Shown here: positions 1 through 40,502 of the stretch, piece after piece
Layout: each line of letters opens with the position of its first letter
Numbering within the stretch: position 1 is the stretch's first letter
Virus record (IMG/VR): IMGVR_UViG_3300028558_000053
Coordinates: 1 to 40,502 of that record
Length of the DNA: 40,502 bases
Reading direction: 5' to 3' (one strand)
Source of the DNA: a virus
The notes under the pieces: generated by a model
Seen by the model: only the letters and a program-made list of their open reading frames with translations
What the model was told of the DNA's origin: nothing
Database searches by the model: none
Translations under genes and position numbers: made by a program

Positions 1-22
1 GCCATTCGGAGATTTTTTTCTG

Positions 23-508
23 ATGCCTGATGTTTTTGACCTGTTTGGTGATCCGGTTCCGTCGAATTGGGGACAGCCGGGTCGTCCTCAACATGTGGCG
101 TCTCAGCAAAATAGGAATCGCGTCAGTATGTTAGTCGCGGCTGGCTGGAGCAACGTGCGCATTGCGGCGGCGATGTACATCACGGTGCCGACGCTACGGA
201 AGCATTATTTTTCCGAACTGAAATTTCGCGAAGTGGCTCGCGATCGATTGAATGCCAACATGCTCACCAAGCTTTGGGAACTGTTCATGGGTGGTAGCGT
301 AGCGGCGGCAAAGGAATTTCGCGATGTGATGCGGGAAAATGATCGGATGACGTTTGAGGCGACGATGGGCAAAGAAGATCCTGTCCCTGCAACTCGATCG
401 TCGAAGGTTGGCAAGAAAGTTGAAGATGAGCAACGCGCGGTGGATGCCGATGAGGCGTTGAATGCCGAGCTTGATGCAGAGGCGCATGGTGCCGCCGCAG
501 TCCATTAG
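23..508 (+). CDS. terS: Terminase small subunit (probable)
   Basis: This 161-residue protein probably recognises the packaging site on phage DNA and hands it to the large terminase. Residues about 28-60 form a helix-turn-helix-like segment (GWSNVRIAAAMYITVPTLRK), as expected for a DNA-binding small terminase. The C-terminal third is charged and low in complexity. A CGGAGA Shine-Dalgarno sequence lies 10 bases before the ATG. The gene overlaps the large terminase by 47 bp in another frame. An HNH nuclease gene sits at the other end of the window, so on a circular map the order is HNH, terS, terL, the usual packaging cluster of cos phages. The assignment rests on the HTH and on position, because small terminases diverge strongly. 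Confidence 0.8.
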   Translation: MPDVFDLFGDPVPSNWGQPGRPQHVASQQNRNRVSMLVAAGWSNVRIAAAMYITVPTLRKHYFSELKFREVARDRLNANMLTKLWELFMGGSVAAAKEFRDVMRENDRMTFEATMGKEDPVPATRSSKVGKKVEDEQRAVDADEALNAELDAEAHGAAAVH

Positions 509-2204
509 CGATCTTCCTCGCTTTGCGTGTCCAGATTGGTGGGAAAAGATCAAGGCCGGCGAAACGCCAATGGCCGCAGTACCAATCAATGAGGTGAAGG
601 CAGCGAAAGCTTTAGCTTTCTTCAACAGGCTCAAGCTTCCAGACGTTCCTGGCAACCCGCTTCTCCGGGATGCGTGCGGAGATTGGTTTCGTGATATCGC
701 GGTTGCCTTCCTGGCGAGCGAAGATCCGGAAACCAAAGCGCGGCTTGTTTGGGAGCTGCTCTGCATGGTGCCGAAGAAGAACTCGAAAACGACGTATGTA
801 GCCGCGCTCGGGCTTACCGCGCTCTACATCGAGGATGCGCCGAACCAGCAAATGAATCTGGTCGGTCCGAGTCAGAATATCTCGGACAGACTTTTTGACC
901 AGGCTCAGGGAATGGTGCGTTTGGATCAGAAGTTGGTTTCGATCTTCAAGGTGCAGGATCACTTGAAATGCATCGAGCGCAGGAAGACCGGAACGCAGTT
1001 GAACGTGAAAACATTCGATACGTCGATTGTCACCGGAGAGATTCCTGTGCTGACGATCATCGATGAGCTCCACGAACTGGGTAAGAAAGCGAAGGCCGCT
1101 GCCGTCATGCAGCAGATCCGTGGCGGCGGCATCACCATGCAGGGCGGACAGGTCCTGATGATCACCACCCAGTCGGACGAAGCGCCCGCTGGCATCTGGA
1201 AGACCGAGCTTGCCAAGGCCCGAGCCATTCGTGATGGAAAGGCTGGTAGCAACCCAATTATGTTGCCGGTTCTCTACGAGTTTCCGGCCGAGTTGCAGCG
1301 TGACAAGACATTCTGGCGAGACAAGAAAAACTGGGGTCTTGTTTTGCCAAATCTCGGAAAATCAATCAATCCCAAGCGGCTCGTCGACGATTACGAGAAT
1401 AACGGTAAGGCAACCGATCAGGCCGAACAGATCTGGACATCCCAACATCTCAATATCGAGATCGGCGTAGGTCTCGCTGATGGTGGGTGGAGAGGGGCAG
1501 ATTACTGGGATGCTCAGAGCGAAAAGACGCTCACGCTCGATGAGTTGCTTCACAGATCTGAGGTCGTAACCTTCGGAATCGACGGCGGTGGATTAGATGA
1601 CTTGCTCGGAGTAGCTGTCATTGGCCGTGAACGTGAAACTCGCAAGTGGCTGATGTGGAATCATGCGTTTGCGCACGAGAAGGTTATCGAGCTGCGTCCT
1701 GACATAGCGCCGGTTCTCAAAGACTGTGAGCAGGAAGGCTCACTCGATTTCTGCAAAGTGCCCGAGGATGTTGAGAAGCTCGGCGATATTTTTGAGAGAG
1801 TACTTCAGTCAGGATTGCTGCCCGAGAAAGACGCTGTAGGTCTCGATCCTAATAACGTTGGAACGATTATCGAGGAACTGACGAAACGTGGGATGACTGA
1901 CGAAATGCTGCGGCGGCTGATCCAGGGTGCTGCACTTTCGCCGGCGCTGTGGGGCATGGAGCGGAAGCTTAGCGACGGAACGCTTGTTCACTCAGGCCTG
2001 CAATTAATGACGTTTTGCGTGAGCAACATCAAGGTCGAGATCAAAGGCAACGGCAACATGGTGACAAAGCAGATTTCAGGTCGCGCCAAGATCGATCCGT
2101 TTGTTGCCTCTTTGTGCGCCGCGATTCTCATGAGTTGGAATCCGCAAGCGCGACCTGATATTGGTGCGTGGTTGCGCGAAGCTGCTGCGGCTGCTGCAGC
2201 ATGA
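462..2204 (+). CDS. terL: Terminase large subunit
   Basis: This is the packaging motor and nuclease, 580 residues. The ATPase half carries a Walker A-like VPKKNSKTT at residues 103-111, a Walker B LTIIDE at 197-202 and a coupling motif MITTQSDE at 233-240. The nuclease half starts near FGIDGGGLDD, with D374 as a likely metal ligand, and continues to VGLDPNN. Size and motif order fit the Terminase_1 family of HK97-like phages. The ATG at 462 has GAGG six bases upstream, so it is preferred over the in-frame ATG at 486. The start lies inside terS, and the stop overlaps the portal ATG as ATGA, which suggests translational coupling. Confidence 0.95.
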   Translation: MPSLMQRRMVPPQSISDLPRFACPDWWEKIKAGETPMAAVPINEVKAAKALAFFNRLKLPDVPGNPLLRDACGDWFRDIAVAFLASEDPETKARLVWELLCMVPKKNSKTTYVAALGLTALYIEDAPNQQMNLVGPSQNISDRLFDQAQGMVRLDQKLVSIFKVQDHLKCIERRKTGTQLNVKTFDTSIVTGEIPVLTIIDELHELGKKAKAAAVMQQIRGGGITMQGGQVLMITTQSDEAPAGIWKTELAKARAIRDGKAGSNPIMLPVLYEFPAELQRDKTFWRDKKNWGLVLPNLGKSINPKRLVDDYENNGKATDQAEQIWTSQHLNIEIGVGLADGGWRGADYWDAQSEKTLTLDELLHRSEVVTFGIDGGGLDDLLGVAVIGRERETRKWLMWNHAFAHEKVIELRPDIAPVLKDCEQEGSLDFCKVPEDVEKLGDIFERVLQSGLLPEKDAVGLDPNNVGTIIEELTKRGMTDEMLRRLIQGAALSPALWGMERKLSDGTLVHSGLQLMTFCVSNIKVEIKGNGNMVTKQISGRAKIDPFVASLCAAILMSWNPQARPDIGAWLREAAAAAAA

Positions 2205-3562
2205 GTTGGCTTTCCCGTTGGTGGTCAAGACCTGCCTTAAAAGTGCAGGACCCGGAGAATTCTCGCCGGGGAAAGAGTGATACGTGGACCGGATACGATC
2301 TCGGCGCTCAGGGAGCAATGCGGCTCTCGACATGGTGGTCCGGTGTTCGGTTGTACGGAGAAACGATCGGCGCGCTTCCTTGCGCTGTTTATGAGCGCAT
2401 GCCTGACGGCAGCAAGAAGCCAAATTCCGATCATTGGCTATACAATATCGTCCATGAGAGCCCGAATGCAGACCAGACAGCCGCCGAGTTCTGGGAAAGT
2501 GTGGTCATAGACCTTGTTGTTCATGGCAACGCTTACTCGTTGAAAGACAAGCGGGGCGACGGCTCCATCATTTCACTGACGCCACTGTCTGCCGACCCGA
2601 AGAATATGAGCCGCCGCCGCGATCAGGCCGGCGTGCTGCGATATTCTTTCACCCACCGCGGCAAGCTGTACAACAATCTGACAGAGGACGACGTCTTCCA
2701 TATTCGTGGTTTTGGCGACGACGGAGAGGGTGGCGGCCTATCGACGCTGTCGTATGCGCGCGAAAGCCTGGGATTTTCAGAAGCAATCGCGGCTGCGGCG
2801 GGGACGTACTTCCGCAACGGGATGAAGAGCTCGATTTTTTTCACGCAGCCATCTGGTGGCAAGTCGCTGACGTCAGATCAGCGCAAGGATTTTCGTTCGG
2901 CATTCATTGATCCGTACCTTGGGGGAGAAGGACTTAACGCTGGACTTCTTGAGCACGGATTCGACGTTAAATCGGTAACCCTTCCGCCAAAGGACGCGGA
3001 AATGCTCCTGACATGGCGGTTCAGCATTGAAGATCTCTGCCGGTGGCTGCGGATGCCGCCGGTTCTTGTCGGCCACGCCGCTCAAGGGCAAACAATGTGG
3101 GGATCCGGCATCGAGCAGATCATGCTCGGCTGGTATGTGTTGGGGCTTCGCCCCTATCTCGGTCGAATTGAGCAGGCGATTAAAAAGCGCCTCTTGCCCG
3201 CTTCTATCCGCGGGAAGATCTATGCCGAGTTCTTGTTCGAAGGCCTGTTCCGTGCCGACAGCGCCGGTCGCGCCGCGCTGCTCGCTTCACTCGGTCAGAA
3301 CGGATACCTGACTCGGAACGAAGGCCGAGCGATGGATAATCGGCCTCCTATGGAAGGTGGAGATGTCCTCACCGTTCAATCGAACCTTCTGCCGCTCAAC
3401 CAACTCGGCAAGGCAAGTGCGGGTTCGCCGGAACAGCAACTTAGATCATCACTCATGAACATTATGTTCGGCGGCGATCTCGATGCGGTGATCGAAGCTA
3501 AGATGAAATCCATGATCGGCCATAACGGTGGCCCGTCGCTGCGAGAGGATGAGGCGGCATGA
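2201..3562 (+). CDS. Portal protein, HK97 family
   Basis: This 453-residue protein should form the dodecameric portal ring through which DNA enters and leaves the head. The fold signature is the long conserved core typical of HK97 portals: MRLSTWWSGVRLYGETIGAL near the N-terminus, VVIDLVVHGNAYSLKD, DDVFHIRGFGDDG, and later RWLRMPPVLVGH followed by the helical stem and wing. The reading frame extends upstream to a GTG at 2168, but the ATG at 2201 forms an ATGA overlap with the terL stop and is preferred. No clear Shine-Dalgarno is visible, consistent with coupling. The tail of the gene overlaps the protease start by 4 bp. Confidence 0.92.
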   Translation: MSWLSRWWSRPALKVQDPENSRRGKSDTWTGYDLGAQGAMRLSTWWSGVRLYGETIGALPCAVYERMPDGSKKPNSDHWLYNIVHESPNADQTAAEFWESVVIDLVVHGNAYSLKDKRGDGSIISLTPLSADPKNMSRRRDQAGVLRYSFTHRGKLYNNLTEDDVFHIRGFGDDGEGGGLSTLSYARESLGFSEAIAAAAGTYFRNGMKSSIFFTQPSGGKSLTSDQRKDFRSAFIDPYLGGEGLNAGLLEHGFDVKSVTLPPKDAEMLLTWRFSIEDLCRWLRMPPVLVGHAAQGQTMWGSGIEQIMLGWYVLGLRPYLGRIEQAIKKRLLPASIRGKIYAEFLFEGLFRADSAGRAALLASLGQNGYLTRNEGRAMDNRPPMEGGDVLTVQSNLLPLNQLGKASAGSPEQQLRSSLMNIMFGGDLDAVIEAKMKSMIGHNGGPSLREDEAA

Positions 3563-4248
3563 AGACCAAGGACTTTTCCTTCAAAGTGAAGGCTGCCGGC
3601 GACGCTGGTGAGATTGAGGGCTACGCTTCGGTCTTCGGTGTGCGCGACAGCTATAACGAGGTCGTAATGCCGGGCGCCTTCGCCGAAAGCCTCGCGAAGC
3701 ACCAACGACAAGGCACTTACCCGCTCATGCTCTGGCAGCACGACCCGGCGCAGCCGATCGGTGTCTGGAATGAGTTGAGTGATGACGGGAAGGGCCTTTA
3801 TGGCAAGGGTCAGCTTCTGAAGGGTGTTCAGCGCGCCGACGAAGCTTTGATCATGCTCAAGGCTGGCGCCATTCAGGGCATGTCGATCGGATACCGCGAG
3901 GTGGACGTTGAGCCGGCCGATGCGTCGACGCCGCGCAAGCTGATCAAGCTCGACCTGCTCGAAGCCTCCATCGTGTCGTTCCCGGCAAATGGCCGGGCCC
4001 GCGTCGACAGTGTGAAATCGGAACGATGCATCGCAGAATTTGCGCGACGTCTTCGTGACGGCGATGTTCCATCCATCAAAGAGTTCGAGGACATCCTGCG
4101 CGAAGCAGGTGTCCCCAAGGCCATGGCCGTGCGGATCGCCTCCGTCGGTTATGCGAAAGCCATTCGGAGCGAGTCCGAGGGTCAAGAGGCGATCAAATCC
4201 ATCAGCGACGCCATTGGTGCGCTGAAGGAACTCACCCACACAACCTGA
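3559..4248 (+). CDS. Prohead protease, HK97 (S78) family
   Basis: This serine protease should process the capsid protein during prohead maturation. The 229 residues carry the family landmarks: the GYASVFGVRDSYNEVVMPGAF opening, a catalytic histidine in LMLWQHDP (H61), a catalytic serine in IQGMSIGY (S109) and the acidic LLEASIVSFPAN segment (E135). The roughly 75 residues after the catalytic domain are helical and charged, as is common for a self-removed tail. The gene starts inside the portal stop (ATGA) and is followed 11 bp later by the capsid gene, the standard portal-protease-capsid order. Confidence 0.93.
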   Translation: MKTKDFSFKVKAAGDAGEIEGYASVFGVRDSYNEVVMPGAFAESLAKHQRQGTYPLMLWQHDPAQPIGVWNELSDDGKGLYGKGQLLKGVQRADEALIMLKAGAIQGMSIGYREVDVEPADASTPRKLIKLDLLEASIVSFPANGRARVDSVKSERCIAEFARRLRDGDVPSIKEFEDILREAGVPKAMAVRIASVGYAKAIRSESEGQEAIKSISDAIGALKELTHTT

Positions 4249-4259
4249 AGGACTATCCC

Positions 4260-5612
4260 ATGAAACGTTTTGGACCATGGACGGCTCTTGCCGTCATCGT
4301 GGCGATCGCCGTTGCTGCGGTGCTCGTCTTCGACTATTCGTCCGTTGCCCACGCTCACACCCTCGGTGTGTACGCCGCGGAAGGTGCAGCTACGATCGGC
4401 GTCCTCGAAAAGCAGATGGGCGACCTCGCCGTTCAGCTCAAGGAAGCCGCCGACAACGTCAAGAAGTCGGCCGAAACCACACAGACCGAGCTCAAAAACC
4501 TCGGGAACACGACCGCAGAAACCAAGAAGGCGGCCGACGAAGCCTTGATCAAGCACAATGAGTTGAGTGCGCAGGTCAAGGAAATCGAGCAGAAGCTGAC
4601 CAACCTGCGCAACGGCAATGGCCCGGAGCGGCAAAAGTCTGTCGGTGAGCAGTTCACCGATCGCGACGAGGTCAAGCAGTTCCTGAAGTCGAAGCCGGGC
4701 CGCGGTACGGTCAGTGTCCGCCTCAAGGCTGTGATTTCCGGTCTGACCACGGATGCCGATGGCTCCGCCGGCGATCTCATTGTTCCACAGCGCCAGGCCG
4801 GCATCATTGCGCCGCCGAACCGTCGCATGACGATCCGCGACCTTCTCACCCCTGGCACCACGTCATCGAACGCGATCCAGTACGTGAAGGAAACCGGCTT
4901 CACCAATGCGGCCGCGACGGTGGCCGAAGATGGCACCGCCACCAAGCCGCAGTCGAATATCAAGTTCGACATCATGACGACGGCTGTCACCACCATCGCC
5001 CATTGGGTGCTGGCGACGAAGCAGATCCTCGACGACGTCCCGCAGCTTCAGTCGTACATCGATGGGCGCCTGCGCTACGGCCTCCAGTACGTCGAGGAAG
5101 GTCAGTTGCTCAACGGTGGCGGCACCGGCACCGATCTGAACGGCATCTATACGCAGGCAACCGCGTATTCGGCGCCGATCGTCCCGACCGCGGCGGGCAA
5201 CCTCACCAAGATCGACGTGATCCGTCTCGCGATCTTGCAGGCGTTCCTGGCCGAATACCCGGCAAACGGCATCACGATGAACCCCAAGGATTGGGCGGAC
5301 ATCGAGCTGACCAAGACCGACGAAGGCGCGTACCTGTTCGCCAACCCGCAGGGCGGCAGCGAGCCGCGCCTGTGGCGTCTGCCCGTGGTGGAAACTCAAG
5401 CCATGACCGTGGACACGTTCCTGACCGGGGCATTCCAGCTTGGCGCGCAGATCTTCGACCGTGAGGAAGCGAACGTCGAAATCTCGACCGAGGACAGCGA
5501 CAACTTCCGCAAGAACCTCGTCACGATCCGTGCCGAGGAACGCCTTGCACTCGCTGTCTACCGCCCGGAGGCCTTCGTGAAGGGCACCTTCACCACGGCG
5601 CTCGCAGCCTAA
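4260..5612 (+). CDS. Major capsid protein, HK97 fold, with unusual N-terminus
   Basis: This 450-residue protein is the head shell subunit. Residues about 45-117 form a charged, coiled-coil-like delta (scaffold) domain. The HK97 core begins near residue 155 and includes GDLIVPQRQAG, the TTAVTTIAHWVLATKQILDD belt and the C-terminal VTIRAEERLALAVYRPEAFVKG. Cleavage by the upstream protease between about residues 130 and 165 would be normal. The N-terminus is odd: K2-R3, then a hydrophobic stretch at 8-24, then VAHAH with an AxA-like site, so it looks like a signal peptide or membrane anchor. The start is well supported, with GAAGGA about 8 bases before the ATG. Confidence 0.93.
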   Translation: MKRFGPWTALAVIVAIAVAAVLVFDYSSVAHAHTLGVYAAEGAATIGVLEKQMGDLAVQLKEAADNVKKSAETTQTELKNLGNTTAETKKAADEALIKHNELSAQVKEIEQKLTNLRNGNGPERQKSVGEQFTDRDEVKQFLKSKPGRGTVSVRLKAVISGLTTDADGSAGDLIVPQRQAGIIAPPNRRMTIRDLLTPGTTSSNAIQYVKETGFTNAAATVAEDGTATKPQSNIKFDIMTTAVTTIAHWVLATKQILDDVPQLQSYIDGRLRYGLQYVEEGQLLNGGGTGTDLNGIYTQATAYSAPIVPTAAGNLTKIDVIRLAILQAFLAEYPANGITMNPKDWADIELTKTDEGAYLFANPQGGSEPRLWRLPVVETQAMTVDTFLTGAFQLGAQIFDREEANVEISTEDSDNFRKNLVTIRAEERLALAVYRPEAFVKGTFTTALAA

Positions 5613-5624
5613 GCGATGAAATAC

Positions 5625-5649
5625 GGCGTCCGGTGAAGTGCCGGGCGCC
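5625..5649 (+). terminator. GC-rich hairpin after the capsid gene
   Basis: GGCGTCCGG pairs with CCGGGCGCC across a 7-base loop, giving a 9-bp stem with one G-U pair. It lies 12 bases after the capsid stop. There is no U-tract, so it may act as a weak terminator or an mRNA-stabilising hairpin that sets capsid expression apart from downstream genes. Confidence 0.35.
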
Positions 5650-5678
5650 GCCTTCGCTCATTTGACAGGAGAAATTCC

Positions 5679-5984
5679 ATGCAGCTTCGCGCTCTGGATC
5701 AAATCCACATCAGTTCGGTCAAGCCCGACACCATTCGTCCGGGCGAGGCCTTCGAGGTCAGCGACTCCGCGGGCGAGGATTTACTGAAGAAACACCCGAC
5801 CAAATTCGCGCGAGTTGATGCCGAGTTGCCGGCCGAAAATCTCGCAAACCAGAAGAAGGTCGGTGATGACGCGGTTCTGGCTTCGCAGAAATCGGAGTCC
5901 ACTCCGAAGAACAAAGCTGAGCCTCAGCCATCGAACAAGACCGACAAGGACCAGAAAACCAAGGACGACAAGTCGTCGTCCTGA
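5679..5984 (+). CDS. Small head-region protein with lysine-rich tail
   Basis: Not recognised as a named family. The 101-residue protein has a short folded-looking N-terminal part (residues 1-50, including ISSVKPDTIRPGEAFEVSD). Its C-terminal half is disordered and very rich in K, D, S and Q. The Shine-Dalgarno AGGAG is strong. It sits between the capsid gene and the connector genes, where many siphoviruses encode small head-decoration or DNA-associated proteins. A structural role is inferred from position alone. Confidence 0.7.
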   Translation: MQLRALDQIHISSVKPDTIRPGEAFEVSDSAGEDLLKKHPTKFARVDAELPAENLANQKKVGDDAVLASQKSESTPKNKAEPQPSNKTDKDQKTKDDKSSS

Positions 5985-6017
5985 CCAATCTGCGCACCGC
6001 GCTAAAGGAGAGCTACC

Positions 6018-6392
6018 ATGCGACGTTACAAGGTTCCGGTCACCACAGCAGCTGACGGCTCTGCGACCGCATACACCCCGCGCATCGCGGGCAAGCTGCA
6101 TAGCATCCAGTATGTGAAGGATGGCTCCAACGGCTTCGCCGATGGCGTTGACTTTACCATCACCGCCGAGGTGACGGGCGAAAGCGTTCTCGCGAAGTCG
6201 GACGTGAATGCCTCCGCCGTGTTCTATCCGCGCGCGCCAACGCACTCGCAAGTGGGTGCGGCAAACCTCTATGCGTCGGGCGGCACTGCCGTCTCGGACA
6301 AGATCGGACTGGCGAGCGACCGGATCAAGATCGTTGTCGCTTCCGGCGGTAACGCCAAGGTTGGCGTTTTCCATGTCTTGGTTGACGAATAA
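6018..6392 (+). CDS. Small head-region protein, beta-rich
   Basis: Not recognised as a characterised family. The 124 residues are beta-rich without membrane segments: MRRYKVPVTTAADGSATAYT, then alternating short strands, ending in KVGVFHVLVDE. A clear GGAG Shine-Dalgarno precedes the ATG. Its place between capsid and head-tail connector genes suggests a virion component such as a capsid decoration protein, but nothing in the sequence proves this. Confidence 0.72.
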   Translation: MRRYKVPVTTAADGSATAYTPRIAGKLHSIQYVKDGSNGFADGVDFTITAEVTGESVLAKSDVNASAVFYPRAPTHSQVGAANLYASGGTAVSDKIGLASDRIKIVVASGGNAKVGVFHVLVDE

Positions 6393-6394
6393 GC

Positions 6395-7024
6395 ATGCAT
6401 CTCGTCCTGGTCACCGCTCCGGTCGAGGAACCGATTGAGGCTTCCGACGTCAAGTCGCGCCTCAATATCGGCTCCGAAGTTCCGGACGAAGTCATCGAGG
6501 CTTTCATCACTGCCGCCCGGCAGACGATCGACGGCCGCGATGGCTGGCTGGGACGAGCCATCATGCGGCAGTCATGGAAAATCGTCGCAAGCGAATTTCC
6601 ATTCTGTCCGATCGATATTCCGCTGCCTCCGCTCATCTCGGTCGATGCCATCAGGTACATCGACAACGCTGGCATTGAGCAAGTGCTCATCGAAACGACG
6701 GATTACGTTGTCACGGAAGGTCGTCGTGCGACGGTCATGCCCGCTTACGGCAAGTCGTGGCCGAATACGCGATGCCAACCGGGCGCGGTCGAGATCGAAT
6801 TCACTTGCGGGTACGAGAGCCCTGACGATGTACCGGAGCCGATGAAGTCAGCCATCACGCTGATGGTGAGTAACTTGCGCTCGCTTACGGCGCAAAATCT
6901 GTTCCTCAGCCAGGATACGGTCGAAGGCGTCGGTTCGAAGCAATACATCGTCGGCGGCAACGCTGGCGCGGCGGTTGACAGCGCTGTTTCGTCGCTGTTG
7001 TCGACCTATCGAGAATTTCGATGA
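6395..7024 (+). CDS. Head-tail connector protein, gp6/gp8-like
   Basis: This 209-residue protein resembles the adaptor proteins that bind under the portal ring. Its opening, LVTAPVEEPIEASDVKSRL, followed by EVIEAFITAARQTIDGRDGWLGRAIMRQSWKI, is typical of the phage gp6-like / CHP02215 connector family, in which an alpha-helical first domain is followed by a beta-rich second half with VEIEFTCGYE. It begins 3 bases after the previous stop and overlaps the next gene by ATGA, so it is part of the head-to-tail assembly block. Confidence 0.82.
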   Translation: MHLVLVTAPVEEPIEASDVKSRLNIGSEVPDEVIEAFITAARQTIDGRDGWLGRAIMRQSWKIVASEFPFCPIDIPLPPLISVDAIRYIDNAGIEQVLIETTDYVVTEGRRATVMPAYGKSWPNTRCQPGAVEIEFTCGYESPDDVPEPMKSAITLMVSNLRSLTAQNLFLSQDTVEGVGSKQYIVGGNAGAAVDSAVSSLLSTYREFR

Positions 7025-7377
7025 ACGCGGCTCAGGCGACTGCCCAGCTTCGCGCCTTCCTGCAGGAGATCGGCGAGGACATCGTCATCCGCCGGTATTC
7101 CGGCTCTGGGCCAGATCGGCCAAAAACCGAGGTGACGGTGCGCGCGCGGGTCGTTGAGTATGCGTCGAAGGACATCATCGGCCCAGTCCAGCTTGGCGAC
7201 CGGAAGTTGATCGTTTTAGCCGATCCGCTGGCCGATCTTCTTCCACTTAAGCCAGCAGTCGGAAACGACGTAGCGGTTGTTCGGAACCGTGAACTGCAAA
7301 TCATCCGCGTCGACGACAATACCCGCCGTATTGGCGGAACGCTCGTCGGCCTAGAAATTCAGGTTCGCGGCAAATGA
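7021..7377 (+). CDS. Probable head-closure protein
   Basis: This 118-residue protein has no motif diagnostic enough for a firm family call. It has a helical start (QATAQLRAFLQEIGEDIVIRR) and then a run of short strands, including DRKLIVLADPL and RELQIIRVDD, a composition seen in head-closure or joining proteins. It overlaps both neighbours by 4 bp and lies between the connector and the tail-terminator-like gene, where HK97 and SPP1 relatives place the stopper protein. Function is inferred from size and order. Confidence 0.7.
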   Translation: MNAAQATAQLRAFLQEIGEDIVIRRYSGSGPDRPKTEVTVRARVVEYASKDIIGPVQLGDRKLIVLADPLADLLPLKPAVGNDVAVVRNRELQIIRVDDNTRRIGGTLVGLEIQVRGK

Positions 7378-7826
7378 GCGCCGACGATCTATCGGCCGTA
7401 TGGACCGCCATCAAGGCGCGCGCCGCGGCAGAAATCACCGGCCTGCCGATCTTCTGGCCGCGTGAGCCGAACGAGATGCCGGATACGCCGGCGCCATTCG
7501 TCTATTTCGAACTGATCGTCGACAAGGCCGGTGCACCAGTGTCCTACGGCGGCGGACGAGGGCGAAATACCTACCGCAACGGCGCAGAACTCAATGGCTA
7601 CGTCTTCGTGCCGCGCAATTACACCGTCGAAGCCGAGGCTGCTCTTTCCGAGCGCGTCGCCGCGGCGTTTCGAAGCTACCGCTCCGACGTAATTTCCTGT
7701 TTCGACGCCACGCCGATGCTGGTCGGCAATGGCTCTGACCTTGTTCCTGCCGGCTTCGAATCTGCCGCCGACCAGTACGAGTGCACGGTCGTCGCCATCG
7801 ACCTGTTTTTTGACCAGATCGGCTGA
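7374..7826 (+). CDS. Probable tail terminator / neck protein
   Basis: The 150 residues have the alpha-beta pattern of small tail-terminator proteins: an N-terminal helix (LSAVWTAIKARAAAEI), the target-entry loop with PAPFVYFELIVD, a central helix (VEAEAALSERVAAAFRSY) and a C-terminal beta strand TVVAIDLFFDQIG. Such proteins cap the tail tube and bind the head. Position directly before the tail tube gene agrees. The start overlaps the previous gene as ATGA. Confidence 0.7.
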   Translation: MSADDLSAVWTAIKARAAAEITGLPIFWPREPNEMPDTPAPFVYFELIVDKAGAPVSYGGGRGRNTYRNGAELNGYVFVPRNYTVEAEAALSERVAAAFRSYRSDVISCFDATPMLVGNGSDLVPAGFESAADQYECTVVAIDLFFDQIG

Positions 7827-7858
7827 TCGCCGAAATCCTTCCATCACGGAGAACTGCA

Positions 7859-9109
7859 ATGCCCCTCGCTGAAGGCGTCTCTGCGCGCATTTCGTACAAG
7901 AAGTATGCCTCCGGCGTCATTGCCGCGAACACTGAACCCGATGCGGCAACCGATCCCGGTGCGTCTGGTGGTCAGATCCTGCGCCGCGTGTCTTCGACGC
8001 TGAAGTTGGCGAAGGACACCTATCAGTCGAACGAAATCCGTTCTGATCGTCAGATCGCGGATTTCCGGCACGGCACCCGTCGCGTTACTGGCTCGGTCAC
8101 TGGCGAATTGAGCCCGCTGACCTATGCCGATCTCTTCGAGGCTGCATGCCGAGGCACATGGGAAGCGGCAGTCTCGCTGTCGGAAACCGAACTGACCAGC
8201 GTGGCGGCTGATGCCGACGCAGCGACCCTGACGTTCGCTGGCGGTGATCCGGTGGCTCTCGGCCTGCGGGTCGGCCACGTCATTCGATTGACGGATACGT
8301 CGGCGGCAACGGATTCCGGGCTGAACTTCGTCATCCTCGGCTTCTCCGACTCCAGCAATCGCACGGTTGAGGTTTACCCGCCGCCGCCGGCGGATATGAG
8401 CGCTGATACGGATTTCACACTCGCCACGATCGGCAAGCGCCTGAGCGTTCCGTCGAGCGGCCATGTCAGCCGTAAGTTCGCCTTCGAAATCTACAACGAA
8501 GACATCGACGTTGCGCGCTTGTTCACGGAATGCCGCGTCGGCGGCTTCACGATGCAGTTGCCGGCCTCCGGCATGTCCACCATCGAGTTTCCGGTGATGG
8601 GCCGCAACATGCAGCTTTTGGAAGATGCGGCGGCTCCGTTCTTTACCTCGCCGGTGTCCGAAACGACGACCGGCATCTTTGCGGCTGTGAACGGACTGGT
8701 CCGCGTCAATGGCGTCAACCAGGGTGTGGTCACCGGCATCAACATTCAGATGGACCTCAGTCCGTCGTCGGATCCTGTGGTCGGCCAGAACTTCATCCCT
8801 GAAGTCTTCCTCGGCCGCGCCAACGTGACCGGCCAGATGACGGCGTTCTTCCAGGATGGCGATCTGGTCAACGCCTTCACCGACGAAGATGAGATTTCGG
8901 TCCTTCTCTACCTGACGACCGAGAGTGATCCGGCCACGCCGGCCATGACCATCCTCCTGCCGCGCATCAAGTTTTCGGATGCTGACGTCGCGACGTCGGG
9001 CGAGGGCGGTCAGAGCGTGACCTTGCCGTTCCAGGCGCTCAAGGGAGTTGGTGCGGCGGGTGTCGACGCGACCACGATCCAGATCGTGGATACCCAGATC
9101 GCCGCCTAA
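7859..9109 (+). CDS. Tail tube (major tail) protein
   Basis: This 416-residue beta-rich protein is the best candidate for the stacked-ring tail tube subunit. Its first third includes LRRVSSTLKLAKDTYQSNEI, DFRHGTRRVTGSVTGELS and a YADLFEAACRG helix, as in tail-tube proteins of proteobacterial siphoviruses. It repeats similar elements in its second half (EFPVMGRNMQL, RANVTGQMTAFFQDG), suggesting two related tube-like domains. ACGGAG lies upstream of the ATG. The next gene is the frameshifted tail chaperone, the usual successor of the tube gene. Confidence 0.78.
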   Translation: MPLAEGVSARISYKKYASGVIAANTEPDAATDPGASGGQILRRVSSTLKLAKDTYQSNEIRSDRQIADFRHGTRRVTGSVTGELSPLTYADLFEAACRGTWEAAVSLSETELTSVAADADAATLTFAGGDPVALGLRVGHVIRLTDTSAATDSGLNFVILGFSDSSNRTVEVYPPPPADMSADTDFTLATIGKRLSVPSSGHVSRKFAFEIYNEDIDVARLFTECRVGGFTMQLPASGMSTIEFPVMGRNMQLLEDAAAPFFTSPVSETTTGIFAAVNGLVRVNGVNQGVVTGINIQMDLSPSSDPVVGQNFIPEVFLGRANVTGQMTAFFQDGDLVNAFTDEDEISVLLYLTTESDPATPAMTILLPRIKFSDADVATSGEGGQSVTLPFQALKGVGAAGVDATTIQIVDTQIAA

Positions 9110-9141
9110 CCGACATCCCCGCCGCCACGGGGAAACCTGCT

Positions 9142-9200
9142 CGGCCCGCCTTGGGCCGGGTGATCGCGATCGAGCGGAGTCGCTGGCGGCGGCTCCGCTC
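9142..9200 (+). repeat. Two hairpins between tail tube and chaperone genes
   Basis: CGGCCC/GGGCCG at 9142-9158 has a 5-base loop. GAGCGGAG/CTCCGCTC at 9172-9200 is a perfect 8-bp stem with a 13-base loop. Neither has a U-tract. They may stabilise the abundant tube mRNA or reduce read-through into the chaperone gene. Confidence 0.35.
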
Positions 9201-9225
9201 ACCCCTTCCGCCAAAGGAAACCGCC

Positions 9226-9705
9226 ATGCCATCAAAATTTGCCGCGCTCGCGGCTGACGTCTCCCAGAGTTTCAAGGTCGAGATCATCGACCAAATCACC
9301 GACCTTCCGATTGTCGATAAGGACGGCAATAAAGCCTTCATTGAAGTGCTATCGACCGACAGCGATGCTGGTCGCGCCTTCGACAAGGATCAGCGATCTG
9401 CGTATCGTCGGAAGGCCATGAAGAGCCGCAATGGCATCGCGGAGCCGAATGACCCGTTCGAGGAAAACGTTGCCAAGTGCGCAGCGTTGACCAAGACCTG
9501 GCATCTGGTTGATCCATTCACCCGAGAAGTGATCGACGTGCCATGCACGGTTGATAACGCCAAAGAGCTTTACGGCGAAGCCGGCATGAACTGGCTGTTC
9601 GTGCAGGTTTGGGTGGCTGCGAATGATGCAGCAAATTTTATGAATCGCTCGTCGCGGACCTCCTCGTCTTCGCCGAGTGGCAATTCAGGCGCAACCGTCA
9701 ACTAA
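9226..9705 (+). CDS. Tail assembly chaperone, short (G-type) product
   Basis: This 159-residue protein is the zero-frame product of a siphovirus tail chaperone gene, which coats the tape measure during tail assembly. The ATG at 9226 has AAGGA eight bases before it. The reading frame extends up to a TTG at 9151 but lacks a ribosome site there. The protein is helical and charged with KDQRSAYRRKAMKSRNG in the middle. Its last 21 codons overlap a -1 frame that is open and clearly protein-like (see the fusion entry). Position between the tube and tape measure genes is the standard one. Confidence 0.82.
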   Translation: MPSKFAALAADVSQSFKVEIIDQITDLPIVDKDGNKAFIEVLSTDSDAGRAFDKDQRSAYRRKAMKSRNGIAEPNDPFEENVAKCAALTKTWHLVDPFTREVIDVPCTVDNAKELYGEAGMNWLFVQVWVAANDAANFMNRSSRTSSSSPSGNSGATVN

Positions 9706-10070
9706 AAGACGGATCGGCGGCGGGGGACCACGAGGACTCTGCGGCGCGTCAGTGGGCGGCACTCAGGCGCAAGCCTGTCGTCGTTGTAGAAGATGCGCCG
9801 CCATTTCCTTGGCCTCTGGAATATCTCTGGAATGACTTCCTCGAGCTTTCCATGGGGATGCCATCCGGAGGTTTCGGGCCAGCCGTCATCACATGGGAAA
9901 CCCTGACGGCATGGTCCGCGCTGCGCGGCGTCGACATCGATCCGCGGGACGCTTTGGTCTTGGTCAGGCTCGGTCACCGGCGGGCAGTCATCCTGCAGGA
10001 GGATAAGTCGGATGCCGGTGCGAACACGGATCGACCCAATCGCAAGAGACATCAACCTCATCGTAAATGA
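9226..10070 (+). CDS. Tail assembly chaperone, long (GT-type) frameshift product
   Basis: A -1 ribosomal shift at 9633-9639 would join residues 1-138 of the short chaperone to a 143-residue extension, read as 9226-9639 then 9639-10070, giving 281 residues. The extension opens with FYESLVADLLVFAEWQFRR, a typical start of T-domains. It continues through PFPWPLEYLWNDFLEL and ITWETLTAWSALRGVDIDP to a TGA at 10070. There is no good start codon near the beginning of this frame, so frameshifting is the natural way to express it. The extension overlaps the next gene by 59 bp. The T-domain should contact the tail tube subunit, by analogy with lambda G/GT. Confidence 0.8.
9633..9639 (+). other. Programmed -1 frameshift slippery site
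   Basis: The heptamer AAATTTT is read in the zero frame as A-AAT-TTT and re-pairs as AAA-TTT after a -1 slip, the X-XXY-YYZ pattern. It lies just after a TGA (9624-9626) that closes the -1 frame upstream, and the -1 frame stays open from there to 10070. No strong downstream stem was traced by eye. Confidence 0.82.
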
Positions 10071-10734
10071 GATGCTGTCGCCCGCAGCGCAGAGTAAGGC
10101 GGTAGCCGATTTCGCCAGATCCGCCATTGCCGATGCCGATCAAACCAATAGGACAATTCTCGGGCGCCTGCCGCCCAAGACCGTGACGGTGGACGGACGG
10201 CCAGGAGCCACGCTCGATAGCGTCACACCGAGCGGCGTCATCATTGCTGAATGGGAATTGTCGATCGATGTGCTGGCATGGATCGCGCAGAAGCTGATCG
10301 AACGATCACCGGTCGGTTCCGGCAAATATAAGAAGTCACATACTTTATTTGCCGACGGTGTCGAGACGACGGTTGGCGAGGCTCTTCCGGGAGCTGAGGA
10401 ATATGTCTTCCTCAATCCGGTGCCGTATGCGCGAAAGTTGGAAATCGGGAAAACTAAGAGCGGGCGCGACTTTCTCGTGTCTGTACCGAACCGGATTTAC
10501 GAGCGAACGGCTCAGGACGCCAAGGCGCGCTTCGGCAACATCGTAAACATTCGATTTTCATACCGCGCGCCAGAGGGTGGGTCGATCCTGGAATATGTGC
10601 CGGTCAACCGGCGGATCGTTCGCAATAGGAAGGGGCAGTTTGTGGGTGGGTTTAGCGAGGGCAACCGTGCCGCCGCCGCTCATGAGCGCTCCCTACGTCT
10701 TCCCGCCATCGTCATCACGATGAGGAATCGGTAA
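10012..10734 (+). CDS. Probable tail completion / minor tail protein
   Basis: The 240-residue protein has a central part that recalls HK97 gp10-like tail completion proteins: LIERSPVGSGKYKKSHTLF, then AEEYVFLNPVPYARKLEIG, the glycine and tyrosine pattern of a small beta-barrel with a flexible loop. The N-terminal 80 residues are helical. AGGAGG lies 8 bases before the ATG, inside the end of the frameshifted chaperone. The stop overlaps the tape measure start (TAATG). The exact role in the tail is inferred, and gp10-like proteins usually lie before the tube gene, so the placement is slightly unusual. Confidence 0.68.
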   Translation: MPVRTRIDPIARDINLIVNEMLSPAAQSKAVADFARSAIADADQTNRTILGRLPPKTVTVDGRPGATLDSVTPSGVIIAEWELSIDVLAWIAQKLIERSPVGSGKYKKSHTLFADGVETTVGEALPGAEEYVFLNPVPYARKLEIGKTKSGRDFLVSVPNRIYERTAQDAKARFGNIVNIRFSYRAPEGGSILEYVPVNRRIVRNRKGQFVGGFSEGNRAAAAHERSLRLPAIVITMRNR

Positions 10735-13604
10735 TGGCAACCACGCAAGAGGCGATCCGTCGCCTCTCGATTCAAGCAACTGTTTCCGGCGTCGATGCGG
10801 CGACCGGCCAGCTTGAGAAGCTGGCTGGCGCGCAGAATGACGTTGCGGTCGCCTCCGCCAATACCGAGAAGGCGACCTTGTCGCTGGACGGAAAGTTTGC
10901 GAGCATCGAGCGCCGATATGTCGCTCAGGTTCGCGCACAGCAGGATTATGAGAAGGTTCAGCGCCAGGTGAATGCCGCCGTGGCGCAGAACCCGGCCCTC
11001 CAGGACCGCGCCAACACCGTCTTGGCCGCAGCAAAGCAGAAACTGGATCAGGTCACCGGGGGCGCGAACGACAACGCCAAGGCGGTCGGTCTCCAGCGAT
11101 ACGAACTTATCAACTTGGGGCGACAAGCGCAGGACGTATTCGTGTCGCTGGCGAGCGGTCAGAACCTTTGGACGGTTGGCATCCAGCAGGGAACGCAGGC
11201 CCTCGATATTTTCTCGTCCTCGACGGGGACGGTTGGCGGCTTCTTTAAGCAGGCCGGATCGTGGCTCACGGGTTTTCTCACGGCGGGCCGCATCGCGTTC
11301 GGCGGGGTTACTGCGCTGATCGTGGGCTCGGTCGCGGCCCTGAACAGCTATCTTGCCGCACAGCAGAAAGTGAACTTTTCGCTTCTTGGTGCCGGTCGAG
11401 CGTCTGGCGCAACGGCAGGAAGCATCAATTCAGCGGCGCAGCAGGGCGCGTCTACGTTTGGCCTTTCAGTATCCGAAGCGCGCGATCTCGCCAGCTCTCT
11501 TGCCGCTACGGGAAAGGTCGCGAACGATAATATCCTACCGATCGTCAAGATGGGGCGCGACATCGCGCTCGCCTTCGGGACGGACGCCGCCGGCGCGACC
11601 AAGATCCTCGCGGACGCCTTCGCTGACCCGGTCAGGGGCGCGGACGATCTCAACCAGCGACTGGGATTTCTCGACGCGGCGACGAAGCAGAATATCCAGA
11701 ACCTCGTCGCGCAGAATGATCTTTATGGCGCCCAGCGTGCTCTGCTGGATGGCCTGCAAGGCAGTCTTGACGGATTCGCGCAGTCGCAATCATCGACGGC
11801 GAGAGGCTGGACCGCGATCGGGAACGCCATCTCGAATGCATGGACCGGCCTCGGCCAGTTCCTGGCGTCCATGGCTGGCTTTGGCCAGTCTGTCGAGACG
11901 CAGCTTGAGCGCGCGCGCCAAAAGCTCGCCTCACTCGAAAATCAGGCAACAGATTACAGTTCTGGCTTCGGCATCAATACGGGTGGCACGCCGGCCGAGA
12001 TTGCAGCGCAACGCGCCGAGGTTGAGAGGCTCACGACGGCTTATGAGAAAATGGCGACGGCTTCGGCGCGCGCGCAAGCGGCGCAGCAGTCATTTGCTCA
12101 GGCGGCTACCGTTCGGTCTTTCACGCCGATTATCTCTCAGCAGGAAGAACTGAACAATCAGCTTCAGGTGATGCAACGCCTCTTCGACAGCATAGCCAAT
12201 GATGAGGCGGCGGGCGAGCGCCTAAAGGCGATCGGCATCACCTTCAACCAGCTTGCAGCCGCGATCGATGTCGTGAAAGGTCGGCTGGCAAGCCTCAAGC
12301 CCGAGTTCGACACCACTCTGGCGCAGCTTCAGCTTTCGAACCGCGCCATCACGGCGTTCTCGCCGGGAGCAAAGGCGGATGTTGCACGTCAGGAATCCCT
12401 GCAATCGACCGCGAGCAGTAATTTCACGCCCGAGCAGCGAAAGACGCTGGCCGAGCAGGCCTACCAGAATGCGCTCAAGCAATCCTCTGTAGCACTGAGT
12501 GAACAGGCTCGCGCGCGCGAATTGACGGCTAATCAGGCCGTGGCATCGCAGCAACTTGAAATCGATCTAGTCGGCAAGTCCATCGGACAGCAGACAGAAC
12601 TGCGCGCCAATCTTCAGGCCCGGCAGCAGCTCGAGCAGCAGGCTTCGCAGAACCGCACGGCGTTCGATAATGCGGAGTTTGAGCGGCTGCAGAAGATCAA
12701 CGCCGAACTCGGCAAGAAAGCGCAGTTCGCCGCACAGGCGGCAGCAAACGATAACGCGCAGTTCACCCTGCAGACCGCGTTCCTTGGCGACGTAGATCAG
12801 CAGATCGCCTCGGTACAGCGCAGCCTTCACGGTGCAGACTGGCAAGCGTTCATGAACGACGGGTTGTCGGCGACGATGCGTATCGCCGATGGGATGAAGC
12901 AGATCGGCGCTGCCCTGCAGGACGTCAATCGCGGGTTCTTCACCGATTTTACGCAAGCCATCCGAAATGGCGCGAGTTGGCTTGATGCTCTCAAAACAGC
13001 CGGTCTGAATGCCCTCAGCAAAATCTCCGATAAACTGGCGCAGATGGCGGCCGACGCTCTCTGGAGCAAGGCTTTCGGCGGTGCATCCACGTCAAGCGGG
13101 GGGATCGGCGGATTTCTGACCAGCCTGTTCGGCGGCGGCGGGGTCGGCAGTTACGGCCAGTCGTTCAATGCCACGGGCCTCGGCGCGGGGACCGGCGGGC
13201 TGTCGTTCCCGGTCTTTGCCGCACATGGTCGCGTATTTGCAAACGACAACATCACCCCGTTCGCGGGAGGTGGCGCTTTTACTAACCAGATCGTGTCTCA
13301 GCCCACCATGTTCCAGTTTGCCAACGGAGGCGTTCCGAACCTTGGCGTGATGGGCGAGGCCGGTGACGAGGCGATCATGCCGCTCACACGAGGCTCAAAC
13401 GGCAAGTTGGGCGTTCAATCTCACGGTGGTGGTGGCACGACGCTGAATATCACGAACGTCAATGACTTCCGCGGCGCCGATCCCGGTAGCGAGGCTCGCA
13501 TTCGCGCCGACCTGGACCGCCGCGATGCGAAGCTGCGCCAACAGATCGTTGCGGACGTCGACAAGACGCGCCGAAACAACCCTCGCTATCTTAAGGTTGG
13601 GTGA
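10734..13604 (+). CDS. Tail length tape measure protein
   Basis: This is the longest gene in the window, 956 residues, with the composition of a tape measure: long Ala/Gln-rich helices (coiled-coil stretches near residues 30-110, 385-450 and 560-680) and a hydrophobic patch near 180-215. The C-terminus is glycine-rich and ends with GEAGDEAIMPLTRGSNGKLG, the common end-motif of Caudoviricetes tape measures. The protein sets tail length and is ejected ahead of the DNA. At about 1.5 Angstrom per residue, a helix of this length would correspond to a tail near 140 nm, a rough expectation only. Confidence 0.93.
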   Translation: MATTQEAIRRLSIQATVSGVDAATGQLEKLAGAQNDVAVASANTEKATLSLDGKFASIERRYVAQVRAQQDYEKVQRQVNAAVAQNPALQDRANTVLAAAKQKLDQVTGGANDNAKAVGLQRYELINLGRQAQDVFVSLASGQNLWTVGIQQGTQALDIFSSSTGTVGGFFKQAGSWLTGFLTAGRIAFGGVTALIVGSVAALNSYLAAQQKVNFSLLGAGRASGATAGSINSAAQQGASTFGLSVSEARDLASSLAATGKVANDNILPIVKMGRDIALAFGTDAAGATKILADAFADPVRGADDLNQRLGFLDAATKQNIQNLVAQNDLYGAQRALLDGLQGSLDGFAQSQSSTARGWTAIGNAISNAWTGLGQFLASMAGFGQSVETQLERARQKLASLENQATDYSSGFGINTGGTPAEIAAQRAEVERLTTAYEKMATASARAQAAQQSFAQAATVRSFTPIISQQEELNNQLQVMQRLFDSIANDEAAGERLKAIGITFNQLAAAIDVVKGRLASLKPEFDTTLAQLQLSNRAITAFSPGAKADVARQESLQSTASSNFTPEQRKTLAEQAYQNALKQSSVALSEQARARELTANQAVASQQLEIDLVGKSIGQQTELRANLQARQQLEQQASQNRTAFDNAEFERLQKINAELGKKAQFAAQAAANDNAQFTLQTAFLGDVDQQIASVQRSLHGADWQAFMNDGLSATMRIADGMKQIGAALQDVNRGFFTDFTQAIRNGASWLDALKTAGLNALSKISDKLAQMAADALWSKAFGGASTSSGGIGGFLTSLFGGGGVGSYGQSFNATGLGAGTGGLSFPVFAAHGRVFANDNITPFAGGGAFTNQIVSQPTMFQFANGGVPNLGVMGEAGDEAIMPLTRGSNGKLGVQSHGGGGTTLNITNVNDFRGADPGSEARIRADLDRRDAKLRQQIVADVDKTRRNNPRYLKVG

Positions 13605-13607
13605 GAC

Positions 13608-14327
13608 GTGACGCCGATCTGGGAATTTCCTTGCGAGTGGTATCGATTCGCGACGGCAAAGTGCTATCTGCGCTCGCGGTCGCAGGCGTCCATCTCGCCA
13701 TGGACCGGCCGGCGCAATGTCTATGGTCCGCACGCGCAGTTCTGGGTCATCGAAGTGTCGATGGTGAACATCGATGCGCCGTTGTCATTTCAGATCGAGG
13801 CTTTTTTGGAGCGCGTTGGTGGATCTTCCGGCCTGATCCGAATGGGAAGCCCCATGCAGCCCGAGCCGCAATGGAATATGGACATACAAGGAATCGACCA
13901 GGCCTTCGCCGATGGAACGCTCTGGAGCGACGGCACTGGCTGGGTTGAGGGGATGCTCCCTCCGAAAATCAGCGTCATTGCACCGGAAGTCCACAGCGCG
14001 GCCAGCGCCGTCCTAGGTGGCGGCCTTCCGCTGTCGACGGAGCGGGTCTTGCGGCGCGGCGACATCATTGAATTTCGCCGTGGGGGCATCGCCGATGAGA
14101 CGCCGAGCATGCATCGCGTCATGATGGATGCCGCGACTAACGCTGACGGCAACACCCGCGTCGTATTTCGTCCGCCATTGCGAAAGGGACTTGCTGCCGG
14201 TGATATGGCGGTTCTGCAGCGCGCCCAGACGGTCTTTCGGTTGTCTGACGATGACCAGGGGCAGGCTGGATACACCCCGCCGACAACCGCCAGTCTTGGC
14301 TTTACCCTGATCGAGAATGTGCTTTGA
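13608..14327 (+). CDS. Distal tail-like protein, unassigned
   Basis: The 239-residue product starts with a GTG four bases after the tape measure stop. It is beta-rich with a proline- and glycine-rich middle (NMDIQGIDQAFADGTLWSDG). Features such as WVIEVSMVNI and VVFRPPLRKGLAAGDMAVL look like a virion surface protein. Its place directly after the tape measure is where siphoviruses encode the distal tail protein, so a tail-tip role is likely. No family is recognised with confidence. Confidence 0.75.
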   Translation: MTPIWEFPCEWYRFATAKCYLRSRSQASISPWTGRRNVYGPHAQFWVIEVSMVNIDAPLSFQIEAFLERVGGSSGLIRMGSPMQPEPQWNMDIQGIDQAFADGTLWSDGTGWVEGMLPPKISVIAPEVHSAASAVLGGGLPLSTERVLRRGDIIEFRRGGIADETPSMHRVMMDAATNADGNTRVVFRPPLRKGLAAGDMAVLQRAQTVFRLSDDDQGQAGYTPPTTASLGFTLIENVL

Positions 14328-14887
14328 GCGCGCTTATCACGCCGGAGATGGCGAGGGCTCTGAAGGAAAAGCGCCCGCTCGCAGCCCTCGTCGAATTGGA
14401 TCACCCGGACGGCCTCGTTCGTGCATGGTCCGGCATCGGCACGCTGCGCTACAACGGCGAGGATTGGTACGGTTTGGGCATCTTCGGCGACGTCGGTCCG
14501 ATGGTGATCACCACGGAAACCGTCATCCAGGAGATCACTTACAGTCTGTCAGGCATCGAACCTGATCAGGAAGAACTGCAGTTTCTGAATGCCTTCGTTC
14601 GCGGCAGGTCCGGCCGGCAATGGCTGGCGGCGCTGGACGAGCAGGGCAGGGTCATCAAGGACCCTTACGAGCTGCCGAGCACCAGGCTCGATTACCAAAC
14701 GCAAGACGTAGATGACGACGGGACGGCGAAGGTTTCGGTTTTGGCCTACGCAGGCTTCTACACGCTTGAGCGGTCGATCGACGAATGCTGGACGGCTGAA
14801 GACCAGCGCAAGCGGTATCCCAACGATAGCGGCTTCGACCTGATCACAAGTCTCACCGGCAAGGACATCATATGGACGCGGACATGA
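14324..14887 (+). CDS. Tail tip / hub-associated protein
   Basis: The 187-residue protein resembles small hub-associated proteins of alphaproteobacterial siphoviruses: ITPEMARALKEKRPLAALVELDHPDG, then GDVGPMVITTETVIQEITYSLSGI, and a C-terminal YPNDSGFDLI. The TTG at 14324 overlaps the upstream TGA (TTGA) and gives the full domain. The only close ATG is at 14348 and would cut eight residues. The stop overlaps the next gene by 16 bp. The tail-tip assignment comes from the gene order tape measure, distal protein, this gene, peptidase, hub. Confidence 0.74.
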   Translation: MSALITPEMARALKEKRPLAALVELDHPDGLVRAWSGIGTLRYNGEDWYGLGIFGDVGPMVITTETVIQEITYSLSGIEPDQEELQFLNAFVRGRSGRQWLAALDEQGRVIKDPYELPSTRLDYQTQDVDDDGTAKVSVLAYAGFYTLERSIDECWTAEDQRKRYPNDSGFDLITSLTGKDIIWTRT

Positions 14888-15306
14888 TCGACGCTGTCGA
14901 CCTTGCCATCGAGCGCGCCGTCGATGAGGCCTGCGGCCGTGAGATGGTCTATGGCGAGAATGACTGCGTGTTGTGGTGCGCTGCCGTTTTGATGCCATTC
15001 CTCGGGTATGACCCGGTTGAAAGCTTTCGTGACCGATATGCCGACCCTGTAACTGCTCAATCATTGATGGGCCCGCTTGGTCTGGCGCGCGAGATCGGAC
15101 GAGTGGGGCAGCTTCGCGGCTGGCGCCGGAAAAGCTCTGACGATGCGGCGCTGGGCGATCTTGGAGTCATCCGGACGGATTTCGGCCCGGCCTGCGCACT
15201 CTTCTGGCGTATGGACATGTGGGTGGGGCCATTGAGTCGCGGATTCGCAACCGTCCCCCGCAAATCAGCGCGCTTTATCTGGAGGCCGCTGGCGTGCCTC
15301 AGCTAA
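14872..15306 (+). CDS. Tail-associated NlpC/P60-like (DUF6950-type) protein
   Basis: This 144-residue protein has the opening VYGENDCVLWCAAVLMPFLG followed by a RDRYAD segment, a pattern of DUF6950 and NlpC/P60-like tail proteins, in which the Cys of NDC would be catalytic. Such proteins open peptidoglycan locally during DNA entry and are usually encoded between the distal tail and hub genes, as here. A candidate histidine is not obvious, so activity is uncertain. The final 13 bp overlap the start of the hub gene. Confidence 0.72.
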   Translation: MDADMIDAVDLAIERAVDEACGREMVYGENDCVLWCAAVLMPFLGYDPVESFRDRYADPVTAQSLMGPLGLAREIGRVGQLRGWRRKSSDDAALGDLGVIRTDFGPACALFWRMDMWVGPLSRGFATVPRKSARFIWRPLACLS

Positions 15307-16781
15307 TCATTCCGTTCGCGCTCTCGACGGCGCTTTCCCTCGTTGTCCGCGAGTTGTCGCCAAAGCCGACAAACCTCAGCGACAATCAGCCGACGCAGGT
15401 TAATTCGCCCGAGGTCAGGTTCACGGAAAAGCAGTCGCTACTCCCGAAGCGAATTATCTACGGGCTCGCTGAAACCGGTGGTGGTATTTGTTTCGAACGG
15501 GTGAAGCCGCCTTATCTTTACCGGACCTTTCTTCTGTGTGACGAGCCGATCGCCGGACTTCGTCGCGTGCGCATCGAGAAAAACAATCTGTTTTTCGACG
15601 GATTGACCAATAATGCCATCCGCTCACCGATAGCCACGGACGGGCAGGCGAACTATCCCGGCCGCATGAAGGTTTGCTTCCGAGATGGCGATCCAAACCA
15701 GACGATCGATGCTCTGCTCGCATCGGATTTTCCATCGCTCGCGGCTACTTATCGCCAGCAGGGCGTCGCAACCGTCACGGTGAGACATGATTACGGAGCC
15801 GATTGGGACGAACGGCAGAACCTGTGGGGCTCCGCCGACGCGCCAGATCTTATGTTCCTGCTTGAGGGTATCGGCGTCCCTGATCCGCGCAAGCCGACCA
15901 ACACGATCTTTTACGACCCGAACGATCTTGATGAGGCCAACGCGGCACGCGCAACTTGGACCCGTGGCGTCAATAATGCGGCGCTGGTTCAAGCTCACTT
16001 CCTGACCCAGCCCTACGGCGGGAAATATCGGCCCGATCAGATCGATTGGGACAAGGTGATCAAGGCGGCCGACTACGACGACGAGTTCATCGGTGTGAAG
16101 GACGGCGTACCGATCCGCCGGCATACGATCGACGCGGCAATCAAGCTATCCGGTCAGAAGCCGAGCGACATCATCGAGACATTTAAGACCGCCAATGGCG
16201 GCTTCATCCTCAACAGCGGATCGCGCTGCTGGCCGACATCGTCGCTTCCGCTTGATCCGGTAGCGACGATCCATGACGGGCTGATCGCCGGCGGAATCCA
16301 GTACCGAGATGGTCTTCCTCAGCGGGAGGCGGTCAACCGCCTAAAGGTCAGGTTCATCGTCGATGAGAGAAACTATCAGTTGGACGATGGGCCGATCCTC
16401 GATCGGACAGACCTGCGAGCCATCGACGGCGAGCCGCTCGACGACACCTTGGAGCTGCCTTGTACGCGCGATGATCGCCGCGCCCAGCGGCTGCAAAAGC
16501 GCTATCTCGACCAAAAGCGGCTCGGAAAAACGCTGACCGTTCCGGTTGATGTCTCATATCTGGCCGACTGCAAAGGTCTTCTTGTCGGGTACCCGCATCG
16601 CTTTGAGACGGTGAACTTCAAGAAGTCGAACGGGATTTACTTCTGCCGGAAGGCAACATTTGCAGCCGGTTTCGCCTCTATCAGCCTCGACCTGATTGAG
16701 TACGACAAGTCCATCGAATCCGACTGGATTCCTGAGCGTGACGAACAGACGTTCGTCCTAACCGATCTGGACCTCGACTAA
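15294..16781 (+). CDS. Tail tip hub / central fibre protein (J-like)
   Basis: This is the probable baseplate hub, 495 residues. The frame is open from a GTG at 15219, but GGAGG at 15281-15285 sits 8 bases before the GTG at 15294, which gives the start VPQLIIPFALSTALSLVVRE. The protein includes EVRFTEKQSLLPKRIIYGLAETGG and a long mixed alpha/beta body, ending with DEQTFVLTDLDLD. Similar proteins follow the NlpC-like gene in many proteobacterial siphoviruses and anchor the fibres. The stop overlaps the next ATG by one base (TAATG). Confidence 0.8.
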   Translation: MPQLIIPFALSTALSLVVRELSPKPTNLSDNQPTQVNSPEVRFTEKQSLLPKRIIYGLAETGGGICFERVKPPYLYRTFLLCDEPIAGLRRVRIEKNNLFFDGLTNNAIRSPIATDGQANYPGRMKVCFRDGDPNQTIDALLASDFPSLAATYRQQGVATVTVRHDYGADWDERQNLWGSADAPDLMFLLEGIGVPDPRKPTNTIFYDPNDLDEANAARATWTRGVNNAALVQAHFLTQPYGGKYRPDQIDWDKVIKAADYDDEFIGVKDGVPIRRHTIDAAIKLSGQKPSDIIETFKTANGGFILNSGSRCWPTSSLPLDPVATIHDGLIAGGIQYRDGLPQREAVNRLKVRFIVDERNYQLDDGPILDRTDLRAIDGEPLDDTLELPCTRDDRRAQRLQKRYLDQKRLGKTLTVPVDVSYLADCKGLLVGYPHRFETVNFKKSNGIYFCRKATFAAGFASISLDLIEYDKSIESDWIPERDEQTFVLTDLDLD

Positions 16782-18079
16782 TGACATTTCATCATGACGC
16801 TGCTGCGGCGCTGCCGCAGAGCGGAATCGTGCGCAATCTACTCCGGGCTCTCCTTTACCGGGACGTACCCTACGTGCTGGCCGATGATGCCAACCCCGAG
16901 GACTTGATCGGCGTCGATCCCGAAACCGGCGCAGCGATAATCGATATTCTCTACCGGGGTCGGCTGTTTCACTACGACGCGACCGACACCGAGACGCCGA
17001 ACGACGGCGTGACCACGCTCGTTATTGATGGAGGGCGACGCTATAAGCTCGACGATCTGCGGACGCCTAAATCGGTTTTTGACAAGGATCTGACCGAACC
17101 GCCGGCCGAGGCGGCGGTGGGAGACACCTATCTCCTTATGGGCGCTCCGGCGGGCGACTGGGCGACGTTCAGCATTGGCTCGATTCTTTATCTATCCGCT
17201 CGCGGATGGGAGAGTATAGATGCGGCCGTTGGTGCGTCTGTCTACGTCCGAGACGAGGGTGGATACTATCACCGCAATGAAGACGGAGACTGGGTTGCTG
17301 GCTTCGGGGCCACGCCACTCTCTCTAAACTCGGTACCGTTGTCCGCAGCCATCAACTTCGGCGCGCGCCTCATTGTCGAAAATTCGACCACCAACAGTCC
17401 ACCAGCAGATCCCGAGGTCGGCGTCGCTTATATCTGCGGTTCAAGTTCGGTTTCTCCGTTCGTTGCGAATAAGATCGCCATCTGCGAGGTGGCGGGGTCA
17501 TTCACGATCTACGACCCAAAAGAAGGCTGGACCGCATACGACAAGAACCTCAATCAGGATTTACGGTTCGACGGTTCTGCGTGGATTTCTGCGGCAGGAA
17601 CGTGGATTGATCGGAGGACAACGCCGCTAACCACGTCAGGCTCAACGACAGCGCCGCTAGGAACGAATCTCTATGTCTATTCGCTGACGACCCCGCCGAC
17701 AACATCTCAAAGACGCCTGATTGATACCGTCACACTCAGCTTTGCCGCAAAAAAAACTGATGCGGTTCTTCGGTTTGAATATACGGCAAGTATCACGACT
17801 TCTGCTGGCGGCAGCCTAGCCGTCAGCGATTGTGCTATATCTGTTGCGCTGTTTCGTGACAGTGGTTCGAGCGCGATTGCATGGTGTACGACCCAGAGCG
17901 GCATTACTGCTTCTAGCGTGTATGCCCCTGTTTCCGCCAAGTTTGAGGTGACGGCTCCAGATGCCTCAAGCCACACCTATACAATTGCGCTCCTATCCGG
18001 TGCAAATGGCACATCGGCACAATATGTTGACGCCACCAACCTTGGTCGCCGGCTCTTCACAGTGCAGGAAGCCGCCTGA
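16781..18079 (+). CDS. Tail protein with DUF2793-like repeats
   Basis: The 432 residues contain two DUF2793-like units. One is at about 110-165, with PAEAAVGDTYLLMGAPAGDW and later a GWESIDAAVG turn. The second is at about 210-270, with PADPEVGVAYICG and an FTIYDPKEGWTAYDK segment. This repeat is frequent in alphaproteobacterial phage fibres and gene-transfer-agent-like tails. The C-terminal 150 residues are Thr/Ser-rich beta structure, which could bind the receptor or a fibre. It overlaps both neighbours by 1 bp (TAATG before it, TGATG after it). Confidence 0.78.
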   Translation: MTFHHDAAAALPQSGIVRNLLRALLYRDVPYVLADDANPEDLIGVDPETGAAIIDILYRGRLFHYDATDTETPNDGVTTLVIDGGRRYKLDDLRTPKSVFDKDLTEPPAEAAVGDTYLLMGAPAGDWATFSIGSILYLSARGWESIDAAVGASVYVRDEGGYYHRNEDGDWVAGFGATPLSLNSVPLSAAINFGARLIVENSTTNSPPADPEVGVAYICGSSSVSPFVANKIAICEVAGSFTIYDPKEGWTAYDKNLNQDLRFDGSAWISAAGTWIDRRTTPLTTSGSTTAPLGTNLYVYSLTTPPTTSQRRLIDTVTLSFAAKKTDAVLRFEYTASITTSAGGSLAVSDCAISVALFRDSGSSAIAWCTTQSGITASSVYAPVSAKFEVTAPDASSHTYTIALLSGANGTSAQYVDATNLGRRLFTVQEAA

Positions 18080-18432
18080 TGACCGACCATGCCACGCTGC
18101 TGACATGGGCGGCGGCTGAGCGTCAGAGGAAAGTCGTCGCGGGCTTCGATCTCGACGGAATGCGGATCGAAACCGATACGGATTCCCAGCGCGTGCTGAC
18201 CTCCGCCTATGTGATGGCGAAGGGTGATCCAGAATTCAAAATTGACAACTGGAAGATCGCGGACGGCGTGTACGTGCCGTTGAGCAATAAAGCGATTATC
18301 GCGGCTGGCGATGCTGTGACGGCCTACGTCCAAGCCTGCTTCAACAAGAACAAAGAAATCGATCAAGCGATACTGTCCGGCGCCATCACGACGCGGGATG
18401 AGATCGTGGCTGCTTTTGAGGAATTGAACTGA
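18079..18432 (+). CDS. DUF4376-like tail protein
   Basis: The 117-residue protein contains [20 protein letters not shown], then [12 protein letters not shown] and a W-containing core, the pattern of DUF4376, a small domain found next to or inside tail fibre genes. It is possibly a fibre-assembly or fibre-tip accessory factor. It overlaps the preceding and following genes by single bases, so all three fibre-region genes are likely translated together. Confidence 0.75.
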
Positions 18433-20450
18433 TGGCTGGTAATCCGCATCCGGTATTCCAAGATGGTGTCCCGGTTCAGAAGGGCAACGCACGGGCTTAT
18501 CTGCCGATCCGGCTTGGAAATCCCGATGCGCTGCGGGCGCTTGACGGTTCGACCTTCTGGCTCTGCTATATCCAGACCCTTATTGCGTTCTTCTATCGCG
18601 ATACCAGCGACACGGAGAGCGAGGATAACGGCGCATCGATCATCGTCGATGGAAGCGGCGGCATCTGGAAGATCATTTCGAGCGGGGCAGGGATCGCGAT
18701 CAACGCCGCTGGTCCAGTTGCGGATCGCGGCGACTTCGACAGCGAAGACCCAGGATTCACTTATTTCGGAACGGATACGTCTCTTCTTTACGTTCGCGTT
18801 AATGGTGGAGGGTGGTCTTCCGGATCATCCATTGCGGGGCCCAAGGGGGATAAGGGCGACAAGGGAGATACAGGAGACGCAGGTGCTGATGGATCTGACG
18901 GCGCGGCTGGGCCAGCCAATTCTCTATCAATAGGCACCGTGACCGGCGGCGATACGGCTGCCGCCACGATCACCGGAACCGCACCGAACCAAACCCTCAA
19001 TCTCACTTTGCCGAAAGGTGATCCTGGCAGCGACGGAAATGACGGCGCCGCGGCAAGCATCACGGTTGGAACGGTAACGACTGGTGCAGCCGGATCATCC
19101 GTGATCGTCGAGAACTCCGGCACATCGTCGGCCGCAGTTTTGGATATTACGATCCCTCGCGGCGACACAGGAGCATCGGGAAGCGGTACGGGCGACATGC
19201 TTGAATCCGTTTACGACCCGAACGGGAAAGCTGCGGACGCCTTCGACCAAGATAATATGTCCGACGGTGCAGTGAACAAGAATTTCACGGCCACGGAGAA
19301 AACCAAGCTCGCGGGCATTGCGGACGGTGCGGAAGTCAATGTTCAAGCTGATTGGAATGCATCTTCTGGTGACGCTGCGATCCTGAACAAGCCGGCTCTC
19401 GGCACCGCTGCCGCGCTCGATGCAGGATCAAGCGCAGGCAATGTTCCTGTGCTTGATGGCAGTGGATTGATCCCGTCTGCGATCCTGCCGTCCTACGTTG
19501 ACGATGTTATCGAGGCCAGCGATTTTGCCTCTCTGCCTGCGACGGGCGAGAGTGGGAAAATCTACGTTACCGTCGATAATAATAAGACGTTCCGCTGGTC
19601 GGGTTCAGCCTACGTCGAGATTCAAGCATCGCCCGGTTCGACGGACAGCGTAACGGAAGGATCGACCAATCTTTATTTCACTGCGCAGCGCGTTCGCGAT
19701 GCGGTGCTGACAAGCCTTTCGACCGCAACGAACGCGGCGATAGCTGCGACAGACACGGTTCTGGCTGCGTTCGGAAAATTGCAGGCTCAAATCAGCGGTT
19801 GGGCCAGTGCCACTGTTACGCTCACGGGTAAGACGATCAGCGGAGCAAACAACACGCTCACGGTACGACTCGCGAGTGATGTTACGGGCAATCTTCCGGT
19901 AACCAATCTGAACAGCGGCACGGCAGCGTCCTCTTCCACCTTTTGGCGCGGGGATGGCACATGGGCGGCTCCGTCAGGCAGTGGTGGGGGTGTTATCTCC
20001 GTCAATTTTTACACGTCCACGCAGACTATCACCATCCCAGCAGGCGCTACTTCCGCCTTAGTAACGATGGTCGGTGGTACAGGCGGTAACTTTGGAGCAG
20101 GAGCCGGAGGTCTTAAAAAATACCTTTCCGGCTTAACGGCAGGAAATACTCTGGTTGCTACAATCGGTGCCGCAGGCTCCGCAGGCGGAGGCAACGGCGG
20201 GAATACCACTCTCGCTTCGGGTACTCAGACAATTTCAACGCTCACGGCGACTGGAGGACAAGGGTCCGGAGGATCCGGCGGCTCCGCCAGTGGAGGTGAT
20301 ATCAACGCCTCAGGCTCAAACGCATTAAGTTACACCAACCCTTACGATAGCCACGCGATTAACCTCCCAGGAATTTCAGGCTTGGGTCTTTCCATGGGTG
20401 GCCTGTCTGTGGGTCAAGCTGGCTCAATTATGATCGAATGGTACGCATGA
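18432..20450 (+). CDS. Tail fibre with collagen-like segment
   Basis: This 672-residue protein is the likely receptor-binding fibre. Residues 1-130 form an attachment domain similar in style to DUF2793-type heads. A collagen-like [19 protein letters not shown] run follows near 137-155, with further Gly-X-Y triplets near 195 and 235. The middle carries long repeats ([13 protein letters not shown]-like shaft). The C-terminus, from about 510, is very rich in glycine ([16 protein letters not shown]) and ends MIEWYA, as in polyglycine-rich adhesin tips. It is the last gene of the rightward structural operon. Confidence 0.85.
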
Positions 20451-20612
20451 TCTGCCTAAACTGAGAATGATGCTGGCGGGTCGCCTTGGCGGTATCGCTC
20501 AATCATCATTCGAAAGGCGGATTCCAAATTCCTAGTATACGCGCGGTGTCAACATTTGGCTGCTGGCGCAGATCATTCTGTTATTTTGATGCCTCATGCC
20601 TCATGCCTGATC
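20451..20612. other. Intergenic region between fibre and moron genes
   Basis: The fibre gene (+) and the glycosyltransferase-like gene (-) converge here. GAATGATG at 20465-20472 and CATCATTC at 20504-20511 form a perfect 8-bp inverted repeat around 31 bases. ATGCCTC, ATGCCTC and ATGCCTG are in tandem at 20589-20609, next to the end of the minus-strand gene. No clear U-tract terminator is seen. Confidence 0.5.
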
Positions 20613-21461
20613 TTAGTTAGTAATGGCTGCGGCAAGAATATTTTTAATGTTTCTCTTTTTTATGGCTTCATACCCGCGATCTTCTAAGTCGCGCCGTTTC
20701 GCATCATCTTGAATGAGGCTTAGTACATCAGAAACTAATGTTGACTTTGAGCTTGGTTTAAACCCTCGAGCGATATCAGGCTCAACAGCTGTAAATTCTT
20801 CAATATGCGCGACTACGGCCTTACGATTTGTCATTAGGTACGAGGCCCGAACTATCTCAAAAATTCCTGACGATTGATAAAGGCTGACGTTCAATATGAT
20901 TTTCGAGCGTGCTATTAACGCGTCTCGCGCTTTGCCATAAAGCCCGCATATATACATGGCAGAAATTCCATGCGCACAAAGTGCATGGAATACCGACAGC
21001 CTCACTTCATTTGTCAGCCCGTATATCAATACATCGATGTCCTGCGTCTCCAGTTTTGATATTCGCTCAAGGATTGGAGCATAGCCCACTGGCACACAAA
21101 TGACTTTGTGTTTTGGATTTAGTTGTGACCATGCATCTAAATTAAATTGGCTATAATCCCAAATTTGAAAACGAGACGCGTAAGATTTCATCTCAGGTCG
21201 AATCGACATTGGGTTGATATTTCGGAGTTGCTCAAAATTATAAATTATAGTGTCGTCTTTTAAATTCGACTGGTCATGAGGCGATAGCATTTGAGCACCA
21301 AACACTATGTTTCTCGCACTAGAAGAAAACTCATTAATTGAATAGGTGACCTCGTGCCCAAGTTGGCCGAGACCCCAAATAATTGAATCTATAACCTCTC
21401 TGTATCCATTTAGTCCGTGCATACGAGGGTGTGGAATAATATGGGCGATGTGAAATTTCAT
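20613..21461 (-). CDS. Glycosyltransferase-like moron
   Basis: This 282-residue protein is encoded opposite the phage operons and is plainly more AT-rich than its neighbours, with many AAT, ATT and TTT codons. The N-terminus, FHIAHIIPHPRMHGLNGYRE with GLGQLGHEVTY, matches the first Rossmann unit of GT-B glycosyltransferases. The C-terminal part has LNVSLYQSSGIFEIVRASYL, similar to the nucleotide-sugar site of GT1/GT4-like enzymes (E-x-x-R plus a small-residue loop). A CGGAAG ribosome site precedes the ATG. A role in modifying host surface polysaccharide, for superinfection exclusion or lysogenic conversion, is inferred. The target is unknown, and the fold is a moderate-confidence call. Confidence 0.68.
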   Translation of the reverse strand: MKFHIAHIIPHPRMHGLNGYREVIDSIIWGLGQLGHEVTYSINEFSSSARNIVFGAQMLSPHDQSNLKDDTIIYNFEQLRNINPMSIRPEMKSYASRFQIWDYSQFNLDAWSQLNPKHKVICVPVGYAPILERISKLETQDIDVLIYGLTNEVRLSVFHALCAHGISAMYICGLYGKARDALIARSKIILNVSLYQSSGIFEIVRASYLMTNRKAVVAHIEEFTAVEPDIARGFKPSSKSTLVSDVLSLIQDDAKRRDLEDRGYEAIKKRNIKNILAAAITN

Positions 21462-21666
21462 TTTCTTCCGTTAGGTGTGCAATACCAATGATGTGCTAAT
21501 GCCAAGAGCGGCGTTACGGCCAGTAAGCTAACCATGCGCACCCCATGAATGTATCGTCAATCCTATCGTTACTCGATACAATGAACGGTACCTCCGGGCG
21601 CGGAAAAGACCAACCCATTTAAAGCACAAATCCAATGCCTAACGCAGCGCCAGAAAGGCGGCGGGG
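21462..21666. other. Leader region upstream of the moron gene
   Basis: This AT-richer stretch should contain the moron promoter, read leftward. TGTATCG at 21550-21556 and CGATACA at 21574-21580 form a perfect 7-bp inverted repeat, a candidate regulator site. On the minus strand a TTGACG hexamer lies within it, but no convincing -10 at the right distance was found. No gene on the plus strand is supported here. Confidence 0.4.
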
Positions 21667-21795
21667 CTATCGTCCGAGTAAGGGCGGAAATACGTCAAAG
21701 AAGATCGCGGCGATCAGGATTATCGCTGCAGCGCCAACACCGATACCCAAAACAATGCCGAGGATGAGTTCGGCCGCCCCATCATCATCCGACAT
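21667..21795 (-). CDS. Possible 42-residue membrane peptide
   Basis: The minus strand encodes MSDDDGAAELILGIVLGIGV followed by a continuous hydrophobic stretch and FFDVFPPLLGR, a single membrane span with an acidic N-terminus. It is too short to score well and lacks a strong ribosome site. A 6-bp inverted repeat, CAGGGA/TCCCTG, lies just upstream at 21796-21813. It could be a small membrane protein co-regulated with the moron gene, or a chance frame. Confidence 0.42.
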   Translation of the reverse strand: MSDDDGAAELILGIVLGIGVGAAAIILIAAIFFDVFPPLLGR

Positions 21796-21850
21796 CAGGG
21801 AACCGTATCCCTGAAGGCGGCGAAGACAACTGCCAAAACGGAGTATTCGA

Positions 21851-22090
21851 ATGTCCGACGCGCCCCCGCCGGCCGCTCCCGTGCGCCTTATCGACAACTG
21901 GAAGACCGAAATCCTGCGGCTTTGGAGCATGCGGGTTGCGATCTTCTGGCTGGTGATTGCCGGTCTGATCCTTGTCTGGCCGGGACTTGCAGGGTCGATC
22001 CATCCCGGCCTGTACGCCGTTGGCGGCGTCGTCATGGTCGTGTCGTTCGGAGTTGCGCGGCTTCTTAAGCAGCCAGGGACCGAGCAATGA
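21851..22090 (+). CDS. Holin-like membrane protein (DUF7940-type)
   Basis: The 79 residues contain two membrane spans: one at about 28-48 (MRVAIFWLVIAGLILVWPGL) and one at about 53-70 (GLYAVGGVVMVVSFGVARLL). Both termini are polar. Size, topology and the position directly before a lysozyme gene, with a 4-bp overlap, support a class II-like holin that would trigger lysis. It is the first gene of the rightward lysis cluster. Confidence 0.75.
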   Translation: MSDAPPPAAPVRLIDNWKTEILRLWSMRVAIFWLVIAGLILVWPGLAGSIHPGLYAVGGVVMVVSFGVARLLKQPGTEQ

Positions 22091-22602
22091 ACCGCCCCGT
22101 AGGGAAGAAGGGCGCGGCGGCGGTTGGGCTTTCTGCCGCCGTGATCGCGCTGGCGACTGCTGGCTATAACCATTGGGAAGGTCGGAATTACGTCGCCCGA
22201 CACCTGCCGTTCGATCCTTCCGGCGTGATCACGGTCTGCGGCGGGATCACCACACACGACATTCCGACGCTGAAAGAAGGCCAGCGATTCACCGAGAGCG
22301 AGTGCCTTGCAATGATCGGCAAGGTCATCCCGCGCTACGCGGCTCCGGTGCAGGAATGCATCCCGTCTTTCAATTCCATGCCGCCCCATCGTCAGGCGGC
22401 AATGATCCTGTTCTCAATCAATCTCGGGCCATCGATCGCATGCGGCCACGTCGCGCGGCTTCTCAATGCCGGTCGCGTGAAAGAGGCCTGCAACAAGATG
22501 TCGGACTACGTCTACGCCAACGGGAAATATCTCAAGGGTCTCGACAATCGCCGCAACGATCCCGTGTGGGGCGAAAAGACGTGGTGCTTAAGGGAGGACT
22601 GA
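22087..22602 (+). CDS. SAR endolysin, GH24 lysozyme
   Basis: This 171-residue muramidase cuts the peptidoglycan glycan backbone. Catalytic residues fit the GH24 triad: E31 in NHWEGRN, D43 in FDPSG and T49 in GVITVCGG. The N-terminus has Lys residues followed by a weakly hydrophobic, Ala/Gly-rich segment (residues 9-27). This is the signature of a signal-arrest-release domain that tethers the inactive enzyme until the membrane depolarises. The strong GGGAGG site of the next small gene lies at its 3' end. Confidence 0.9.
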   Translation: MNRPVGKKGAAAVGLSAAVIALATAGYNHWEGRNYVARHLPFDPSGVITVCGGITTHDIPTLKEGQRFTESECLAMIGKVIPRYAAPVQECIPSFNSMPPHRQAAMILFSINLGPSIACGHVARLLNAGRVKEACNKMSDYVYANGKYLKGLDNRRNDPVWGEKTWCLRED

Positions 22603-22603
22603 A

Positions 22604-22678
22604 ATGCCGGGCATCCTCGTAGTGGCAGTCGTCGTATCGGTGTTTGTGGTTTTATCAGCGGTTTGGGTGGATTGGTAA
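22604..22678 (+). CDS. 24-residue membrane peptide
   Basis: A very small frame, MPGILVVAVVVSVFVVLSAV plus WVDW, follows the lysozyme stop by one base. A near-perfect GGGAGG ribosome site lies 6 bases upstream of the ATG, so translation is likely. It is one hydrophobic span with a short polar end. Its position between endolysin and spanin suggests a lysis accessory, such as a pinholin-like or antiholin peptide. That is inference. Confidence 0.6.
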   Translation: MPGILVVAVVVSVFVVLSAVWVDW

Positions 22679-22679
22679 A

Positions 22680-23120
22680 ATGGCCGATTTAATCTGGTCG
22701 CTCGCGACCTCATACCTTGTGCTTTCGATCATCGGCATCGTTCTGTTGGCCGCGCTGGTTGTCGGCTATTTCCCGCTCGCAAAATACCTGCCCGTGATCG
22801 GACCATATATCGAAGCGGCAAAGCTTATCGCCTTCTTGTTGTTCGGGCTGTTGTGCTTCCTCATCGCCACGCGGCTTTCGGATGAGCGCGCCGAAGTGAA
22901 GCGCCTCAAGACCGATCTGGCGTTCACCCAGCTACAGCTCGACACACAAAAGCAGACAGCGGAGCAGGCGCAGAAGCTCCGCGAACAGGCCGAACAGCAG
23001 GCCGCCGAAGCAAACCAGAAGGTGACGGACTATGAGGATCGATTGGCGAAAAGCCCGGGCGGTTGCGGCTGCTCTTTCGATGATGACGACGTTAACAGCC
23101 TGCGCGGGATTGCCCGGTAG
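22680..23120 (+). CDS. Inner-membrane spanin (Rz-like)
   Basis: The 146-residue protein has two hydrophobic stretches (about 10-31 and 45-64) and then a long periplasmic coiled coil rich in E, K, Q and A (about 70-125), ending with GGCGCSFDDDD. The coiled coil and the embedded o-spanin gene identify the i-spanin. It links to the outer-membrane lipoprotein and fuses the membranes in the last step of lysis. The frame extends to a GTG at 22644, but the ATG at 22680, two bases after the previous stop, fits better. Confidence 0.82.
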   Translation: MADLIWSLATSYLVLSIIGIVLLAALVVGYFPLAKYLPVIGPYIEAAKLIAFLLFGLLCFLIATRLSDERAEVKRLKTDLAFTQLQLDTQKQTAEQAQKLREQAEQQAAEANQKVTDYEDRLAKSPGGCGCSFDDDDVNSLRGIAR

Positions 23121-23322
23121 CCCGACCAAGGCGTCGGTCCAGATTCCGCGCGACTGTGAGGATCTAGCGAAAATCGTTCCTTATCCGCCGGTGACGAAGG
23201 GGCAGAGTGCCAAGGTATCGGTCGCCCGTCACAGGGCGGCGCTGGGGCAGGCGAACGGGAATCTCAAGGCAACGCACGACTGCCAAGTGAGCCAGCGCGA
23301 GCGGTTCGCCAACGGCTTCTGA
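23032..23322 (+). CDS. Outer-membrane spanin lipoprotein (Rz1-like)
   Basis: This gene begins inside the i-spanin gene in another frame and extends 202 bp beyond it, so it is an overlapping-type spanin pair. The 96-residue product has an N-terminal signal and a lipobox LTAC at 21-24, with C24 as the lipidated residue. It is followed by a proline-containing linker (GLPGSPTK) and a polar tail. AAGGTGA precedes the ATG. Together with Rz it should span the periplasm. Confidence 0.85.
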   Translation: MRIDWRKARAVAAALSMMTTLTACAGLPGSPTKASVQIPRDCEDLAKIVPYPPVTKGQSAKVSVARHRAALGQANGNLKATHDCQVSQRERFANGF

Positions 23323-23349
23323 CGACACTCTAAGGCTGGGAATGCTGGA

Positions 23350-23667
23350 ATGACAAATGGAACGCCTCCAGATGCCACTGACGTTCAGGAGGCGTTCTGG
23401 AAAGGCCTCACGGATCAGCGGGTCGCCAACATGTGGGACGCCGCCGACTTCATCCACGATCTCTCGCCTGCGGCGAGAGAGTTTCTGCTGAAGGCCGACA
23501 AGAAGAAGATCGAGCAGCTCGAATCCCACATCGACTTCATGAATGCCGCGGGCATCGTCTGGAAGTTCTTGTGGGTCGGGATCGCCACGGCTTTCGGGCT
23601 TTTCGTCGGCATGACCCAGATCTGGGACTGGTTCGCCAAGCACTTCAAGATCACCGGCATCAAATAG
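23350..23667 (+). CDS. Membrane protein of the lysis cassette
   Basis: The 105 residues have a helical, charged N-terminal domain (AREFLLKADKKKIEQLESHI) and one membrane span near the C-terminus (about 67-92, GIVWKFLWVGIATAFGLFVG). This N-out or tail-anchored layout resembles XhlA/hemolysin-like holin accessories. It lies between spanins and the M15 peptidase. A holin or antiholin role is plausible but not proven. Confidence 0.66.
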   Translation: MTNGTPPDATDVQEAFWKGLTDQRVANMWDAADFIHDLSPAAREFLLKADKKKIEQLESHIDFMNAAGIVWKFLWVGIATAFGLFVGMTQIWDWFAKHFKITGIK

Positions 23668-23703
23668 GCCGCCGGGCGCAACCCCAAACATCGAGGTATT
23701 GAA

Positions 23704-24150
23704 ATGAGAATCGCTGCTCTTGCGGCGGCGCTGGCGTTTGCCTGCGTCGCATCGAGTTCGCATGCCGGCACCGTCCGGTCCCGCTCCGGTGCCACGGCGC
23801 ATGTCGCCGACCGCGCCGTCTCGGCCTTCCAGTGCCTGGTCGATCGGCTCGACGCCTCGGGCTATCGCATCAGGTTCATGGGAGGGTACAGGCGGCACGG
23901 ATCTGTGAAGCACTCGCTGCACCCCGCAGGTCTCGCGCTCGATATCAACCAGTATGCCCGCAACATCACCCGGCCGCGCATCCCGTCGACCGCCACCAGC
24001 ATGGCGCGGGCCTGCGGCCTGATCCATGGCGAAGTGTGGGGATGGGCGGACGCCGGCCATTTCCAGTTAGGCGGCTGGGCCGGGCGGGCACACGGCAAGC
24101 GCTACGCGCGGCGCCATCATCACCGTAAGCACTATGCGAGCACGCCATGA
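23704..24150 (+). CDS. Secreted M15-like peptidase
   Basis: This 148-residue protein has a clear Sec signal peptide (MRIAALAAALAFACVASSSH, cleaved after AxA-type SHA). The mature domain is M15_4-like: SLHPAGLALDI with H73 and D80, and later WGWADAGHFQL with H119, the three zinc ligands expected for a D,D- or L,D-peptidase. It would cut peptide crosslinks, complementing the lysozyme, so the phage has two wall-degrading enzymes. The His-rich C-terminus (RRHHHRKHY) is unusual. Confidence 0.82.
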   Translation: MRIAALAAALAFACVASSSHAGTVRSRSGATAHVADRAVSAFQCLVDRLDASGYRIRFMGGYRRHGSVKHSLHPAGLALDINQYARNITRPRIPSTATSMARACGLIHGEVWGWADAGHFQLGGWAGRAHGKRYARRHHHRKHYASTP

Positions 24151-24236
24151 TCGACCCGATCAAAGTCGGCTGGACCGTCGCTCTCGTGATCGCCCTCGGC
24201 ATCGCGGCCTACTGGCTGTTTCCCAGATGGCGGTGA
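24147..24236 (+). CDS. 29-residue membrane peptide
   Basis: MIDPIKVGWTVALVIALGIA plus a short basic end (RWR) forms one membrane span. The ATG overlaps the preceding TGA as ATGA, which favours coupled translation. It is one of four very small membrane peptides in the lysis region. Function is unknown. Confidence 0.52.
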   Translation: MIDPIKVGWTVALVIALGIAAYWLFPRWR

Positions 24237-24322
24237 TGAACGGATGGTCGGACAAACGCATCATGATCGCGGTGATGCTCCTGGTGGCGGCCGTGGTGGG
24301 TTTCCTGCCACGGCTGGGATGA
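24236..24322 (+). CDS. 28-residue membrane peptide
   Basis: This frame starts at the ATG formed by the previous stop (TGATG) and encodes a basic start, MNGWSDKRIM, followed by a hydrophobic run and FLPRLG. An in-frame ATG at 24227 is an alternative. It is probably a lysis accessory if expressed. Support is weak because of its size. Confidence 0.42.
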   Translation: MNGWSDKRIMIAVMLLVAAVVGFLPRLG

Positions 24323-24438
24323 ACCAACACGAATTCGCCGAAAGGCGTCAACGAACCTCAGCCGCCTTATAACGGCTGTGGTGCGATGGCAAAGATAGTG
24401 CTGTTGCTGCCCTCCTTGGGCGTTTCCTCCCTAGACTT

Positions 24439-24471
24439 GCCCGCGCCGGTTCGCCCGGCGCGGGCTTTTTT
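24439..24471 (+). terminator. Strong intrinsic terminator after lysis genes
   Basis: GCCCGCGCCGG pairs perfectly with CCGGCGCGGGC over a TTCGC loop (11-bp stem) and is followed by six T residues. It closes the rightward lysis transcript before the attachment region. The short stretch from the last lysis ORF to here holds no other gene. Confidence 0.92.
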
Positions 24472-24512
24472 ATATCCCAATTCTCGCTCCCATCGCGGCG
24501 AGCCAGATTGGC

Positions 24513-24676
24513 GGTTAGCCGCGCGCCGAGAACATGCGGGCAACTTATTGGCTAACCTTGGTTCCTAATATATTGATTCATATAAAAATTGCCGGTCCGC
24601 TAGGGAGCGCCAAAAACTACCTAAATCAATGCGCTATAGACAGGTTAGCCGGGGTGGTTAGCCAGCGCGGCTAACC
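24513..24676. repeat. Candidate attP with repeated GGTTAGCC sites
   Basis: GGTTAGCC occurs at 24513-24520, 24643-24650 and 24656-24663, and its reverse complement at 24550-24557 and 24669-24676. One further copy lies at 25763-25770, just upstream of the integrase. Clusters of short repeats in both orientations on both sides of an AT-rich core (about 24558-24640) are what arm-type integrase sites look like. The region lies directly at the 3' end of the integrase, as expected for attP. The core and crossover point cannot be defined without an attB. Confidence 0.6.
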
Positions 24677-25753
24677 CTGCTTCGGGCGCCGCCAAAGGGC
24701 GATCTTGTCCATCGCGGCCGCAGCCATCACTTTCTGTTCGGCTTCGCGGCTGTACAGCTCGGCGTGCTCGATATTGTCGTGGCCCAGCACGTCCATTAGC
24801 TGGCGCGTCGTTGCTGCATGCTCCGCCAATACCTTGCCCAGCGTCTTCCGCAGCCCGTGGAGCGTGTAGCCCGGCGGCAGGCCAGCGGCCTTCGTCCATT
24901 TACGCATGCGCCCCGTGAGGCTCTTGGCGCTGAACGGCTTGCCCCACGCCGTCATGACCACGAATTCGCGCTCTTCAAGGTCGTTAATGGCCCGCAGCGC
25001 GTCCTGCAGATTCGGATGGATCGGCAGCACCAGTTCTTTGCCGGTCTTTTTCTGGATGACGTTAGCCACCGTCTCCTGGAGATCGGCGGGGCGCACCCTC
25101 GCCACGTCCGACCGGCGATGGCCGAAATAAAGCGCCAGCGAATACACCAAGCGGGGCGTCGAGCCGATCTGCCAGTAAGCCTCAAACTTATCCAGCATCT
25201 CTTCCGGCCATGCTTTCCACCCGCCATAGGCGGGCCGATATTTAAGCTTGTAGGTCGGATCGTTCTCGATCCACTCCTGGTCGAGGGCGATACAGATCAG
25301 TTTGCGGATGACGCGGAGCAGGTGAGCCGCCGCGTGAGGCGTCTCAGCCCGGCGCGCCAAGAGGGCCTTGATGTGTTTGCGTTTCAGGAATGCCACATCA
25401 ACATCGCCGAACGTTAGATTCTCACCCTCGACCACAGGCTCTGTCAGGAACCGCTCGGCGATACGCGTCTGGGCTGTCTTGATGTCGGGACCGAGCGCCT
25501 TCCACTCGGGATCGTCGCTGCGCAAAAGCCGCCACGCGGCCTTAAAGGAATGAGGATGGGCAGCCGTGGGAAGAGGGACGACAGCCGCTTTTCTGACCGG
25601 GCGACCCTCGATCGCTGCAGTATAGGCAGCCTCGAATTCCGGATGACCAGGCGCATGCGGAAGTTGAATCGTTTTCTTGCCGCGCCTAAACCGCCAGCGG
25701 ACTTTGCCGTGGCGGTCGGAATAGCAACTTGCTCCGGGGTGCTCGTCTGACAT
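24671..25753 (-). CDS. int: Tyrosine recombinase integrase
   Basis: This 360-residue integrase catalyses phage integration. The catalytic set is visible: R213 in FGHRRSDVARV, H299 and R302 in TLHGLRKT, H325 in LGHDN and the nucleophile Y334 in AELYSRE. A beta-hairpin lysine lies in KKTGKE. The N-terminal half includes arm- and core-binding parts. The frame runs to 25855, but the ATG at 25753 gives a normal protein start (MSDEHPGASCYSDRHGKVRW). It is read leftward with the small genes upstream and follows the excisionase-like gene by 11 bp. Confidence 0.93.
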   Translation of the reverse strand: MSDEHPGASCYSDRHGKVRWRFRRGKKTIQLPHAPGHPEFEAAYTAAIEGRPVRKAAVVPLPTAAHPHSFKAAWRLLRSDDPEWKALGPDIKTAQTRIAERFLTEPVVEGENLTFGDVDVAFLKRKHIKALLARRAETPHAAAHLLRVIRKLICIALDQEWIENDPTYKLKYRPAYGGWKAWPEEMLDKFEAYWQIGSTPRLVYSLALYFGHRRSDVARVRPADLQETVANVIQKKTGKELVLPIHPNLQDALRAINDLEEREFVVMTAWGKPFSAKSLTGRMRKWTKAAGLPPGYTLHGLRKTLGKVLAEHAATTRQLMDVLGHDNIEHAELYSREAEQKVMAAAAMDKIALWRRPKQG

Positions 25754-25764
25754 AGCCGGGCAGG

Positions 25765-26061
25765 CTAACCGGCGCCGAACATGCGGTCCAGTGGGTTGAG
25801 AACACGTTCTTCGGGCAAATCGCTGAACGCGGCATCGAGCTGCAGGCGATCCCATATGACGCGGCCATCGACGCGCTTCGGCTTGGGCATTCGGCCATCC
25901 GCCACCATTTCATCGAACTTGGTGGTGCCGACGCCGATATATCGCGCCGCGTCTTCATGCGACAAGCCGCGAGGCGGATAGGAAACGGTGTCGGTCCGCC
26001 GCGGCGCGCAAACCCTCACCGGTCGATCTGGTGTCTCGCGAGGCGGGCTCATCAGGGTCAT
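25765..26061 (-). CDS. Excisionase-like (AlpA/MerR-type HTH) protein
   Basis: The 98-residue protein contains GLSHEDAARYIGVGTTKFDE followed by MVADGRMPKPKRV, the winged-HTH pattern of AlpA/MerR-like excisionases. Its position immediately before the integrase in the same leftward operon supports a recombination directionality role. The ATG at 26061 has GAGGGA upstream and overlaps the previous stop (ATGA). The longer frame up to 26301 is not used. A GGTTAGCC-type repeat lies at its 3' end. Confidence 0.75.
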   Translation of the reverse strand: MTLMSPPRETPDRPVRVCAPRRTDTVSYPPRGLSHEDAARYIGVGTTKFDEMVADGRMPKPKRVDGRVIWDRLQLDAAFSDLPEERVLNPLDRMFGAG

Positions 26062-26276
26062 GCCGCGTTCCCTCGCGATAAAGGAATTGTCTTTGCCGCT
26101 GGCGGGCCGACGCGTTCGCAGTTGAGGGGACTGTCGGTCCAGCATTCCTGATAGACCGTGCGCCGGGGTTCGCGCCCCAGAAGCAGGCAGCCACATTTCA
26201 GGCAAGTCTGCTGCGGGTTGGCGGGGCATGCGGCTTCGGCCGCGACAAGGTGCAGGCGGCGGCCGGTCTCGCTCAT
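26058..26276 (-). CDS. Small Cys-rich protein, zinc-ribbon-like
   Basis: The 72 residues contain six cysteines, including CPANPQQTCLKCGC, with C at 53 and CW at 45-46. This suggests a zinc-binding element, perhaps a DNA-binding finger. It is coupled by ATGA overlaps with both neighbours in the leftward operon. No named family is recognised. Confidence 0.6.
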   Translation of the reverse strand: MSETGRRLHLVAAEAACPANPQQTCLKCGCLLLGREPRRTVYQECWTDSPLNCERVGPPAAKTIPLSRGNAA

Positions 26277-26485
26277 GCCGCACCGCATTCCGCTGTTGCA
26301 CGCATGCGGGCGAGGGCCTTTCTGGCGCGGTTGATGCGGCTGCGGACGGTGCCGATCGGCACCGGGATATCGCTGGCGATCTGATGATAGCGCATCCCGG
26401 CTGCGAGCCGCTGCAACACAGCCTGATGCTCGGGCGAGAGGGCGGCGAACTCCGCCTCCGTGTAGATTATGGTCTCGGCGTTCAT
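26273..26485 (-). CDS. Sigma region-4-like small HTH protein
   Basis: This 70-residue protein has LSPEHQAVLQRLAAGMRYHQ followed by IASDIPVPIGTVRSRINRAR, a full sigma-70 region 4 / LuxR-type helix-turn-helix. There are no other sigma regions, so it is not a complete sigma factor. It may bind RNA polymerase or a promoter as a small regulator of the leftward or late genes. It overlaps both neighbours by 4 bp. Confidence 0.68.
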   Translation of the reverse strand: MNAETIIYTEAEFAALSPEHQAVLQRLAAGMRYHQIASDIPVPIGTVRSRINRARKALARMRATAECGAA

Positions 26486-26706
26486 GCGACTTTCCCCTGG
26501 CTACGGACGATCTGATAGCGATAGCTGCCGATCTCTCCATGCCGCACGGCGTGGCCGGCGCGGACAAGTTCGAGCAGAATTTTTCGGGTCGAATCCGGGT
26601 TGAGATTGTTTGGCTTGGATATCTCGCGCGGCGTGCGGGGCCGGTCATCGGCGAGGATCTGCAGCACCAGCGCGGAATGCTCGGCGGGCTTAAGGGAAAG
26701 TTGCAT
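26482..26706 (-). CDS. Small winged-HTH protein
   Basis: The 74 residues show a winged-helix pattern: ALVLQILADDRPRTPREISK, then LNPDSTRKILLELVRAGHAV and a beta-wing GEIGSYRYQIV. It probably binds DNA. It is the second gene of the PL operon and shares one base with the first. Confidence 0.64.
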   Translation of the reverse strand: MQLSLKPAEHSALVLQILADDRPRTPREISKPNNLNPDSTRKILLELVRAGHAVRHGEIGSYRYQIVRSQGKVA

Positions 26707-26888
26707 TAGCGCGCCGCCTGCGGACGGATCACCGGCGCGATGCGTCCGGCGAGCTCAGCGGCTTCCGCGTGTGCTTCCTCGATGGTGCGGCCAGCCTGCC
26801 GAGCGAGCCGGAAGGCGTTGGCAACCACAGAAGAAGCCGGGAAAGGCAGTAATTGTGCAGTCTGCTGAAGGTCCGAGATTTTGACCAT
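26706..26888 (-). CDS. First gene of the leftward operon, unassigned
   Basis: The 60-residue protein is helical (VANAFRLARQAGRTIEEAHA) and unrelated to anything recognised. Its AGGGGG Shine-Dalgarno lies 5 bases before the ATG. The predicted PL promoter is about 30 bp upstream, so it is the first gene transcribed leftward. A small regulator or host-takeover protein is possible. Confidence 0.6.
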   Translation of the reverse strand: MVKISDLQQTAQLLPFPASSVVANAFRLARQAGRTIEEAHAEAAELAGRIAPVIRPQAAR

Positions 26889-26916
26889 AACATCCCCCTG
26901 ATTTGTGGTCAGGAGA

Positions 26917-26967
26917 ATGTTACGTCATACGAAACTAATTTTCAATATAAGTTTCGTTAAACGTAAT
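26917..26967 (-). promoter_or_regulatory. PL-like promoter with two repressor operators
   Basis: Read leftward, TTGAAA (26940-26945) and TAACAT (26917-26922) are spaced by 17 bases, a good sigma-70 promoter. Operator 1, GTTACGTCATACGAAAC at 26919-26935, covers the -10. Operator 2, GTTTCGTTAAACGTAAT at 26951-26967, lies upstream. Both fit GTTWCG-N5-CGWAAC. Repressor binding should block the integrase operon. Confidence 0.78.
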
Positions 26968-27336
26968 CTACGTTTTGGAAGCTCGGGACGCGATCTGGAG
27001 TGTCCGCATATAATCGACGGCTTTCGCTCTCGCGTCATCCGAGAGGCTGTCGAGCAGAAGCCACGCCTCGCCTTCCGGGCTTGTATGGAGCTCTTGAGGG
27101 TCCTGAAAGATCAAGGCTTGTTTTTCGACCTTAAGCGCCTTTGATAGACTCTCCAGATAATCCATATCCCAAGCCTCAAGATCGCGCTCCTTTAAGCTCA
27201 CGCGAATCTTGTTTGTGCCCATTCTGTCGGCCAGTTCTTCCTGGGTGAGGCCGCGATAGATTCGCCATGCAGCAAAAAACGTCCGATATTTCGGGCGGGT
27301 ACTGACCGGTTCTTTTTTCATGGATTTCTTTGGCAT
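26968..27336 (-). CDS. Phage repressor, HTH (CI-like)
   Basis: The 122 residues carry an XRE-type helix-turn-helix at about 28-68 (RIYRGLTQEELADRMGTNKI) and a C-terminal helical part with no visible LexA-like autocleavage Ser/Lys pair. Induction may therefore not use RecA cleavage. It lies between two operator clusters and is divergent from a small Cro-like gene, so it is the lysogenic repressor by position. The ATG at 27336 is 8 bases from operator 3. No Shine-Dalgarno is visible, so leaderless translation from this ATG, or from 27321, is possible. Confidence 0.85.
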   Translation of the reverse strand: MPKKSMKKEPVSTRPKYRTFFAAWRIYRGLTQEELADRMGTNKIRVSLKERDLEAWDMDYLESLSKALKVEKQALIFQDPQELHTSPEGEAWLLLDSLSDDARAKAVDYMRTLQIASRASKT

Positions 27337-27342
27337 AACAGT

Positions 27343-27421
27343 ATGTTACGCCACCCGAAACCACAGGTCGTTATCGTTTAACGAAACTTTTGTTGGCGAG
27401 CGAGTTACGCATAACGTAACT
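27343..27421. promoter_or_regulatory. PRM/PR-like region with three operators
   Basis: The operators are GTTACGCCACCCGAAAC (27345-27361), TTATCGTTTAACGAAAC (27371-27387) and GTTACGCATAACGTAAC (27404-27420). The last lies within a perfect 19-bp dyad at 27403-27421. Read leftward, a TAACAT -10 (27343-27348) overlaps the first. Read rightward, TAACTT (27417-27422) overlaps the third, with TTGGCG 18 bases before it. The predicted start sites fall on or next to the repressor and Cro-like ATGs. Confidence 0.78.
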
Positions 27422-27429
27422 TTCTTTAC

Positions 27430-27639
27430 ATGACTGATTCGCCAATTCACCCTCTGAAGGCATTTCGCAAGGCCAAGAATCTCAGCCTTGAAGAACTTGC
27501 CAATGAAGTTGGGACCACCAAGTCCTGGCTCTCCCGCATCGAGGCAGGTGAAACGCCAGGTGCGACACTGATCACTCGACTGGTCAATTTTAGCGCAGGG
27601 GCGCTCACGCCGAATGACTTCTTCGGGGTGAGCGCATGA
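27430..27639 (+). CDS. Cro-like HTH regulator
   Basis: The 69-residue protein has HPLKAFRKAKNLSLEELANE followed by VGTTKSWLSRIEAGETPG, a canonical XRE HTH. It is divergent from the repressor and the first gene of the rightward operon. The ATG is 9 bases from an operator and no ribosome site is visible, so it may be translated from a leaderless mRNA. By position it should favour lytic development. Confidence 0.82.
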   Translation: MTDSPIHPLKAFRKAKNLSLEELANEVGTTKSWLSRIEAGETPGATLITRLVNFSAGALTPNDFFGVSA

Positions 27640-27644
27640 ATCAG

Positions 27645-27917
27645 TCAGCTCAAAAAGGCGCTGATCGGCACCGAGTGAATGAACGGCTGGCCGCTGAGAA
27701 CGGCGGTGGTCTGCTTGATTGCCGTCGGCACCATGTGGGCGGGCATTACGATTCGAGCGACCACGATATGCTCGACGTCTGCGCCGAAATGGTGCGTGGC
27801 GTAAAGCGTCCATCTCAAGCACGTCGCGCCGATCATCTCGATCGACGCTACACCTTCTGCGAAGACATCGGGCACGCGATCGGGATCGATCAAGCCCGGC
27901 ACTACGTCGTTTTGCAA
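27645..27917 (-). CDS. Small protein opposite to the early operon
   Basis: On the minus strand, a TTG at 27917 preceded by GGAAGGGG gives a 90-residue protein starting MQNDVVPGLIDPDRVPDVF. It includes ASIEMIGATCLRW and VVVARIVMPAHMVPTAIKQT, a natural-looking alpha/beta protein recurrent in alphaproteobacterial phages as a hypothetical. The frame extends to a GTG at 28004, but that extension is not protein-like. The plus-strand frame here (27636-28058) looks like a shadow. No function is known. Confidence 0.52.
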   Translation of the reverse strand: MQNDVVPGLIDPDRVPDVFAEGVASIEMIGATCLRWTLYATHHFGADVEHIVVARIVMPAHMVPTAIKQTTAVLSGQPFIHSVPISAFLS

Positions 27918-28060
27918 TTCTTTGCCCCTTCCATTTCCCCAACGGCTCATCGCCGCGCGGGGACTGTCCGGCTTCGGGGCCACTCCAATCCATCCTTCTT
28001 TCACAACATGGTAACCGGCGCGTTGCGTCTGGCCGGTGCCGCATTTCTTGGGGCTTGATC

Positions 28061-28462
28061 ATGACGCAACGCATAACGAAGCCTGCCGCAAACGCGAAAT
28101 CAGCGCATTGCCGGATCAGGAATCAAAAACGGACAATCAGGAATCAGATTTCGCCCGTTATGCAAAAAGTGCAGAACATGCTGCCGCGCAGTAAGCCCGC
28201 GATGCACCTGCATCTTTTGACCGATCAACCGCTCTCGAATTGTCAAAAAGCACTCGCCGGAACTCGTGCTGAAAATCTCGATCTGGTGACAGCGCTTTTG
28301 CGGTCCGAGATGGGCCGTGAGGTTCTGTTTGCGCTGATGGGTGACGCAAGACCCGAGTGGTTTTCGAAGTACCGCAAGCAGCTCGACGTCAACGCCGCGT
28401 TCCGCGATCTGCATGAGGCAAAGCGCAAGGTCGAGGCACTCCAGCAGGAGTGCCACGAATGA
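28061..28462 (+). CDS. Hypothetical early protein
   Basis: The 133-residue frame begins with a basic, probably disordered stretch (RIRNQKRTIRNQI). That stretch is encoded by two copies of ATCAGGAATCA, at 28115-28125 and 28136-28146, which suggests a short duplication. The rest is helical: NLDLVTALLRSEMGREVLFA and FRDLHEAKRKVEALQQ. An ATG at 28159 would remove the basic part and is an alternative start. It overlaps the next gene by 4 bp. No family is recognised. Confidence 0.58.
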   Translation: MTQRITKPAANAKSAHCRIRNQKRTIRNQISPVMQKVQNMLPRSKPAMHLHLLTDQPLSNCQKALAGTRAENLDLVTALLRSEMGREVLFALMGDARPEWFSKYRKQLDVNAAFRDLHEAKRKVEALQQECHE

Positions 28463-28683
28463 TCGACCCGGCCCATATCGTGATCGCCTTCTGCGCGATC
28501 CTCGTCGCAGCCTTTGGCTTCGCCTTCGCCGGCGTCGTTGTCGCCGTGCTTCGCGCGCGCGACCGCCGCCGCGCACGGCGTCACGCTGCCGACGTGATGA
28601 TGCAGCCGCACGGCGAGCATCCCGGCCTCACCCCCGAACAGTATCGGCATTTCGAACGGCGCTTCATGGGAGCGCCACAATGA
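28459..28683 (+). CDS. Small membrane protein, early operon
   Basis: The 74 residues have one membrane span (about 5-28, HIVIAFCAILVAAFGFAFAG), a basic RARDRRRARRH segment that should stay cytoplasmic, and a polar tail ending FERRFMGAPQ. AGGAG lies 8 bases before the ATG. Early phage membrane proteins are often superinfection-exclusion factors, but this is only a possibility here. Confidence 0.66.
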   Translation: MIDPAHIVIAFCAILVAAFGFAFAGVVVAVLRARDRRRARRHAADVMMQPHGEHPGLTPEQYRHFERRFMGAPQ

Positions 28684-28877
28684 GCCGTGCAGCCGCAATG
28701 TTTCTGTGCGCACGCATTGCGCCGCATCTCACCGCCAGTCCGATCAATTCACAGTTCCGCGCTGACCGTGACGTTGCAACGTCGATGACGGGCGGCAAGG
28801 GGACCGAACCGGAGCGTGAGTTGCCGCGCTCCGGTTCGGAACATCCCGCGATCCTTCGGCACGGGAGGGCATCGTGA
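28680..28877 (+). CDS. Hypothetical small protein
   Basis: The 65-residue frame MSRAAAMFLCARIAPHLTAS is coupled to the previous gene (ATGA). Composition is low in structure and rich in R, S and T. It is supported mainly by tight packing between two better genes. It could be non-functional spacer coding. Confidence 0.45.
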   Translation: MSRAAAMFLCARIAPHLTASPINSQFRADRDVATSMTGGKGTEPERELPRSGSEHPAILRHGRAS

Positions 28878-29407
28878 AGCAATCCAAGCGCATGTCGCTG
28901 ATCGAAACCTGCCTGAACACGGGCGCAGGCTTCGGCATTTCGTTGTTGGCGCAGTGGTACTTCCTACCGTTGCTCGGGGTCACGATCTCTTTCCATCAGA
29001 ATTTTCTGTTCGCGATCATCATGACTGTGGTGTCGATCTGTCGCGGCTTCATCCTGCGTCGCGTTTTCGAGGCGCTGCAGATCCGCGTTTCGATGCCAGC
29101 CTCAATCCTCGCGATCGCCGCCGAACGCCGGCGCCAGATCGATGTGGAGGGTTGGACGGCTGAGCATGATGACGAACATGAACCCGGCATCATCGGCATT
29201 GCCGGCGCGGCTTATGCCATGGCGGCGCGCTACCGCTATCAGGGCGTTCAGCAGATCAATCCTCCTGGCTGCTGGCCGTGGTCCAACGATTGGTGGAAGC
29301 CACAAGACAACCGACGCGACTTGGTCCGCGCCGGCGCGCTGATCGCAGCCGAACTCGACAGGATGGACCGTGACCGCAAGCGCAAGCACAACGTGGTGCG
29401 GGCATGA
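28874..29407 (+). CDS. DUF7220-like membrane domain fused to a small helical domain
   Basis: The 177-residue protein starts with MKQSKRMSLIETCLNTGAGF and two membrane spans (about 14-33 and 40-58), typical of DUF7220-like phage proteins. The C-terminal part, from about 78, is ERRRQIDVEGWTAEHDD and WPWSNDWWKPQDNRRDLVRA, a domain often found as a separate phage protein. Here the two are joined in one frame. GGGAGG precedes the GTG start. Confidence 0.66.
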   Translation: MKQSKRMSLIETCLNTGAGFGISLLAQWYFLPLLGVTISFHQNFLFAIIMTVVSICRGFILRRVFEALQIRVSMPASILAIAAERRRQIDVEGWTAEHDDEHEPGIIGIAGAAYAMAARYRYQGVQQINPPGCWPWSNDWWKPQDNRRDLVRAGALIAAELDRMDRDRKRKHNVVRA

Positions 29408-30495
29408 GCAAATCCAATATCGAGTGGACCGGTCATACATGGAATCCGATTGCTGGCTGCTCGCTCAAATCTCCCGGCTGCACCCATTGCTACGCTATGA
29501 CGATGGCGCGGCGTATCGAGGCCATGGGCAATCTGCCGCACTATGCGGGGCTGACGAATGTCGTCAACGGCAACGCGGTCTGGACCGGCAAGATTGCGAT
29601 GGCGCCGGACAGCATTCTCCTGCAGCCGCTGCAGCGGAAAAAGTCGACGACATATTTCGTCAACTCGATGTCGGACCTGTTCCACGAAGATGTGCCGGAC
29701 GAATGGATCGATCGCATCTTCGCCATCATGGCGCTGGCGCCGCAGCACACATTTCAGGTGCTCACAAAGCGCAGCGCCCGGATGCGGAAGTATTTCGCTG
29801 CTGACGAGAAAGGACAGCGTGCTTTCTGGTATCGCGTGGACCGGGCTGTTGATCTGCTTTGTGCCGACCTCGGCCGCGGCCGTTACGAAATCCCAGCTTG
29901 GCCGCTGCCAAACGTGTGGCTTGGCGTTTCCTGCGAGGATCAACAGCGCGCCGAGGGGCGCATCCCCGATCTGCTCGCCACGCCCGCGGCGATTCGCTTC
30001 ATCAGCGCGGAGCCGTTGATCGGCCCTATCTCGCTCCGCTGGGCGAAATGGGATGACTGGAATGGTCAGGACGGCAATCGGCGACCGACTGTCGATCACC
30101 TCGACGGCGCCCGAATGCTCGATTGGGTCATCGCCGGCGGTGAGTCCGGACCTGGCGCTCGACCGATGAATCCGGATTGGGTGCGAGAGCTGCGCGCTCA
30201 GTGTGCTGAAGCCCGGATCGCGTTCTTTTTCAAACAATGGGGAGCGCATCTGCCCGTCGGTCAAGTTCTGCCCGGCCGCGGGAAGGTTCATGGCGCGACG
30301 GCGGTCAGACCGGGCCGAATGAAATTGCACTGTGGCGGCAGCCAAAAGCAGGATCCGAGACATGTCTTTGCCGAACGCGGCGTCGAGTTCACATCGATGG
30401 ATGACGGCCGTTTGACATTTCGCGTGGGAAAGAAAGCGGCAGGCAGATTGCTCGACGGCCGCGAACATAACGGCATGCCGGGAGCTGCTTCATGA
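29404..30495 (+). CDS. Gp37/Gp68 (DUF5131) family protein
   Basis: The 363-residue protein begins [20 protein letters not shown] and has three conserved cysteines (C19, C26, C29 in [13 protein letters not shown]), the defining feature of the Gp37/Gp68 family. The family has a TIM-barrel-like, radical-SAM-related organisation and is common in phages. Its biochemical activity remains poorly defined. Further motifs are [20 protein letters not shown] and [18 protein letters not shown]. It overlaps both neighbours by 4 bp in the early operon. Confidence 0.88.
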
Positions 30496-30776
30496 GTGTA
30501 GCCCTCAACCCCGCAAACGAATCCGCGCGCACCGAGACGGCGCACCGCTTCGCCAAGGATCAGCTCAAGTCGATCATCGAACGCATCGAGCGGCTTGAGG
30601 AAGAAAAGAAGACGATCTCCGACGACATCAAGGATGTCTATGCCGAAGCCAAGGGGAGCGGCTTCGACGTGAAAGCGCTCCGCACCATCATCCGCATGCG
30701 GAAGGAAGACGCCGACAAGCGGCAGGAGCAGGAGACCATTCTCGAAACCTACATGCTCGCGCTGGGGATGCTGTGA
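30492..30776 (+). CDS. GapR-like (DUF2312) nucleoid protein
   Basis: The 94 residues match the DUF2312/GapR family in pattern: [40 protein letters not shown] and [19 protein letters not shown]. In Caulobacter, GapR binds overtwisted DNA and supports replication. A phage copy may organise or protect replicating phage DNA. The family is essentially alphaproteobacterial, which helps to place the host. Confidence 0.9.
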
Positions 30777-32155
30777 TGAGCGAACTCGTTCAAATCGAGC
30801 CGTCGGCAGAACTGGCGCTTTACGATCAGGCCTGCCGTTTGCTGGCCGAGGCCAAGGCCGTCGACGAAGTCAAGGAAGTCCTCAACCAAGCCGAGGCGAT
30901 CAAGGCCTATGCCCGGCAGGCCGAGAACCGGACCCTTGAAGCCGACGCGCTGGAAATCCGGTTCCGAGCCGAGCGGCGGCTTGGCGAGATGATCCTGTCA
31001 CAAAAGGAAACGGTCGGCCTGCATAAGGGCGGCCGTCCTTCGGAAAAAACCCGTTCCGAAAAGGAACAGGTTTTGGAGCCGCCGCCGATCAAGCTCCAGG
31101 AGGTCGGTATCTCGCGCAAGCTGTCGTCGCATGCGCAGAAGATGGCTTCCGTTCCACAGGAGAAGTTCGAGGCCTCGCTCGCGACCTTCCGGGATGAGGT
31201 TGCTTCGGCCAAGGGCCGGATGACCACGGACCTCCTGAAGGTTGGTGCCGAGGAAGAACAACGGCGGGCACGGCGCGATCTGGCACAGGCGCTCTCCGAC
31301 AAGGCTGCGGAAATCACCGGCACCCGGAAATACCCGGCGATCTACTTCGATCCGCCATGGAAGCGAAAGCAGGGCCTAACCGACCGCTCCTACGAGAATC
31401 ATTATCCGACGATGACGTGGGACGACATCGTCGCATGGGCGCGTCAGATGGCACCACTGCTGCTCGACGATGCATGGGGCTTCATGTGGGTGCCGCGCGC
31501 GCACATGCTGGCGCTTCATCGCACTGTTATTGAAGCTGAGATCGTCGAGACCGGCGAGATCGTCAAGGCATGGGTCAGGATGCCGCTCGCGTGGGCGATC
31601 GCTGAGGCAATGGGCTTCGATCAGTACTCGACCGCCTATGTCTGGACCAAGACCGACGAAGAATTCCCGGACGATATCGGTGCCGGCATTCTCGTTCGCG
31701 ACCAGGACGAAATCCTCCTGATGTTCAAGAAGGGCCGGGGCCTGCCGAAGCCGCGCACCTTCGAGGTCGCGAACTCCAATCATCGGGAACGGTCAAAGCC
31801 GCTCGGCCACTCCCGCAAGCCGCAGCACTATCGCGACATGATCGCGCGCATGACCGGCGGTGTCCCTGTGCTGGAATGCTTCGCGCGCCATGATGAGAAT
31901 TTCCCGCTGCCGCCGAATTGGGACGCGTGGGGCAACCAGGCACAGCCGTCGCAGCCTGAAAGCGGCATCCAGTTCGAGGTTGTCGATGCGCCTGCCGAGC
32001 AGGATGAGATTCCACCCGGCGCGACGATCGACCTGCCGGACGATTTCAGGATCGATGTGCCCGCGCCGCAACCACTTCCAGCGCGCGCCGATGATGGGCT
32101 TGATATTCCGGCATTCCTGCGGCGGGCGCCTGCACGGCAGGAGGCGGCGGAATGA
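30776..32155 (+). CDS. MT-A70 family N6-adenine methyltransferase
   Basis: The 459-residue protein has an N-terminal helical part (ELALYDQACRLLAEAKAVDE) like that of ParB/Noc-associated phage proteins and a C-terminal MT-A70 domain with the catalytic DPPW at 192-195 (AIYFDPPWKRK). SAM-binding elements include LLLDDAWGFMWVP and VLECFARHDENFP. The ATG at 30776 overlaps the previous stop (TGATGA), and a GTG three bases earlier is possible. It may methylate phage DNA to evade restriction. Confidence 0.88.
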   Translation: MSELVQIEPSAELALYDQACRLLAEAKAVDEVKEVLNQAEAIKAYARQAENRTLEADALEIRFRAERRLGEMILSQKETVGLHKGGRPSEKTRSEKEQVLEPPPIKLQEVGISRKLSSHAQKMASVPQEKFEASLATFRDEVASAKGRMTTDLLKVGAEEEQRRARRDLAQALSDKAAEITGTRKYPAIYFDPPWKRKQGLTDRSYENHYPTMTWDDIVAWARQMAPLLLDDAWGFMWVPRAHMLALHRTVIEAEIVETGEIVKAWVRMPLAWAIAEAMGFDQYSTAYVWTKTDEEFPDDIGAGILVRDQDEILLMFKKGRGLPKPRTFEVANSNHRERSKPLGHSRKPQHYRDMIARMTGGVPVLECFARHDENFPLPPNWDAWGNQAQPSQPESGIQFEVVDAPAEQDEIPPGATIDLPDDFRIDVPAPQPLPARADDGLDIPAFLRRAPARQEAAE

Positions 32156-34266
32156 GCGTCGCCTTGCGCGAACTGATCGTTGACAATTTCGCGGGCGGCG
32201 GCGGCGCATCGACTGGCATCGAGATGGCACTGGGACGCTCTCCCGACATCGCCATCAATCACGATCCGGTCGCGCTGGCCATGCATCAAGCGAACCATCC
32301 CGAAACGCTGCATCTGTGCAACAGCGTATGGAAGGTCGATCCCGACGAAATCAAGGGACCGATCGGGCTTGGCTGGTTCTCGCCGGATTGCAAGCATTTC
32401 TCCAAGGCAAAGGGCGGTCGCCCCGTCGAGAAGGGCATTCGCGATCTTGCCTGGGTGGTCGTTCGCTGGGCCATGCGCCGAGAAGGTGGGCCGCGCGTCA
32501 TCATCCTCGAAAACGTCGAGGAATTCCGGACGTGGGGACCGATCGGCGGTGACGGCAAACCCTGTCCCGAGCGCAAAGGCGAAACCTTTCGGCAGTGGAT
32601 TCGTGAACTCAAGCGTCATGGCTACAAGGCTATTGAATATCGCGAACTGCGCGCGTGCGACTTCGGCGCGCCGACGATCCGCAAGAGATTGTTCCTGATC
32701 GCACGTCGTGATGGCAAGCCGATCGTCTGGCCAAAGCCGACGCATGCGCCCGCCGAGGTTAATGCGGACGGCATCGTGACCAAATGGGCGAAGGGCCACG
32801 GGCTGACGCTGAAAGACCTTCAGGATATGCGCCCGTGGCGCACCGCCGCCGAGATCATAGACTGGTCGTTGCCATGCCCTTCGATCTTCGCCACCTCCGT
32901 CGAGATCATGGGCGAGCATGGCCTGCGCGCCGTGCGGCCGCTGAAACCTGCAACACTGGCGCGGATCGCGAAGGGCGTTCACCGTTATGTCCTTGCGGCA
33001 GCCAACCCCTTCATCGTCAGCCTGACACATCAGGGTGGTGAGCGCACAGAGGCGGTCACCGATCCGATGATGACCGTCACAGGCGCGAACCGCGGGGAGA
33101 AGGCCGTCGTTATTCCGACGTTGGTGCAGACGGGTTACGGCGAGCGGCCCGGCCAGTCGCCACGCGTTCCGGGTCTCGACAAGCCCCTCGGCACGGCTGT
33201 GGCGGGTGGCGTCAAGCATGCGCTCGTGACACCAATCATCGCCGGCGTCGGCGGGCGAATGGGCCAGACTGAACCTCGTTCGGGCGATGTGCCTTTGCAG
33301 ACCCTGACAGCGAAGGCGGATTCAGTCGTGCTGACGCCGCTGCTAGCACGCACTGCGCATGGCGAGGTCGATAGGAACGGGAAGAGGCGGGGCAAGGGAG
33401 CTCACAGTCTCGAAGAACCGTTCTCGACCGTGCTGGCATCGCCGGATCATGCGGTGATCGCGCCGCATCTGACAAAGTTCCGCGCCAACAGCGTCGGCAG
33501 CGGGATGGATGAACCCGTGCCAACGGTCACGGCGAATAGCTACATCAAGAAGCCGGGCGGAGCCGCGCCGATCGGCGTCGTCGCTCCGCACCTGATGACA
33601 ATGCGCAGTGCGCAGAAGCCCTTCAATGGCGCTGACGAGCCGACGCATACGATCACCGCTGGTGGCGCGCATCTCGTTCGCCAGTTCGGGACGGCTGTCG
33701 GTTCATCGCTCGATGATCCTGCCAAGACGGTGATGGCCGATGGTGGCGGCGGAAAATCGCAACTCGCGGCATCGTTCCTGACGAAATACTACGGCGTTCA
33801 CCAAGACTCCGGCATCGATGAGCCTGTTCATACCGCAACCTCGAAACCTCGGTTCGGGCTTGTCGAGATTATGGCCGCAATGCCGCCGTTCGGACCCGAG
33901 CATTACGAACGCGCGCGGGCGGTCGCCGATCTGCTGCGCGAGCATGGTCTTTGGGATGATCGCGAGTTTGTGACGTTCGATCTGCACGGCGTCACCGTGG
34001 TGCTGACGGACATCGGTATGCGCATGCTGGTGCCGCGCGAGTTGTTCCGCGCGCAGGGATTTCCCGAGACCTACGAAATCGAGACGGGCGTCTTTCCGGT
34101 CGAGCGCGAGGCCGAGGGCGCGCGCTGGACCGAACACGAGCGGCGTCCGATCAGCAAGACCGACCAGGTTGCCAAATGCGGCAACAGTGTTTCGCCGCCG
34201 ATGGCGTGCGCGCTTGTCGCGGCGAATTGCGGCGACATGGCCGAGATCGCGGAGGCCGCCGAATGA
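32152..34266 (+). CDS. DNA cytosine-5 methyltransferase with repeat-rich recognition region
   Basis: The 704 residues show C5-methyltransferase motif I (FAGGGGASTGIE, 13-24), catalytic C80 in SPDCKHFSKAKG, motif VI ENV (120-122), motif VIII RKRLFLIAR and a C-terminal part with GNSVSPPMA. Between about 285 and 560 lies an expanded recognition region with eight similar units around D-x-P-x-x-T, including VTDPMMTVTG, MDEPVPTVTA, ADEPTHTITA and IDEPVHTATS. The length is well above that of a simple C5-methyltransferase because of these repeats. Confidence 0.92.
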   Translation: MSVALRELIVDNFAGGGGASTGIEMALGRSPDIAINHDPVALAMHQANHPETLHLCNSVWKVDPDEIKGPIGLGWFSPDCKHFSKAKGGRPVEKGIRDLAWVVVRWAMRREGGPRVIILENVEEFRTWGPIGGDGKPCPERKGETFRQWIRELKRHGYKAIEYRELRACDFGAPTIRKRLFLIARRDGKPIVWPKPTHAPAEVNADGIVTKWAKGHGLTLKDLQDMRPWRTAAEIIDWSLPCPSIFATSVEIMGEHGLRAVRPLKPATLARIAKGVHRYVLAAANPFIVSLTHQGGERTEAVTDPMMTVTGANRGEKAVVIPTLVQTGYGERPGQSPRVPGLDKPLGTAVAGGVKHALVTPIIAGVGGRMGQTEPRSGDVPLQTLTAKADSVVLTPLLARTAHGEVDRNGKRRGKGAHSLEEPFSTVLASPDHAVIAPHLTKFRANSVGSGMDEPVPTVTANSYIKKPGGAAPIGVVAPHLMTMRSAQKPFNGADEPTHTITAGGAHLVRQFGTAVGSSLDDPAKTVMADGGGGKSQLAASFLTKYYGVHQDSGIDEPVHTATSKPRFGLVEIMAAMPPFGPEHYERARAVADLLREHGLWDDREFVTFDLHGVTVVLTDIGMRMLVPRELFRAQGFPETYEIETGVFPVEREAEGARWTEHERRPISKTDQVAKCGNSVSPPMACALVAANCGDMAEIAEAAE

Positions 34267-34490
34267 CGCAACCGCGCCATCGCTTGGGCGAGCCTAATCG
34301 TCTTCCGCGCAAAACCGAACGCGAATGCCTGAACGGGTGCGGCATCGTCAAGGTGACGCGCCATGAAGGCCAGCAGCACTGGATCGAGTTCTGGTGCATC
34401 GGCGACATCGAGAAACTGGATTGCGACCGCACGCCGCCATGTGTGGCCGCCAACCCTGCCGGCGGGAAGCCGGTCACCATGGAGGCATGA
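34263..34490 (+). CDS. Small Cys-containing protein
   Basis: The 75-residue product starts at an ATGA overlap with the methyltransferase. It has ECLNGCGIVKVTRHEGQQHW, then FWCIG and LDCDRTPPC, so five cysteines that could bind zinc. It may help methyltransferase or DNA recognition, or be unrelated. Family unknown. Confidence 0.62.
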   Translation: MTQPRHRLGEPNRLPRKTERECLNGCGIVKVTRHEGQQHWIEFWCIGDIEKLDCDRTPPCVAANPAGGKPVTMEA

Positions 34491-34493
34491 CCC

Positions 34494-35414
34494 ATGAACA
34501 AGCAGACGACGATTGCCGCGGCATCCGCCGCAGCGCTCCTGACGAAGACCGATCCTAATTCACCCGCATTCTCCATTGCCATTTCCGGCGATATCGAGAT
34601 CAAGCCTGGCACAGCGTTTCTGGGCCACACGTATGATGGCAGTGAAGTCATTCGTTTCCCGGAGGCTATCCGCACCCCCGGCGCCGACTACGCCATCGTG
34701 GCGCTGGATGACGGCAGGCTGGAGATCGCCCGCCATACGTTGCCGGGCATTCCGAACAATGCGCTCGGCGGCTTCCATTATGCGCCGGGCGGCATCGCCG
34801 TTGAACGCTGCGGCGGCGACAGTGTGCCCGCGATCAATCCTTACTCGCTGTGGGATCGCAACTTCCGCCCGGCCTGCGCCGACCCGCGCGGCATGGCGCT
34901 GATCGAGCGTACCTATGGTCGCAAATTCTGGTGCGATATCTATCTGCTCGGCCAGAACCATCTTGCCAATGGCACCAGCAGGTTCGGCGTGACGATCGCC
35001 GACGGCAACGATCAGCCGACAAATCCCGCGACGGGCAAGTCGTTCGAGAATCTGGATTACGAAACCGCCGTCGCGGTGATGGCGCATCACGGCAAGCAGC
35101 TTCTCTCGTTCTCTGAGTTTGCCGCCGCGACCTGCGGGGTGACGGAGAAGTCGGCGGCCAAGGACGATCCGGAGAAGACCGGCCTCGATGCGGCGCGCAC
35201 CAGCAAGTTCGGCATCATGCAGGCGACCGGCAACATGTGGGTCTGGGGCCATGACGGCGATCCGGACGAGCCGCGAGCGTCGTTGTTTGGCGGGAGCTGG
35301 TGGAACGACGGCGACGCGGGCTCGCGCTACGCGTACGTCGCCTACTACTGGCCGGGCCTCTCGGGCGGCCGTCTGGGCGCTCGGGGCCGCAGTGATCACC
35401 TGCAACTTGCATAG
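34494..35414 (+). CDS. DGR target: variable C-type lectin / FGE-like protein
   Basis: The 306-residue protein ends in a C-type-lectin fold of the formylglycine-generating-enzyme type used by DGR variable proteins: GKQLLSFSEFAAATCGVTEK (about 207), QATGNMWVWGHDG, and then GGSWWNDGDAGSR, YYWPGLSGGRLGARGRSDHL and the stop. The first 100 residues look like a beta-sandwich attachment or stalk domain. Binding residues would be the varied codons in the last 41 residues. GGAGG lies upstream of the ATG. It could be displayed on the virion or act in the cell. Its early-operon location is unusual for a receptor-binding protein. Confidence 0.85.
   Translation: MNKQTTIAAASAAALLTKTDPNSPAFSIAISGDIEIKPGTAFLGHTYDGSEVIRFPEAIRTPGADYAIVALDDGRLEIARHTLPGIPNNALGGFHYAPGGIAVERCGGDSVPAINPYSLWDRNFRPACADPRGMALIERTYGRKFWCDIYLLGQNHLANGTSRFGVTIADGNDQPTNPATGKSFENLDYETAVAVMAHHGKQLLSFSEFAAATCGVTEKSAAKDDPEKTGLDAARTSKFGIMQATGNMWVWGHDGDPDEPRASLFGGSWWNDGDAGSRYAYVAYYWPGLSGGRLGARGRSDHLQLA
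35289..35411 (+). other. DGR variable region (VR)
   Basis: Codons for residues 266-306 show the mark of adenine-directed mutagenesis. Positions 279, 281, 283, 284, 289, 291 and 292 read TAC, TAC, GCC, TAC, CTC, GGC and GGC, the set derived from AAC template codons. Framework positions (GGSW, AGSR, YWPG, GARGRSDHL) match other DGR variable domains. Few adenines remain in the varied part. No second copy that could be the template repeat was found in the window. Confidence 0.78.
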
Positions 35415-35433
35415 GCGCTGCGGCAGCAGCGCC
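35414..35433 (+). other. DGR hairpin / cruciform after VR
   Basis: GGCGCTGC and GCAGCGCC form a perfect 8-bp stem with a GGCA loop. It begins at the last base of the target stop codon. DGR target sites such as that of BPP-1 carry a similar inverted repeat with a short G-R-N-A tetraloop just downstream of VR, needed for efficient homing. GGCA fits this loop pattern. Confidence 0.78.
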
Positions 35434-35446
35434 GCGTGAACCCGCG

Positions 35447-35875
35447 ATGATCGTCAGGGATGAAAATTCTGCAACCGACGCCTTGGCGATTGTCGAGCGA
35501 TACGAGGCCTTCGTGACCTATCTCTATCCGATCCTTCAGACCAGTCCGCGCAAGCACGGCGTCTTCCGTGATGTCGTGCTGGCGCAACTGTTCTCGCCGA
35601 TCGGAGGGCTTTATCACGCGGCCAAGTCTCGCCAGGTGTCGCGGCTGCATGCCGTCGATGCCGAGTTCGCGACGTTGCGTTCGCACATGCGTTTCATGGT
35701 CCGCTCGACCGTAAGGATCATCACGCCGCACCCCGACATCTCCGGCGATCTTCTCCACGCCACCTGCTGCGGACCGGAAAGGGAATCCTACGTCAACCTT
35801 GAAACCGGGGAGCCGCTGAAAGACGGCGAGCCGATTCCCAAGCCCTTTAAATTCCGGGCGCGGGATTTCCGATGA
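35447..35875 (+). CDS. avd: Avd, DGR accessory variability determinant
   Basis: The 142-residue protein starts with a four-helix-bundle pattern typical of Avd: IVERYEAFVTYLYPILQTSP, KHGVFRDVVLAQLFSPIGGL and DAEFATLRSHMRFM. Avd binds the DGR reverse transcriptase and template RNA and is required for mutagenic homing. A 30-residue C-terminal extension (LETGEPLKDGEPIPKPFKFR) is longer than in short Avd proteins. The gene lies just after the VR hairpin and overlaps the RT by 4 bp (ATGA), the tight spacing of a DGR cassette. Confidence 0.82.
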   Translation: MIVRDENSATDALAIVERYEAFVTYLYPILQTSPRKHGVFRDVVLAQLFSPIGGLYHAAKSRQVSRLHAVDAEFATLRSHMRFMVRSTVRIITPHPDISGDLLHATCCGPERESYVNLETGEPLKDGEPIPKPFKFRARDFR

Positions 35876-36876
35876 CCCGCCGCTATCGCAACCTGATCGG
35901 CCGCATCACCGATCCGCGCACCATGGAAGCGGCGCTGCGGCTTACGGCGGCAGGCAAGCGGCTGACGCCCGGCTTTCTCGAATTCAAGGAATTCGGTCCG
36001 CTGAACCTGCAGCTTCTCGCCCGCGAGATGCGGGACGGGAGCTATCGTCCAGGCGAGCCGCGCGAGTTCTATGTGTTCGATCCAAAGCGGCGGCTGATCT
36101 CTGCGCTGCCGTTTCGCGACCGTGTCGCGCAGCAGGCATTGTGCCTGGTGATCGCGCCGATCTTCGACCGCGCGATGCTGCCGCGTGCCTTCGCCAGCCG
36201 TCCCGGCAAGGGAACGCATGCCGCCGCCGCACTGCTGCAGAGTGAGTTGCGCCAGCGGGTACGGCGCGGGCAGGCGACGTGGTTTCTCAAAACGGACTTC
36301 TCGGCCTATTTCGCATCGATCCAGCGTGATGTGCTGTGGCGGCTAATCGAGGCGAAAATCTCCTGCCGCGCTACGCTGGGGCTGATCGAAAGCATTTTGC
36401 CGCGCGAGGGCATCGGCCTGCCGATCGGCAACCTGACATCGCAGATCTTCGCCAACGTCTACACCGGCGCCACACTCGACCGGCATTTGCAGCAGACGCT
36501 CGGCGAAAAGTCCTGGTATCGCTACATGGACGATCTGGTGGTGCTGGGCGATGACCGGGCGCATCTGGAGCAGGTGAAGGCCAGCATCGAGGAATTCTCG
36601 CGCCGCGAGCTGGGCCTGCGGTTCTCAAAATGGCAGATCTCGCCAGCCGCGCGCGGCATCAACTTCCTCGGCTATCGGATATGGGCCAGCCACAAGCTGT
36701 TGCGGCGTGACAGCGTCACCCGTGCGCGCCGCAAGATCGCGGCCTATCGCGCCGGCGGCGAAATCCGGCGGTTACAGAAATTCCTCGCTGCGTGGCTCGG
36801 CCACGCCTGCCATGCCGACAGCCGCAACCTTGTGCGGAGCCTTGGCCTTTTGCCGATCGAGCGGAGGCGAGGATGA
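35872..36876 (+). CDS. DGR-type reverse transcriptase
   Basis: The 334-residue RT copies the DGR template RNA with adenine-specific errors. The palm motifs are present: KTDFSAYFASI (140-150, first catalytic Asp), the DGR-characteristic LPIGNLTSQIFANVY (183-197) and YMDDLVVLGD (218-227, catalytic pair). A thumb-like C-terminal part follows (FLGYRIWASHKLLRRD). The IGNLTSQ motif sets it apart from group II intron and retron RTs. Both ends overlap neighbours by 4 bp, which leaves no room for a template repeat on either side. Confidence 0.92.
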   Translation: MTRRYRNLIGRITDPRTMEAALRLTAAGKRLTPGFLEFKEFGPLNLQLLAREMRDGSYRPGEPREFYVFDPKRRLISALPFRDRVAQQALCLVIAPIFDRAMLPRAFASRPGKGTHAAAALLQSELRQRVRRGQATWFLKTDFSAYFASIQRDVLWRLIEAKISCRATLGLIESILPREGIGLPIGNLTSQIFANVYTGATLDRHLQQTLGEKSWYRYMDDLVVLGDDRAHLEQVKASIEEFSRRELGLRFSKWQISPAARGINFLGYRIWASHKLLRRDSVTRARRKIAAYRAGGEIRRLQKFLAAWLGHACHADSRNLVRSLGLLPIERRRG

Positions 36877-37757
36877 ATGCGCCCACGCGCCCGGTTCTTC
36901 GATGGCATGGCGGCAAGTGGCTGCTTGCACCGTGGATCATCTCGCATTTCCCGGCGCATCGCATTTATGTCGAGCCGTTCGGCGGCGCGGCCAGCGTGTT
37001 GCTGCGAAAGCAACGCGCCTATGCCGAGGTTTACAACGATCTCGACGATGACGTGGTGAACCTGTTTCGCTGCCTGCAGGATCCATTGAAATCCGCGCGG
37101 CTTCGCGAACTGTTGGTGCTGACGCCGTTCGCCAGGCGGGAATTTGAGATTGCGTGGGATCAGTCCGACGATCCCGTCGAGACGGCACGGCGGCTGATCA
37201 TTCGCGCCTTCATGGGCTTCGGCTCTAACGCCCATAGCCCGCTCGGGCGCGGTCACAAGACGACCGGCTTCCGGGCCAATTCATCGAGGTCGGGCACCAC
37301 GCCCGCCTACGACTGGTCGCACTATCCCGATTGCCTCGATGCCATCATCGAGCGGCTGCGGGGCGTCATCATCGAGCATCGCGACGCTGTGCAAGTGATG
37401 AAATCGCATGACGGGGGGGGCACGCTCCACTATGTCGATCCTCCTTATGTTGCCTCAACGCGCTCGCCGGCGAACAAATACGATCTGAAACACCGGATGT
37501 ACCGGCACGAACTGTCAGATGCCGATCATGTCGAGCTTTTGGCTGGCCTTCGCGAACTAAGCGGAATGGTGGTGCTGTCCGGCTATCCGCATCCGCTTTA
37601 CGACGATGCCTTGCACGATTGGCGGCGCATCGAGCGTCCGGCATTGGCCGATGGTGCGCGCCCGCGCACCGAAGTGATCTGGGTCAATCCCGCATGCGCG
37701 ACCGCACTCAGCCGGGTGCATGGCCGTCAGCTCACCTTGCTTGAGGCGGCATCATGA
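36873..37757 (+). CDS. Dam-type (D12) N6-adenine methyltransferase
   Basis: The 294-residue enzyme shows D12-class motifs: LRWHGGKWLLAPWI (9-22) and VEPFGGAASVLL (33-44) for SAM binding, and catalytic DPPY at 189-192 (LHYVDPPYVAS). GGAGG lies 5 bases before the ATG, and the start overlaps the RT stop. It is the third methyltransferase of the early operon and would mark adenines, possibly GATC-like, on phage DNA. Confidence 0.92.
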   Translation: MNAPTRPVLRWHGGKWLLAPWIISHFPAHRIYVEPFGGAASVLLRKQRAYAEVYNDLDDDVVNLFRCLQDPLKSARLRELLVLTPFARREFEIAWDQSDDPVETARRLIIRAFMGFGSNAHSPLGRGHKTTGFRANSSRSGTTPAYDWSHYPDCLDAIIERLRGVIIEHRDAVQVMKSHDGGGTLHYVDPPYVASTRSPANKYDLKHRMYRHELSDADHVELLAGLRELSGMVVLSGYPHPLYDDALHDWRRIERPALADGARPRTEVIWVNPACATALSRVHGRQLTLLEAAS

Positions 37758-38041
37758 CGGATGCGCACGATCGCCTCGGAGTCTTCATGTCAGGCCGCGC
37801 CCCAGAGGCGCTGATCGCGGCGCTGGTGCTGACGCGCCTTGTCGTCGAAGGCGGAGAACTCGGCGAACTGGCAACGCGCCTGGTGCCGACGCATGACGGC
37901 GACCGGCGCGAGGTCAAGACCGTGCCGCTGGAATGGCTCAACCGCCTCGCTACCGCCGCGGAGCGTGGCGCGCTGACGAAATACACGGTCGAGCAGATCG
38001 TTCAGCACATTCTGTCCCGGCCCGCGGGCACCGTTCCGTGA
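37754..38041 (+). CDS. Hypothetical small helical protein
   Basis: The 95 residues are helical and acidic (EALIAALVLTRLVVEGGELG, LEWLNRLATAAERGALTKYT) with no known motif. The gene overlaps the methyltransferase stop by 4 bp. It lies just before the replication initiator. Confidence 0.64.
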   Translation: MTDAHDRLGVFMSGRAPEALIAALVLTRLVVEGGELGELATRLVPTHDGDRREVKTVPLEWLNRLATAAERGALTKYTVEQIVQHILSRPAGTVP

Positions 38042-38097
38042 GGCTATGTTCTGTTGCGTCGTGTGTTCGATGAAACCAAGAAACCAAGAGAGAAAAG

Positions 38098-39345
38098 ATG
38101 AGCATCGAAGCGCTCAATTGGGCGCGCAAAACATATGTCGGCGATGCCATGGGCAAATCGCTCCTGCGCGCCATCGCCGACTACGCCGACGAAAACGGCC
38201 ACGGCTGGCCATCCCTGACACGGCTCGCCAACGATTGCGACATGTCTGTCGACAGCGTCCGCCGGCGGCTCAAGTCGCTGGAGGAATTGGGGCTCGTCGT
38301 CACATTCCGTGCATGGATGGATGAGCACGGCAAGCGCAACCAGGATGGGCGTGGCCGCGAGACCTCGCGTGATATCCGCTGCATGCTCGAGGTGATGCGG
38401 ACGCGCGATACCGAGGACACCGACGCATCGCAAGACGACGATCAGGCCGAGACCCCCCTAGCCAATAGCAAGGGGGGTCTGGCTACTGGCGAGGGTAGCC
38501 AACAGCAAGGGGCGGGGTCGCAGTCTGCTAGGGGCGGGGTAGCACTCCAGCCACCCCTAGAACCACCACTTAACAACCATCTAAAAGATTCTCCCCCCAA
38601 CCCCCCTCCGGGGGGGTGTGATCCGAAATCTGATGATGGAAGCGGGCAGGCTGAGCCGGAACATTTCGCCGAGTTTAGGCGGGACTATCCGATGCCGTCG
38701 ATGTGGGATTGGCGAAAGACGCTCGGGGTGTTCGTGGCGCTGACACCTGCGGAAGCCGAACATGCGCGCGCCGCTGCTGCGCTCTACGCCAAGCAATGCT
38801 CACTTCCGAAAGCTCCGAAGCCACGCCGACCGGACATGTGGCTTCGCGACCGGATGTTCGAGAATTTTCCGAATGCGAAATTGCAGCCCGAACCGGCGCA
38901 GCGCGTGTTCATCGCCGAGAATAGCGACGATTTCGCGGCGATGTGCGTCGTTGCGCGGATCATCGACCGGCCACAGCCGAGAGCGACAGATGTTCCCGGT
39001 CACGGCACGGGCGTGATGCGCGCCGGTGCGATTTCGCCGGACTATCGCGCGATGCATCAGTTTCGCCAGCTCCGCCGTGATGACGGTTTTGTCGCGGAAG
39101 CGAATTCACCGGAGTTCGTGGCGTGGGCGCGTCGGCTGCACGACTGGACCGGACAACACGTTGAGGCCGGTATCGTCATGCTGGAAGGAACCACGATGAT
39201 GGAAATGGGCCTCGGCAGGCCGCCCATCGAGGTGCGTCGACGAACACATGGCCTTCGTGTGCCGTGCCGCTGGCCGCCACGTAAGGATGGGACGATCAAT
39301 CTGGAAATAGCCGATAACGGAGGCGAGGGTGAACAAGATGCTTAA
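38098..39345 (+). CDS. Replication initiator-like HTH protein
   Basis: The 415-residue protein starts with an HTH_36-type winged helix at about 10-75 (NGHGWPSLTRLANDCDMSVD, SVRRRLKSLEELGLVVTFRA), as in lambda O-like and plasmid replication initiators. The middle, about 118-185, is low-complexity and Gly/Pro/Ser-rich. This is because its DNA carries the repeats described as the candidate origin. The C-terminal part is helical and may recruit the host helicase. Initiators of this kind commonly bind an origin inside their own gene. Confidence 0.82.
   Translation: MSIEALNWARKTYVGDAMGKSLLRAIADYADENGHGWPSLTRLANDCDMSVDSVRRRLKSLEELGLVVTFRAWMDEHGKRNQDGRGRETSRDIRCMLEVMRTRDTEDTDASQDDDQAETPLANSKGGLATGEGSQQQGAGSQSARGGVALQPPLEPPLNNHLKDSPPNPPPGGCDPKSDDGSGQAEPEHFAEFRRDYPMPSMWDWRKTLGVFVALTPAEAEHARAAAALYAKQCSLPKAPKPRRPDMWLRDRMFENFPNAKLQPEPAQRVFIAENSDDFAAMCVVARIIDRPQPRATDVPGHGTGVMRAGAISPDYRAMHQFRQLRRDDGFVAEANSPEFVAWARRLHDWTGQHVEAGIVMLEGTTMMEMGLGRPPIEVRRRTHGLRVPCRWPPRKDGTINLEIADNGGEGEQDA
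38451..38617. repeat. Candidate replication origin inside the initiator gene
   Basis: Two 17-bp direct repeats, TAGCCAATAGCAAGGGG (38459-38475) and TAGCCAACAGCAAGGGG (38496-38512), differ at one base. GACCCCCC/GGGGGGTC, CTAGGGG/CCCCTAG (38528-38560) and a C6/G6 hairpin at 38600-38617 surround them. An AT-richer stretch at about 38570-38592 could serve as the unwinding element. The repeats interrupt the otherwise protein-like frame, as in lambda ori. Confidence 0.66.
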
Positions 39346-39982
39346 AATCGGGGACTTCGTTGAGGTTGTGGAACGGCCCGTGCAGAAAGCCGATGCGCCG
39401 TGGCACCTCGCGATGACGCGTGGTGGACGCGAGAACGCGGCGAAGGATTTCCTCGGCAAGTACGGTTTCGAGGTCTACTTTCCTCTGACGCGCATCATGC
39501 GACCGATCAGCCGAAAGCAGATGTCGCGCAAGCAGCGCGCCGCAGGCGCCGTCGTGAAGCGGGCTGTGCTCAGGCCAGTGTTTCCGTCCTATCTGTTCGT
39601 GCGCTTCGATCTCAATGACGATCGCAGGCATGGCTGCTTCGATGCGGCAGGCGTTCATGGTCTCGTCTGTGCAGGTGATCTGCCTGTCCCTGTCGATGCG
39701 GAACTGATTGCTCACATGCGCGGGCAGGAGATCGATGGCGCTATTCCAGGCGTGATCCTGATGCGAAAGCTGTTTGATGTTGGTGAGACAGTGAGAATTG
39801 CACAGGGGCCATTCGCCGGATTTAGCGCGGTGATTGAACAGCTTCCGGCATCATTGGCGCAACAGGCGCGCGAGGGGAGGATCGAGGACATTGACGAATC
39901 GGAACGCGTGAGTCTTGCTGTCGACATCTTCGGGCGCATTGCGACCATGAAGATGGCGGTAGGAATGGTCGAGAAACTGTAG
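39329..39982 (+). CDS. NusG-like transcription elongation / antitermination protein
   Basis: The 217-residue protein has the NusG N-terminal domain: APWHLAMTRGGRENAAKDFL, KYGFEVYFPLTR and AVLRPVFPSYLFVRFDL. A KOW-like C-terminal domain follows (FDVGETVRIAQGPFAGFSAV). The family includes NusG, RfaH and LoaP, which bind RNA polymerase and change pausing or termination. GGAGG is 5 bases before the GTG start, and an ATG at 39338 is an alternative. It ends beside tandem repeats and a terminator, just before the late genes. Confidence 0.87.
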   Translation: MNKMLKIGDFVEVVERPVQKADAPWHLAMTRGGRENAAKDFLGKYGFEVYFPLTRIMRPISRKQMSRKQRAAGAVVKRAVLRPVFPSYLFVRFDLNDDRRHGCFDAAGVHGLVCAGDLPVPVDAELIAHMRGQEIDGAIPGVILMRKLFDVGETVRIAQGPFAGFSAVIEQLPASLAQQAREGRIEDIDESERVSLAVDIFGRIATMKMAVGMVEKL

Positions 39983-40023
39983 CCACCCTGTCAGCCACAC
40001 CTTTAGCCACCCCGTAACCACCC
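39981..40023 (+). repeat. Four tandem 12-bp repeats
   Basis: AGCCACCCTGTC, AGCCACACCTTT, AGCCACCCCGTA and AACCACCCGG run with 12-, 12- and 11-bp period. They overlap the last codon of the NusG-like gene. Their position between that gene and a terminator suggests a recognition or loading element, though iterons or packaging sites are also possible. Confidence 0.62.
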
Positions 40024-40056
40024 GGAGTGCTGCGCTTACGTGAAACAATCTTGATC

Positions 40057-40080
40057 AAGCCCCGCAAATGCGGGGCTTTT
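40057..40080. terminator. Intrinsic terminator before late genes
   Basis: AAGCCCCGC and GCGGGGCTT form a perfect 9-bp stem with an AAAT loop, flanked by T residues on the right and A residues on the left, so it could work in both directions. It separates the early operon from HNH and terS. Confidence 0.9.
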
Positions 40081-40141
40081 GCATTATGAATTGAGTAGTT
40101 CGGCTTGTGCTGCTCGTAATACATCCATGGTGTAGGCGGCG

Positions 40142-40459
40142 ATGCCTTCACCACGTGCATTGGGCAACAGCTTGGCACCACCACCGTGGAAGGCTTGGTA
40201 CGCATCGGCCCGCTGGCTTAAGCTGCGCCTCACCATCTTCATCCGCGATAACTACACCTGCCAGCAGACAGGCGTCATCTGTGCGGGCAAGTACCCTGCA
40301 CCCGATAGTCCTGTTGCTGACCACAAGGTACCTCACCGAGGCGATCCCGTTCTCTTTTGGGACCCTGACAACATCCAAACCGTGACGAAGGCCTATCACG
40401 ACAGCGAGAAGCAGAAGGCCGAGCAAGGCAGCCTGCAAGAGCGCGGTGTTTGGTACTGA
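40142..40459 (+). CDS. HNH endonuclease, packaging-associated
   Basis: The 105-residue protein contains an HNH-type core: RLTIFIRDNYTCQQTG, DSPVADHKVPHRGD (D60-H61), LFWDPDNIQTV (N77) and a final H86. Phage HNH proteins directly upstream of the terminase genes take part in cos cleavage with the terminase. On a circular map this gene is next to terS, so it is likely the first gene of the late operon. Confidence 0.87.
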   Translation: MPSPRALGNSLAPPPWKAWYASARWLKLRLTIFIRDNYTCQQTGVICAGKYPAPDSPVADHKVPHRGDPVLFWDPDNIQTVTKAYHDSEKQKAEQGSLQERGVWY

Positions 40460-40502
40460 CGGGGGGGCGGGTCAAAAGTCTGGAAGAGTGGGGCGCCCTT
40501 AC
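40460..40502 (+). other. Probable cos-proximal region
   Basis: Between the HNH stop and terS (which resumes at position 23) the sequence has a G-run, GGGGGGGCGGGTC, then AAAAGTCTGGAAG and GGGGCGCCC. Such G-rich non-coding DNA next to HNH and terS often carries the cos site. The exact cut is not visible. Confidence 0.42.

Follow-up and report, generated by a model that had tools for sequence, protein, structure and literature searches.

Organization of the DGR cassette

The analyzed window (a virus record of 40,502 bases, taken at its full length) carries a cassette, at positions 35289-36876, that is very probably a recently disabled diversity-generating retroelement (DGR) of the BPP-1 type, in which a deletion running from the avd gene into another phage gene, referred to here as gene X, has left the virus with a frozen tail protein. 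As a result, the virus can most likely no longer diversify on its own. The order of the ORFs in the window, with the terminase genes at the left end, the integrase gene in the middle and an HNH-like ORF at the right end, suggests that it represents a nearly whole phage genome, devoid of flanking host DNA. All of the genes and motifs of the cassette described below are located on the + strand.

The target gene of the DGR (34494-35414) encodes an Mtd-like tail protein of 306 aa with the variable repeat (VR) at its 3′ end. The protein has the Mtd domain architecture with a C-terminal VR (PF21916, mtd_2nd, E 1.5e-5; phrog_11262, tail protein, E 7.9e-80) and shares 41-67% identity with the targets of related DGRs. 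The VR (35271-35411; approximate boundaries) ends with an IMH-like sequence, GGGGCCGCAGTGATCACCTGCAACTTGC (35384-35411), a motif common to the VR 3′ ends of the relatives. The stop codon of the target gene runs into a hairpin (35414-35433), GGCGCTGC-GGCA-GCAGCGCC, composed of an 8-bp stem and a GRNA loop, which conforms to the consensus known for BPP-1-type targets (PMC3240598). An identical hairpin is present in one related locus (L064), and similar ones occur in other relatives. The target, VR, IMH and downstream GRNA hairpin of a DGR are therefore all found in the window.

The avd ORF (35447-35875) is followed by the reverse transcriptase (RT) gene (35872-36876), the start of which overlaps the avd stop by 4 bp. 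The RT is of full length, with intact IGNLTSQ and YMDD motifs, and it belongs to the DGR clade with a YxDD and an IGxxTSQ-type motif, as shown by its phrog match (phrog_1423, E 2.4e-110), alignment and placement in the tree. The end of the RT gene is in turn overlapped by 4 bp by the start of a gene for a Dam-type DNA adenine methylase (36873-37757; PF02086, E 1.3e-18), a neighbor that is not a DGR component; the same RT-dam order was found in two other loci (L058 and L190). On the other side, the DGR is flanked by a gene for a C5-cytosine methylase (32152-34266), and several relatives (L014, L018, L031 and L032) encode a related C5 methylase in the vicinity of the DGR.

These results, obtained from the sequence and from Pfam and phrog matches, bear out the first-pass annotation of this DNA with respect to the VR at the target end, the GRNA-type hairpin, the IGNLTSQ/YMDD RT and the 4-bp overlap of avd and RT. 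Its description of a complete-looking cassette without a template repeat (TR) holds for the absence of the TR, but not for the completeness, as the Avd C-terminus and the spacer are also gone (see below). Judging by these components, the cassette is a genuine BPP-1-type DGR in origin.

The template repeat is absent from the window

The same annotation had noted no second copy of the VR, and had proposed that the VR be aligned with the whole window and with host genomes, allowing for differences at adenines. The alignment with the window revealed no TR on either strand: an ungapped, adenine-tolerant scan of both strands gave a best score of 15.2, while shuffled controls reached up to 16.4, so the result is at the level of chance. 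A profile built from 71 related TRs had a sole match in the 40.5 kb, at 35186-35427, which corresponds to the VR (E 1.5e-54; the next best match had an E value of 0.23). With the same profile, at least two copies were detected in nearly all relatives with enough flanking sequence. A DNA search within the record likewise recovered the VR alone. The 40.5-kb record therefore holds no repeat near-identical to the VR save for adenines, and the TR is truly absent from the window. The possibility of a diverged TR hidden in the window, which had also been raised, is ruled out by the adenine-tolerant scan, which did not exceed its shuffled controls, and by the TR profile, which matched only the VR.

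The VR itself bears the footprint of earlier adenine mutagenesis. Set against the consensus of the related TRs, the VR departs from it at 10 of the 19 conserved A positions, compared with 4 of the 82 non-A positions that are conserved (Fisher p 3.3e-6), and it is this concentration of differences at the adenines that identifies the past mutagenesis. The target gene shows no sign of relaxed selection, i.e. no excess of private substitutions and no acceleration relative to its relatives.

Comparison with related DGRs

Searches were performed with the RT, the target and Avd, and the loci detected were fetched from viral contigs and bacterial genomes. Deduplication left a set of 82 RT loci, one of which is the window. 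In 74 of them, the TR is paired with a VR; the order is target-avd-TR-spacer-RT, and the TR always lies between avd and the RT gene. In most of these loci the TR/VR mismatches are confined to adenines or include one to a few others. Four further loci (L051, L066, L098 and L117) contain a TR-like match, but the sequence fetched for them did not include a VR, owing to the end of the contig in three cases, and in two (L058 and L131) the contig starts too near to the RT gene for the TR to be judged. Only two loci lack the TR: the window and L129.

The distance from the avd stop to the RT gene is 218-882 bp in the TR-bearing loci, compared with -4 in the window. Downstream (3′) of the TR, the relatives share a conserved spacer, with the core GGTGGTCAGCCCG...CTTCGGCGAACAC...GGTCCGGCAGAGCGGGGCGTAG...GAGACCCGCGGCCGGC. 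A model of this spacer matched 122 fetched loci; the window and L129 were unmatched, and the structured spacer RNA found between the TR and the RT gene of a DGR is missing from the window. The strong conservation of the TR-RT spacer, seen at 11406-11657 of L018 and at the same place in other relatives, suggests that a covariance model of the template RNA of DGRs could be built on it, by which DGRs might be found independently of their TRs.

The closest parallel among well-known systems is the DGR of Bordetella phage BPP-1 (mtd-avd-TR-brt), which shares with the window an Mtd-like target with a C-terminal VR, a GRNA hairpin following the VR, and the succession of avd and RT; both the RT and Avd residues 1-95 of the window are homologous to their BPP-1 counterparts. 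Unlike the window, BPP-1 has a TR and a spacer between avd and brt, as well as a full Avd. An alphaproteobacterial prophage DGR carried by a MAG of Afipia sp. 64-13 (L031) resembles the window in gene order and in its target (67% identity), RT (77%) and the N-terminal part of Avd (69%), but it retains the TR, the spacer and an Avd of full length; two small cargo ORFs separate its spacer from the RT gene, and the second of these overlaps the RT start by 4 bp. Another relative (L048) has an ORF of 102 residues between the TR and the RT gene. In L058, the RT of which is 78% identical to that of the window, the end of a methylase-like gene overlaps the RT start by 4 bp and dam lies downstream. Neither a TR nor a spacer was detected in the 7.4 kb fetched for this locus, whose contig begins 397 bp upstream of the RT gene. 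As to a possible TR-less ancestry shared by L058 and the window, the node joining the two has a tree support of 0.08 (14 sequences).

The second locus without a TR, L129 (IMGVR_UViG_3300047497_000260; 5830-6732), encodes a 300-residue fusion, in which Avd residues 1-98 continue in frame into the RT from about residue 68. It contains no TR and no spacer, and its 67-kb record yielded no target. As in the window, the TR and the spacer have been deleted, in frame and from nearly the same Avd position; the two differ in that the L129 deletion extends into the RT gene, with the loss of the residues before about 67, whereas the RT of the window is of full length. The L129 deletion is an independent event of the same kind.

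Two other loci have features worth recording. L051 (8001-9920) contains avd, the TR and the RT gene, with no VR-bearing target in the 8 kb fetched upstream; its avd follows a tape-measure-like frame, and the target may be remote. In L032 (10001-11053) the RT match spans 1053 bp, which is longer than those of the relatives, and the genome search returned this RT in two pieces (residues 1-130 and 128-329), so that an internal insertion seems to be present.

The avd gene of the window is chimeric

Although avd had been taken to be intact, detailed inspection revealed a chimera. Homology to Avd (bAvd, PF22296, E 2.3e-14) is confined to residues 1-95/96, encoded at 35447-35734 and comprising helices 1-3; the sequence aligns with BPP-1 Avd (4dwl) only as far as chain residue 106 of 131, compared with residue 131 for the relative L018. 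The conserved C-terminal helix of the relatives (consensus QH..AL.LLAEPG.MLGAW..KL) is missing, and the window does not encode a complete four-helix-bundle Avd. According to the alignments and the survey of gap lengths, the junction lies at 35735, where the relatives carry the C-terminal helix of Avd, the TR and the spacer (about 390-1000 bp).

The remainder of the ORF (35735-35875; Avd residues 97-142, DISGDLLHATCCGPERESYVNLETGEPLKDGEPIPKPF...) is an in-frame foreign tail that corresponds to the C-terminal 46 residues of an unrelated family of phage proteins (phrog_34459). The same tail is found at the end of a MazG-like protein in L056 (7953-8138) and, by sequence, also in L099 (10082-10258), and of another protein in L006 (8143-8316), with 55-70% identity to that of the window. 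In these three proteins the tail opens with a CxxC pair (CxxC..HxxCC tail), the CxxC half of which is missing in the window. Since both fused pieces are incomplete, one lacking Avd helix 4 and the other the CxxC half, the chimera points to a deletion scar rather than to a working fusion. The gene X tail had no match in the phage collection, the exact junction of avd and tail is absent from the other viral contigs searched, and the Avd-X chimera was not seen elsewhere in the related loci and contigs searched. The L006 protein with the tail resembling that fused to avd is encoded at 7756-8319, and an ORF of the window located at 28874-29407 resembles (by eye) its N-terminal part, without the tail.

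Structure prediction offers weak evidence in either direction. When AlphaFold was run with the family alignment, a fourth helix was predicted over the foreign tail (pLDDT about 55-68); with an alignment that does not impose helix 4, three helices were left and the fourth was gone.

The RT and the remaining part of Avd show no sign of decay

None of the 87 sites conserved across the 81 other sequences is substituted in the RT of the window, and Avd residues 8-94 have no substitutions at 15 conserved sites; no acceleration was detected in either. In neither the RT nor the remaining part of Avd was there an excess of private substitutions or of substitutions at conserved sites that would indicate relaxed selection. 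In the tree, the RT nests deep among TR-bearing relatives, and the absence of the TR is therefore a derived trait. As the RT and the remaining part of Avd show no sign of decay, the loss was probably recent; this is the simplest reading of their undecayed state, with which continued use would also be consistent.

Proposed origin of the cassette and alternative explanations

We propose that the ancestor of this DGR had the order target(VR)-hairpin-avd-TR-spacer-RT that is usual for the BPP-1 type, and that an additional phage gene (gene X), encoding the CxxC..HxxCC tail at its end, stood between the spacer and the RT gene, its stop overlapping the RT start. We infer this position of gene X, because no record with it in that place was found: gene X was in no case located directly upstream of a DGR RT gene, and its tails were detected only in L006, L056, L099 and L133. 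Genes between the TR or spacer and the RT gene nevertheless have precedents in the cargo genes of L031 and L048 and in the methylase-like gene end of L058. A single in-frame deletion, extending from a point after avd codon 95 to a point within gene X, would then have eliminated the entire TR and the spacer RNA, together with the C-terminal Avd helix and the first part of gene X, leaving an in-frame Avd-X chimera still coupled to the RT gene. The loss of the TR during evolution, one of the options considered in the first-pass annotation, is thus strongly supported by the comparison with the relatives; its mechanism is ordinary decay.

In BPP-1, cDNA synthesis is primed by the folded spacer that separates the TR from brt; this spacer also recruits the complex of RT and Avd, and synthesis is halted by a motif at the avd 3′ end (PMC12875486). 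All of these elements map within the stretch that is missing from the window, and the proposed deletion would have removed the RNA segment responsible for both recruitment and priming. When the BPP-1 system was reconstituted, inactivation of the RT, Avd or the TR reduced repair down to about 1e-9 (PMC12875486); of these three required components, two are missing or broken in the window. Since the template RNA is absent and Avd is broken, retrohoming in cis would not occur, and the tail protein would keep the last VR that it received.

The first-pass annotation favored another explanation, namely that a working RT and Avd use a borrowed TR. This is not supported, and it is unlikely given the broken Avd and the missing spacer. 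The search for a donor in host genomes covered about 790 sampled host-related genomes around an Afipia MAG (392 of its family and 397 of its order) and revealed no donor TR: the long matches to the VR were 71-79% identical and represented VRs or TRs of related DGRs, and the rest were short chance matches. In a variant of this idea that we regard as improbable, the DGR is non-autonomous, having kept a receptive VR, IMH and hairpin (and the RT), while a co-resident complete DGR prophage supplies the TR RNA and Avd in trans. The good preservation of the VR, IMH and hairpin and the undecayed RT would be consistent with such an arrangement, as would the ability of the BPP-1 parts to function from separate plasmids (PMC12875486) and the occurrence of complete related DGRs in several of the genomes sampled from one bacterial family. 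However, the closest of the 71 TRs of relatives differs from the VR by 11 non-adenine mismatches and 3 gap positions, the long genome matches are as divergent as stated above, and no sign of co-residence was seen.

There is likewise only a slight chance that the cassette is an assembly artefact, in which avd, the end of gene X and the RT gene are misjoined in the contig, the real virus possessing a TR. The window is a virus-collection record, and its junction was not recovered from the other viral contigs. On the other hand, the reading frame is maintained across the chimeric ORF, whose stop is coupled to the RT gene by the 4-bp overlap, no long shared word is visible at the junction between avd and the relatives of gene X, and L129 has a comparable junction. 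Loss of the TR in assembly by the collapse of the VR and TR, as had been suggested earlier, does not fit, since avd, which lies between the VR and the position of the TR, has been retained. We find it extremely improbable that the Avd-X chimera and the RT have been repurposed as a new, TR-independent module with some other task, such as defense. The open frames are in step and the conserved sites of the RT are unchanged, but the two fused pieces are each truncated, the RT is an ordinary DGR RT nested within the DGR clade, and no second example of the chimera came to light in the loci and contigs searched. A deletion that disabled the DGR is therefore the reading that we retain.

Implications for DGR evolution and annotation

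On this reading, the window shows how a DGR may be switched off: one deletion would take the template, the spacer and the Avd C-terminus, and leave a receptor-binding protein whose VR, diversified earlier, has become fixed. L129, as a second, independent case with nearly the same Avd breakpoint, suggests that such loss recurs. No description of TR-less DGR remnants was found in the literature searched, which was covered in part. At least one large DGR survey demanded an imperfect repeat near the RT gene (PMC8144416), so that template-less remnants would have been missed in it. Such remnants may therefore be under-reported. For annotation, the finding means that an adjoining intact RT gene, avd and VR are insufficient to call a DGR functional.
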